DNA of 43,053 nucleotides from a virus. The stretch is taken from IMG/VR virus record IMGVR_UViG_3300036045_000027, positions 1 to 43,053 of that record; one strand, 5' to 3'. Position 1 is the stretch's first letter; the number at the start of each line of letters is the position of its first letter. The notes beneath the pieces were generated by a model. The model saw only the letters and a list, made by a program, of their open reading frames with translations. It had not been told where the DNA came from and ran no database searches. Made by a program: the position numbers and the translations under genes. Below, piece after piece: positions 1-43,053 of the stretch.

Positions 1-30
1 GTACATATACATTAGTACTATTTCGTGGTG
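1..30. repeat. Terminal direct repeat, left copy
   Basis: These 30 bases are identical to the last 30 bases of the window. The simplest reading is that the molecule is circular, or circularly permuted, and was cut open with a short overlap. A genuine short terminal redundancy cannot be excluded. If the overlap is collapsed, the intergenic region between the HTH gene at the right end and the gene at 213 becomes continuous. Confidence 0.9.
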
Positions 31-37
31 TATACTA

Positions 38-66
38 TTGTAATACGTATAACTATATGATATAAT
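38..66 (+). promoter_or_regulatory. Sigma-70-type promoter for the 213-823 genes
   Basis: TTGTAA at 38-43 and a perfect TATAAT at 61-66 are separated by 17 bp, the optimal spacing. Transcription would start near 73 and run through a long leader into the gene at 213. The sequence TACGTATAACT at 44-54, in the spacer, also occurs inverted at 43013-43023 and direct at 42613-42623, so it may be an operator. Confidence 0.7.
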
Positions 67-72
67 AATACT

Positions 73-212
73 GTAAGGATACGACAGTGATGGAAGGGCA
101 CCTGAACAATTGAATAATCACCGCCGGTGGCCGAGTCTCTCGGCGTTAGATGCTTTGCGGAGGCATTTGACGCGGGGAGTCTCTCCCCGAAAAATTATTT
201 GGAGGAAAGCAG
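73..212 (+). promoter_or_regulatory. Structured 5' leader with consecutive hairpins
   Basis: The leader between the promoter and the gene at 213 holds two perfect hairpins with the same TCT loop. GCCGAG/CTCGGC is at 130-144 and CGGGGAG/CTCCCCG is at 173-189. A weaker ATGC/GCAT stem lies between them. The last hairpin is followed by an A-rich stretch, not a T-tract, so it is not a typical terminator. No known riboswitch class was recognised. The SD GGAGG at about 202-206 lies outside the stems. Confidence 0.45.
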
Positions 213-530
213 ATGATGCTATTGTTCCGAACAACAGCGGTAGATGCCTTTGAAGAGGCTCTCGATGATGCGGTGACGGCCCTGACCGACAAAGCGTGGG
301 AAATCGATAACTTGGGCGACGTATTGCCGAGCGAATGCATCGAAGATGGATACGTATCCTATCCAAAAGTCCACTCATATTTTTATGGGTTGCTCGTAGA
401 GGGGAAGATGCAGGAAATCCGAGACATGATGCAGGCAATCGACGAACAGTGGGAGAAAGAACTCGCTGAGGAGGAAGAGGAAGACGACGAGGATTCCGAG
501 GAATCTGAGGAGGCTGAGACCGCCCAGTAG
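213..530 (+). CDS. Small acidic protein of unknown function
   Basis: This 105-residue protein is not recognised. A mixed helical N-terminal region of about 80 residues is followed by an extremely acidic tail of Glu and Asp, with a run of seven acidic residues near position 87. It has no signal peptide or membrane segment. The start is supported by GGAGG 7-10 bases upstream; ATG codons lie at 213 and 216. It is the first gene after a strong promoter and structured leader, as expected for an early or lysogenically expressed product. Acidic tails are seen in DNA mimics and in some anti-defence proteins, but nothing here proves such a role. Confidence 0.7.
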   Translation: MMLLFRTTAVDAFEEALDDAVTALTDKAWEIDNLGDVLPSECIEDGYVSYPKVHSYFYGLLVEGKMQEIRDMMQAIDEQWEKELAEEEEEDDEDSEESEEAETAQ

Positions 531-536
531 CGGCAA

Positions 537-567
537 TGAGGGCAGGGGTTGCACCCCCTGTCCCTCA
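537..567 (+). other. GC-rich hairpin between two small genes
   Basis: TGAGGG-CAGGGG at 537-548 pairs with CCCCTG-(T)-CCCTCA at 555-567, giving a 12-bp stem with a single bulged T. It directly follows the stop codon of the acidic-protein gene. No T-tract follows. It may slow or protect the transcript rather than end it. Confidence 0.45.
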
Positions 568-640
568 CCTTCATCCCCTAGCATGCCAGAGAATGCGAGA
601 CCGAACTCTCGCAGGATATCACACACGAGGAGGTCAGTCA

Positions 641-823
641 ATGCTGATCCGAATCTGCGCTTGGTGCAAAGCGTATATGGGTATCACCCATGACAGCACC
701 TGCGATACCCGTCGCGTTACCCACGGTATCTGCCGACAATGCTATCAAGAATGGTGGCAAGGCGTGCAGACGCGGCTCCTGAATCTGAACCGCAAGGAAC
801 GGGGACAGGACAAGCAGCGATAA
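641..823 (+). CDS. Small zinc-ribbon protein
   Basis: The 60-residue product has Cys pairs CAWC (residues 6-9) and CRQC preceded by THGI (about 29-35). The CxWC ... (S/T)HGxCxxC signature occurs in small zinc-binding modules of bacterial signalling proteins. Two such pairs would bind one zinc ion. The C-terminus is basic (RKERGQDKQR), compatible with nucleic-acid contact. The start at 641 is chosen because GAGGAGG lies 8 bases upstream; the frame remains open upstream but without a better site. The precise role is unknown. Confidence 0.7.
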   Translation: MLIRICAWCKAYMGITHDSTCDTRRVTHGICRQCYQEWWQGVQTRLLNLNRKERGQDKQR

Positions 824-825
824 GG

Positions 826-855
826 ATAGCCCCCAGAGTCACCTCTGGGGGCTAT
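826..855. terminator. Bidirectional stem-loop terminator
   Basis: A perfect 13-bp stem (826-838 with 843-855) and a TCAC loop begin two bases after the stop of the zinc-ribbon gene. It sits between convergent genes (641-823 on plus, 884-1288 on minus). T-tracts are short, so efficiency is uncertain. Confidence 0.75.
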
Positions 856-883
856 TTCGCTATCCACACACGAAACGAACGCG

Positions 884-1288
884 CTACAGGGAAGGCTCTT
901 TGACCCGCCAGTCAGAAGGAACTTGGAAGGCTCCAAATCCTGCAAGCACCTTAATGAGATACCAGATCTGGTCCTTCTCCTCGACCGAGACAGTGGCAAC
1001 GACGGGCACGAGATTGAGAATGCCCTCAATCTGCGTCCAATACCCCGCTCGAATCGGATCGTACACCGGTTCTTCTGTGACGGGAGGGGGAGGTTCGACA
1101 ACGGGAGGCTCTTCAGGAATCACAGGGGGTTCCTCCGTGACGGGCGGTGGTGGTGGGGGAGGTGGAAGCAGCACATCATCCGCGATATCGCGGATGACCG
1201 CTTGCACTTCTGGATCTTGCAGTTTTTCATCAACGACATCCTCAGCTATCGATCGAATAGCTGAGACCAATTCATCGGTCAATTCCAC
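884..1288 (-). CDS. Proline-rich linker protein of unknown function
   Basis: The 134-residue product has three parts: an acidic helical N-terminus (about 1-40), a low-complexity linker with eight consecutive prolines then repeated PPVxEEP-like units (about 41-75), and a C-terminal part with WTQIEGILNLVP and hydrophobic helices (about 80-134). The start is GTG at 1288, chosen for AAGGAG six bases upstream. A rigid Pro/Glu linker joining two small domains is typical of surface or scaffolding proteins, but there is no signal peptide. It stands alone between a terminator and the CRISPR repeats, separate from the late operon. Function is not recognised. Confidence 0.7.
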   Translation of the reverse strand: MELTDELVSAIRSIAEDVVDEKLQDPEVQAVIRDIADDVLLPPPPPPPPVTEEPPVIPEEPPVVEPPPPVTEEPVYDPIRAGYWTQIEGILNLVPVVATVSVEEKDQIWYLIKVLAGFGAFQVPSDWRVKEPSL

Positions 1289-1366
1289 GTGGGTCTCCTT
1301 GATGGTGAGGGAAACAACTATTCTTAGTATATCACAATATGACTATAATCGCGCTGTGAGAATATT

Positions 1367-1478
1367 CCCAATATCCCTCAATCGGGTTTCTGGCTATTGC
1401 GACCTACGAGCGTTTGCCCTATCAGGGACGCCATTATTAATATTTCAATCCCTCAATCGGGTTTCTGACTATTGCGAC
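1367..1478 (-). CRISPR. Two-repeat mini-CRISPR array (one spacer)
   Basis: Read on the minus strand, a 37-nt repeat (1478-1442) is followed by a 38-nt spacer (1441-1404) and a second repeat (1403-1367). The repeat begins GTCGCAATAG and ends GATTGAGGGATTGAAAT. The copies match over 29 nt (1450-1478 and 1375-1403) with one mismatch. The last 8 nt of the distal copy have decayed, as is usual for the trailer-end repeat, so the leader should lie to the right (above 1478). The ATTGAAA-type 3' end is typical of repeats used by type I and III systems. No cas genes are present, so it would depend on host Cas proteins. Confidence 0.75.
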
Positions 1479-1673
1479 CGCACCACCTTTAAAGTACCAT
1501 AGGGAGCGGTCTCAAAGCAAGGTTTGCGAGAGGGTCCCCAAAATTGGGCAATTTTGCGTTCAGTTGCAAGGTGTATCTACAATAGTTTACAGCGAGTTGG
1601 GGCTTTCCATGCGGGCTGCGGGGTTTGCGAGAGGGTCCCCAGAAAATCAGCACAGCACCACCCTCTCGCATAC
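1479..1673. repeat. Non-coding region with repeated motifs, possible leader or att region
   Basis: A 20-bp direct repeat (ggtttgcgagagggtcccca) is at 1521-1540 and 1622-1641, 101 bp apart. Its core tgcgagagggt recurs inverted at 1660-1670. A palindrome AAAATTG-GG-CAATTTT lies at 1540-1555, touching the first copy. The region lies between the 3' end of recombinase 1 and the mini-CRISPR array. It could be arm sites for that recombinase, the CRISPR leader, or both. No gene was seen here on either strand. Confidence 0.6.
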
Positions 1674-2720
1674 TCATTTTTTGCCACGCACAACAGGCTT
1701 AATGAGCTTCACCCCGTCATTCGCAATCTCTCGCGATTGGGCATACCGGAGTGGCATCGCCGGGGATGCCCACCCGCCAGCATCCTGCAAACTTTTGATA
1801 TCGGTACCAGCTTCAATCGCTGACGTGCTCCAGTAGTGTCGGAGGTCGTGCGGGCTGAGCGTCTCAATACCAATACGTCGCCCTAAGACCCGTATCCGAT
1901 CCTGCATCGCTCGCATACTCATCATACCGCCAATGGGTTCGCCGAATTGGTTAGTCCTCATCCAAGGGGAGCCAGTGAGCGGACCACCTTTTCGCTGGAA
2001 CATGGTATAGGCGTGATAGGTCGATTCAGTCATGCGGTGTCTCTGGGTTTTCGCGACCTTCTCACGGTAGAAGGTGAATGTTTTCTCTTCGACATTGCAG
2101 TGCTCCATTCGGAGCGCGAGCACCTCGCCAACGCGAAGGCCATGCTCTGCGAACAGACACAGCATGAAACGGTCACGCCAGCCCTGAAATGTCTTTGGTT
2201 GCTCTTCAATGAGGAGTGCCACCTGATCCGGCGATAGCGGCGTCGGCGTCGTCTTCATCGTTGACTTGCGTGTCGCTGGCCGTGTGGCATCGACGTTGCG
2301 CCCCTGCCGGACGCCATACCCCCGTATGAGTGCAATGAGATGGCTGTCCTGCTCGGAGATGACCCCAGCCAGCGCAGCAAGCGCAGCATATCGCTTGACG
2401 GTCGACAACCGCCGATTAATGCTCGTGATGGCATACCCCATATTCACAAGATATTGCCGGAAGCCTTCGACGATTCCGTGTGTGACCCCTTCCCATGACT
2501 CGGCCTGATTGAGGAGTGCGTCGACATCGGCAACAACGACATTGAGCGAATGGAGATAGGATACAAATATGGAAAGATCGGAGCGATGGAGCTGTCGCGT
2601 GCGCACTGCTACACGTTGCGCGTAATCCTGGAAGTAGTGCGCACCTGCAAGGCGATTTGCCTCACGTCCCGCGACAGCAAGGTTGACAGGTGATCGCATC
2701 AGGGTTGTATCAGATTCCAT
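1674..2720 (-). CDS. Tyrosine recombinase 1 (Xer/phage integrase type)
   Basis: The 348-residue protein has the tyrosine-recombinase catalytic set: Arg196 in GLRVGEVLAL, Lys at about 221-224, His291 and Arg294 in SPHDLRHYWST, Trp317 in GGWASP (in place of the second His, as in Cre and some integrases), and Tyr326. Residues 25-135 fit the N-terminal helical core-binding domain. It would cut and rejoin DNA through a 3'-phosphotyrosine. Upstream lies a 13-7-13 bp inverted repeat of the size of lox or FRT sites, and downstream lie short repeats. Roles as integrase or as dimer resolvase are both possible, since a second integrase gene exists at 9251-10438. The start is ATG with only a weak SD. Confidence 0.9.
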   Translation of the reverse strand: MESDTTLMRSPVNLAVAGREANRLAGAHYFQDYAQRVAVRTRQLHRSDLSIFVSYLHSLNVVVADVDALLNQAESWEGVTHGIVEGFRQYLVNMGYAITSINRRLSTVKRYAALAALAGVISEQDSHLIALIRGYGVRQGRNVDATRPATRKSTMKTTPTPLSPDQVALLIEEQPKTFQGWRDRFMLCLFAEHGLRVGEVLALRMEHCNVEEKTFTFYREKVAKTQRHRMTESTYHAYTMFQRKGGPLTGSPWMRTNQFGEPIGGMMSMRAMQDRIRVLGRRIGIETLSPHDLRHYWSTSAIEAGTDIKSLQDAGGWASPAMPLRYAQSREIANDGVKLIKPVVRGKK

Positions 2721-2741
2721 ATAAAAACTCTCTACTATCTA

Positions 2742-2747
2742 TATTGT
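2742..2747 (-). promoter_or_regulatory. Possible -10 box of recombinase 1
   Basis: TACAAT on the minus strand lies about 22-27 bp before the recombinase 1 start and next to the large inverted repeat at 2750-2782. No convincing -35 box was found at 16-18 bp. A protein on the inverted repeat would cover the promoter, so transcription may be autoregulated. Confidence 0.35.
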
Positions 2748-2749
2748 AT

Positions 2750-2782
2750 CCCCTACGTAGAACCCCTAATTCTACGTAGGGG
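2750..2782. repeat. 13-7-13 bp perfect inverted repeat, lox/FRT-like
   Basis: CCCCTACGTAGAA (2750-2762) and its exact reverse complement (2770-2782) flank a 7-bp asymmetric spacer (cccctaa). Arm and spacer lengths match the core sites of tyrosine recombinases (13-8-13 in loxP and FRT). It lies 30 bp upstream of the recombinase 1 gene. Each arm also holds the palindrome CTACGTAG, so a dimeric repressor operator is the main alternative. Confidence 0.7.
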
Positions 2783-2796
2783 TTGAACATGTTCAA
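2783..2796. promoter_or_regulatory. 14-bp perfect palindrome
   Basis: TTGAACATGTTCAA abuts the 13-7-13 element. Palindromes of this length are typical dimer operators. It resembles but does not match the Bacillus LexA box, because the GAAC/GTTC half-sites are 2 bp apart rather than 4. Confidence 0.5.
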
Positions 2797-2932
2797 TTGG
2801 CCTGATATACCCAGCAGTTCCTATATCCTGGTTCAATATCAAACTGATTCAACCAGTCTTGAAGACGATGAAATTCACTCGCCAGAAATGTCCTCTCTAA
2901 ACAGTCAATATACTTCCCGTCCAGAGAAAACT

Positions 2933-3067
2933 GTCGTTTGAGGCATAAAACTGCCGTTTGAGGAATATCCTTGCCAAGAACAATTCACGTGTTTTCCCAA
3001 TACGCCGGTATCGGTTTTGAGGCATAATTTTGCCTTATGCCTATTTTTTTTGAGGGATAACCTTGCC
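2933..3067 (+). repeat. Four direct 23-bp repeats (iteron-like)
   Basis: Degenerate copies of a 23-bp unit built on TTTGAGGCATA followed by TTGCC occur at 2933-2955, 2953-2975, 3012-3034 and 3045-3067. The first two are phased 20 bp apart, about two helical turns. Two further copies form a perfect inverted repeat at 3223-3272. Such arrays are typical of replication origins bound by an initiator or of multi-site operators. They lie in the gap between recombinase 1 and the early operon; 2797-2932 shows nothing else recognisable. Confidence 0.65.
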
Positions 3068-3073
3068 ACTCAC

Positions 3074-3493
3074 CTAGCGAGGACCACCTGGAGCGGACTC
3101 CCTATCACCATGTCTCTTGCCCACCCTTTCAGAAGGCAACAGGCAAATAAGAAGAATGCGCAGAACATCAGGGGTGGATGAGACACATCCACTCACAAAG
3201 CCAGAACAACGGAGGTCTTCCTGTCGTTTGAGGCATATCTTTGCCAAACGGCAAAGATATGCCTCAAACGACAAAAACGACACAGAAACAATGGCAACGA
3301 TTGTTCCCACCCCTTTTGCGGATACGTACGTCAGATGGATTTTTCCTCGAAAGGTCAGCGATGCCTCCATCTTGACAAAAGGACGTACGGCAGAATGAAA
3401 CTCCAATACTGCCCGATGAGAATCGGTACAATACGCCCAGTGTTCAAGTGTTCCTAATCCCCATATTTCCTGGCTGTTAGGACGATCTGTCAT
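3074..3493 (-). CDS. Unknown protein overlapping the repeat region
   Basis: The 139-residue reading frame starts at an ATG overlapping the stop of the HNH gene (ATGA) and has a strong GAGGAGGG site 7 bases upstream, so translation initiation is credible. The first ~75 residues (with HWAYCTDSHRAVLEFHS) look protein-like. The rest reads through the perfect inverted repeat at 3223-3272 and becomes unusually Cys- and Arg-rich. Either the C-terminus is tolerated coding sequence over a cis-acting site, or the gene has been truncated by the repeats. No family was recognised. It would be the last gene of the early operon. Confidence 0.5.
   Translation of the reverse strand: MTDRPNSQEIWGLGTLEHWAYCTDSHRAVLEFHSAVRPFVKMEASLTFRGKIHLTYVSAKGVGTIVAIVSVSFLSFEAYLCRLAKICLKRQEDLRCSGFVSGCVSSTPDVLRILLICLLPSERVGKRHGDRESAPGGPR
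3223..3272. repeat. Perfect 23-bp inverted repeat with 4-bp spacer
   Basis: Positions 3223-3245 and 3250-3272 are exact reverse complements around aaac. Each arm is a full copy of the unit repeated at 2933-3067. It could extrude as a cruciform, hold two initiator dimers head to head, or form an RNA hairpin at the end of the early transcript. Confidence 0.75.
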
Positions 3494-3825
3494 TCTTTTC
3501 CCTCCTCAAACATCGCTTGCTGCCCAATTTTGCGAGCAGCCTCTAACCGCTTCTTCGCTCGTGTCCGTTTCGCATTCTCGGCGTGCTCCTCGGCGTCTTC
3601 GGCGAGGTGGCATCGCTGGCAGAGCGCAACGAGGTTGGAGCAATCCATCTTGTCGTGTTTGTTTGGTCCGACGTGCGCAACAGTGAGCACGACCTTGCTC
3701 CCCGTCGCTGGATGTGGCTTGCCTTGCTGAGCATGGCACCACTCGCACATCCATAACGCAGCCTGACGCACACGGAGCGAGATTTCTTTCCAGTTACGCG
3801 GATAGCGTGTTCGGTCCATCGGCAT
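3490..3825 (-). CDS. HNH endonuclease-like protein
   Basis: The 111-residue protein carries a zinc-stabilised HNH fold: Cys27-x2-Cys30 (MCEWC), His51 in TVAHV, Asn64 in CSNLVALCQ, and Cys69-x2-Cys72-His73 (CQRCH). The family nicks or cuts DNA with a metal ion. HNH genes often accompany terminases, but this one lies in the early operon directly after a DNA methyltransferase, overlapping its stop (TGATG at 3823-3827). That arrangement suggests a role in DNA modification, restriction or recombination rather than packaging. The basic C-terminal helix (KRTRAKKRLEAARK) probably contacts DNA. The start at 3825 is set by the overlap. Confidence 0.8.
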   Translation of the reverse strand: MPMDRTRYPRNWKEISLRVRQAALWMCEWCHAQQGKPHPATGSKVVLTVAHVGPNKHDKMDCSNLVALCQRCHLAEDAEEHAENAKRTRAKKRLEAARKIGQQAMFEEGKE

Positions 3826-4691
3826 CAGGCCACCTGCTTTCGGAATATCCATACCTGTTCGGTCGAGATCGTCGGAGCGTCTGGAAACTTCTTGGAATAC
3901 AAAATGCGCCAGAACGATTGCTGCGGGATCTGCCAATCGTCACATCGCACAAAGGACAATCCAGCACTGACAATAAGGTCATGGTTCTGCTTGCCAATCG
4001 GAACAATTGCTTGATCGCGTACACAGTCACGTGTCACACAGATGAGATACCCACCATGACGAAGGACATGCGCACATTCACGCCAGACTTGAGCCATTGA
4101 CTGAAGATAGTCTGTCCCTTTCAGATTTCCAATATTGTTATGATTGGCATCATAACGATTGGGCTGATTGAATTGCGAATGTCGAGAGACGACCGATTTC
4201 CCTGTGGTTCCACACGCCGCCGCGGCGACGATGCTTTTCCCACGCGACTGACCACTAAAAGCGTCGGCATAGGGCGGCGATGTGATGATGAGGTCAGCAA
4301 AGGTATCTTCATCATATCCATCAAGCGACGCAAGCGTAGCCCCTAATGCGCGACTGTCGCCCTGAATTGCAAGGTAGTCCCCACATCGGTCAGAATCAAG
4401 CATCTCAAACGACCGAGAAAATGTATCCCAAGCTCGCCGCTGCATTTCCACAAAATGCGGCGCAAGGTCGACTGTTGCAACATACATCCCGTACTGTGCG
4501 CCTGCGGCGAGCATGGCCGTGCCAGAACCACCGAACGGATCGAGGAGGAAGCCACCGCGAACATGGAAAATAGTGAGGTAATGGCACAGCTGGTGCAAAT
4601 TCATTTTTGCCGGATGTGTCATGACTGTTTCACCAAAAAGACGTTTTCGTAGACTGTCATCACGTTCGAGAACTAATGGTTTGTACATCAT
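3825..4691 (-). CDS. DNA (N4-cytosine or N6-adenine) methyltransferase
   Basis: The 288-residue protein has an AdoMet-binding motif DPFGGSGT (residues 51-58) and catalytic motif TSPPY (137-141), which marks exocyclic amino methyltransferases. It would transfer methyl groups from S-adenosylmethionine to C or A in a short target. No matching restriction enzyme is visible beyond the HNH protein downstream, so it is probably an orphan phage methyltransferase protecting phage DNA from host restriction or influencing regulation. The start at 4691 overlaps the preceding stop (ATGA) and has GAGGGAG upstream. TSPPY favours N4-cytosine but does not settle the base. Confidence 0.85.
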   Translation of the reverse strand: MMYKPLVLERDDSLRKRLFGETVMTHPAKMNLHQLCHYLTIFHVRGGFLLDPFGGSGTAMLAAGAQYGMYVATVDLAPHFVEMQRRAWDTFSRSFEMLDSDRCGDYLAIQGDSRALGATLASLDGYDEDTFADLIITSPPYADAFSGQSRGKSIVAAAACGTTGKSVVSRHSQFNQPNRYDANHNNIGNLKGTDYLQSMAQVWRECAHVLRHGGYLICVTRDCVRDQAIVPIGKQNHDLIVSAGLSFVRCDDWQIPQQSFWRILYSKKFPDAPTISTEQVWIFRKQVA

Positions 4692-4948
4692 GACGCACGC
4701 TCCCTCTGGGAAGCGCGAAACGCCACCCACGCACGGAACGGCTCATGCTCTTGGCAATATCCTGTAGCTTTTGTAGATGACATATTGGTCCATGACCACA
4801 CAATAGCAGGGCGACTCACGCCTTGCGCCTGACAACGACAGCAATAGGAATGGACAGTGTTCCAGTATTCGACAATGGCAGGTGCTGGAACTGGTCGGCG
4901 CGGGCGTCTCGGATGAGACGAAAATGGGAAACGAGAAGAGATATTCAT
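4688..4948 (-). CDS. Small Cys-containing protein, unknown
   Basis: The 86-residue frame has a basic, proline-rich N-terminus (PRRPRRPVPAP), then YCCRCQAQGVS (about 43-52) and GYCQEH (about 71-76), so it may bind zinc. It starts at ATG 4948, eight bases after AAAGG. Its stop overlaps the methyltransferase start, and its start overlaps the stop of the small membrane protein upstream, which supports it as a real operon member. Function is not recognised. Confidence 0.65.
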   Translation of the reverse strand: MNISSRFPFSSHPRRPRRPVPAPAIVEYWNTVHSYCCRCQAQGVSRPAIVWSWTNMSSTKATGYCQEHEPFRAWVAFRASQRERAS

Positions 4949-5097
4949 AGCGGGAACCTTTCGATGAGCCACGCTGCAAGGAAGATAATCACGGCAGCAA
5001 TGGCGAAATGAACGACATAGACTGAGAGATAGAGGCCGCCAATGGCGACAAGCGTAAATGCGAGCAGCATCAGCGCGATGGAGGTATCGGGCGTCAT
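4945..5097 (-). CDS. Small two-helix membrane protein
   Basis: This 50-residue gene begins at an ATG overlapping the helicase stop (GTGATGACG at 5095-5099) and ends overlapping the next start (CTATGA). Residues about 6-24 and 26-46 are strongly hydrophobic (ALMLLAFTLVAIGGLYL and VHFAIAAVIIFLAAWLI), giving a likely hairpin in the inner membrane. Both ends are short. Its place beside replication genes is like that of other small early phage membrane peptides. The overlaps on both sides are the main evidence; function is unknown. Confidence 0.65.
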   Translation of the reverse strand: MTPDTSIALMLLAFTLVAIGGLYLSVYVVHFAIAAVIIFLAAWLIERFPL

Positions 5098-6500
5098 CAC
5101 ATGCCCTCTTTTTGCTCCACGAACTGCCGCATTTCTTCAGCGTCGGTGGTATCTGGCCAGTCGGTATACTGCGACGATTCCGGCATCCACCAGAGCGGGA
5201 TCGTTCCGGTTCGCCCATTTCTGCCTTTGATGATGATAAGTTCCGCGTAATTCTGGTAGAATGGTATGTCTCCAGGATCTTCAGGCAAATAATATGCAGG
5301 GCGGTGGAGGCCGAGCACCATATCCGCATCCTGAAACATTCGGTCAGACCCGTAAATATTTGACCCGCCTGGTCGTGACCCTTCGCGCTTGTCTGTATCG
5401 CGGTTAAACTGTGTGAGGCAGAAGATGACGACGCCGTATTTCTTTGCAAGTTGTTTAAGCCCTTTACTGAGCTTCGACAAGCCGTCACGCTCATCACGAG
5501 CTTCGATAGTCATATTGGTGAGTTGATCAATGATCACCACCCGAACAGTCGGGTTCTGGATGAGCATCAGCGCGATATCCTGAAGTGTCAGGGTGGGCTG
5601 GTCACTGTAGAGATAGGTCCCTCGCGTGCGCTCTTCCTCCAGTCCCAAAAATTGATAGGCTTTCGTGAAGAGAGTGTGGTCAATTTCATCTCCATTGCGA
5701 AAACCACTGCGAATGGTCGATGTCGGGATTGGTGGAGTGAAGTATGCGGCAAGGTTGCGGCTGATGATATCGCTAATAGACATCTCCAGCGTGATATGGA
5801 GAACTTTTCCAGTTCCAGATCGCTGAAAATGACTGGCTGCCCTCTTTGCGAGGCCCGCACCAAATGCCGATTTGCCCATACCAGGTCGACCTGCAACGTA
5901 GATGAGTTCTTGAGGCTTGATGCCGCCCATCATCGCATCAAGGTCACGGTAATGAGTGCGCAAGTTGCTATCTGGGTTCTTGCTGACTTCCTCAAGCTCG
6001 GATATATAATCGCTGAGCGCATCGGCATAGTTGCGTACAAGAGGGGTGCCACCGCGACCGTGCGTGATTTTCAGGAGTCGCTGCACCAAGTGATCGACCG
6101 CTTTTTCTGGGTCCTGCGATAAGGCGAGTTTTGCTGCTTCCTGTGCCACGTAGACAAGCGCACGACGGCGGGAGAATTCGAGCACAACGTTAGCATAGGT
6201 CAGGGCCAATTCCGGTGATGCTCCACGAATCGCCATCCCCAGCAGCGCGTTCTCGGCGTCGTCGGCGTCGATGTCGCTGTAGGCGTCGGCGACCTTCTGA
6301 GCGACCAAGAAAGCATCAAGCGGGTCTCCTGCACGAGCCAGCTTTTTGATGACTTCCCAGAACTGGGGACGATAGGGAGCGGTGAAGTCTTGCCCCGTGA
6401 GGTAGTCCAGTTTCAGCGCGACCGTGTGGTCCAGAAGGGATGCGCCGATGATGTATTCCTCGGCTTCTGGGCGCGAAAGGTCAGTAACTACTGTTGCCAT
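5097..6500 (-). CDS. DnaB-family replicative helicase
   Basis: The 467-residue protein has the usual DnaB length and layout: a helical N-terminal domain (1-140), a linker, then a RecA-like ATPase. Motifs seen are Walker A GRPGMGKS (204-211), Walker B VVIIDQL (321-327), LTQFNRDTDKR (362-372), and KGRNGRTGT (425-433) with the arginine finger. It should form a hexamer that unwinds DNA 5'-3' at the phage fork. The initiator-like gene lies just upstream (3-bp gap), and the order initiator then helicase is the common phage replication cassette. The SD AGGAG lies 8 bases before the ATG. Confidence 0.93.
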   Translation of the reverse strand: MATVVTDLSRPEAEEYIIGASLLDHTVALKLDYLTGQDFTAPYRPQFWEVIKKLARAGDPLDAFLVAQKVADAYSDIDADDAENALLGMAIRGASPELALTYANVVLEFSRRRALVYVAQEAAKLALSQDPEKAVDHLVQRLLKITHGRGGTPLVRNYADALSDYISELEEVSKNPDSNLRTHYRDLDAMMGGIKPQELIYVAGRPGMGKSAFGAGLAKRAASHFQRSGTGKVLHITLEMSISDIISRNLAAYFTPPIPTSTIRSGFRNGDEIDHTLFTKAYQFLGLEEERTRGTYLYSDQPTLTLQDIALMLIQNPTVRVVIIDQLTNMTIEARDERDGLSKLSKGLKQLAKKYGVVIFCLTQFNRDTDKREGSRPGGSNIYGSDRMFQDADMVLGLHRPAYYLPEDPGDIPFYQNYAELIIIKGRNGRTGTIPLWWMPESSQYTDWPDTTDAEEMRQFVEQKEGM

Positions 6501-6503
6501 GTG

Positions 6504-7445
6504 TCAGGCTCCTCTCACCATCGCATGAGGATCGCCTGTGACAGGAGACGGTACAGGAGGCGACGCCGACGCTGGTTTTCCTCGCGGGAACGTCACGAGC
6601 GTATGAGCCGGATCGCGTCTAGGTTTTCTCTGAGGCGGGTCTTGCTGGGTATCGGGTTTCCTCGGTGGAGCGTTTGAGAGATCGCGCCTAAGCCATTCGA
6701 GCAAATAATTTTGGGTCATAGTCTGGCGAGGATATTTCAGGCTGTGTCTCTCCTTGGCAGCGAAAACCTCAAGCGTGAGTGTCAGGTTACGGGCTTTGAG
6801 CGGTTCACTGTAAGTGCCGATGAGGTCAAGCAGAAAATCATCTGAGAAGCCGGTTATTTCGCGTAATCGCGTAAGCTCGGAAGACCCAACGACGCCGACG
6901 CTATCCGCAGAAACCTCTTTGCCCTCATCCACATGTGCCGTCTTCGTCGTCTTTTCTTTTCTGTTTTCTTCTTCTCTTTTCTCCTCTGTTTTTCTCTCTT
7001 CTTCTTCTTCTTCTCTATGCGTGACATCGCGTGACATCGCGTGACTTGGCGTGACATCGCGTGACACATCAGAAGATTCGTTTTGATCATCCCGTTCGCG
7101 GGCGCGTTGTGCCTGTTTTCGTACCCGTGTCGCCTCTGGAGTGTCAGACTGCTTTTCATAATGACGACTATCCCACTCCGTGAAATAGACGCTCCCATCT
7201 TCTTGTTGTGTCAGGATTTTTACCTTGAGCAACATGGCAATGGTTGACGTAAGAAGTGCCTCATCTCCATCAGAGACTTCGATGGCGAGAAGCCACATAT
7301 CGTCAATATTGACCATGCCGCGTTTGTCTTGTTCGCTCGCATAACACAGAAGATTGAAATAGACCCAAAACTGGTCTCGGCTGAGAAGCCGAAGGCGTCG
7401 ATCATTTCTATCACTGCTGAGCATTTTAAACCAATACATCTTCAT
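6504..7445 (-). CDS. Replication initiator / replisome organiser-like protein
   Basis: The 313-residue protein has an N-terminal winged-helix-like region (MYWFKMLSSDRNDRRLRLLS...), similar in style to phage replisome organisers. It is followed by a highly charged linker of Glu, Lys and Arg (about 130-165) and a C-terminal helical part with LREITGFSDDFLLDLIGTY. Its tail is proline-rich. Like lambda O and DnaD-type proteins, it would bind origin repeats and load the helicase encoded next. Five tandem 10-bp repeats and a polypyrimidine tract inside the gene support this. The start overlaps the preceding stop (ATGA). Residue similarity is only suggestive, so the role rests partly on position. Confidence 0.7.
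   Translation of the reverse strand: MKMYWFKMLSSDRNDRRLRLLSRDQFWVYFNLLCYASEQDKRGMVNIDDMWLLAIEVSDGDEALLTSTIAMLLKVKILTQQEDGSVYFTEWDSRHYEKQSDTPEATRVRKQAQRARERDDQNESSDVSRDVTPSHAMSRDVTHREEEEEERKTEEKREEENRKEKTTKTAHVDEGKEVSADSVGVVGSSELTRLREITGFSDDFLLDLIGTYSEPLKARNLTLTLEVFAAKERHSLKYPRQTMTQNYLLEWLRRDLSNAPPRKPDTQQDPPQRKPRRDPAHTLVTFPRGKPASASPPVPSPVTGDPHAMVRGA
6951..7068 (+). repeat. Tandem 10-bp repeats and polypyrimidine tract inside the initiator gene
   Basis: Positions 7019-7068 hold five consecutive copies of gcgtgacatc (copies 3 and 5 differ slightly). Next to them, 6951-7016 is almost pure pyrimidine on the plus strand, with only two G. Because 10 bp is not a multiple of three, the DNA period rather than the protein appears to be conserved. 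Repeats plus an easily unwound tract within an initiator gene is the lambda origin design, so this is the best candidate for the replication origin. Confidence 0.7.
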
Positions 7446-7642
7446 CCCACTGCCTCTTTATCTTTTAGCATCTGCATCAGCGCGAGTGCGCTCTTGCGAT
7501 TCAGTCCGGTCAAGGCTGCAACTCTGCGCAACCCTGTTCGCTTTCCTTGCGCTGCTCTGCGGGCCATAATTCCCGCGATCATGGCGTCCCTGCCGAGATA
7601 GGTGATGTCATCGCGTTCGCCGTAGGGGTTCTTCGGGGTCAT
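7442..7642 (-). CDS. Small HTH-like protein
   Basis: The 66-residue product ends in a helix-turn-helix-like stretch: LRRVAALTGLNRKSALALMQMLKDKEAV. Its basic content (KRTGLRR) fits DNA binding. The start at 7642 overlaps the preceding stop (ATGA) and its stop overlaps the initiator start, so it is translationally coupled on both sides. It may be a small regulator of replication or an initiator partner. No named family was recognised. Confidence 0.6.
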   Translation of the reverse strand: MTPKNPYGERDDITYLGRDAMIAGIMARRAAQGKRTGLRRVAALTGLNRKSALALMQMLKDKEAVG

Positions 7643-8067
7643 GCGGATAACCTCTGTTGATATGTGGAGTATTCGGCATCCAGTTCGTCCCTCCAGCGAG
7701 CTAGGAGACCGATAGCGGCCTCTGCCCACTGCGAACGCTCAATGGTGGATGGGTCGTATTCGTCGATGCGCTCGTGCCTACCGAGTCGAGTGAGGAGATC
7801 GCGGATCTCCATCCGTAGCGTGAGGATGGTAGCGATTTGGTCCTCTCGGATGGGGCTAGCATCCGTTGAGAACACGTGGGGCCGTTGTAATGCAACGCCC
7901 GTCCCCGCTTCCACCATGTCGATGAAAGCAAGGCGCAGGGTGTCATAAAACGAAATACAGGGTTTATCGTCGGCGGCGGTGAGTGGGCGTGACGACACAA
8001 GGGTCACGGTGAGTTTGAAAGGGAACCCGCCAGGATTAGGGAGATATTCGGTGATGGTATAAGTCAT
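7639..8067 (-). CDS. Conserved-looking hypothetical protein
   Basis: The 142-residue protein starts at ATG 8067 after GGAGG (six bases between), overlapping the stop of the C5-methyltransferase. An N-terminal beta-rich part (TYTITEYLPNPGGFPFKLTVTLVSS) is followed by mainly helical sequence and a Trp-containing C-terminus (WAEAAIGLLARWRDELD). There is no membrane segment or clear motif. Its location between a methyltransferase and replication genes suggests an early DNA-metabolism accessory, but that is only inference. Confidence 0.65.
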   Translation of the reverse strand: MTYTITEYLPNPGGFPFKLTVTLVSSRPLTAADDKPCISFYDTLRLAFIDMVEAGTGVALQRPHVFSTDASPIREDQIATILTLRMEIRDLLTRLGRHERIDEYDPSTIERSQWAEAAIGLLARWRDELDAEYSTYQQRLSA

Positions 8068-9068
8068 GCGACACCTCCCCATAATGAAACTGTCCATATT
8101 GACCGACTGGAGGTATCTGTCATGGCCTCCAAGAGGCTCTGGACGAACAGAGGCGGGACGGCATTTCCGATAAGCCTGATTGCGTGCTCTTTGACAGTTG
8201 GCAAGATGACCGTATCAGGGAAAGCCATAAGCCGGGCATAGAATGCGCCATCAGGACGAACCATTGTCTCTAGATCTAATGCGACCATCTTTGCTGAAGA
8301 TGCTGAGGCCACCACGCATGTTGCGGTTTGGTGGGCAGCACGAACAGTAATTCCGCGTTCTGGTCTGCCTTTGCCGTAGTTAAGTTGCCCGTCAATAAGC
8401 ATATATTTCGATGCTTGGGTGTTGATGAGGGCAGGAAGGCTTTTCACGCTATGCCAGCGCGAGCGTACCCACTCTGGCATCGAGCGTATTGGATACCCTG
8501 CTATTAAATCTTCCGTTGCCTCATACCAACTAACTTGGTTTGTCGGCTTTGGCCAGTGAAACCTGCCATCAAGCCGGGCAACAAGAATAAGCCGACGGCG
8601 CGACGATGGTACAGCATATCGTTCCATTTCCACTATCTTGGATTGCAGCGTATACCCGCAATTGAGGAGAGCAGCACAGATCGCCCCGTAGCTCGGATTG
8701 GCTTGATATTGCGGAACATTCTCCAAGATGACCATACTAGGAAGCCGCTGGAGGCCATCACGGAAATGGTATAGGACAGGGATGAATGCCTCACCCGCGC
8801 GAGCCACTGATTCATTCCGAGTACCGGTCGTCTTACTGATGCTGTCCTCGGTACAGGGAGGCGAGAGCCAAATCATATCGACTGGCTTATACCATTCCAG
8901 CGGAACGCGCCAGATATCGTCAGCATAGACATTGACGTGGGGATGATTGAGGCGATAGTAGTGAGCAGCGATATCGTCGCGCTCAACCGCCTGGACCGTG
9001 ATGTGCCCGGCAGCTTCAATACCGAAGCCGACGCCGCCGATGCCCGCAAAGAGTTCAAGTATACGCAT
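8064..9068 (-). CDS. C5-cytosine DNA methyltransferase (Dcm-like)
   Basis: The 334-residue protein shows the ordered C5-methyltransferase motifs: I LFAGIGGVGFGIEAAG (6-21), IV SPPC with catalytic Cys72, VI ILENV (114-118), VIII SSRRRL (155-160), and X IGNAVPP near the C-terminus. It methylates carbon 5 of cytosine. The usual GPPC of motif IV is SPPC here, which does not remove the nucleophile. With no restriction partner, it is probably an orphan enzyme that protects phage DNA. Together with the amino methyltransferase at 3825-4691 it gives two different modifications in one genome. Confidence 0.9.
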   Translation of the reverse strand: MRILELFAGIGGVGFGIEAAGHITVQAVERDDIAAHYYRLNHPHVNVYADDIWRVPLEWYKPVDMIWLSPPCTEDSISKTTGTRNESVARAGEAFIPVLYHFRDGLQRLPSMVILENVPQYQANPSYGAICAALLNCGYTLQSKIVEMERYAVPSSRRRLILVARLDGRFHWPKPTNQVSWYEATEDLIAGYPIRSMPEWVRSRWHSVKSLPALINTQASKYMLIDGQLNYGKGRPERGITVRAAHQTATCVVASASSAKMVALDLETMVRPDGAFYARLMAFPDTVILPTVKEHAIRLIGNAVPPLFVQSLLEAMTDTSSRSIWTVSLWGGVA

Positions 9069-9078
9069 TAGGGTACGT

Positions 9079-9317
9079 GGTGCAAATTTGGTGCAACAAG
9101 GGTGTTTTTCAGGAAATCCACAGCATCAATGAGATGCTGTAAAGCGAGATTAATTGTGTCTTGGGCATGTCTTGGAAAATGTGAGAAACGTAATGGGCAC
9201 TCGTGGTATCAGTTCCTCATCTTCCTCCACATGCTTGCTATGATAGGGCATTAATCCTCACTCGTGTTGCTTCCAATCTGACCACTCCCTCCTTTCTGGT
9301 GCATATTTTGGTGCAAC
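9079..9317. other. Candidate attP region of integrase 2
   Basis: Paired ggtgcaa motifs occur at 9079-9097 (ggtgcaaatttggtgcaac) and at 9299-9317 (ggtgcatattttggtgcaac); the second pair lies inside the 3' end of the integrase gene. Similar paired motifs close to the end of integrase genes commonly serve as arm-type sites. The 182-bp gap 9069-9250 has no gene and would hold the core crossover sequence, which I could not pick out. A small stem, cagcat/atgctg, is at about 9121-9138. Confidence 0.5.
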
Positions 9318-10438
9318 TCGTATTTGGGTTGAAATAGGCTCTCCATATGCTCTCGTGCGCTTTCGTGCATTTTGTTTGTGACATGGACATAGCGGCGCAA
9401 CGTGATCTCGACGTTTGCGTGCCCAAGGAGTTCTGATACCACCTTGATGTTGGCACCCCGCTCGATCATCAGCGTTGCGAACGTATGGCGCAGGTCATGA
9501 ATCCGAATATCTGGTAATCCCAGCCTGCGCAGGAGCCTATCGAATTGCCGATCAATTGTTGCTGCAACCAAGGGTATCCCGATTTCATTCGTAAAAACTA
9601 ATTCTAGCGGATTCTTCCATGCTTCACCGACCATTTCTTGGTCAGCCTGTTGAATCGCTTTCATCTGCGTGAGCGCGTCACGAGCGATGCTGTTCATAGG
9701 AAGAACCCGTCGCGCACGGCGCGTTTTCAACTGCTCTAGGGAGGCTTTCCCTTTTGCCGAATAGAGATTCTTTGCGACTCGTATCTGGCCTTTGTCAAAG
9801 TTGACCATCGGCCAGGTTAAGCCGCGTAGTTCTGATAGCCGCATGCCCGTCTGCAATGCCACAATGACAAAAATTCCGTAGCGGTTTTCCTGCGCGGCAT
9901 CAATAAGTCTTCGGCATTGCTCCTCGCTGAGCGTCTGAAATTCATGATCAATCATGCGTGGTTTCTGGACGGTATCGCACGGATTTTTTGCGATGTATTC
10001 CAGCGAGATCGCATACGCAAAAATGGCGCGAATCGTCTCATGGATATTGCGGACATAATTAGGATGCAATGTCTCTAGCAATGTCACGATTTGACGTTGG
10101 ATATGCATGGGTTTAATGTCTTGCACGGCCATATTGTGAAGATCCTCGCCAATACGAAGACGGACAATCACGTCCAGATTCCGCAAGGTATTGGGTTGTA
10201 GCGGCTTCTGGCTTTTCAGCCAATCCGCTGCAAGGGATCGCAGTGTGGGGCTTTGGGGGGCTGTGTGTACGCCGTCGCGGACCTCGCGCTGGCGTTCTTG
10301 GAGCCATGCACGCGCCTCAGCCTTTTTCTCGTAGCGAGGAGACGTGACGCGCTTCCCATTAATGATGATTCGCCCTCGCCACTTGCCCGTCGCCTCTTCT
10401 TGCCAAACACTCCCACCGATGGCTTTGAGCGTTGTCAT
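9251..10438 (-). CDS. int: Tyrosine recombinase 2, phage integrase
   Basis: The 395-residue protein has an N-terminal arm-binding domain (about 1-60, IGGSVWQEEATGKWRGRI), a SAM-like core-binding domain (65-155) and a catalytic domain with Arg200, Lys238, His314, Arg317 (IHDLRHTFAT), His340 (LLGHAN) and Tyr350. This is the classical prophage/ICE integrase layout. The excisionase gene upstream overlaps it by 4 bp, and repeated ggtgcaa motifs sit at its 3' end, so this is probably the chromosomal integrase. It is unrelated in domain plan to recombinase 1. Confidence 0.93.
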   Translation of the reverse strand: MTTLKAIGGSVWQEEATGKWRGRIIINGKRVTSPRYEKKAEARAWLQERQREVRDGVHTAPQSPTLRSLAADWLKSQKPLQPNTLRNLDVIVRLRIGEDLHNMAVQDIKPMHIQRQIVTLLETLHPNYVRNIHETIRAIFAYAISLEYIAKNPCDTVQKPRMIDHEFQTLSEEQCRRLIDAAQENRYGIFVIVALQTGMRLSELRGLTWPMVNFDKGQIRVAKNLYSAKGKASLEQLKTRRARRVLPMNSIARDALTQMKAIQQADQEMVGEAWKNPLELVFTNEIGIPLVAATIDRQFDRLLRRLGLPDIRIHDLRHTFATLMIERGANIKVVSELLGHANVEITLRRYVHVTNKMHESAREHMESLFQPKYELHQNMHQKGGSGQIGSNTSED

Positions 10439-10656
10439 GACGCCTCTCCCATCTGTCGGATGAGATAATCCTCAATCGCTTTGCGAGGGATGAGGCGGCG
10501 TCGCCCCATTTTGAATGAATAGAGTTTATTTCCCGTTGTTTTTTTGCTCAGTATGGTACGAAATAGGGTGGTGGTGCTGACACCAAGGACAGCGGCAGCC
10601 TCGTCGATAGAATAGCATTGTTTGTTTTCTATGCCGAGCGATATTTTCTTCCCCAT
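10435..10656 (-). CDS. xis: Excisionase-like HTH protein
   Basis: The 73-residue protein carries a MerR/excisionase-type helix-turn-helix (YSIDEAAAVLGVSTTTLFRTI, residues 15-35) followed by the wing SFKMGRRRLIPRKAIEDYL. Such proteins bend attP or attL/R DNA and set integrase direction. The gene is 4 bp overlapped with integrase 2, supporting a coupled int-xis pair. A role as transcription regulator is possible but less likely. Confidence 0.8.
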   Translation of the reverse strand: MGKKISLGIENKQCYSIDEAAAVLGVSTTTLFRTILSKKTTGNKLYSFKMGRRRLIPRKAIEDYLIRQMGEAS

Positions 10657-10859
10657 CAGAATCGTCTCCTATCCCAACTCGCCTCATGGGTTGCCAATAT
10701 GCGGTCGTATTCGTTGGTCTGCCATTGCTGATAGAGAGCAATGGCAAGGCTCAGCGCGACCACCACAAGCAGGACGATGGCCGCCTCACGAGGCGCGTAG
10801 AGCACGACCGCTGCGAGCACGGTCATCGCGCCAATAGCAGAGGAGAGGAACAGCATCAT
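10656..10859 (-). CDS. Small membrane protein
   Basis: The 67-residue product has two hydrophobic segments, about residues 3-22 (LFLSSAIGAMTVLAAVVLY) and 26-42 (AAIVLLVVVALSLAIAL), then a charged tail ending DRRRF. It overlaps its neighbours by 1-4 bp. Position and size suggest an early inner-membrane peptide; the function is not recognised. Confidence 0.6.
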   Translation of the reverse strand: MMLFLSSAIGAMTVLAAVVLYAPREAAIVLLVVVALSLAIALYQQWQTNEYDRILATHEASWDRRRF

Positions 10860-11428
10860 GCCGCCACCTCCTCATCCTCTTGGAGCAGGGTCAGATGGAA
10901 ATGGAAAAAAGGGGCCTCTTGCGTTGCGAGGCGCGTTGCGCCAATGGAAGCGATGTTGAGGATATTGATAGAGAGATCCACTGCAAGGAAGCGACAGAGC
11001 ATCTCATTGAGCGACGCGACACCAATATATCGTTCGTATTGGCCAGGGACAAAATAGGTCGCCCGAAGCCGTAGAAGCTTGGCGTTTTGCCGGGCAACTA
11101 AGAGACGGTCATCATGCCGATGATAGCGGTCTTCGTCACGACAGGCATGGCGCATCTTATGCAGCCAGGCGTTCAGATCCTCTTGCTTCCACTGTCCAAG
11201 AAGCCGATTGAGCGATGTTCCCGCCTTGACGATGGGGCAAGGAAGATGATGCCCAAAAGCAAGGCACGCGCGCGTACTCGTCTCCACTGCCTCATCTGCG
11301 GCTTTCTTTACCGCGTCTTTGATGCGTTGCGGAAGCGGTGGCGGCGTCTCACGAGCGGGTGTAGGAGCGTCAAGGTGTCGAGTAATATTGGCGAGAAAGT
11401 CCAAGTCTTCGGGTCGTAAATTATCCAT
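10856..11428 (-). CDS. Hypothetical early protein
   Basis: The 190-residue protein is mostly helical. It contains CLAFGHHLPCPIVKAG (about 55-70), WLHKMRHACRDEDRYHRHDD (about 88-107) and a C-terminal part with FFHFHLTLLQEDEE. Clustered His and Cys could bind metal, but no known site is recognisable. It follows the 159-residue gene with no gap and overlaps the membrane peptide downstream, so it is a firm operon member. Confidence 0.65.
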   Translation of the reverse strand: MDNLRPEDLDFLANITRHLDAPTPARETPPPLPQRIKDAVKKAADEAVETSTRACLAFGHHLPCPIVKAGTSLNRLLGQWKQEDLNAWLHKMRHACRDEDRYHRHDDRLLVARQNAKLLRLRATYFVPGQYERYIGVASLNEMLCRFLAVDLSINILNIASIGATRLATQEAPFFHFHLTLLQEDEEVAA

Positions 11429-11908
11429 TTAATCCTCCTCAGCGCGGGTGGTGTACATCGGCAGTCGAACACGGGGGAAGAAGGCGAGAATACGGTTGCG
11501 CATCGACGAGGATGGCACCCGACGAAGACGAGCATAATCGTCGATGGTTTTTGATGAGCAATCTGCAAGTATTGCAATTTTGGTACAGCCTTTATCTTTG
11601 ACGCCTTTCCCAAGCTCCATGCAGAGTTCATGGAGCGTCGGGCCGCGTTCATCGGTCTTTTCTTCCCAAGCAATCTCTCGCGTCGGCTTCGGCGGCATTG
11701 CGAGTATCGGCGCGGGTGGCAGTGTTTGGTAGGTCTGAACCGTCCGAACCGCCCGTCGCGGTTTTGGGGCAGCGAACGGGTCAGATGAGAGGATTGGCCA
11801 TCGCCGACCGAGATATTCGCCACGCACACGGTCTTGAAGGTCGCGGGAATAGGCGAGCCAAGCATCATAGTCGGGCTGACCCGGATAGGTTTCAGGAAAA
11901 GCGTTCAT
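11429..11908 (-). CDS. Hypothetical protein with C-terminal HTH-like segment
   Basis: The 159-residue protein has an N-terminal part with WLAYSRDLQDRVRGEYLGRRWP, a proline-rich linker (about 65-85) and a C-terminal segment KIAILADCSSKTIDDYARLRRVP that has the spacing of a helix-turn-helix. It may bind DNA. Its start overlaps the stop of the annealing-protein gene. The family is not recognised. Confidence 0.6.
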   Translation of the reverse strand: MNAFPETYPGQPDYDAWLAYSRDLQDRVRGEYLGRRWPILSSDPFAAPKPRRAVRTVQTYQTLPPAPILAMPPKPTREIAWEEKTDERGPTLHELCMELGKGVKDKGCTKIAILADCSSKTIDDYARLRRVPSSSMRNRILAFFPRVRLPMYTTRAEED

Positions 11909-12633
11909 CGGCGTTCTCCTGATGCGCTCGCATTTCGCTGTTCGCTATAGGCGTGGGAGAGTTCAGTGAGCAGTTCGCGGGCAGCAGCAAAGGTGAGTGT
12001 CGCAAGGTCAGGCTCGGTGCGATTCAACGCAAGGCACAGTTTACGAATGCTGGTGATCTGGCGATCCGTCGCCATCGCCTCACCATTCTGAGGCTGTGTT
12101 GGTCGCTGCTGGACGGGCTGCTGCGTCGCTGATTGTGCAGGTCGCTGAGGCTGTGGTGCCCTCTGGGTTTGCGCTGGACGCTCCACCGGTGCATCGACGG
12201 GGCGTTCTTCTCCCTCGTCAAGCTCGATGGCCTGAGCGGTCCCATAACCGAGGATAGCGAGCGCACGCCCGACGCTCTTAGTGCTCGCCTTCTCGATGAA
12301 ATCGCCGAAGTCCGCTGCGCTCTCAGACCCGTACATGGTCACTTCATTGCCGAGGACATCACGGATATACGTCTTGAAGTGCGCCCACCCTTGCTGACGG
12401 TCGATCTCGACGATCTCGGTCTGGATGGTATAGGGGACTTTGGCGATCCCTGAGACGATCATCGCCCGTTGATCGCGGATGAACCAGACAGTACGCTGTT
12501 GGACGTTGAGGTAGTCGGCGGGGACCTTTTTACTGGTTTTGCGGTCATATCTGTCTATCTGCATGAAATGGTCAGATGGGTTATATTCGCCTGCCGTCCA
12601 GTCGGCGGGGTATCCGTTTGTCGGCGTCGTCAT
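11905..12633 (-). CDS. Probable ssDNA-annealing recombination protein (ERF/Rad52-like)
   Basis: The 242-residue protein has a core with WAHFKTYIRDVLGNEVTMYGSE and IEKASTKSVGRALAILGYGT (about 112-131). That last segment resembles the (E)KAxTxAxGRALxxxGYG motif found in phage ERF/Rad52-type single-strand annealing proteins. A Gln/Pro linker follows (about 150-185), then a small helical C-terminal domain (MATDRQITSIRKLCLAL). It would anneal complementary strands during replication or recombination. No exonuclease partner is recognised nearby. The call rests on one motif region and on context. Confidence 0.6.
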   Translation of the reverse strand: MTTPTNGYPADWTAGEYNPSDHFMQIDRYDRKTSKKVPADYLNVQQRTVWFIRDQRAMIVSGIAKVPYTIQTEIVEIDRQQGWAHFKTYIRDVLGNEVTMYGSESAADFGDFIEKASTKSVGRALAILGYGTAQAIELDEGEERPVDAPVERPAQTQRAPQPQRPAQSATQQPVQQRPTQPQNGEAMATDRQITSIRKLCLALNRTEPDLATLTFAAARELLTELSHAYSEQRNASASGERR

Positions 12634-13004
12634 GCCCCCACCTCCTCATCGGCATAGTACGTGTGCGCGGCTTCCTCTTCCATCGACCGCCAGCGTCGGC
12701 GTTGCGCTGCGTACCATCGCTCGTCTTGGAACGCTCGGATCGCCTTGGTCACGTCCGCCGCCGCCGCCGCAAGCTTATGCCCGCACTCACCGCGATGTCC
12801 TGGACAGTTACAAGCGTATCGGAATGGAGCGGATCGGGCATCGATGGTGACGCTGTACGTCACACGGTCGTGTGTCCGGCTCGGTGACGCAGCGACGAAG
12901 ATGTTCGGGTCGCGGTCAGACAAGGTGACAGATGTGATGGTGGCCGCCTCTCTGATGAGGCTACGGCGCGTTTTCTGTGATGTGGTAGAATACCTGAGGG
13001 CCAT
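12630..13004 (-). CDS. SWIM zinc-finger protein
   Basis: The 124-residue protein contains CxCx6CxH: Cys65, Cys67, Cys74 and His76 in YACNCPGHRGECGHKLA, the SWIM signature. It is preceded by beta strands (ITSVTLSDRDPNIFVAAS...VTYSVTID), the usual build of this domain. SWIM domains bind DNA or protein partners. It is the second gene in the early operon, just after the Cro-like regulator, and before the annealing protein, so a recombination-related role is plausible. Confidence 0.75.
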   Translation of the reverse strand: MALRYSTTSQKTRRSLIREAATITSVTLSDRDPNIFVAASPSRTHDRVTYSVTIDARSAPFRYACNCPGHRGECGHKLAAAAADVTKAIRAFQDERWYAAQRRRWRSMEEEAAHTYYADEEVGA

Positions 13005-13018
13005 ATATCGACCTCTTT

Positions 13019-13047
13019 CTTCGCTCAGTTGGGCTGGGCGATTTTTT
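13019..13047 (+). terminator. Possible plus-strand terminator
   Basis: TCGCTCA pairs with TGGGCGA (one T-G pair) around a GTTGGGC loop, followed by seven T on the plus strand. No plus-strand gene ends here; it would stop antisense transcription entering the switch region. It may be fortuitous. Confidence 0.35.
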
Positions 13048-13274
13048 TATGCAGCAGACTCGCGCTGCTTAGCTTCTTCCTGCTCTAGAACCTCAATAAT
13101 GCGTTGATTAATGAGCCGATGCACAAATTTTCTCTTCCCCTTCTCATACAGGTTTATTGTTTCATTCGTGCATCCAACGAGTTGAGCCAACCTTACCTGC
13201 GTAAGATTCAATGCAAGGCGTCTCGCTCTCAGTTCATAGGAGGAAATTAATTTGATTTCATGTACTTCACTCAT
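13047..13274 (-). CDS. Cro/CI-type XRE regulator
   Basis: The 75-residue protein has a classic XRE helix-turn-helix: LRARRLALNLTQVRLAQLVGCTNETINLYEKGKR split over residues 13-46. The start at 13274 is fixed by GGAGG seven bases upstream; a longer frame has no SD. It is the first gene of the long minus-strand early operon and divergent from the HTH gene at 13465, so it probably acts as Cro or an early repressor at the shared intergenic operators. Confidence 0.82.
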   Translation of the reverse strand: MSEVHEIKLISSYELRARRLALNLTQVRLAQLVGCTNETINLYEKGKRKFVHRLINQRIIEVLEQEEAKQRESAA

Positions 13275-13297
13275 AGTGTTTACCTCCAACGATCTCA

Positions 13298-13326
13298 AGT
13301 TTATCATTTTATCTGTTAAAAGTCAA
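13298..13326 (-). promoter_or_regulatory. Promoter of the early (minus) operon
   Basis: On the minus strand TTGACT (13326-13321) and TAAACT (13303-13298) are spaced by 17 bp, upstream of the XRE gene. Five of six and four of six positions match consensus. It should drive the early operon down to about 3074. Confidence 0.65.
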
Positions 13327-13385
13327 TACTTATTATGAACATATGAAAATTCCAGGCGTGACTATACTTTGTAGGATTTTTGGGC

Positions 13386-13422
13386 TATAATAGAAGTGCT
13401 GTAATGTTGACCAAAAGGTCAA
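13386..13422 (+). promoter_or_regulatory. -10 box and palindromic operator of the plus regulator
   Basis: A perfect TATAAT is at 13386-13391 without a convincing -35 box. Downstream, at 13407-13422, TTGACC-AAAA-GGTCAA forms a perfect inverted repeat, about 45 bp before the ATG of the regulator at 13465. A protein bound here would block early elongation or initiation. Confidence 0.5.
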
Positions 13423-13464
13423 ACAGGTATAACCTAAATGTAGACCATTGGGAGAGGGATTGAA

Positions 13465-14028
13465 ATGCCACGCACACCGCTGAAGCCGTCAACGGAATAC
13501 CCGCCATTTGCGGAACTATTGGTACAGTTCATGTATACCCGCAACCCTCCCATGAACATTACTGGGCTGGCAAGGTTGATTGATGTCTCGAAGGCGACGA
13601 TTATTAACTGGTTGCGTGAATCTGCTTACCCTCAGCCGCAAATGCTCAAATTGATTGAGGAAAAAACCGGAATTTCTGAAATGGAGTTGAGGATTGCCAT
13701 TGATAAAAGCAAGAACCTGAAATTTTTCCAGACGTTTGAGGAACTCTACCGCTATGCGCAGGAGCATATCCACACGTGGAATATGCCAGAAGAGGATGAG
13801 CAACTGATGCTTGCCCTTCTTGCGCAAACCGTCACAGAAAATTGGAAATCCACTCGTAGCGGATGGAAACGCCTTTGTACGTATGTGCTAGAAGAAGACA
13901 TCTCTCAATTTGAGAAATGTCTTCAAATCTCGTTTCTTATGCAAGCCTATCTCGCCGACCCCGTACGTGATACTGATTTTTCGTCCTTACGGCATTTGGC
14001 TGTCCGCACACCAACTCAGCCTGAATGA
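13465..14028 (+). CDS. HTH transcription regulator (lysogeny control candidate)
   Basis: The 187-residue protein has an N-terminal helix-turn-helix (ITGLARLIDVSKATIINWLRES, about 32-53) followed by a helical domain, TGISEMELRIAI and a long C-terminal helical region (about 85-165) that could mediate oligomerisation. It is transcribed divergently from the small XRE gene, the typical CI/Cro pairing, and so may be the lysogenic repressor. No self-cleavage (LexA-like Ser-Lys) motif was found. GGGAGAGGG precedes the ATG. Its 3' end overlaps a convergent small gene. Confidence 0.75.
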   Translation: MPRTPLKPSTEYPPFAELLVQFMYTRNPPMNITGLARLIDVSKATIINWLRESAYPQPQMLKLIEEKTGISEMELRIAIDKSKNLKFFQTFEELYRYAQEHIHTWNMPEEDEQLMLALLAQTVTENWKSTRSGWKRLCTYVLEEDISQFEKCLQISFLMQAYLADPVRDTDFSSLRHLAVRTPTQPE

Positions 14029-14203
14029 ACGGATGCCCTTTCCAAGCACTTTGTGATAGATGTGTACCGACTCTATCTGCAACAAGCAAGAAAAAGCTTT
14101 CTTTATCTTCATGACGCATACGCTCAAGAAGCTTGGTGTACCACAAAGGGTCTGGGCTGAGAGTTTGGAAGCGTTTCTGTGCTAATGGGTGGGTAGGGTT
14201 CAT
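13937..14203 (-). CDS. Small unknown protein convergent with the regulator
   Basis: The 88-residue frame starts at ATG 14203 with GAGGAG six bases upstream, a strong site. The first ~58 residues (NPTHPLAQKRFQTL...KLLERMRHEDKESFFLLV) look protein-like; the last ~30 lie antisense to the end of the HTH gene. No family was recognised. The overlapping convergent arrangement could let either gene silence the other. Confidence 0.5.
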   Translation of the reverse strand: MNPTHPLAQKRFQTLSPDPLWYTKLLERMRHEDKESFFLLVADRVGTHLSQSAWKGHPFIQAELVCGQPNAVRTKNQYHVRGRRDRLA

Positions 14204-14526
14204 ATGTTGCTCCTCAACGTAGACACATTACGAGACATGTCCATTAGATAAGATGTTCTGTTTAGTGGACGTATGCACTATATCATATCGTAATGGAAAA
14301 TGTAGCGATTTTTCTTATGTATTGTACGTATTGTTTTACAAATTCTTAAAGTGCGTTGAGGAAATTGCGATAGATTTGTTTTCAAAGCTCCTGAATAAAA
14401 TTATAGAACATCTGCTTATGCTATGGTAGAATGACCTTAGGTGGTCAGAACACCTAAGGTCATTCTACATGTCGGTATTTTCGGGAAGTAGGGGACATCT
14501 TCTTTAGGCGAGGAGATGCTCCCCGT
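14204..14526. other. Non-coding AT-rich regulatory region
   Basis: About 320 bp without a supported gene. It holds an imperfect GTCCA...TGGAC inverted repeat near 14239-14270, AT-rich stretches, and the 18-bp perfect palindrome listed separately at 14427-14469. No tRNA or small ORF with a good SD was seen. Confidence 0.5.
14427..14469. repeat. 18-bp perfect inverted repeat, 7-bp loop
   Basis: GTAGAATGACCTTAGGTG (14427-14444) is exactly complementary to 14452-14469 around gtcagaa. No T-tract follows on either strand, so it is not a standard intrinsic terminator. It lies after the XRE gene at 14528-14827 and upstream of the gene at 13937-14203. It may be an RNA-stabilising hairpin, a rho-independent terminator variant, or a protein site. 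Confidence 0.75.
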
Positions 14527-14527
14527 T

Positions 14528-14827
14528 TCAGTTTGGGCTTGTTTCTACCAATTCTTCTGGCGTAATTTTTAACGCCGATGCTAATTTGCGAATTGTATCA
14601 AATCGTGCAGGTTCGCCAGATTCAATGTTCACTATGGTTGACTCTGACACGGCTGAAGCTGTTGCTAATTCACGAATCGTCATGAATCGCTTGAGTCTCC
14701 AAGCCTTCAAATAGGGGACAAGTGGGAACCTTGCGTTGCTCGGTTCTGTAGCCGTCGTTGATTCCTCCTCTCTTAGAGACGTATCTATACGCAAGTATAC
14801 CACAAAGAAGATAGATTTTACTTTCAC
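14528..14827 (-). CDS. XRE-family regulator
   Basis: The 99-residue frame contains a clear XRE domain in its second half (LKRFMTIRELATASAVSESTIVNIESG, about 45-71, then KLASALKITPEELV). The annotated GTG start at 14827 lacks a good SD; a GGAGG sequence at about residue 22 has no suitable start codon after it, so the true start is uncertain. It is divergent from the accessory plus operon and may control it through the AT-rich intergenic region 14828-15005. Confidence 0.75.
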   Translation of the reverse strand: MKVKSIFFVVYLRIDTSLREEESTTATEPSNARFPLVPYLKAWRLKRFMTIRELATASAVSESTIVNIESGEPARFDTIRKLASALKITPEELVETSPN

Positions 14828-14888
14828 CGTGATTTAAGCCAAACACGACTAAAGTACCACCTTTACGCCATTATCGCTTTAATTACTA

Positions 14889-14916
14889 TTGACTTTAAAT
14901 TGAGGTATGATATACT
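14889..14916 (+). promoter_or_regulatory. Promoter of the accessory operon
   Basis: TTGACT (14889-14894) and TATACT (14911-14916) are spaced by 16 bp on the plus strand, followed by an inverted repeat AAGTA-TATTT-TACTT at about 14936-14950 that could be an operator. It should transcribe the 15006-20849 genes. Confidence 0.65.
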
Positions 14917-14975
14917 TATTTTACAAAGAAGTCGCAAGTATATTTTACTTAGATTTGAACTACAGGCAAAACGGG

Positions 14976-15072
14976 CATTAGACCACGTTTTGAAGGGTAA
15001 TCAATATGAGGTACACACTTCCTTTTGAAGTCATTCGTCGATGTACTACGATGCTTCAAAACGTGTCTAATG
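14976..15072 (+). promoter_or_regulatory. Long stem-loop around the first start codon
   Basis: Positions 14976-14995 (CATTAGACCACGTTTTGAAG) pair with 15054-15072 (CTTCAAAACGTGTCTAATG) with one bulged base. The SD-like GAAGGG overlaps the stem and the ATG at 15006 falls in the loop. Folding in the mRNA could limit translation of the first accessory gene. Confidence 0.55.
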
Positions 15073-15266
15073 GCATGTCTGATGAAGACTACCAGCGATT
15101 TTCTCACAGCATTGTTGCTGCCACTCAATCCTCTCCCTTGTTCGCCCCGCTTGCCTCGATCCCGTCCCTCATCCAGCCCGCTCCACCGTCCCGCTGCCAG
15201 ATGCGTCTGCGACCTCGGCATGCGTCGGCGAAGTGGCGTCGGATGCCGTGTATGAGGAGGTCATAA
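15006..15266 (+). CDS. Unknown protein, first gene of accessory operon
   Basis: The 86-residue frame starts at ATG 15006 after GAAGGG. Residues 1-45 look structured (FEVIRRCTTMLQNVSNGMSDEDYQRF); the C-terminus is Pro, Arg and Cys rich. Its stop overlaps the next ATG (TAATG). The start lies in the loop of a long inverted repeat. No family was recognised. Coding is supported mainly by the tight coupling with the next gene. Confidence 0.5.
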   Translation: MRYTLPFEVIRRCTTMLQNVSNGMSDEDYQRFSHSIVAATQSSPLFAPLASIPSLIQPAPPSRCQMRLRPRHASAKWRRMPCMRRS

Positions 15267-15385
15267 TGAACGACAATCTTATCTGGGCGTTTGCTGCGGG
15301 TTTGTTTATGCTAGTTTTTGGCGTCGCTTTTCTGGTGGATATCCGACAGTTGCGACGCGAACGAGAGGAAAACCATGACGATTAA
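15266..15385 (+). CDS. Single-pass membrane microprotein
   Basis: This 39-residue gene starts with an ATG that shares a base with the preceding stop, with AGGAGG seven bases upstream. Residues 5-26 (LIWAFAAGLFMLVFGVAFLV) form one membrane helix, followed by a charged tail RQLRRERE. The end overlaps the next gene. It is short but its SD, overlap and membrane segment are convincing. Confidence 0.65.
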   Translation: MNDNLIWAFAAGLFMLVFGVAFLVDIRQLRREREENHDD

Positions 15386-15644
15386 TGATATTCTTGCACG
15401 CCTTAAGACGTTCTGCTTGTTGTCGAAGCAGAATCTGTTGCTACCCGACCATCACGTCATCGTCGGGCATTGGCAGGACGACCAGTTCAGCGAGACGCCG
15501 CTTGCGTGGCTTGTCTTGTCAGACGGCAACCATGAGGAGATCAGCGAGTTGGTCCCGATGTTGTTCGGTTCGTATGTGTCGATGGCGTGCGAGTGTGAGG
15601 ACCGGGTATCGCACGCGCTCGCACGATTGAAGGATGTAGCGTGA
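15375..15644 (+). CDS. Hypothetical protein
   Basis: The 89-residue protein starts at ATG 15375, six bases after GAGAGGA, inside the end of the membrane microprotein gene. It contains HHVIVGHWQDDQFSETPLAW and VSMACECEDRVSHALARL. It has no membrane segment. The stop overlaps the next start (TGATG). Function is not recognised. Confidence 0.6.
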   Translation: MTINDILARLKTFCLLSKQNLLLPDHHVIVGHWQDDQFSETPLAWLVLSDGNHEEISELVPMLFGSYVSMACECEDRVSHALARLKDVA

Positions 15645-15799
15645 TGGGTGAGGAGGAAGAATTTGCGAGCGAGTGCGTCGCGTGTCATGCATCGTGCCTG
15701 AATCTTGATATCTGCAAGTCTTGCCATTCGTGCCCAGATTGCTGTGCATGCGAAGAAGAAAACGATGATTACGATTATGAATTGGAGTGGTGGGGGTGA
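15644..15799 (+). CDS. Cys-rich small protein, likely zinc-binding
   Basis: The 51-residue product has eleven residues of Cys or His in short spacing: CVACHASC (11-18) and CKSCHSCPDCCAC (24-36), then an acidic tail (EEENDDYDYELEWW). This pattern can coordinate two zinc ions. It starts by a one-base overlap with the preceding stop and ends overlapping the next start. It belongs to a group of Cys-rich accessory proteins here (15644, 16002, 16421, 18718). Function unknown. Confidence 0.6.
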   Translation: MGEEEEFASECVACHASCLNLDICKSCHSCPDCCACEEENDDYDYELEWWG

Positions 15800-16005
15800 G
15801 CGAACATCGAATCAGCTTTCGATTAACCAAGGAAGAATATACGATTTTTCTTGATTGCAAAGCATTGTTGCAAAAACAATTCCCGCATATGAACATCACT
15901 GCAAGAGGCATGTTCATGCATGGTATTGATGCATTGAAGCGAATGCACGTGTTTTCAGATGAGGAGGAAGAGGAAAGCGACGAAAAGAGAGGAGATGAGG
16001 TATGA
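15796..16005 (+). CDS. Ribbon-helix-helix-like protein
   Basis: The 69-residue protein begins SEHRISFRLTKEEYTIFLDCK, a beta strand then helix typical of ribbon-helix-helix DNA-binding proteins, followed by NITARGMFMHGIDALK as the second helix. The C-terminal tail is acidic. The start is a GTG overlapping the preceding stop (GTGA); a GTG at 15787 is an alternative. It probably dimerises and binds an operator, maybe that of this operon. Confidence 0.6.
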   Translation: MSEHRISFRLTKEEYTIFLDCKALLQKQFPHMNITARGMFMHGIDALKRMHVFSDEEEEESDEKRGDEV

Positions 16006-16424
16006 GCAAACTTCAGGAGATCACAAGCTATACCATAGTTAACGCTATTGAAGCGATCCGCAAAGATGCTGCATGGCATGCCCAGAACATGCCACCAATG
16101 GAGACGAATGCACTGCTTCGCACTGCATTCGATGTTGCTGGGTCGAATTTAGAAGTGATTATTCATGATTTTGGCAGTCATCCTGGCGTGGTCTATGGCC
16201 TGTATCATCAGTGCATGCGCGAGGCATTTGTTGGTGCGTATCTCTACCAGCAGCAAAAGAAGCCACGGACCTGCAAGACGTGTGGTTATTTGGAGTTTAC
16301 CTGGGCGGTTCTACCGCTTCCAGAGAACGAACAAACCGAGTATGTTGACCGAGTGCAAACCGCGACATGCGCCCTCTGTGGCGATGTTGAGCGATGGAAT
16401 CTTCCCAGAGGAGACGAGGTATGA
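16002..16424 (+). CDS. Zinc-ribbon-containing hypothetical protein
   Basis: The 140-residue protein has a helical N-terminal domain (1-85) and a C-terminal zinc ribbon: CKTCGYLEF (about 91-99) and CALCGDVERW (about 123-132). The ribbon may bind nucleic acid or a protein partner. It overlaps both neighbours by 4 bp (ATGA). No named family. Confidence 0.65.
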   Translation: MSKLQEITSYTIVNAIEAIRKDAAWHAQNMPPMETNALLRTAFDVAGSNLEVIIHDFGSHPGVVYGLYHQCMREAFVGAYLYQQQKKPRTCKTCGYLEFTWAVLPLPENEQTEYVDRVQTATCALCGDVERWNLPRGDEV

Positions 16425-16642
16425 GCAAATACCTCGCCATGTGCCACTCGTGCAATATCTGGACATCGATCACTAAGCGATGTGACCACTGCTTGCAGTG
16501 CTGTCAGTGTTGCACTTGTGCCGAGCCTCGCTATCTCACAGAGTTTGAGGCATTCTTCGCTGTGGAATTCCCCGACGAAGAAGGGGACGCGCAAGGGATG
16601 ATGAACCGCTATCTGAAAAACGAAGGAGGAGAGGAAGTATGA
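16421..16642 (+). CDS. Cys-rich zinc-finger-like protein
   Basis: The 73-residue product starts at ATG 16421, overlapping the previous stop (ATGA) with GAGG upstream. Cys pairs occur in CHSC (8-11) and CDHCLQCCQCCTC (20-32), followed by an acidic helical part. The first ~35 residues are similar in style to the product of 15644-15799, suggesting duplication of a zinc-binding module. Function unknown. Confidence 0.6.
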   Translation: MSKYLAMCHSCNIWTSITKRCDHCLQCCQCCTCAEPRYLTEFEAFFAVEFPDEEGDAQGMMNRYLKNEGGEEV

Positions 16643-16980
16643 ACGAACCATTTTACGTGTGGTTGTGGACTCCGCGAGGAGAGCCTCGAAAAATCCTTGT
16701 TGTTGAAAGTGAAGATGAGGCTTTAGCGGATTGGGTTTTTGCTGTCGATCCTGCCTTCTTAGCGGAAAAAGGGCGTTCGAGCATCCATCGCGCATATTGT
16801 GGGAACACGTTTGAGGAAATGCGGGCAAAGCTTCTTGCTCGGCTACGCAAGGCTGTCCAAGATATTGATGCCCTTTGTGCTGAATTGGTGGCATCGGGTA
16901 AGTTCCCTAACGTGCCAGAGACAGGTTGGCTAAAAGAGCAACTTGTCAAGGTTGAAAATTACCCAAATCCAGAGGAGTGA
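16639..16980 (+). CDS. Hypothetical protein
   Basis: The 113-residue protein starts MNEPFYVWLWTPRGEPRKILVVESEDEALADW, with a beta strand then helix, and ends with a helical part (LLARLRKAVQDIDALCAELV). AGGAGAGG precedes the start and it overlaps the previous gene by 4 bp. No domain was recognised. Confidence 0.6.
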   Translation: MNEPFYVWLWTPRGEPRKILVVESEDEALADWVFAVDPAFLAEKGRSSIHRAYCGNTFEEMRAKLLARLRKAVQDIDALCAELVASGKFPNVPETGWLKEQLVKVENYPNPEE

Positions 16981-16983
16981 CCC

Positions 16984-17427
16984 ATGCCGAACCTCACCCT
17001 TGCCCGCCAAATGTTGGCGGGCAACGCCTACGCCATCGCTAAACATCAACGCGATGAAGAGCATCTTCAGCCTGCCGATGTCCTGCTAGAGAAGTGGGAT
17101 GCTGAATTCAGAGAACTGTTTGAGTCGGCCCCTAGGAGCGTCGATGCGCTGTTAGAATGCGCTGACGTGTTCTATTACGCCGTCTGCGTCGACGCGGTGC
17201 GTCCAGCAGACCCGAACACCACCGAGGCTGATCTGACGATCGCATTCTTGGAGTGGCTCACGGGCTTCTCGGCAGTCCAGATCGTCGGTGCTGCGGTGGT
17301 GAAATATTCCCGTCGTGCGCACGGGATGAAAGACGCCGCCGCCGAAGCCAAGGCCGTCGAGTTTCTCATGATGCGGCCGTCCTTTGTGGCGATGGGAGAT
17401 GTCGTGTTCATTGAGGAGGACAAGTAG
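16984..17427 (+). CDS. Hypothetical protein, weakly MazG-like
   Basis: The 147-residue all-helical protein contains WDAEFRELFES and LLECADVFYYAVCVDA (about 56-71). The Glu and Asp spacing is like one half of the MazG/NTP-pyrophosphohydrolase metal site, but the EExxE half is not clear. If it were an NTP pyrophosphohydrolase it would hydrolyse nucleotides such as dUTP or alarmones; this is only a possibility. It is close to, and probably co-transcribed with, the ring nuclease gene. Confidence 0.6.
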   Translation: MPNLTLARQMLAGNAYAIAKHQRDEEHLQPADVLLEKWDAEFRELFESAPRSVDALLECADVFYYAVCVDAVRPADPNTTEADLTIAFLEWLTGFSAVQIVGAAVVKYSRRAHGMKDAAAEAKAVEFLMMRPSFVAMGDVVFIEEDK

Positions 17428-17429
17428 TG

Positions 17430-17759
17430 ATGATCGAACTGCCCATCTTCCAGATTCTCATTATCATCGTGTTTTCCATCATTGTGATGGTCTACAATTT
17501 TCAGGTCAACCGTGAGAATCGTCGCATCAGTAAGCGGCTCCATCAAGCCGAGGAAGCGATTGCCCTTCTCAAAGGAGAGGCAATCGAAATGATCACTGCG
17601 ATGGTGCGTCGTGATACAACACATCCTTTTCACGCACTGACCGAAGCAACATATCGCCAGTATCTTCGGGAGCGTACCACCATTCCCGAATCGCATCATG
17701 ACGCGATGGTGCGTGGCATGCGACGATTAGGCGCGTTCGACACAGAGGAGACCACGTAA
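17430..17759 (+). CDS. Membrane-anchored coiled-coil protein
   Basis: The 109-residue protein (ATG 17430; GTG 17427 also possible) has a membrane helix at about 4-24 (IFQILIIIVFSIIVMVYNF), then a charged helical coiled-coil segment (NRENRRISKRLHQAEEAIALLKGE) and a C-terminal part (HALTEATYRQYLRERTTIPESHH). GAGGAGG lies upstream. The same plan, helix then coiled coil, forms the N-terminus of the ring nuclease gene that follows, with a one-base overlap. The C-terminal domain is not recognised. Confidence 0.65.
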   Translation: MIELPIFQILIIIVFSIIVMVYNFQVNRENRRISKRLHQAEEAIALLKGEAIEMITAMVRRDTTHPFHALTEATYRQYLRERTTIPESHHDAMVRGMRRLGAFDTEETT

Positions 17760-18325
17760 TGGTCACGCTTCCTCTGTGGCAATATGTCGCCATGCTGATC
17801 ATCATCATTTTGCTCATTGCCTGTGTCATCAGGCTTCGTAAACAACATGATAACCTCGCTGAGGATCTTGAAGAAGCCACGTCATTATGCCAGACATTGC
17901 AAATCGCTCACATGTCTGCTCAGATGAACATCCAACAGAAGGAGACCCACCCCATGCATGTCTATCTTGCCAACGCGCTCAGTCTCAACATGACTGACCC
18001 GGACGATGAATCCGTTTCATTCACCCGCACGCGCCTGACTCCCAAAAAGGCCGCCGACTATCTCAAGAAATCGACGTTCCACGTGCTTAATCGTATCGGC
18101 CATCCCGATACAGCGACAGTCGTTGCCAGCCAACTTGCCGAATATGGCTATACGGCCCCAGAAGCCAAGCGTGAGGATGTCACTCTAAAACAGGGCGATG
18201 TGGTCTACGTTGCCCAATACACTGGCCCGCGTCTCCCAGAAGGCGCAACGCACCTGCCAGAAGGCGCAAAAATCATCTGGTATCGGGTCGTTGTTACCCG
18301 CGTAACTGGCCCCGCTCAACGCTGA
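17759..18325 (+). CDS. acrIII-1: AcrIII-1 (DUF1874) viral ring nuclease with N-terminal membrane anchor
   Basis: Residues 66-188 match the DUF1874/AcrIII-1 family: YLANALSLN at the start, GHPDTA with catalytic His115 (His50 of the short form), and RLPEG with Arg and Glu three apart (158 and 161; 93 and 96 of the short form). The family cleaves cyclic tetra-adenylate made by type III CRISPR, silencing ancillary nucleases such as Csx1. Residues 1-65 add a membrane helix (about 5-23) and a coiled coil. An internal ATG at 17954 (residue 66) has AAGGAG nine bases upstream, so a 123-residue soluble form of normal family length is likely too. Confidence 0.85.
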   Translation: MVTLPLWQYVAMLIIIILLIACVIRLRKQHDNLAEDLEEATSLCQTLQIAHMSAQMNIQQKETHPMHVYLANALSLNMTDPDDESVSFTRTRLTPKKAADYLKKSTFHVLNRIGHPDTATVVASQLAEYGYTAPEAKREDVTLKQGDVVYVAQYTGPRLPEGATHLPEGAKIIWYRVVVTRVTGPAQR

Positions 18326-18370
18326 GCACCACGCCGCAGACGGCAGAGAAAAAGCGGGAGGCGATAGGGA

Positions 18371-18721
18371 ATGTCGATTGATAGCCGAATCCCGATCCCC
18401 TCCACCACACTTAGTTGGAGTATATCACTCCACCGGAAAGCGAGTTTTCACATGGCTGATTTGGTCCCCTGGACGCCCACTATTACGCTTACTGAGGAGC
18501 AGTATGAGGACCTGCTTCTCTTGACATCTGGCCTGTTTGACCCCATCCTCGCCTCACCGCACGTTTTCTATGCGGCGGAAACAAGGCAGCAAGCCGAGGC
18601 TGCGTACCGCTTGATGGCAGATGGCCTCATCGAATGCGTTTTTGTCCGCTATCCGGCGATCTTCGACTATCGGCTCTCGCAGCGATGCATTGCTGCATGC
18701 GGTCAGCAGGAGGCGGCATGA
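18371..18721 (+). CDS. Hypothetical protein
   Basis: The 116-residue protein starts at ATG 18371 with GGGAGG upstream. Its middle (ITLTEEQYEDLLLLTSGLF and AAETRQQAEAAYRLMADGL) is helical. A start at 18452 is an alternative but lacks an SD. No recognised domain; the last residues overlap the next start (ATGA). Confidence 0.55.
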   Translation: MSIDSRIPIPSTTLSWSISLHRKASFHMADLVPWTPTITLTEEQYEDLLLLTSGLFDPILASPHVFYAAETRQQAEAAYRLMADGLIECVFVRYPAIFDYRLSQRCIAACGQQEAA

Positions 18722-18882
18722 GCGCGTGGCTCGCCGTGCTCGCGCTCTTTTTTGGGTCATGCCAAGGGGAAGAGCATACGCAAATGTTCCGTTGTCAGCA
18801 ATGCGGCCAGTGGTCTAGCATAACCACTGACAAAGCGCATCCACCAATCCGCAACTATCATTGCGGCTGTACGACGAGGTGA
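18718..18882 (+). CDS. Small Cys-rich secreted or lipoprotein-like peptide
   Basis: The 54-residue product starts at ATG 18718 with AGGAGG six bases upstream, overlapping the previous stop. Residues 1-15 form a hydrophobic stretch ending FGSC, close to but not a standard lipobox. It is followed by CQQCGQW (23-29) and YHCGC, a possible zinc ribbon. Export or zinc binding are both possible. Confidence 0.5.
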   Translation: MSAWLAVLALFFGSCQGEEHTQMFRCQQCGQWSSITTDKAHPPIRNYHCGCTTR

Positions 18883-18885
18883 ACC

Positions 18886-19347
18886 ATGTCAATTGACATC
18901 ACGATTGGGGAGAAGATGCAGTCTCTCCCCAATCCCCCTTGCACTAACAAATGCAGTCTTGCTAATAGCGAGTGCTGTTTGCGCCCCGTCAGAGAGGAGT
19001 ATACTCGCGCGGCTCCACTCATCAGAACATTCAATCCCCAATCAAAAGCCTGGAGCCTCCAAGGGAAGAATACCGATTTTTTTTCTGCTGGCTATTGGTT
19101 CCGTGTCCTTGAGGAGACGGGACTAGACAAACTCTTTAATGAGACGTTCCCATATGAAGCAGCGACGTCACTCGCACCCCTTGCGCATGTTCGCGCTCGG
19201 CTCGGTGAAGTGAGCGATGGCCTTGCCAATGGCACGCTTACCACCAGATACAGTCAGGATGATAGGAAGACCCTCGACTGGCTCATCTGGTGGTGGGACT
19301 ACGCACTAGAGAAATACGGGGCCAATGCGGTCCTTTGGTACCACTAG
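18886..19347 (+). CDS. Hypothetical protein with N-terminal Cys cluster
   Basis: The 153-residue protein has Cys residues near its N-terminus (PPCTNKCSLANSECC, about 18-31), then a mixed fold rich in aromatic residues (GYWFRVLEETGLDKL, LIWWWDYALEKYG). The start follows AGGTGAACC. Next gene begins 8 bases after its stop. No family was recognised. Confidence 0.55.
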   Translation: MSIDITIGEKMQSLPNPPCTNKCSLANSECCLRPVREEYTRAAPLIRTFNPQSKAWSLQGKNTDFFSAGYWFRVLEETGLDKLFNETFPYEAATSLAPLAHVRARLGEVSDGLANGTLTTRYSQDDRKTLDWLIWWWDYALEKYGANAVLWYH

Positions 19348-19355
19348 GAGAGACC

Positions 19356-20849
19356 ATGACCATTGCAACCCCGGATATCATTGACGCCCCTGCGCTTCCA
19401 CCGGAAAAGAAAACCGGGGTCGGGGGATGGATTGGAACGGTCGTTGGAGCCATACAACGGTATTTTGAGAATCGACGCCGCTTTACCGAGGAAGAGCATA
19501 AGGCTCCTTTTATGGCCTATGTGCTCACCTTTGCCGTCTCCCTGTCGGCCATTGTGCTCTTCTCCTCAAAAGATGTGCAACTGATTGTTGCACCCAATAG
19601 CACGAGTGCTGACATCATTCTGGGATGTATCCGCATCTTCATCATCGGCGTGACGGTCATTGTCGCCGATAATGCGGTAGTCCGCTCGTTCATGCGTATC
19701 GGCCCGCTTTTCACTCGTGGCGAGGATGGCATGGCATGGGAGCACATCGCCTATATCGCCTTCGTCATGTTCATCAACGCGACCACCTTTTTTCTGGTTG
19801 CGTCAGCGTCAGCGCAAAGTATCCTGACCGGGCAGCTTTCTACCAGTCTTCCCTTCCTTGATGGCGGGTCCAGTCTCATTGTCATTGAGGCAGCAAAGGC
19901 GGTGCTTGTCGTCTGGACGGCCCTGCAAATCCTGATTACAGGCGGAAAGATGCTAGCAGAATGGAGTACGATTCTGCGCGAAGCTGGAGGCATTCTCGGC
20001 CAAAAGGGGCAGGATTGGCTACAGAATATGAGGTCTGCTGAGGCAGATATCAGCGATATCTTCAATGCCTATAGCGAAGTGCTTCTGGGATTAACCCGCC
20101 CGAAAAAGCGACTGTTAAAACCCCAGGAACAGGAGCGCATGAAACAGGAATATGAAGCTCGTCATCGGGTCATCGAGTCGCTAAAAACACTTGGCGATAA
20201 GAAGCAACTCGAATTTGATATGCGGATGCAGGAGATGGAAGCCCGTCTGAATCAGGCTCTTCTGGATGCGAATACCCGCATAGACGCCGAGCGTTCCACT
20301 GCCTATCGTCAGCTTTTACCGCATCTTATTGAGGTCATAGAGACCGGAAAGTGGCCAGATAGTCTCCTTGAAGTGGCACCAGAATACCGCGCTATCGACC
20401 CGATAAAGCTGATGAAAGGCGCAGGAATCAAAACGATTAGCAAGGGGAAAGCCACCGCTAATGGGTCTGTAACCCAAGGCGTTTCCTACACGGAAGCCTT
20501 GTCTTCTGTCGGCATTACTCCCATCAATAAGGTGATTAGGAAAGGGAAAGACGGCGGATTAGACGAAATAAAGACGGGCGTTGCACTAAAAGGAGGATGG
20601 ATTACGTCGGCGCATATCCTTACCCTTTGCGACAACAAACTCACGAAAGAGGAAGCCACAGAATTGGCGAAGCGGCATGGGAATGAATTTAAAAGCGGAC
20701 TCTCCTATGCCTGTAAGCTCATGCCTGTATTAAAAGAACTCGCCGATAGGCACATCCTTATTGAGCCAATAGCATCTTGGTATTTGGCGCAAAAAGAGAC
20801 AAGAGCCGACGAAAACAGCGGCGAATTCGCTGCGGTATCGCCCTCATAA
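19356..20849 (+). CDS. Four-helix membrane protein with coiled-coil C-terminal region
   Basis: The 497-residue protein starts at ATG 19356 (AGGAGA six bases upstream). About four membrane helices occur in the first 210 residues: near 52-70, 86-107, 130-150 and 170-200. A long charged coiled coil follows (about 255-315, KQEYEARHRVIESLKTLGDKKQL), then a soluble C-terminal region (about 370-480). It ends the accessory operon. A membrane anchor with large cytoplasmic part is compatible with superinfection exclusion or another defence role, but nothing in the sequence proves it. Confidence 0.75.
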   Translation: MTIATPDIIDAPALPPEKKTGVGGWIGTVVGAIQRYFENRRRFTEEEHKAPFMAYVLTFAVSLSAIVLFSSKDVQLIVAPNSTSADIILGCIRIFIIGVTVIVADNAVVRSFMRIGPLFTRGEDGMAWEHIAYIAFVMFINATTFFLVASASAQSILTGQLSTSLPFLDGGSSLIVIEAAKAVLVVWTALQILITGGKMLAEWSTILREAGGILGQKGQDWLQNMRSAEADISDIFNAYSEVLLGLTRPKKRLLKPQEQERMKQEYEARHRVIESLKTLGDKKQLEFDMRMQEMEARLNQALLDANTRIDAERSTAYRQLLPHLIEVIETGKWPDSLLEVAPEYRAIDPIKLMKGAGIKTISKGKATANGSVTQGVSYTEALSSVGITPINKVIRKGKDGGLDEIKTGVALKGGWITSAHILTLCDNKLTKEEATELAKRHGNEFKSGLSYACKLMPVLKELADRHILIEPIASWYLAQKETRADENSGEFAAVSPS

Positions 20850-20871
20850 GGGGAGCGATAAGGGCAAAAAG

Positions 20872-20901
20872 ACACCCACCTAGATTCGTCTAGGCGGGTG
20901 T
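20872..20901 (-). terminator. Terminator of the late operon
   Basis: ACACCC-A-CCTAGA (20872-20884) pairs with TCTAGG-C-GGGTGT (20889-20901) around TTCG. On the minus strand the stem is followed by CTTTTTG, giving a T-tract, so it mainly ends late transcription after the holin; the stem would also slow plus-strand transcription from the accessory operon. Confidence 0.75.
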
Positions 20902-20969
20902 TTGGCGTACCAAGAGGGATACGATCTGAGAAGATCGCTCATCATCTCTTGTCTTTAAGATAGCATATC

Positions 20970-21281
20970 TTACAGCGTGCTCGCATCTTTTGGCCGTGAT
21001 TGGCGGGTCGGTAACGGATTCGTATCCGCAAACCGTTCTGCTGCTCGCTGCGGGGGAACATCGAAATAGGTCGGCGATTGCCCTGGCGGATTGGCGATCT
21101 TCTGCTGGCTTCGCGTCCAGATATAGACGATATTGAGCAGCATTGTCGCCACTAAGAGCACGGTTTGTGAGGCGGGATCGCTGCGCCCTGCGAGCATTTG
21201 TTGGAGGAGCGGGACGACGACGCTTACCGCACTTACAACAGCGGTAAGCCAGAACTCGGTCGTTTTGATGCCAGGCTTCAT
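20970..21281 (-). CDS. Holin-like membrane protein
   Basis: The 103-residue protein has two hydrophobic helices, about residues 10-30 (FWLTAVVSAVSVVVPLLQQML) and 37-57 (ASQTVLLVATMLLNIVYIWT), with a polar, charged C-terminal tail. This is a common holin layout. It is the last gene of the late operon and overlaps the lysin gene by 4 bp, so it most likely forms the membrane hole through which the lysin passes. Confidence 0.7.
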   Translation of the reverse strand: MKPGIKTTEFWLTAVVSAVSVVVPLLQQMLAGRSDPASQTVLLVATMLLNIVYIWTRSQQKIANPPGQSPTYFDVPPQRAAERFADTNPLPTRQSRPKDASTL

Positions 21282-22327
21282 TTGGTTTTCCCTTTCTGCA
21301 TGGTGGCCACAAGCTGGAAGAAGGCACGAATAATCTTCATGTCCTCGCTCTCCGTCGCGGTCGCTTCAAGCTCTGTAATGCGTGCTTGTGCCGCATCAAG
21401 ATCGCTCCGCATCGCCGCAACCTGGGCTTGTGCATTGGCGAGCGCGGTTGTTTTCGCATCAAGCGCAATGCTCGTGCGCGTTAATTCGTGGTCAAGGCGT
21501 TCGACTATTGGCGCGAAGCCATAGGTATTGTCTTCCTTCCACCAATATTCGCAGTATCGCCAGCGTTGTCGCCAGACGCCATCGCTGTCTTTGCGAATGT
21601 TGGCGATGGGCATGTCATCCGTAGATAGGCGGTCAAGTTGTTGCACCGCGAACAAGATGCCGCCCTCGACGCGGTACCGTTGTCCATTGCCATCAGGAGG
21701 CGAAAGCCAGGCACGGCCGTCTTGCCCCCAGCCTGCGCCAAATGCTGTTTGTGGGCGCATGGTTTCTCTCCGCATGTTGAGTAATATCAGGCCACACGGC
21801 GACGCTCGCTCCAACGCCCACATCGGGTACACTTGGATCGCACCATTCGCACTGATATTGGAGTCGGCGACCAAATAGCCCTGTTCGCTCTTATGGAGGA
21901 CAGCCACCGCGTGATACTGAATGCCGCGTGCTGCCGAATTGATGCTCGCAAGCTCACTTGTGCGAGCAAGTTGTAGCAGCACAGGTCGGTTTCCAGCTTC
22001 AGCACGTAGCAGGCTCCGCCAATCAAATGCCATCTGATCGCCGCTATAATTGACTTGCTGCGCGATATCCGCTCCGCGGTTACGCAGTTCTTTGGCCATG
22101 TTGGCAACGGTGGCCGCTCCGTTTTCGCCGCATTCGCCACGAGCAAACATAGCGTCACGCATGGCAAATGCGAGGTCAATGATGGCTTGAGGATTTGCTG
22201 CTAGGCCATTGGCGCGGGTCAGGCACTGGGCAGCCGCGAACTGCGTACACAGACCATTGAACCGCCGACCAGTTGAATCAGGAAGGAACTGGCTCACCGG
22301 AATGAGCCAGGGAAGGGCAATCGCCAT
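21278..22327 (-). CDS. Endolysin with C39-like peptidase fold
   Basis: The 349-residue protein carries a papain-like catalytic set: Cys27 (GLCTQFAAAQCL), His139 (IQYHAVAVLH) and Asp155 (YLVADSN), as in C39-type peptidases. After the catalytic domain (1-175) come a middle region with several Trp (about 195-260), possibly for cell-wall binding, and a C-terminal coiled coil (about 285-330). It would cleave peptide bonds in the cell wall. It lies between the XhlA-like and holin genes, which supports the lysis role. Confidence 0.75.
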   Translation of the reverse strand: MAIALPWLIPVSQFLPDSTGRRFNGLCTQFAAAQCLTRANGLAANPQAIIDLAFAMRDAMFARGECGENGAATVANMAKELRNRGADIAQQVNYSGDQMAFDWRSLLRAEAGNRPVLLQLARTSELASINSAARGIQYHAVAVLHKSEQGYLVADSNISANGAIQVYPMWALERASPCGLILLNMRRETMRPQTAFGAGWGQDGRAWLSPPDGNGQRYRVEGGILFAVQQLDRLSTDDMPIANIRKDSDGVWRQRWRYCEYWWKEDNTYGFAPIVERLDHELTRTSIALDAKTTALANAQAQVAAMRSDLDAAQARITELEATATESEDMKIIRAFFQLVATMQKGKTK

Positions 22328-22330
22328 ATC

Positions 22331-22663
22331 TCACCTCAGATAGATAGAAACCAGAATGCCAATGGTCCCGATGAGGCCGGAAACAAAAATTCCAACTGCG
22401 GAGCATCCTAGAGCGAGCCACGGCACCATTTTTGCCGGACCATTCTCCAACTTGGAGATTTTTTCATCAAGCGATTTTACCGTCTGCTGGAACGTCGTCA
22501 CACTGACTCGATCGTCAATCTGTCGTTCGATCTCCGAACGAGGCATCATTGACGATCCCAATCGTTCAACCGCTAGCGACAGATCGGTAATCTTCTCCTC
22601 AATCCGCCGCATATCGTTGTGCCACGTGTTCCCCGTGTTCCCCCCTCCTCCGCGCATCCCCAT
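22331..22663 (-). CDS. XhlA-like lysis-associated protein
   Basis: The 110-residue protein has a coiled-coil region (about 20-80, RRIEEKITDLSLAVERLGSS ... VKSLDEKISKLEN) and a C-terminal membrane helix (about 85-108, VPWLALGCSAVGIFVSGLIG). This is the plan of XhlA/hemolysin-type lysis proteins. The ATG at 22663 is preferred because it follows the fibre stop by one base (TAGGATG); the frame extends upstream only to a TTG. Confidence 0.65.
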   Translation of the reverse strand: MGMRGGGGNTGNTWHNDMRRIEEKITDLSLAVERLGSSMMPRSEIERQIDDRVSVTTFQQTVKSLDEKISKLENGPAKMVPWLALGCSAVGIFVSGLIGTIGILVSIYLR

Positions 22664-22664
22664 C

Positions 22665-23252
22665 CTAGATATTGTTCCAGTTGGTACCGTCAAACAGCTG
22701 CACTGTGTGCGTGATTGTGTTGAAGAGCACGTCCCACGTTTTGGGTGCTATGCCATTAAATGCGAGCGTGGGTGGCGTACCGGTGAAGATGGATTGACCG
22801 GTAAATACCCTACGATCACTAATGAACGCATCAGGCGATGTCGCGGCGGCAGGAACCCGGATACGCACAATTGGGATCTCCCAGGTCGTCGAGGTCTGAG
22901 TCAGAGCTGGCGGACTGCCGCTCCCAGGTGTGCCCGCAAGGGCGACGAGGCTCATGGTATTGGCGGTAAGGTCAAGACGAACCACCACAAAATCTAACCG
23001 CTCCAGCGTCGGGTTAGCGGTAGTGAGTGTGACCGCCTCGGTCGCATCGCTATGGAAGATGAAGCCTTGGATGATCATCATGCCAGAGGCGATATTGACA
23101 TTCATGGAGCCACCAGGCACCGTTGGGTTCAACTGGTTCAAATACCCCCCAACGACGCCATTGGGGATGAAGAATCGGGCCATGAGGCTCCACTGGGTCT
23201 CGACGACGTTGGCTCCTGCGCCAGCGTCGAATGGGAAAAATGTGATCGCCAT
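22665..23252 (-). CDS. Tail fibre or baseplate structural protein
   Basis: The 195-residue protein is beta-rich, with GVVGGYLNQLNPTVPG, a segment DFVVVRLDLTANTMSL (about 95-110), PSSDAF-like AFISDRRVF and a C-terminal TVQLFDGTNWNNI. Phage receptor-binding and lower-tail proteins often share this style. It lies between the LamG tail protein and the lysis genes, the usual place for a fibre tip or baseplate protein. Confidence 0.65.
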   Translation of the reverse strand: MAITFFPFDAGAGANVVETQWSLMARFFIPNGVVGGYLNQLNPTVPGGSMNVNIASGMMIIQGFIFHSDATEAVTLTTANPTLERLDFVVVRLDLTANTMSLVALAGTPGSGSPPALTQTSTTWEIPIVRIRVPAAATSPDAFISDRRVFTGQSIFTGTPPTLAFNGIAPKTWDVLFNTITHTVQLFDGTNWNNI

Positions 23253-23255
23253 GAA

Positions 23256-25073
23256 TTAGCGTCTCCTCTCAAGAGTGTTCAGTCGTTGGGTTGCGTTCTT
23301 GGCTGACGCCGCGAACTGTTCAAGGGCCGTGATGATCTGCCCTCCGCTGGGACTGCCGACCGCCGCCACAATGGTCTCGCCCTCCTCGCTTGATACGGTG
23401 ATGGCGACCTCACGGACAATCTCCGTAAAGGTGACGCCCTCCACCGCGACCGTCACCTTATCGCCCAGAACGAAATCGGTGCCATAGCGGAGGGTGAGCG
23501 ATTCCGTCAGCACGGCATTGAAGCCCGTCGCATCCTTATTGGCGGCGAGATGCTCTGCCGCCGACTGTGCCAGCAGCGTCGTGTCGCTCGTGTCGCGCCG
23601 GTCGACGAACGCCTCAACGCGCCCGAACGAGGTGATCGATGTGGCGTCAGATGCCTCGACGAAGACGCGGGCCGTCCCTTCGCCTCCACCACCAACAATG
23701 GCGTAGTTGCCGCCCTGGGTCGGGGCCTCAACGACGTAGGTGTATTCGGCGATGTTCCCCAGCGCGTCCGAGAATTTGACGCTGCCCGTTTTATTCGCAG
23801 GCGCATAGAGCTGGAGCTGCAGATTAGTCCCAACCTGCACGACGCGAAAACCAATCTCTGGGCTGCTCTGCCGTGCAAGCTGCTGGAGGAGGCCATTGCC
23901 GTCACGGGCAACAAGCAGGTCAAAGCGGGCATTCCCCGTGACTGATGAGCCAATTACCGGATCAGCGGCAAGGGTCAATCCTGCCACTTGACGCACAGCG
24001 AGCGCGGATGCCCCCGCATTGCGGTCAACATAGCCACGGATCACGGTTGACGCTGTGCCCGTCTGGGTGTCATAGGCACGTCTGCCAAAGCGTTCGATGC
24101 CCGTCTGGTAGCGGGTGAGAATCTTGTCCGCTGCGAGGGCTGTGTTGTAAATCGCTCCCTCGTCAATGGTCCCAAGAAAATGAAATGTGGTAATAGGGTA
24201 ATTGATGAGAAAAACGGCGTTGCCGTAAACGATATTACGTGCCCCTGGCGTGCTGGTGCCGGCCTGTGCGCCATTAACATAGAAGCGCATCGTAGTTCCA
24301 TCCCAGGTCAGCGCAACGTGATACCAGGTATTGATACTGATGGTGGTAAAGCCGAACTGGACAATCGTGGTTCCCAACTCCACAAACACGCTTGCAAACT
24401 GATTGATATAGATGCTGACATTGTTCGTCCCGCCTCCCGCATTCCCGAACGCAAAGACCGTATAGTACACCCCTGCCCCCGGCAAGGTGGAAATGCGGAA
24501 CCAGCACTCCCAGGTCCAGGACGTATTCCCGGTAGGAAGTCCGGTCGTTGGGACAACCAGTGAGGACACGCCTGTGGTCGTGATGGCCGTATCCGGATCA
24601 TCCAGCGCACCTGCCTGGCTATACGTGACCGCTGCGCCCCCGTACACCGCCCCGGCACTGTTGCCTGTACGGTCGATGGGACCACCACTGGCCTCATTCA
24701 TCCGGTAATAACGCAGCGGCGAATCTGCGAGAATGAGGGCACTATACGGGTAATCCCACACGCTCCATGCCTGGCGATACGCGAGCCAGAGCAGATCATC
24801 ACTGCCGCTCACAACGAGTTTTTCTTCACTGATGCCTTTCCGCTCAATACGTCGAATGGGACCAGAGAGCAGAAACACCCCATCACGATAGACGACGATG
24901 CCATTGCCGATGGTGGCGAGGTTCCCGGCCTGCGCATGGGCCGTGTCGATTTCGAGCACCCATGAGGCGATATTATTGAATCGCAGGACGCAGGAGAAGC
25001 GGTCATACTGATCGATCTGCCCGACCAATTGACGGCTGCTGTTGCGCACATAGATGGTATACGACCCTGGCAT
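23256..25073 (-). CDS. Tail-associated protein with inserted LamG-like domain
   Basis: The 605-residue protein starts at ATG 25073, three bases after the distal tail gene. Residues about 1-90 and 335-605 resemble gp37-like siphovirus tail proteins (YTIYVRNSSRQLVGQIDQ and AEYTYVVEAPTQGGNYAIVGG). Between them, about 100-310, is a Laminin-G/concanavalin-like domain (SWTWECWFRIS, WYHVALTWDGTTMRFYVNG, GTIDEGAIYNTAL), which normally binds sugars. It would be at the tail tip and could make the first contact with host surface glycans. Confidence 0.75.
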   Translation of the reverse strand: MPGSYTIYVRNSSRQLVGQIDQYDRFSCVLRFNNIASWVLEIDTAHAQAGNLATIGNGIVVYRDGVFLLSGPIRRIERKGISEEKLVVSGSDDLLWLAYRQAWSVWDYPYSALILADSPLRYYRMNEASGGPIDRTGNSAGAVYGGAAVTYSQAGALDDPDTAITTTGVSSLVVPTTGLPTGNTSWTWECWFRISTLPGAGVYYTVFAFGNAGGGTNNVSIYINQFASVFVELGTTIVQFGFTTISINTWYHVALTWDGTTMRFYVNGAQAGTSTPGARNIVYGNAVFLINYPITTFHFLGTIDEGAIYNTALAADKILTRYQTGIERFGRRAYDTQTGTASTVIRGYVDRNAGASALAVRQVAGLTLAADPVIGSSVTGNARFDLLVARDGNGLLQQLARQSSPEIGFRVVQVGTNLQLQLYAPANKTGSVKFSDALGNIAEYTYVVEAPTQGGNYAIVGGGGEGTARVFVEASDATSITSFGRVEAFVDRRDTSDTTLLAQSAAEHLAANKDATGFNAVLTESLTLRYGTDFVLGDKVTVAVEGVTFTEIVREVAITVSSEEGETIVAAVGSPSGGQIITALEQFAASAKNATQRLNTLERRR

Positions 25074-25075
25074 GG

Positions 25076-25948
25076 CTACACCCCCAACCAGCGACGCTTG
25101 TATTGCAATTGAATCGAGGACGCACTGGTTGTCCCGCTCATGGTGAGCGCGACCGTATTGGCTCCCCTCACGAGCGGCCAAAGTTCGCTCGTCGCCGAGA
25201 GCGTTGAGAACTGGCTCGTGTTATTCTCGCGGAGAATCGTTTTCACGCCTGGACTCGTGTTGATGATGAGCGATTGCCCCGCAGTCAGCGTAATGGTGCA
25301 GGAGATCGATTTGCTCGTCGTGCTATTGGTCAATATCGGATTCGTCCCTGGCCCAGTAATCGTCCAAACTGGCCACGCCTCCACGTCGCCATCGTTGTTT
25401 ACGGCAAAGCTTGAAAGCACACCTGAAGAACTGATTCGCCAAGGATTTCCTAGCCAGGGGTTCCCGAAGAATGCGACCGCTGCCCCTTGCGAAAAAGTAG
25501 ATACCGTAGCGAGCGCATCATACCAGAAAGGGTCGAGCGCACGAAAGCGCAGGCTAAAGAGATGCCAACCTGGGCCACGTGACTGCTCCGATTCAACCCC
25601 GCTCAGCCCGTCTACGCAGATGCAGAAGAGATCGCGGGTAGTTGCATCCTCGCCTACATAGCGGAGCGTCCCTGTGCCCCGCGTGGGATTGAGTTGGTTG
25701 ATGAGTGAGCGACGGGCCTGCTCCAGAGCCGCCTCACCGCTCGATTTGATGAGGACATAAAGTTGCACCTCGCGCGGATCAAGCTTGAGATATTTTAAAA
25801 CCGCTCCAGGCGAGAGCGGAATATCCTGCTCAATAGGACGAGTTGGGGGCGCGAACAGCCCGTCTCTCCCAGAGACAAGGTAATAGCCCGCTGAGCCATC
25901 GAGCGCGACCACGCTCGCGCTTGGGGCAATGAACGAAAGATTAGCCAT
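25076..25948 (-). CDS. Distal tail protein (Dit-like)
   Basis: The 290-residue protein follows the tape measure gene with 8 bp overlap, the usual place of Dit. It has beta-rich halves: PTRPIEQDIPLSPGAVLKYL in the N-terminal ring-like part, FRALDPFWYD at about 125-134, and a C-terminal domain with repeated Thr/Ser strands. Dit forms the hexameric ring that joins the tail tube to the tail tip. Confidence 0.7.
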   Translation of the reverse strand: MANLSFIAPSASVVALDGSAGYYLVSGRDGLFAPPTRPIEQDIPLSPGAVLKYLKLDPREVQLYVLIKSSGEAALEQARRSLINQLNPTRGTGTLRYVGEDATTRDLFCICVDGLSGVESEQSRGPGWHLFSLRFRALDPFWYDALATVSTFSQGAAVAFFGNPWLGNPWRISSSGVLSSFAVNNDGDVEAWPVWTITGPGTNPILTNSTTSKSISCTITLTAGQSLIINTSPGVKTILRENNTSQFSTLSATSELWPLVRGANTVALTMSGTTSASSIQLQYKRRWLGV

Positions 25949-27884
25949 AGAGCACCTCCATATCGCGAAGATACGCGATGAGATCGCGTGCCTGCATACG
26001 CCCTCCCCCGTTCACGGTGATATTATAGGTGCGAGTCCCCTCGCGGCCCTCGCCCTGCAGCATCTGCTCCGTTGCGGCATTTGGGACGACCCGCGACCCC
26101 GCCGGCAGAAAGACCGCCTCTCTCCCGCGCTCCCCCACAATCGCCATCCCGGAATACGGCATGATGCCGCCATCAGCAAATTTGGGCATGATGCCTCCGA
26201 AGAAATCGCCGACGCCGCTGAATGCGCCCCCAACGGTTTCTTCCACTTTTTTCTTGAGATCGCCCGCCATCCTCCCAACGCCAACGATGATGGCCATGAT
26301 CAACTGCTCCCCCTTTTCAATCAGGCTCTCTGGGAGTCCTCCTAAGAATTCAAGGATGCCTTCTCCTAAGCCATAGAAGAATCCCAAGATGGTACGCACC
26401 CCGCCCTCAAATACCTGCCATAAGCCCGCCATAATCTCCACCGCCGCCTTCTCCATGCGTTGCCGATCGCCCGTCAGGAGCGCGACGATGAAATCGAAGA
26501 CATTGGTAAAGATCCGCACTAACCCTTCGACGACCATGATGATGCCATCAAAGGCTCGCGCCAACCCATTGATCACGCCAACGAGGAGCGCGAACGCAGT
26601 GGCAAGCACCGTGCCTGCGATGAGCGCGATCGCATCAAAAAGCGGCTTCAGTTTTTCAAGATGCTTACCCATACGCTCAAAGGCTGGCCGACCCCGTTCA
26701 ATCGCCTCCTGCATGCGGAGAAGGGCGGGCGCAAGGCTCGCCTGAATCCCCTGCCAGATATCGCCAAGGATGCGGAGGAAATTTTCGACCGCTGGCCCTG
26801 CGACCACGCCCAAGACCGTGCCGATACCCACAAGCGCGTCTCGGAGCAGCGCAAGTTGGCGGGTCACTAGTTCGGATGTGGCAAATGAACGAAAGGCATC
26901 AAGAAGCGGCGAGAGCCGAGGTCCGACCTCAGCGAAGACCGTGCCGATAGCCGAAAATGCAGGAACGACCCGCGTTTCGATAAAGGAGGCAACCGCGACA
27001 AGCGCATCGCCGAGCCGTTCGCCGATGGTGGTCGCAAGCTCAGCAAAAGCAGGAGAGGAGACATAATCGGTAAGGTTCGTCAGCGCAACCTTTGCACGCT
27101 CAAACAGTGGGCCAGAGATGGTCATCCATGCAAGTCGCAGATTATCAGCCAGCGTTGTCATCAAGCCATTGAATGTGCGGGATTGGGCCTGCATTTGGCC
27201 GCCAAAGGATTTATTCATGCCATCAAGGATGATCGGTATGGCTTTCGATGCTGGCAAGAGACCGCGTTCGATCATGTCCATGAGTTCGGCAGTCGTGACG
27301 CCAATGCCATCTGCGATAATTCTCCAGACCGGAAGACCGACCTCGGTGAGTTGCAGCATCTCCTGCGCACTGATTTTTGTGCGGGCCTGCATCTGGCCAA
27401 GGGCGCGAACCACACGCTGAATCTCGTACGCTCCCCCACCAAGACCCGCTACCGCGTCACCGATGTTGGTCATCATCGGGATGATTTCCTGCGCAGTGAA
27501 GCCGAACGCGAGGAGTTTCTGGGACGCTTCGACGAGTTGGGGAAATTCAAAGGGGGTCTTTGCGGCAAAGACGAACAGTTCATTCAGCATCGTCTTCGCG
27601 GCTTCAGATGAGCGCAAAAGACCTGTCATGGCGATTGTGGCCTGCTCAAAGTCAGCGGCAGGCTTCAATGCCGCCATGCTCAGATTGGCGAGGCCACCAA
27701 TGAGGGCTTGGATGCCGCCTGCGACGACCGTGAGATCGCGGGCCATGGCGAGACCCGCCATGGCCATCTGGCCGAAGCTGCGGCGATTCTGCTCAACGTT
27801 CTGGTGCATGCGCGATAAGCCGCGTTCCGCTTCTTGCGTATCGGCTCCCACGCGGACCATGAGTTGTGCTGCGGTAATCGCCAT
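25941..27884 (-). CDS. Tape measure protein
   Basis: The 647-residue protein has an N-terminal TP901-type tape-measure core (DFEQATIAMTGLLRSS, MLQLTEVGLPVWRIIA, SRTFNGLMTTLADNLRLAW) followed by hydrophobic helices in the middle (about 395-450). The C-terminus has FADGGIMPYSGMAIVGERGREAVFLP, a segment typical of tape measures. At about 0.15 nm per residue it would set a tail near 97 nm. Its start overlaps the chaperone stop (TAATG). Confidence 0.85.
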   Translation of the reverse strand: MAITAAQLMVRVGADTQEAERGLSRMHQNVEQNRRSFGQMAMAGLAMARDLTVVAGGIQALIGGLANLSMAALKPAADFEQATIAMTGLLRSSEAAKTMLNELFVFAAKTPFEFPQLVEASQKLLAFGFTAQEIIPMMTNIGDAVAGLGGGAYEIQRVVRALGQMQARTKISAQEMLQLTEVGLPVWRIIADGIGVTTAELMDMIERGLLPASKAIPIILDGMNKSFGGQMQAQSRTFNGLMTTLADNLRLAWMTISGPLFERAKVALTNLTDYVSSPAFAELATTIGERLGDALVAVASFIETRVVPAFSAIGTVFAEVGPRLSPLLDAFRSFATSELVTRQLALLRDALVGIGTVLGVVAGPAVENFLRILGDIWQGIQASLAPALLRMQEAIERGRPAFERMGKHLEKLKPLFDAIALIAGTVLATAFALLVGVINGLARAFDGIIMVVEGLVRIFTNVFDFIVALLTGDRQRMEKAAVEIMAGLWQVFEGGVRTILGFFYGLGEGILEFLGGLPESLIEKGEQLIMAIIVGVGRMAGDLKKKVEETVGGAFSGVGDFFGGIMPKFADGGIMPYSGMAIVGERGREAVFLPAGSRVVPNAATEQMLQGEGREGTRTYNITVNGGGRMQARDLIAYLRDMEVLYG

Positions 27885-28081
27885 TAGAATGGTTCTTTCT
27901 GGATGCCTTGGTCAATGAGAGCGCGGGCCTGCTTATGAATCGCTGCCCATATGCGCCAGATATAGGGTTGGCTGAGCAGTTCCCAGGGCGGGCACATGAG
28001 ATGCCTGGCCATTTCGATCAGATGGAATTCCTCAGGGATGACGCCGCCAGGGAGTTGGTTGACTTTGCCCTTAGTCAACAC
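27884..28081 (-). CDS. Tail assembly chaperone, second frame
   Basis: The 65-residue frame (GTG at 28081) contains PEEFHLIEMARHLMCPPWELLSQPYIWRIW, typical of small proteins between the chaperone and tape measure. It is in the -1 frame relative to the chaperone, and this frame is open from 28135, upstream of the GTG. It may be translated as the extension of the chaperone by frameshift, in the manner of lambda gpG-T, or as a separate protein. Confidence 0.65.
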   Translation of the reverse strand: MLTKGKVNQLPGGVIPEEFHLIEMARHLMCPPWELLSQPYIWRIWAAIHKQARALIDQGIQKEPF

Positions 28082-28101
28082 AAAGCGGCTAATGGCAACG
28101 G

Positions 28102-28455
28102 CTACGTCATCCCCCGCGCTTCCCCCTGGGCATCCTCAAAGATGGCCTGAAGCAAAGCGGTCCGAAACGGCACGGGTAAACCGGAAACCACCTCGCGCGT
28201 CACCGGAATGGGGCCACCGCCTTCCTCTTCAAGCACGTCCCAAGTGGCGACAAGATCCAAGATCATGTCAGCGGACGCGGTAAACGCGGTCTCGATCTGA
28301 TGGATACCGCACGCAGCCGCCGTGATGTCGCGGAGACGCCCGATGATGCGTTCCGTGAACATGCTAGGGCGGTAGGTGACATTCACGGTCTCCCCCATGA
28401 AGGGAAAAGACACGCTTGCGGTATCGGAGGCAATCTTCTGAAGGGTTATTGGCAT
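28102..28455 (-). CDS. Tail assembly chaperone
   Basis: The 117-residue protein (MGETVNVTYRPSMFTERIIGRLRD, ending DAQGEARGMT) lies directly between the tail tube and the tape measure, where gpG-like chaperones are found. Two GGGGG runs on the minus strand, at 28122-28126 and 28111-28115, lie in the last ten codons, and the -1 frame there is open into the next gene. The chaperone would bind the tape measure before tube assembly. Confidence 0.7.
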   Translation of the reverse strand: MPITLQKIASDTASVSFPFMGETVNVTYRPSMFTERIIGRLRDITAAACGIHQIETAFTASADMILDLVATWDVLEEEGGGPIPVTREVVSGLPVPFRTALLQAIFEDAQGEARGMT

Positions 28456-28461
28456 TGCGGG

Positions 28462-29457
28462 TTATCCTAACTGTGCGGAAGAGACGGTATTCGTGACGCG
28501 GATATCGAGGGCTTTCCCCCATGCTCCGTCATCAAGGATGTCAAAGTTGTACTCTCGTGCATAGACGCCATTCACATCTGTCCACGCTTCACGGCTTTTG
28601 AGAATCGCAGCGATATCCGTCTGAAACAGATGGTCTGCCGAGGTCTCGATGTTTGCGCCTTGGCACTGGAGGCGAATATAGCGAGTGACGCCTGTGGCGA
28701 GGTCAACCGAGAGCGTGCGTGAGGTCGAATTCTCGGCGAGGACGAGTTTGAGTTCCGTTTGCGGCTTCATCGACACATGGGAGCGGAACGAGGTCTGGGC
28801 ACGGTCAGCGTCCCAGAAGGGCGCAAACGCATTCTTGTAGCTCCACGTGGCCGACAGGAACGTGGTGGTAAGCTGCGTCCCGCCGATGCTCCCACTTGCG
28901 CTATCCGCGTACACGTTGATGTGCCCCCCTGCGATGGGCTGAGACGACAAGAACGCGGGAGAAGAAGTGAACCCTGCGCCCGTGACGTGTTTACGAGCAA
29001 AGCCTTCACCACTATACGAGACACCATTCTGTCGGTCGTAGGTGACTTCGATACCTGTCACGATGCCATAATTGATCTCATTGACGTTGTTGGCATCGCC
29101 CCATTCGATGAACCACGATCGCGGGGTGATGTCTCCGGTCGTGCCAGGCGTGTAGTTCCGCTGCTTGCCCTGATTGGTAGACCCAACATCGGTCACGGAT
29201 GATGTGCCGAACAGGTTCTCTAGGATGAAGAGCAATTCCGTGTAACTGCCCTCGCCCGTGAACGTGAAACTAACCCACTCGGTATTGACGACATGGTGAG
29301 TCATGAACCGCCGTCCATTGGCGGAAAACTGCTTTGTCCCGATCTCTGGCTTGAATGTGAATGCGATGGCGCGACATTGGCGGTTCGCCGACGTGCCCGT
29401 GCCTATGGGCGACTCGAAGCCTAACTGCACCCGCTGCGTACTATTTGGAAATGCCAT
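28462..29457 (-). CDS. Major tail (tube) protein
   Basis: The 331-residue protein starts MAFPNSTQRVQLGFESPIGTG, like tube proteins of siphoviruses. It has beta-rich sequence with GEGSYTELLFILENLFG (about 68-84) and IVTGIEVTYDRQNG (about 129-142). It is placed before the chaperones and after the tail terminator, as expected. It should form the tail tube hexamer rings. Confidence 0.75.
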   Translation of the reverse strand: MAFPNSTQRVQLGFESPIGTGTSANRQCRAIAFTFKPEIGTKQFSANGRRFMTHHVVNTEWVSFTFTGEGSYTELLFILENLFGTSSVTDVGSTNQGKQRNYTPGTTGDITPRSWFIEWGDANNVNEINYGIVTGIEVTYDRQNGVSYSGEGFARKHVTGAGFTSSPAFLSSQPIAGGHINVYADSASGSIGGTQLTTTFLSATWSYKNAFAPFWDADRAQTSFRSHVSMKPQTELKLVLAENSTSRTLSVDLATGVTRYIRLQCQGANIETSADHLFQTDIAAILKSREAWTDVNGVYAREYNFDILDDGAWGKALDIRVTNTVSSAQLG

Positions 29458-29460
29458 AGC

Positions 29461-29874
29461 TTACTCCTTGACCCAGATGCGGTATTGGCCGCCAATGGTC
29501 GTCATGAGGACGCCTCCCGCCTCTTCATCGAAGATGATCTCCTGCTCGCGCAGGCATTGATAGATCGTGCTCCCTGATGCGGTGCCACTTCCCCGCTGGA
29601 TGAGGGCATCTACGCGGTCCATAATCGTCACAAGCGTCGTGTCTTGCGTGCTGCGGCCAATGGCTTTGACGACGATCACCTGCTCCGTGAAGAACCGGAA
29701 CCCTGGCGCACCATCCACGTCCCGCGAGCCTTGCTGCTGAATGATCATAAACGGCAGACCCGTTCCAGAGGGGGCCTGACCACGAAAGATGCCACCCGTC
29801 GCATTCGCGGTGATGGTGGCATCTCCGCTGAGCTTGGTCACAAGCCACTGGATGGCCCGCATCCCTTCCATCAT
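29461..29874 (-). CDS. Tail terminator-like protein
   Basis: The 137-residue protein (IQWLVTKLSGDATITANATGGIF, IIQQQGSRDVDGA, ending GGQYRIWVKE) fits the size and position of tail terminator proteins of the DUF3168/gpU type. It overlaps the gene upstream by 4 bp and lies before the tube gene. It would cap the tail tube and join it to the neck. Confidence 0.65.
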   Translation of the reverse strand: MMEGMRAIQWLVTKLSGDATITANATGGIFRGQAPSGTGLPFMIIQQQGSRDVDGAPGFRFFTEQVIVVKAIGRSTQDTTLVTIMDRVDALIQRGSGTASGSTIYQCLREQEIIFDEEAGGVLMTTIGGQYRIWVKE

Positions 29875-30278
29875 GATTGGAGCCTCCGTTCGATGGCCGC
29901 CATCGCTGCCGTAAAGACCGGACGTACGGCTTCGGCAGCAGGGATGAGAAAGGGCTGGGCGGCCATGCGGCTCGTGCCGTACTCGACATAGATGGCGTAT
30001 GCGGCTCCAACTGCAACGATGGCTTCGGTGTCAGTCATGGGACGTGCCACAGGTGGGAGCAGATCGCCCTGCTTTGACGGATCAGATACAAGCCGTGCGC
30101 CGTAGCTGGAACTTTTTGCTGTGGCGACATAGACCGAACTACGCATGAACCCCGTATCGACCGCTGCGGCAAGTTGGGCGCGGGCCTGAATGTCAAATGC
30201 CGTGCGCGTCACAATCTGTGTGCGAGCCGCTTTGAGCTTCTCGCGCAATTTGTCAAAATTGTTGAATTCGCTCGGCAT
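29871..30278 (-). CDS. Neck / tail completion protein (HK97 gp10-like)
   Basis: The 135-residue protein contains DIQARAQLAAAVDTGFMRSSVYV and AIYVEYGTSRMAAQPFLIPAAEA. The VEYGTxRMxAQPFLxPA pattern is characteristic of HK97 gp10-like neck proteins. The ATG at 30278 is preferred; the frame extends upstream over the end of the stopper gene without an SD. It links head and tail. Confidence 0.8.
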   Translation of the reverse strand: MPSEFNNFDKLREKLKAARTQIVTRTAFDIQARAQLAAAVDTGFMRSSVYVATAKSSSYGARLVSDPSKQGDLLPPVARPMTDTEAIVAVGAAYAIYVEYGTSRMAAQPFLIPAAEAVRPVFTAAMAAIERRLQS

Positions 30279-30279
30279 A

Positions 30280-30636
30280 TTACACCTTCGTGCAGATGGC
30301 TCGCGTGAAAACCAGCCACGTTTCATTGACATCGGCTACCTGAATAAAATACGTGACGCTGCCGATGACGAGCCGATCCCCAGCACGGATTGCGGTCTCA
30401 ATCGGAAGCAGAATCTCGAAAAGCGGTTGCTCTCGTTGGCGTTCCGCCTCCAGTTGCATCTGGTTCGTCTGCGAAAATGGCGCGATGTGGGCGGCGACAG
30501 TCCCCTGCGTTGCCCACGTTTCCCCTGGCTGGCCATAGCTGCCAGCGGTCGCGGTGTTGCGCTGCCACGTGGCAGACTCGACGAGAATCCGAGCCGCTTC
30601 GGTGCGCATGGCGGCAAGTTCGCTTGCAGGGAGCAT
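30280..30636 (-). CDS. Head closure / stopper protein
   Basis: The 118-residue protein (ATWQRNTATAGSYGQPGETWATQG, RAGDRLVIGSVTYFIQVADVNET) is of the head-tail joining type. The sequence DRLVIGSVTYFI is a common core of these beta-barrel stoppers. It overlaps the connector gene upstream by one base. It would close the portal channel after packaging. Confidence 0.7.
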   Translation of the reverse strand: MLPASELAAMRTEAARILVESATWQRNTATAGSYGQPGETWATQGTVAAHIAPFSQTNQMQLEAERQREQPLFEILLPIETAIRAGDRLVIGSVTYFIQVADVNETWLVFTRAICTKV

Positions 30637-31229
30637 TATGACCCTCCTCCACTCGACTGGCGCAAGAAGAAATCATCTTGCTCAACGGGAGAGGCGATAT
30701 CCGTGCGACGCACCGAGGCTTGTACCGTGCGTGCTCGCCCGCGATATTGCCGTGCGAGCGTGGCACGGTTCTGCCCAATTTGACTCCGATTAAATGTCTG
30801 CCGCCCCGTCGTAAAATCATAGGCTCCGGCTCCTGTCGCGGCCCATGCCTCAAGCAAATCCGCTGCGGCCCCATAGAGGTCATACGTCTTTCCGGTTAAG
30901 TACACCGGAGGGCGGGTGTCAGTGGCGAACGTGAATCTGCCATTGATATAGTCGGAGGATGCGGGCGTCAATGTGGCGAACGTATTAGAAGAGACCACCA
31001 CGTCCGTTTCCCAGTCCGTCAGCCCCTCAGGGGCCTGATACGCGAGATAGGTTGTGGCGGCATTCGTGAGGGTCACGAGCGGCAGAAGGATGAGATAGCG
31101 ATATTCCATGCGACGGCCATCGAGGATCTGTTCGATCTGGTCATCGCTGAATTGCTGCGATGCGCCAGATGGATCGCCGATTAAGACCCGCGTGCGGGCA
31201 ATCAGCCCCGTCATGGAGGACCTCGCCAT
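30636..31229 (-). CDS. Head-tail connector protein
   Basis: The 197-residue protein starts with TGLIARTRVLIGDPSGASQQFSDDQIEQIL, a helical opening typical of gp6/gp15-like adaptors, and contains KTYDLYGAAADLLEAWAA (about 112-129). It is placed between the head and stopper genes. It should attach to the portal ring as the adaptor. Confidence 0.7.
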   Translation of the reverse strand: MARSSMTGLIARTRVLIGDPSGASQQFSDDQIEQILDGRRMEYRYLILLPLVTLTNAATTYLAYQAPEGLTDWETDVVVSSNTFATLTPASSDYINGRFTFATDTRPPVYLTGKTYDLYGAAADLLEAWAATGAGAYDFTTGRQTFNRSQIGQNRATLARQYRGRARTVQASVRRTDIASPVEQDDFFLRQSSGGGS

Positions 31230-31239
31230 CTCTATCTCC

Positions 31240-31614
31240 TTATGGCCGTGCGATCATCACTTCAGCCTGATACGTGACGGTTGGCGTCGATCCGCCTCCG
31301 CTAATGGTGGCGGTGAGCCGCACATAGCGAAGGTCCGTCTCAAACGGGATGAAGAAGACTTTCGCCTGTGCAGTGGTCGATAGAGCGATGTCTTCTTGTG
31401 AGTTGCGCCCAATAGTGTAAAAGGTTGAATTGTCGCTTGACGCTTCGATCGAAAAGGCAACTGTGTTTGAGCCGCTCGCATTCGTTGCAGCGGAATATTC
31501 GATGCGTGCGTATAAATTGCGCCTTGGCGTCCCCTTGATATCGAGCGCGGTCCCGTTGAACGTGCTCGTCTTGGTCGTTGACGCCTGAAGCACAAGTAAA
31601 GCATCAGCAGGCAT
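31240..31614 (-). CDS. Beta-rich head structural protein
   Basis: The 124-residue protein is all-beta in appearance (SGSNTVAFSIEASSDNSTFYTI, ETDLRYVRLTATISGGG). It follows the capsid gene and could be a head decoration protein. No motif fixes its role, and a small tail or connector component is also possible. Confidence 0.6.
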   Translation of the reverse strand: MPADALLVLQASTTKTSTFNGTALDIKGTPRRNLYARIEYSAATNASGSNTVAFSIEASSDNSTFYTIGRNSQEDIALSTTAQAKVFFIPFETDLRYVRLTATISGGGSTPTVTYQAEVMIARP

Positions 31615-31642
31615 AAGCGTAATCTCCTCTGTAGGCTAAGGA

Positions 31643-32653
31643 TTAGCCGAGGTTGATATTGTAGAGGCGAGCGATAGATCGGGTATGCGCCATGTAAAGG
31701 CCCACTGCCCAGTCAACAACGGTACGGTAAATGACGCCATTGTCTTGCAAGCCCAAATCTCGTATGGAGGTATCAAGACTGCGCATCTGCCAGCCAGAGA
31801 GATAGTCAACGCCATACCGCACGCCGTAAATGGATGTGTACGTTGAGGAGCCATTCGCGCCAGCGGTTGTTTCGGTCGACGTGATGATATTGGTGGTTTG
31901 ATCGCTCTTCTTGCCGATATCGCGAATGATGGCACCCTTATACATGTCGATGCGTCGGTCGAACTGATCCGTCTGGGTGCTGAAGCCGCCGCTGGTGCCC
32001 ATCTGCCGGATGGCGAAATGGAGACGACGATACATCGTATCATTCATATACAAGACACAGCCTGTGCCATCTGGCGCACCCAGCGACCACAGCAACTGGT
32101 CGAGCTTCTCGAAGAAGTTGTTGGCGTTGGCAGCGGTGAGGGAGGTCGTCATCGTCGCAGATGCGTTGATCTTGTTTTCACTTCTGACGCCCCAAGTGCT
32201 CGCGCTGTCAAGGCGTTCGCGTATGCCGACGAAGCAGTTGTTGTCGCCCGTCAACTGATTATTATTAATAAATTTATCGTTAAAGTCGTAGGTCAGCGAT
32301 TCCAGCCACATGTTGAGTTGGCTTGCGCGAGGATCAACGATCTGGTTCTGGTCGAGGAGAATGAGATTGTCCACATCAATCGCATTGCGGATGATGTAGA
32401 CTTGCTCAGAGTAGGGGCTGGGCGTAGCCTTCGTGACGGTGGGTTCACTGTTGAGCGGTGCCCAGGACACGGACGGCATGCTTGAGCCGTCATAGCGTGC
32501 GCCATTGGCCTTGAGCGTCGGCTTCGTCTGCATGGGGATATCCTGCATGACGTTTCCCGCACGAATGAGCGACATCGACACCGCTTGAACCAGCGGGTCA
32601 TTACTCATCTTTGCATAATCGGCCAGAGTAAGTGCTGAGGAGGATACTGCCAT
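31643..32653 (-). CDS. Major capsid protein
   Basis: The 336-residue protein is downstream of the scaffold gene and has HK97-like style: N-terminal helical part, WLESLTYDFNDKFINNNQLTGD (about 111-132), FEKLDQLLWSLGAPDGTG and GVRYGVDYLSGWQMRSLDTSIRD. The sequence MYNRIIHFAIRQ-like RRLHFAIRQM is in the middle. It forms the icosahedral shell. The ATG at 32653 follows a hairpin and a repeated sequence. Confidence 0.85.
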   Translation of the reverse strand: MAVSSSALTLADYAKMSNDPLVQAVSMSLIRAGNVMQDIPMQTKPTLKANGARYDGSSMPSVSWAPLNSEPTVTKATPSPYSEQVYIIRNAIDVDNLILLDQNQIVDPRASQLNMWLESLTYDFNDKFINNNQLTGDNNCFVGIRERLDSASTWGVRSENKINASATMTTSLTAANANNFFEKLDQLLWSLGAPDGTGCVLYMNDTMYRRLHFAIRQMGTSGGFSTQTDQFDRRIDMYKGAIIRDIGKKSDQTTNIITSTETTAGANGSSTYTSIYGVRYGVDYLSGWQMRSLDTSIRDLGLQDNGVIYRTVVDWAVGLYMAHTRSIARLYNINLG

Positions 32654-32690
32654 GAGAGGGAACTCCCCGTGAGAGGGAACTCCCTCTCAC
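32654..32690 (-). promoter_or_regulatory. Hairpin and duplicated SD-like element before capsid gene
   Basis: A 22-bp palindrome GTGAGAGGGA/TCCCTCTCAC is at 32669-32690. Next to it, a 15-bp sequence gggagttccctctca is repeated in tandem on the minus strand. The second copy provides a GGGGAG SD about nine bases before the capsid ATG. The first copy pairs within the hairpin. It may act as an RNA stabiliser or translation control. Confidence 0.55.
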
Positions 32691-32692
32691 GT

Positions 32693-33295
32693 CTATGATT
32701 TTCGCTTGCGGTCTTGCTCCGCGTAATAATCGTGTAACGAATAAGTCAAACTGCGCGTTGGTGCGGGCGTCGTCGGCGTACTACGCGACGGATTGGTCGA
32801 TCCTGCTGATGATGGAGCGGGAGATGCGGCCAGCCCAGGATTCTCATGCAACAGCTTCTTCAGTTGCGCCTCTACTGTCTTTCGCCAATCTTCGTCGTCG
32901 GCTGAAACGAATTCGACCAATTTCACGGCAAGCGCAGGATTGGCAAAGCCCATTTGTGCGGCGAGGGCGCGGATTTCAGCCGAGACCGTCTGGGACCGGA
33001 TTTCTTGCAATGCTGTCTCCGCACGCTCACGCGCTTTCCGCTCACGCTCAAGCTCGGAGAGATCAGCTTCTTTGCGCTTCTGTTCGGCTTCTTCCAATTC
33101 ACGGAGCTTGCGACGATAGGCTGCGGCTTCTTGACGAACTTTCTTCAGTTCTTCATTGGCCTCTTCAGCAGAGAGAGAAGATGATGGGGGAGAATCGTTG
33201 GGCGCACCAGACGCCGAGGGATTCGAGGATGAGGTACCCGCCTGGGGTGTCGTCTCTTTGTCCTCCGCCTGGGAGGAATCGGGAGTGTTACTCAT
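32693..33295 (-). CDS. Capsid scaffolding protein
   Basis: The 200-residue protein starts at ATG 33295 (the longer frame to 33355 lacks an SD). It has a low-complexity acidic and Ser/Pro N-terminus (1-45), a long coiled coil (about 45-110, EEANEELKKVRQEAAAYRRK) and a C-terminal basic region (YAEQDRKRKS). This is the standard scaffold design. It directs capsid assembly and would leave before DNA packaging. Confidence 0.8.
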   Translation of the reverse strand: MSNTPDSSQAEDKETTPQAGTSSSNPSASGAPNDSPPSSSLSAEEANEELKKVRQEAAAYRRKLRELEEAEQKRKEADLSELERERKARERAETALQEIRSQTVSAEIRALAAQMGFANPALAVKLVEFVSADDEDWRKTVEAQLKKLLHENPGLAASPAPSSAGSTNPSRSTPTTPAPTRSLTYSLHDYYAEQDRKRKS

Positions 33296-33332
33296 AGTAT
33301 ACGTCCTGTTACTGTTTTTTGCAACTAAACGA

Positions 33333-33962
33333 CTAAACGATGGCCATCCAGTCAAAGGTCGCGGTCACACCCGCTCCCAAGGCTGTCTGCAAGGTAATAG
33401 TGAAGGTGGTGGCGGTGAGGGCACTGACCCACCACCGCGATCCTGGATCAGATGTGGGGGTCACAAGAACGCGGGTTGGAGCAGGAGAGAGACCATGCGT
33501 CACATCCACACTCGCTGTTTCCGCTGCGACCGTCGCTGTCCCCTTTGCAAGAAGCGGCATAGGCGCACGCCGCGTATCAACAATATTATCGCTCGTGATG
33601 GTGGCTGTCCCTGCGGGAACATAGATGACCGCAAGGGCGAGCGCAGATGGCGGCACGGTAGGAAATGTGGGAAGCTCCGAGGCCGCTCCTCGTACGAGGA
33701 ATGCCCCGTTCGATGAATCCACACATACGATATCAAAGCGGTGCAAGAAGGCGTCTGGAGCCGCGATCGGGATGGTACAAGCGCGAATGGTGACGACCAC
33801 CCCTTCGATGACCGCAGATCCAGTAGCGACGGTCACAGTCATCGTTGTGGGATCAGTCGCCGCCACTGCCCCGCCAGATACCCACAGGTTGCCGACCTGC
33901 GGGATATACGTTGCCTCGGTGCCACGAGCGGCAATGGCCTGCGCACACGTTAATGTTCTCAT
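33333..33962 (-). CDS. Head fibre-like / structural beta-rich protein
   Basis: The 209-residue protein has beta-strand sequence throughout, with TAVTVATGSAVIEGVV and a C-terminal module (THGLSPAPTRVLVTPTSDPG, FTITLQTALGAGVTATFDW) that is common at the end of phage fibres. It lies between the MuF toxin and scaffold genes, an unusual place for a tail fibre, so a head fibre or surface decoration protein is favoured. It overlaps the 50-residue gene upstream (ATGA). Confidence 0.6.
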   Translation of the reverse strand: MRTLTCAQAIAARGTEATYIPQVGNLWVSGGAVAATDPTTMTVTVATGSAVIEGVVVTIRACTIPIAAPDAFLHRFDIVCVDSSNGAFLVRGAASELPTFPTVPPSALALAVIYVPAGTATITSDNIVDTRRAPMPLLAKGTATVAAETASVDVTHGLSPAPTRVLVTPTSDPGSRWWVSALTATTFTITLQTALGAGVTATFDWMAIV

Positions 33963-34111
33963 GATTGGGTCTCCTCATTCTCCCCGTCATGGGCGAGTTC
34001 TTCGAGGCGCATAATTTCCAAATGTGCCTCGAAGAACTCGCCATCAATATCTTCAAGAGCACCGACAGATGCCTCTTCGATCACTTCATTCCAGTCAATA
34101 TTCGGACTCAC
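33959..34111 (-). CDS. Small acidic protein downstream of MuF toxin
   Basis: The 50-residue gene starts at GTG 34111, overlapping the previous stop (GTGA), and ends overlapping the next start. It has many Glu and Asp (SPNIDWNEVIEEASVGALED, EENEETQS-type tail). A perfect 17-bp inverted repeat at 33992-34042 lies within it. It could be an immunity or packaging partner of the toxin, but this is only positional. Confidence 0.55.
   Translation of the reverse strand: MSPNIDWNEVIEEASVGALEDIDGEFFEAHLEIMRLEELAHDGENEETQS
33992..34042 (-). repeat. Perfect 17-bp inverted repeat in coding sequence
   Basis: GGCGAGTTCTTCGAGGC (33992-34008) is complementary to 34026-34042 with a 17-nt loop. It lies in the last part of the 50-residue gene. 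As mRNA it would be a strong hairpin before the fibre-like gene, able to block ribosomes or define an RNA end. Confidence 0.75.
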
Positions 34112-34320
34112 GGCATCCCCTCCAGCACGTCGATAAAGGCCAGATACGGATGGCGCAGAATCGCGGAGCGATACACTGCGGTCTCCTTGAATTCCTCAAC
34201 GGTCATGCCACTGAAGGCAAGTAATCCCAGCAATTCCTCACGAGTGTCGGGAAGGTCATCCCCGCTTGTCCGCATCCAGTCGCGGTTGTGTTCGTATTCG
34301 TCTGGCGAGAAGATAATCAT
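34108..34320 (-). CDS. Small protein downstream of MuF toxin
   Basis: The 70-residue protein (MIIFSPDEYEHNRDWMRTSG, ELLGLLAFSGMTVEEFKET) starts at ATG 34320 overlapping the stop of the toxin gene (ATGA). It is acidic and helical. Immunity genes of polymorphic toxins are often placed directly downstream, so an immunity role is possible. No family was recognised. Confidence 0.6.
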   Translation of the reverse strand: MIIFSPDEYEHNRDWMRTSGDDLPDTREELLGLLAFSGMTVEEFKETAVYRSAILRHPYLAFIDVLEGMP

Positions 34321-37300
34321 GGGGTCTCCTCCTCATCGGTGCTCTTTTTTGTCTTTTTCGTCGTGCTCCGCTTTGTTTTCTTCTGTGTCAGCGGAGCCGC
34401 CACCACAGCAAGAGCGACGCTTTCATCAAGCGTATCATAGGCATCATCGTTTCGGAATGTATGATCTGCGAGAGCGACAGACCGCAGGAAGCCTGGTAGT
34501 GTATCACCTCCGAGCACCGTGAATTCAAATTCTCCCGATGATCCAAATCCCGTCAGCGGGATAGCTAGGATTCGCCTAACGGGGACCACTGCGCCGAATA
34601 GCACCGCGTGCGTTGGCGTGAAATTGAGCATATTCCATGTTCCCGCGAACTGCACAGCGGTTGCGGCATTCGAGGTGAACGACGACACTGGCAGGAGCTT
34701 GAGTGCAGCCTCACGCACCTGGTTATCATAGGGGAAGTCTGGCTTGCCTCTATTGGTGAAACTCATGCCGCGATACAACGGAATCTCCGTGATACCATTC
34801 TTCCTGAACCACGACTGCGTTTCATTATACATCGCTCGCATGAATGCACGGAAGCCAGGGATTGCAGCACCATATTCTTCGAGATATTTCTTGCGTGCGG
34901 CGGGCGTAACGACGCTCACCACATCTTTGAGGCCGAATTCCTGTTCAGCAGCAATTTGGAGCGTTTGGATGACGGGGTTTTTCCCGCCAACTGACCACGA
35001 TTTGATGAGCATATTTACCGTGTTAGAGACAAAGAGGTAGCGTGTCGCGTCATCAACTTGGCCACTTGCTTCGGCTTTGACAAACTGATCGTAAACGCGT
35101 CTGTATTCCCTGCCCATATCAGGATTCAAGCTGATCAATTTTTGTGCAAGCAGCTTACTTGCAATGATGAGGTCATCATTCTTGCTGAGGCGTTTGGTAA
35201 GTTTTTCGACGACTTGTTGTTTCTTGACTTGGGCAGTTGTATCAAGATTGCCACCATCAAGCAAAGTGCTTGCGGATTGCTGCACGCCAATGAGTTGAGA
35301 CCGTCGCAAACTTCGCTGCGATGATTGGCGGACAGACGGTGGGTCAATGACAATGGGCTGGGATTTATCGGGGATGCGCTGAGCGACATTGAGGAACCTA
35401 CTCGTTATTGGATCAGATTGAGTCGCAAATGAGACGAGAACCTCATCACCACCATACGATGAGGGAAACACATTCATATTTGGCACGCCGAGAAACATCG
35501 CCGCTTCCACACGGAGCGATTGAGGAAATCTAATCTTGATAAATGGCACCGGGGTCTCTTTTAGAAATTGTATGGCCCTTCCTGCGACCAAGGCACTTGT
35601 ATTGAATGCAGTAATCGTATTGGCAAATGTGCGGTTAAGGATAGAAAAAGAAACTTGAGGCTGGCCAGTATAGTTTTGAATGTCAAATTGAAAGGCCGTA
35701 ATCGTATTGGAGTGATAGATCGCATCGGGAGCAACGGTTGGAGGATATGGCGTTGCAACCACTACCTTGATATCCCTCCAGCCAGACCCTTCCACGGTCA
35801 CACGAAATCCTCGCCTCGCGCCAAAAAGCAACCCAATATCTTCTTTGCGAGCAATTGGCACACCCAACGCTCTAGCAAGATTGCGCATTTGCACATCGGT
35901 CGCGTTGACTAATGCCCCTGATCCTCCGTTCAACCAATCAAGTTCCGATTCTGCTTCAAGCACCGCGTATTCCAATGTCTCAATATTCGGAAGCAATTGA
36001 GCAATACGCTTATTAACGGGGATACGCCGAAATTCCTCTAATGCTTGTTGTGCTGCTGCTCGGCGGGATTCAATTTCTTGTCGGAGTTGTGGGGTGCCGC
36101 GCTGATGCGCAGCACGATAGGTGTCAAACACCGGAAGATTTTCTTCCACGACCACGTTTGTTTCGACGGTATCCTGAATAAACTTTGTAAGGGCTTTTTG
36201 TGAGGCGGGAGTTAACCGTTTATATGCTTTCTCTAGATCTTTTGGGAGTACTGACGCTTTAACCACTTGGTCCTTGGTTGCGATCCCATCCTTAATCAGC
36301 TTTGCCGTCCACGTGTTATACTGCTTCATTACCGCTTGAAAATACTGCTCGTTGGTGATAACTTGAGGATCTCTATTAGCAAAATTCTGTCGCAGAGCGT
36401 AAATCGTCGCCTGCATTGCAACGATATCGTCATTCTCAAGTTGCCGAACAAATCCTTCTGATGCCGATTTTAACCGCTTCTGATATGCTGTAATGTCCTT
36501 TTTCCCGCGCAAATTTCCCCACGCCAGATTGTCCCAATATTCTTTGTAGTATTTTTTTGTTGTTTTATTCTGTGGATTATTATTGCCAGATTTACCAAAC
36601 GCATATGCATACGACATATACCCAGCTTCATTAAGAAATTTCTTGAGATATGCGAGTTCGCGCTGGGCAACTACTGCCCATCCGCCAATCCTCCTCCCTT
36701 CGACAAGGAAATCAAAGCGTTTCTGCTCATTGAGCATGTCTTGGTAGATCTTGCCCGTAAATCCTTCTCCAGTCGGTAAATCATACGTAAACAATTGCCA
36801 TCGATCCATGAATTCCCGCATTGTCGTAATGACCTCTTTGGGCAATTTCTGGTTAGTACGTAAATAGGGCAAGGGTAATTCTGGCAGGTCTCCGAGCGCA
36901 CCAACATCAAGAGCCGTAATATTGAGCAGCGTCAACAGCCAAGGATTGGCCACAAAGAAGGTGCGGATCTTGTTGAGGATCGGGGCCATCCCCACACCGA
37001 GCGAGAAGCCTCCTCCTGGCGGCAGTGGCCCACCCATCGGTTCGCCAGGGTTGGCATGGCGAGCGGCACGGGCGGCGAGGCGAGTCACAAAGGATTGGAA
37101 GACATTCCAGCTATAGCTGTTCTCGTTGAAATCGAAGGTAGCATCCCAGGTGATGCCGTTTTTCTTCCACCAGATGCGTCCTTCTTTTGTGCGCATGAGC
37201 TGCTCAACGCGAGTCACGGTCGGCCCAAATACGCGCTGAACAGCAGGGAGGACCTGAGAGGGGATATCGCCGACGAAGCCGAGCTGTGCCCAGGTCCAGT

Positions 37301-38912
37301 AGCCGTTCATTGGCTGTTCTTTGGGTCGCTTCGGATTGTATTCTCGGCGTCCGGCTGACGCTTCCAGTCGGTCAAATCCCAGACGCTTGAGATGCGCAAA
37401 CTGTTCAATGACCTTGATGCCACTGATTGCGCTCTTCTGCCCAAAATTGAGAACGCTGGAATCCTTGTGGATCAGATTCCCGTTGGCATCACGGCGGATC
37501 ACAAAATCAATGACCACATTGCGACTGATTGCGCTGACGGCTAAATCCTTGAACGATTCCTTGATGATGATGGTGGTATCCGGATCATCCGTGGTAATCC
37601 GGATCAGGTCGTCATAGGTGATATCCCGCTGAAAGAACGCTTTGAGCCTTGCGAAAAATTCCTGTTTTGTCCCTTGATATTGAAACAGATACGTCCGGTT
37701 GTTGATGACGACCTTCTCTGACGAATAGCGTGGTTTTGCTTTTTGTGGCTGAGGCCACGGCTGAGGCATGTCTGCCGGATTTGGCAATCGGACCGTCGCA
37801 GCAAAATTACGCGGTATCCCTAATTCGTCCAGCGTGGCAATTCTGAGTCCTCGTCCCCATTGACGATCCCGTGTGACTTTGGCAAGAGACTCAAAAAACG
37901 TGCTCGCTGAAATCATACCAGCTCGTTGTACAAACCAAGCATAACGTGTTGTTCCAAGGACTTGAAGCTTCTGTGCTTCAGGAAGGGAACGGAACCAGTA
38001 ATAGGCGGTATTAAACAGGTCGCTGGTTGATCCAGTTGTCCCCTGCACCTTGTCGAAAACATACAGTTCTTCCTGGCTGAGTCCAGCGTTTTTCAGGTAG
38101 TCTGAAACATTCTTACGCAGAAGGGGGATGGGAACACAACGACACGCTGGATGTGAACCAAAAGGCCGCGAGAGCGGAAACTCTTTGCCATCCATCGCAA
38201 GACAGGCAATACAGGTCCGGAGGCTCCACGCTGCCCGCCACCGCCATCCTTTCACAACATCCGTATTATTCCGGTACGTCCCAACTGCTGCATTGCGGTA
38301 ACTCCGGAGCATCTCAGTCCGGGCAATGAGCGCACCACGACGAACAGGCAGATCCGCGATCTCCTTCAACTGCCGCCCGACTTGACGTGGGTTGAGGCCC
38401 ATCGCTAAGCCTGTGAACAGGCCGTCCGCTATCTGGCCCGCCACGTTCTGCCCCATTGCCGCAAACAACGCATTGAGCGGAGAGCCAGGACGCATCGACC
38501 CTGCCGACTGCTCCATCGCATCAAGACTGGGGATGCCGAAGCCGCCACCAATCGGCGCAGGAATGACCGAGCGTAGCTGCGCTAAGGCGACCTCTCCGCC
38601 CATCGCGGCGGCGTCGGCCAGAGCCAGCGAAATAGTTGACTGGGCGTAACTGCTCCATCCGTTCACGCCTTCCTCAACGAGCCTCAACAGTTTGCTGAGC
38701 CGATCCTGCTCAGTGAACCACGAGCGTGGGATCTGATTGGCTGCGCCAGTGTACGACTCCATCGCTTTTGCGAGGTCGTCAATGGCTTGGCGAATCTGAG
38801 CACGTGCCGCTTCATACGACGCCGCCATCGCTTTTGCAGCTTCGGCCTCACGGCTCAGCAATGCTTGGCGGTATTCGGTTGTCACGCGCTCCAGATCGCT
38901 CGGCTGACTCAT
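34317..38912 (-). CDS. MuF minor head protein with C-terminal ADP-ribosyltransferase toxin
   Basis: The 1531-residue protein has a MuF-type head domain at about 1-265, with Cys234-x2-Cys237 and HPACRC (254-259). A GNAT-like fold follows at about 435-610 (ISGIKVIEQFAHLKRLGFDRL, NGYWTWAQLGFVGDI). The C-terminus holds an R-S-E ADP-ribosyltransferase: LYRGM with Arg1381, SSFTS at 1410-1414, and GEFEF with Glu1461 and Glu1463. A basic tail (KKTKRSTTKKTKKS) follows. MuF proteins are packaged in virions of temperate phages and may carry toxins. Middle parts (600-1350) are unrecognised. It overlaps portal and the next gene by 4 bp. Confidence 0.8.
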   Translation of the reverse strand: MSQPSDLERVTTEYRQALLSREAEAAKAMAASYEAARAQIRQAIDDLAKAMESYTGAANQIPRSWFTEQDRLSKLLRLVEEGVNGWSSYAQSTISLALADAAAMGGEVALAQLRSVIPAPIGGGFGIPSLDAMEQSAGSMRPGSPLNALFAAMGQNVAGQIADGLFTGLAMGLNPRQVGRQLKEIADLPVRRGALIARTEMLRSYRNAAVGTYRNNTDVVKGWRWRAAWSLRTCIACLAMDGKEFPLSRPFGSHPACRCVPIPLLRKNVSDYLKNAGLSQEELYVFDKVQGTTGSTSDLFNTAYYWFRSLPEAQKLQVLGTTRYAWFVQRAGMISASTFFESLAKVTRDRQWGRGLRIATLDELGIPRNFAATVRLPNPADMPQPWPQPQKAKPRYSSEKVVINNRTYLFQYQGTKQEFFARLKAFFQRDITYDDLIRITTDDPDTTIIIKESFKDLAVSAISRNVVIDFVIRRDANGNLIHKDSSVLNFGQKSAISGIKVIEQFAHLKRLGFDRLEASAGRREYNPKRPKEQPMNGYWTWAQLGFVGDIPSQVLPAVQRVFGPTVTRVEQLMRTKEGRIWWKKNGITWDATFDFNENSYSWNVFQSFVTRLAARAARHANPGEPMGGPLPPGGGFSLGVGMAPILNKIRTFFVANPWLLTLLNITALDVGALGDLPELPLPYLRTNQKLPKEVITTMREFMDRWQLFTYDLPTGEGFTGKIYQDMLNEQKRFDFLVEGRRIGGWAVVAQRELAYLKKFLNEAGYMSYAYAFGKSGNNNPQNKTTKKYYKEYWDNLAWGNLRGKKDITAYQKRLKSASEGFVRQLENDDIVAMQATIYALRQNFANRDPQVITNEQYFQAVMKQYNTWTAKLIKDGIATKDQVVKASVLPKDLEKAYKRLTPASQKALTKFIQDTVETNVVVEENLPVFDTYRAAHQRGTPQLRQEIESRRAAAQQALEEFRRIPVNKRIAQLLPNIETLEYAVLEAESELDWLNGGSGALVNATDVQMRNLARALGVPIARKEDIGLLFGARRGFRVTVEGSGWRDIKVVVATPYPPTVAPDAIYHSNTITAFQFDIQNYTGQPQVSFSILNRTFANTITAFNTSALVAGRAIQFLKETPVPFIKIRFPQSLRVEAAMFLGVPNMNVFPSSYGGDEVLVSFATQSDPITSRFLNVAQRIPDKSQPIVIDPPSVRQSSQRSLRRSQLIGVQQSASTLLDGGNLDTTAQVKKQQVVEKLTKRLSKNDDLIIASKLLAQKLISLNPDMGREYRRVYDQFVKAEASGQVDDATRYLFVSNTVNMLIKSWSVGGKNPVIQTLQIAAEQEFGLKDVVSVVTPAARKKYLEEYGAAIPGFRAFMRAMYNETQSWFRKNGITEIPLYRGMSFTNRGKPDFPYDNQVREAALKLLPVSSFTSNAATAVQFAGTWNMLNFTPTHAVLFGAVVPVRRILAIPLTGFGSSGEFEFTVLGGDTLPGFLRSVALADHTFRNDDAYDTLDESVALAVVAAPLTQKKTKRSTTKKTKKSTDEEETP

Positions 38913-40237
38913 TGCGGAAATCCACCGTAGGGCGGCAAGTCACGCCCCTGAGTCATCATGCTCAGGCTCGCTTGGGCTTCTTCTTGGTTCTGCTCCATCT
39001 CCATCTCTGCGTTATAGCCAAGCTCGTTGATAAGCGTCTTTTTGCTGATGCCAAGCTGGTCTTTCAGCAGAGCCGATTGGAGCACTGCGTTCTCATCCGT
39101 CGGCAAAAGCTTGGGCCAGTGAATAACAATCTCAACATCACCGGAGAACCCTGCCAGCACGAGGATGCGCTGGCAGGTCTCCTCAATCAATTCCCCGTAC
39201 AGCCTTCGCTTCATCTCCGTTTTCTCAATGAGCGGTTGGAACATGAGTTGCAGTGCCACGCCAGAAACGTCGCCACGCGGCAGATCCGTGAGTCGCCCCA
39301 GAGCCACGCCTGGGATACGGCTCACCTCGTCCATATCGCTTCGGAGCATCTCAACAAAGCGCATGGACGAAGCAAGATCGCTCTGCATCTCCAAATTTTG
39401 GAGCGTTGCGCTGTCGGGAAGGACGATCACGGCGTCGATGCTCTTCCGCATCTGGGACGGGTTAAAGCCTGTCCCCCACGTCACCGGACTAGCGTGGTAC
39501 TTGATAATGCGGGAGATGTTACTTTGCACAAAATTGAGAATATCATTGTGCTGGATGATATCAGACGAGAGGTCAGGGAGGCCGTAGAGTTCGTTGGGGT
39601 TGATGAGATTTTGGCAATCCACAATAGGCGGGAAGGTATACCGCCAAGGGATTGATGGGCCATCAGGAAGCCAGTCCTCTTCTCGCGCTTTCTGGAGATA
39701 ATTCTGCATGATCCAATCTCTGCCCGTCCAAGAGATCTCTTGCTTCTTCGCAACCGTGCCACCTTCAGCGTTCTTCCCTGTCCAGTAGATGCAGTATTTG
39801 GTCACGATATCGATATCATCGGGATCATGCTCCATCTCGACGCGCTGCGAATCAAGAACGACTAGGCGTGGAACATTTTGTGACGGCATAATACGGAGAT
39901 AGGCATGTCCCGTTATGGCACCCTGCATCGCAAGCTTCGCCAAGAGCGTCATCTGGCGGTTTTTTCGCCAGACAGCATCAAGAAAATTCTGCTCATCGCT
40001 CGGCGGCGTATCGGGGTTGGAGATTTGGTATTCATCCCGAATCTCGATACGGATATCCTGGCCGAAGAGAAACGACACACCCTTATTGACGATGGGGGCG
40101 CAGCGATTCGTGATGGCGTTATCATCCATCGCGTCGCTTTCAGGCTTGAGCGGCTTCTTGAACTGGGCATGATACGCCATCCACGCCGCATTCATGGCAT
40201 CACGGCGGATCTGCTCTGGAGATCGTCTGTCGATCAT
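38909..40237 (-). CDS. Portal protein
   Basis: The 442-residue protein is between TerL and MuF. It has features of SPP1 gp6-type portals: WMAYHAQFKKPLKPES at the start, INRCAPIVNKGVSFLFGQD (about 42-60), PWRYTFPPIVDCQNLINPNELYG (about 195-217) and LTDLPRGDVSGVALQLMFQPL. It forms the dodecameric ring for DNA entry and tail attachment. Confidence 0.85.
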   Translation of the reverse strand: MIDRRSPEQIRRDAMNAAWMAYHAQFKKPLKPESDAMDDNAITNRCAPIVNKGVSFLFGQDIRIEIRDEYQISNPDTPPSDEQNFLDAVWRKNRQMTLLAKLAMQGAITGHAYLRIMPSQNVPRLVVLDSQRVEMEHDPDDIDIVTKYCIYWTGKNAEGGTVAKKQEISWTGRDWIMQNYLQKAREEDWLPDGPSIPWRYTFPPIVDCQNLINPNELYGLPDLSSDIIQHNDILNFVQSNISRIIKYHASPVTWGTGFNPSQMRKSIDAVIVLPDSATLQNLEMQSDLASSMRFVEMLRSDMDEVSRIPGVALGRLTDLPRGDVSGVALQLMFQPLIEKTEMKRRLYGELIEETCQRILVLAGFSGDVEIVIHWPKLLPTDENAVLQSALLKDQLGISKKTLINELGYNAEMEMEQNQEEAQASLSMMTQGRDLPPYGGFPQ

Positions 40238-40241
40238 ATTG

Positions 40242-41561
40242 TCACCTCAATCGGGGCGCATACATCACATCGGATGGCGCAAGATCAAAATGGGCCACGC
40301 CGTAGCGAAGCGTATCCATGCCGTGATCATCTTTTTTGACGGGCACCTCTTTCGCCTTGTTTTGGCTCGTATCCCAGACATAGCCGTCAATTTCTTCAGC
40401 AGTTGAGCACGGCAGGCGATGCTCGGTAAGAAGCGCGTCGCGTTCGACAAGGGCAGACCGCATAATGAGGAGGCGTGGCTTGCCGTCTCCAGCGGGGCGA
40501 AAACGCGCCGAGACCGCCTGTATCCCAGCCGACACCGCCTTATGCGCTGGCGTCGTTGTAAGGCCGATATGTCGCTCTAGCGTCGCTCGGTCTTCGGCGT
40601 CATGGTCACAGATGACCGCTCGCGGGAGCGGCTCGCCGTCGTCCGTGCCCCAGCGAGACAGTCGACGAATCTGCTTTGCATGATCCTCGACAAGCCTGCG
40701 GGTCATATAGATCTCGCGGTAGAGATAGATGCGACCATCGGGGTCAATGGCGAGCCAGTGACAGACGAACGGATTGGTATAGCCAAAATCGATGACGAGG
40801 TAGCGTGGCCAGTCGGCGGGAATACGGAATTGGTCAATGATATTGCGAGCGGCGTCGAACGAATCCTCATACACAGCATTCTCAGCCGCCGCCCATTGGC
40901 CCAAGCGCAAGCGGCGATACCGCACACCTGTCAGCGCATCAAGGCGGCCCAAATACTCTGAGCCGAAACGAGTGATGACACCTTGAGCGTCATAGAGCAA
41001 GGGGTTATCCTCATGGCGTGAAACTAAGCGCGTCGTGCGACCTTCAATCATACGCTGGTTGAGCCAATGGGTAGGCGCAGCAGGATTACAGTCGCCGATA
41101 AGCTGCATGTATGGCGTGATGCCATTACGGAGGCGCGTGGTCAGAGCTTCGAGGTCGTCAATGTTGAGGTCCGTCGCTTCATTGACCATGATCATGTCGT
41201 ATTCGCCGCTCATGATTTTCTGGGGCTTGTCTAGGCCGCCAATAGCGATGGTCGAACCATTCGGATATTCGTATCTGGCGGGCTTGTCACCGCTATCACC
41301 GCGAAAGATGACGCCATCACCATCATGCAAGACCTTACGCCGGAACGTCTCAAGCGCAGTTGCCTTGAGCGACGCCAGTGTCTTCCTGACCACGAGCGCA
41401 CGCATGCCAGGAAACAGCATGCACAGGGCATGGAGCTTGTGCCAGAGGGCGAGCGTCTTGCCTGTCCCTGCTGGCCCATCAAGGATGACCTCTCGATCTT
41501 GACAGAGACCAAGTTGATGGGCAGCACCACGTGGGAAATAGCTAATCTCGATGAGGGACAC
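40242..41561 (-). CDS. terL: Terminase large subunit
   Basis: The 439-residue protein has Walker A GPAGTGKT (29-36), Walker B MIMVNEAT (123-130), and nuclease motifs YLVIDFGYTNPF with Asp258 and ICDHDAEDR with further acidic residues near 335. It drives packaging and cuts concatemers. It overlaps the TerS gene by 20 bp. The order TerS, TerL, portal, MuF is typical for siphoviruses. Confidence 0.95.
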   Translation of the reverse strand: MSLIEISYFPRGAAHQLGLCQDREVILDGPAGTGKTLALWHKLHALCMLFPGMRALVVRKTLASLKATALETFRRKVLHDGDGVIFRGDSGDKPARYEYPNGSTIAIGGLDKPQKIMSGEYDMIMVNEATDLNIDDLEALTTRLRNGITPYMQLIGDCNPAAPTHWLNQRMIEGRTTRLVSRHEDNPLLYDAQGVITRFGSEYLGRLDALTGVRYRRLRLGQWAAAENAVYEDSFDAARNIIDQFRIPADWPRYLVIDFGYTNPFVCHWLAIDPDGRIYLYREIYMTRRLVEDHAKQIRRLSRWGTDDGEPLPRAVICDHDAEDRATLERHIGLTTTPAHKAVSAGIQAVSARFRPAGDGKPRLLIMRSALVERDALLTEHRLPCSTAEEIDGYVWDTSQNKAKEVPVKKDDHGMDTLRYGVAHFDLAPSDVMYAPRLR

Positions 41562-41973
41562 CTGCGACTCCTTTCAGCCACTCTTCTGGATAGATGCGGT
41601 TAAGCAGGGCACCGGAACTGGTGCGTTCGGGGTCAAGGCCCATGAGGTCACGGCGGCTCTTAGAGATGGCGAGGATGCGGTCAACGGCGTAGAGATCGAG
41701 TTCTTGGCCGTCCTCACCGCCAAGAGCGTTCCAGACTTTGGCATGGAGCGCGTCAAGGATATCCTGCTCACGGCGGCGCAGTTCATCGACCTGTGGCGCG
41801 ATACGGCGTTCAAGCTCGCGGAGGATGGCGTACCGTGCGCCACTGGCATCCTTATACCCACATCGCTTGGCGATCTCCTCATACGTCAAGCATTCCAAGC
41901 GCAATTTGAGCGCAAGGAGCACCCGCTCAGCGGCGGCAACGTCGCGGTTTCTTGGACTGCTTTGTTTGGACAT
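41542..41973 (-). CDS. terS: Terminase small subunit
   Basis: The 143-residue protein starts at ATG 41973 (MSKQSSPRNRDVAAAER); the open frame extends to 42189 but upstream sequence does not look like protein. A helix-turn-helix is visible in LTYEEIAKRCGYKDASGARYAIL, followed by a helical oligomerisation part. It would recognise the packaging site. It lies upstream of TerL with overlap, and the repeats at 42353-42514 are a candidate target. Confidence 0.8.
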   Translation of the reverse strand: MSKQSSPRNRDVAAAERVLLALKLRLECLTYEEIAKRCGYKDASGARYAILRELERRIAPQVDELRRREQDILDALHAKVWNALGGEDGQELDLYAVDRILAISKSRRDLMGLDPERTSSGALLNRIYPEEWLKGVAGVPHRD

Positions 41974-42352
41974 CGTACGTATCCCGTCCCCCAAAAATGT
42001 AACATGATCTGTAATGTGGCAAAACAACCAAAAAAGACCCAAAGTGGGGGATGAAAATATTTCACAATTGATTATATTCACCATTGTAACGCACGCCTGC
42101 GGATTAATCAAGGGTGCAGGGCAAGAAAAGCCAGGCAAGAGGCAGGGAGATAAGGAAATATGCGGAATGAGGAGGAGGAAAGGATGCAAAGTAGATTACT
42201 GTCACAATGGGAATATTGCGGGGCATACACGAGCAACGAGGAAAAATCAGCGACAGATACGCAAAAAGAACAAACATAGGGCATTGTAAAGACAGGCAAA
42301 GATTACAGATGCCCTTGCGGGATTAAAACGTTTCTAGAGGTTTTCACCCTTT
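41974..42352. other. Non-coding region upstream of the late operon
   Basis: About 380 bp without a supported gene. It includes a TATAAT on the minus strand near 42072-42077 without a convincing -35 box, and a palindrome TGAAA-ATA-TTTCA near 42050-42062, both about 80-100 bp before terS. These could form the late promoter. Plus-strand frames in this region look non-coding (low-complexity Arg/Lys/Gln). Confidence 0.5.
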
Positions 42353-42514
42353 GACCTCAATTCGTCCAAAACGTGGAACATTGGGAGAGCGTGATCCTCA
42401 ATTCGTCTAAAGCGTGGAACACGAAAAAGTGCCAATCCGCAACTGAGCAAATTCGTGGAACACCCCATCGCTAGAGAAAATTGCTGATCCGCAGTTTGTC
42501 CAAAACGTGGAACA
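42353..42514 (+). repeat. Four direct repeats of about 28 bp beside terS
   Basis: A unit with GATCC(T/G)CAATT(C/T)GTC then AAACGTGGAACA occurs at 42353-42380, 42393-42421, 42434-42462 and 42486-42514. The conserved GTGGAACA ends are spaced 41, 41 and 52 bp, that is about four or five helical turns. An inverted half (tgttccacgt) is at 42594-42603. Phased repeats near terS are expected for a cosB or pac site, or they may be operators for the neighbouring HTH protein. Nothing else is seen in 42515-42633. Confidence 0.65.
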
Positions 42515-42633
42515 GCAATACGCCAGTTTTCGCTTTTCTGCACGGACAGATACACAGCGTTTCAAGAGGATCACGGATCTGCACATGCCTGTATGTTCCA
42601 CGTGTAACACAATACGTATAACTATTATATTTA

Positions 42634-42885
42634 TTAGTCATGATCAGTATCAGGTTTCTTCTTTTTCGGTCTGCCAACATTGTGCCATTTTGTCGCTTTA
42701 TAAGCATCAATGGACTCAAGAGAAATGAACATGACATGGAGTACATATCCTGCTTTGAGTCGTCCACGCTGCACGAGTGGTCGGATAGCATCTGCTTGAG
42801 ATAAGCCTAGAATCTGAGCGGCTTCTTCGGTGGATACCCAGCCATCTGGGATTTGGACAATCTGTGGGTCACGATATTTCGCCAT
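42634..42885 (-). CDS. Excisionase/MerR-like HTH regulator
   Basis: The 83-residue protein has a helix-turn-helix (VSTEEAAQILGLSQADAIRPLVQRG, about 17-41), a wing (AGYVLHVMFISLESIDAYK) and a basic C-terminus (RPKKKKP). The start at 42885 has AGGAG seven bases upstream; the longer frame lacks one. It has its own near-consensus promoter and stands before the late operon, so it may regulate it or bind the nearby repeats. Confidence 0.75.
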   Translation of the reverse strand: MAKYRDPQIVQIPDGWVSTEEAAQILGLSQADAIRPLVQRGRLKAGYVLHVMFISLESIDAYKATKWHNVGRPKKKKPDTDHD

Positions 42886-42922
42886 GTGAGGTCTCCTAAG
42901 TATGTTATAAGTTACACGTAAC

Positions 42923-42951
42923 ACTATATCATACAATGACTCGTATGTCAA
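42923..42951 (-). promoter_or_regulatory. Strong promoter of the right-end HTH gene
   Basis: On the minus strand, a perfect TTGACA (42951-42946) and TATAGT (42928-42923) are spaced by 17 bp. It reads into the HTH gene at 42885. On the circle it is divergent from the promoter at 38-66, with TACGTATAACT copies between. Confidence 0.8.
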
Positions 42952-43023
42952 TATATATAATCGTGATACGTCATAATTTAACATATATTTAATAATTGTA
43001 AAGTAATTGCAAAGTTATACGTA

Positions 43024-43053
43024 GTACATATACATTAGTACTATTTCGTGGTG
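43024..43053. repeat. Terminal direct repeat, right copy
   Basis: Exact copy of bases 1-30; see the left copy. It indicates a circular or circularly permuted molecule of about 43,023 bp. Confidence 0.9.

Follow-up and report, generated by a model that had tools for sequence, protein, structure and literature searches.

A one-spacer CRISPR mini-array without detected cas genes in the genome of a temperate tailed phage

The DNA analyzed here (43,053 nucleotides of the IMG/VR virus record IMGVR_UViG_3300036045_000027, called the window for simplicity) carries at positions 1367-1478 two 37-nt repeats (1367-1403 and 1442-1478) around a 38-nt spacer (1404-1441), exactly where an initial annotation had placed them. 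The reading direction of the repeat-spacer-repeat unit is the minus strand, and in that direction the locus contains the following features:

1674-2720, minus strand: tyrosine recombinase Int1 (Phage_integrase and SAM_1 domains, Xer-like; Pfam 6.5e-24; PHROG integrase)
1479-1673, minus strand: candidate leader region from int1 to R1 (putative function)
1442-1478, minus strand: CRISPR repeat R1, leader-proximal and intact, GTCGCAATAGTCAGAAACCCGATTGAGGGATTGAAAT, with a 31/32 match to R2
1404-1441, minus strand: spacer of 38 nt, ATTAATAATGGCGTCCCTGATAGGGCAAACGCTCGTAG, occurring once within the window
1403-1367, minus strand: terminal CRISPR repeat R2, GTCGCAATAGCCAGAAACCCGATTGAGGGATattggg, equal to R1 at 30 of its first 31 nt and decayed in its last 6 nt
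884-1288, minus strand: proline-rich ORF of 134 aa, downstream of the array

R1 and R2 align over a core of 32 nt with 31 identities at a spacing of 75 nt, and up to the decayed end R2 differs from R1 by one T/C change. The decay at the 3' end of the terminal copy had been recognized before; since the array is read in the minus-strand direction, that copy (1403..1367) lies distal to the leader and its decayed part is the minus-strand 3' end. A degenerate 3' end is typical of terminal CRISPR repeats. The divergence of R2 begins at position 32, two bases beyond the expected Cas6 cut (29/8), so that all parts for one crRNA are kept and what was lost is the handle of a second crRNA that does not exist, a pattern to be expected if one crRNA was all that the array needed to supply. 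The 3' end of R1 is GGGATTGAAAT, near the usual CRISPR 3' end GGGATTGAAAC; R1 contains the usual ATTGAAA at its end, with T as the last base where C is usual. The unit thus has the anatomy of a generic CRISPR array, i.e. direct repeats of 23-50 nt, nearly identical to each other, with a unique spacer of about their own length in between.

The pair R1/R2 is far beyond chance: self-BLAST returned it with E ~6e-8, and the expected number of such pairs lying no more than 100 nt apart anywhere in the window is ~2e-11. When ~1.2 Mb of loci were scanned for CRISPR-like spaced pairs, the only families besides the pair in the window were the true arrays of an archaeon (L088) and of a phage (L006), a tract of tandem repeats (L004), and short repeats in L018 and L059. 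The archaeal array, from Natronococcus jeotgali, was the only true array retrieved with a loose repeat pattern across 85k species; it is a multi-unit array with the repeat GTCACAATGTAATGGAAACCCGGTCAGGGATTGAAAC, and its layout is that of R1 (GTC.CAAT..GAAACCC..AGGGATTGAAAC is common to both). The two repeats align with a score of 18.5, part of which stems from the pattern used to retrieve the archaeal repeat, and shuffles (n=5000) reached at most 8.0; the GTC.CAAT end, which lies outside the search pattern, still matches at 7/8 bases. R1 is therefore assigned to a known CRISPR repeat type through the layout of this array, no near-identical repeat having been found elsewhere. The fold of the R1 repeat was not significantly better than that of shuffles (z ~-0.9), tRNA and Rfam scans were empty, and no papers quoting the repeat sequence were found. 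Judged from its sequence, with a non-random repeat pair and the layout of a real array, 1367-1478 is, as had been proposed, a genuine CRISPR unit and not a dispersed repeat.

The phage array found in the same scan (L006:6860-8910, IMGVR_UViG_3300027706_000010) belongs to a related phage with a terminase 58% identical to that of the window. It consists of 8 repeats of 37 nt and 7 spacers of 35-38 nt, the last spacer being duplicated, and lies directly after a gene for a 491-aa TnpB-like effector (PADLOC Cas12u4 1.6e-69; PDB TnpB 3e-43). This makes it a single-effector CRISPR of V-U4-like type, carried by the phage upstream of its terminase genes. None of its 7 spacers matched the window.

The array in the window is located downstream of int1, 195 nt beyond the gene's end and on its strand, in agreement with the recombinase neighbor reported initially. 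The intergenic stretch carries direct copies of a GCGAGAGGGT (CCCC) motif at 1521-1543 and 1622-1645 and an inverted copy at 1660-1673, which are possibly recombinase/attachment sites or operators. No clear sigma-70-type promoter above chance was detected in 1479..1673, the only candidate being a weak extended -10-like TGGTACTTT near 1499. The downstream ORF 884..1288 has a promoter-like match (TTGGGA-18-TATAGT, 1371-1342) that begins within the decayed part of R2, but such matches are no more numerous than expected by chance. If attP lies between int1 and the array, the array would occupy the far end of the prophage, which is the usual place of cargo genes.

The carrier is, by its gene content, a temperate tailed phage: it encodes terminase, an SPP1-like portal, a gp7-like capsid protein, tape measure and Dit proteins, a DnaB helicase, two methylases, two tyrosine recombinases and HTH repressors, and its nearest terminases among named phages are those of Thermobifida and Streptomyces phages. 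Features pertaining to lysogeny are:

9251-10438, minus strand: tyrosine integrase Int2 (SAM_3 and Phage_int_M), probably the lysogeny integrase
10435-10656: HTH_17 gene adjoining Int2
13047-13307, minus strand: HTH_3 repressor-like protein, divergent from a second HTH_3 gene at 13465-14028 on the plus strand

The two tyrosine recombinases are of different kinds, Xer-like at 1674-2720 and of the temperate-phage type at 9251-10438. Two further genes on the minus strand were observed: an HNH endonuclease at 3490-3936, which resembles the C-terminal part of ZorE (PADLOC 6.3e-13), and a 1531-aa protein at 34317-38912, whose N-terminal domain is of the head-morphogenesis (Mu F-like) kind and whose very long C-terminal part had no listed matches.

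At the contig ends, a 30-bp direct repeat (1..30 identical to 43024-43053) and the inverted arms GTTATACGTA and TACGTATAAC, which flank the end junction, support a phage genome that is a closed circle and includes the array. The genome is probably complete, at ~43.0 kb (about 43,023 bp); less likely, it is a provirus cut at attachment repeats. An origin of the array from host flanks or an assembly edge is disfavored by the same end repeat and junction arms. Another IMG/VR record (L005, from the metagenome IMG 3300021517) contains an 8.3-kb piece identical (100%) to 33456-41789; it does not cover the array, and its identity indicates that the phage is a real population. Among 58 predicted proteins no Cas family appeared in the 25 families listed each for PADLOC, Pfam and NCBIfam, so that the initial report of a genome free of cas genes holds as far as these lists reach. 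Having one spacer and phage structural genes as neighbors, in a contig with the 30-bp end repeat and without a Cas family among the listed matches, the unit is a real further example of the already known virus-borne mini-arrays (cas-less arrays of 1-2 spacers in viral genomes), and of ordinary size.

The initial annotation had proposed looking for host arrays with the same repeat and for viral matches to the spacer, and neither search returned one. With exact degenerate patterns, no host array was found in 85k genomes (the scan gave one archaeal array of like layout and three single matches, likely chance) and no related viral array in IMG/VR; at up to 3 mismatches the repeat was absent from 398 genomes of the phylum of Clostridium and from the four hit genomes, and BLAST of the repeat against plasmids and phages gave chance-level matches alone. 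The spacer had no protospacer in phages, plasmids or IMG/VR when searched with two exact seeds and one codon-degenerate pattern. Searching with a 16-nt seed of the spacer returned 11 matches, none better than 25/38; shuffled spacers reached similar values at best in a smaller set of loci, and we therefore treated the 11 as chance. All of these negatives are weak, since the collection scans were exact-match and may omit records near the window, and the mismatch search did not reach the likely host phyla. Within the window no self-target was detected, the best seed being 9 nt with 15/38 matches overall. In plus-strand frame 1 the spacer translates to LRAFALSGTPLL, which recalls an SNF2-helicase motif; the codon-degenerate scan gave one 22/38 chance match and this lead was dropped.

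The same genome had been said to encode an anti-type-III ring nuclease, and the family and fold matches support this:

17759-18325, plus strand: AcrIII-1/DUF1874-like ring nuclease of 188 aa, with the core from residue 66 (base 17954)

The match to PF08960 has an E-value of 4.2e-5 (6.2e-7 for this genome) and 24.0 bits, just under the curated cut-off of 26. The structural model is weak (mean pLDDT 63), and the fold search placed DUF1874/Crn2 structures at all ranks from 1 to 13 (2j85, 6scf, 2j6b, 2x4i, 8y7f, 8y7g). In the alignment with 2x4i, H115 (in IGH) falls on the catalytic H47 of SIRV1 gp29, N72, S75 and N77 fall on N8, S11 and N13, and the R and E of PRLPEG on R85/E88; the H47A mutant is described as inactive (PMC7213978). 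The DUF1874 fold together with the conserved catalytic histidine and accompanying residues supports, at the level of remote homology, an AcrIII-1-type ring nuclease with putative cA4 cleavage. A hydrophobic helix is predicted at the N-terminus, followed by a long helical linker before the core, and if the start at 17759 is correct the enzyme is putatively membrane-anchored; residue 66 is an alternative start of this ORF.

The reading that we favor, with little more than even confidence, is that this cas-less temperate phage uses its one-spacer mini-array for heterotypic superinfection exclusion by means of host Cas6 and a host type I or III effector. For transcription, Cas6 processing, compatibility with the host and the target (its identity as well as its nature), we infer the following course. 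The array would be transcribed on the minus strand by read-through from int1 or from a weak local promoter, and host Cas6 would cut within both repeats to give one crRNA with AUUGAAAU as its 5' handle, followed by the 38-nt guide and the hairpin part of the repeat (29 nt). Loaded into a host type I or III effector, this crRNA would direct the destruction of a co-infecting or superinfecting element. Speaking for this are the non-random repeat pair, the CRISPR-typical sizes and the CRISPR 3' end on R1, in addition to the location of the unit in a phage genome with no cas genes detected and no self-target. Against it stand the single known copy of the locus, without conservation evidence for its upkeep, the terminal T of R1, the unremarkable repeat fold, and searches that found no host array, related viral array, protospacer or convincing leader or promoter.

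Arrays of this kind are known from several carriers. Clostridioides difficile prophages contain CRISPR arrays without cas genes; these are likewise carried by temperate bacterial tailed phages and rely on host Cas, whereas they are longer and their repeats match the I-B system of the host. Host-Cas-dependent exclusion of a competitor has its precedents in archaeal viruses (PMC6858448; review PMC11656645), and on this precedent the phage array may be used against competing viruses. The Saccharolobus portogloboviruses SPV1 and SPV2 (PMC6858448) share with it 1-2 spacers, the absence of cas genes, the intergenic position and normal repeat and spacer lengths; in contrast to the temperate tailed phage they are archaeal viruses, with matches in the host for their repeats and promoter-bearing leader and in rival viruses for their spacers, whereas no such matches were found for the phage array in our searches. 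The Acidianus two-tailed virus also has one spacer between two repeats, but is an archaeal bicaudavirus with a known host repeat (cited in PMC6858448).

The strongest competing explanation, which we regard as possible though clearly less probable, is that the unit is a captured remnant: the last repeat, spacer and terminal repeat of a host array, moved beside the recombinase by recombination or imprecise excision and now inert or decaying. The degenerate terminal repeat, like the tail of a host array, the recombinase and attachment-like repeats which the unit adjoins, and the failure to find a leader-like promoter or, in the searched collections, a target all speak for such an origin. However, the near-identity of R2 to R1 over its first 31 bases, with decay only beyond the crRNA-relevant part, is at odds with it. 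So is the usually rapid loss of functionless intergenic DNA from phages.

We consider it improbable that the locus is a decoy in the manner of RNA anti-CRISPRs (Racrs), in which repeat RNA binds host Cas6/Cas7 and poisons host CRISPR. Phage-borne repeat mimics without cas genes are known (PMC10651486), and this genome already has one likely anti-CRISPR in its AcrIII-1-like gene. Racrs are, however, solitary repeat units, whereas the phage array has two repeats and a spacer: the SRUFinder rule assumes a mini-array when another match of >=90% identity occurs within 100 bp (PMC10651486), and here a copy of 97% identity lies 75 nt away, with a spacer of normal length between intact Cas6 sites.

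Far less probable still is a regulatory guide. CreTA modules make crRNA-like RNAs, and a single guide between one good and one degenerate repeat resembles these; a CreR-like RNA would repress a phage or host promoter by partial matching, without DNA cutting, but the window contains no seed of at least 10 nt, and the 9-nt match lies inside the capsid gene. Least credible is a direct repeat for attachment or recombinase binding that imitates CRISPR, since, in spite of the adjoining int1 and the other short direct and inverted repeats in the same intergenic stretch, the unit has the full 37-nt layout of a real array at CRISPR spacing and the related integrase loci L002-L004 have no such repeat beside int.

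Returning to superinfection exclusion guided by the mini-array, its coexistence with the ring nuclease need not be a conflict: AcrIII-1 acts on cA4 and would leave crRNA-guided type I cutting unblocked. A more specific proposal, which we hold to be doubtful, is that the phage pairs the two, the mini-array guiding host Cas against a rival while a membrane-anchored AcrIII-1-type ring nuclease would clear the cA4 alarm and so keep the borrowed CRISPR activity from setting off host dormancy or death. If the array is functional, this would be a compact example of a bacterial temperate phage that borrows host CRISPR while encoding a likely type III anti-CRISPR, and it would offer a direct test of whether phages can exploit as well as disarm one and the same host immunity, and of the CRISPR type involved in each direction.
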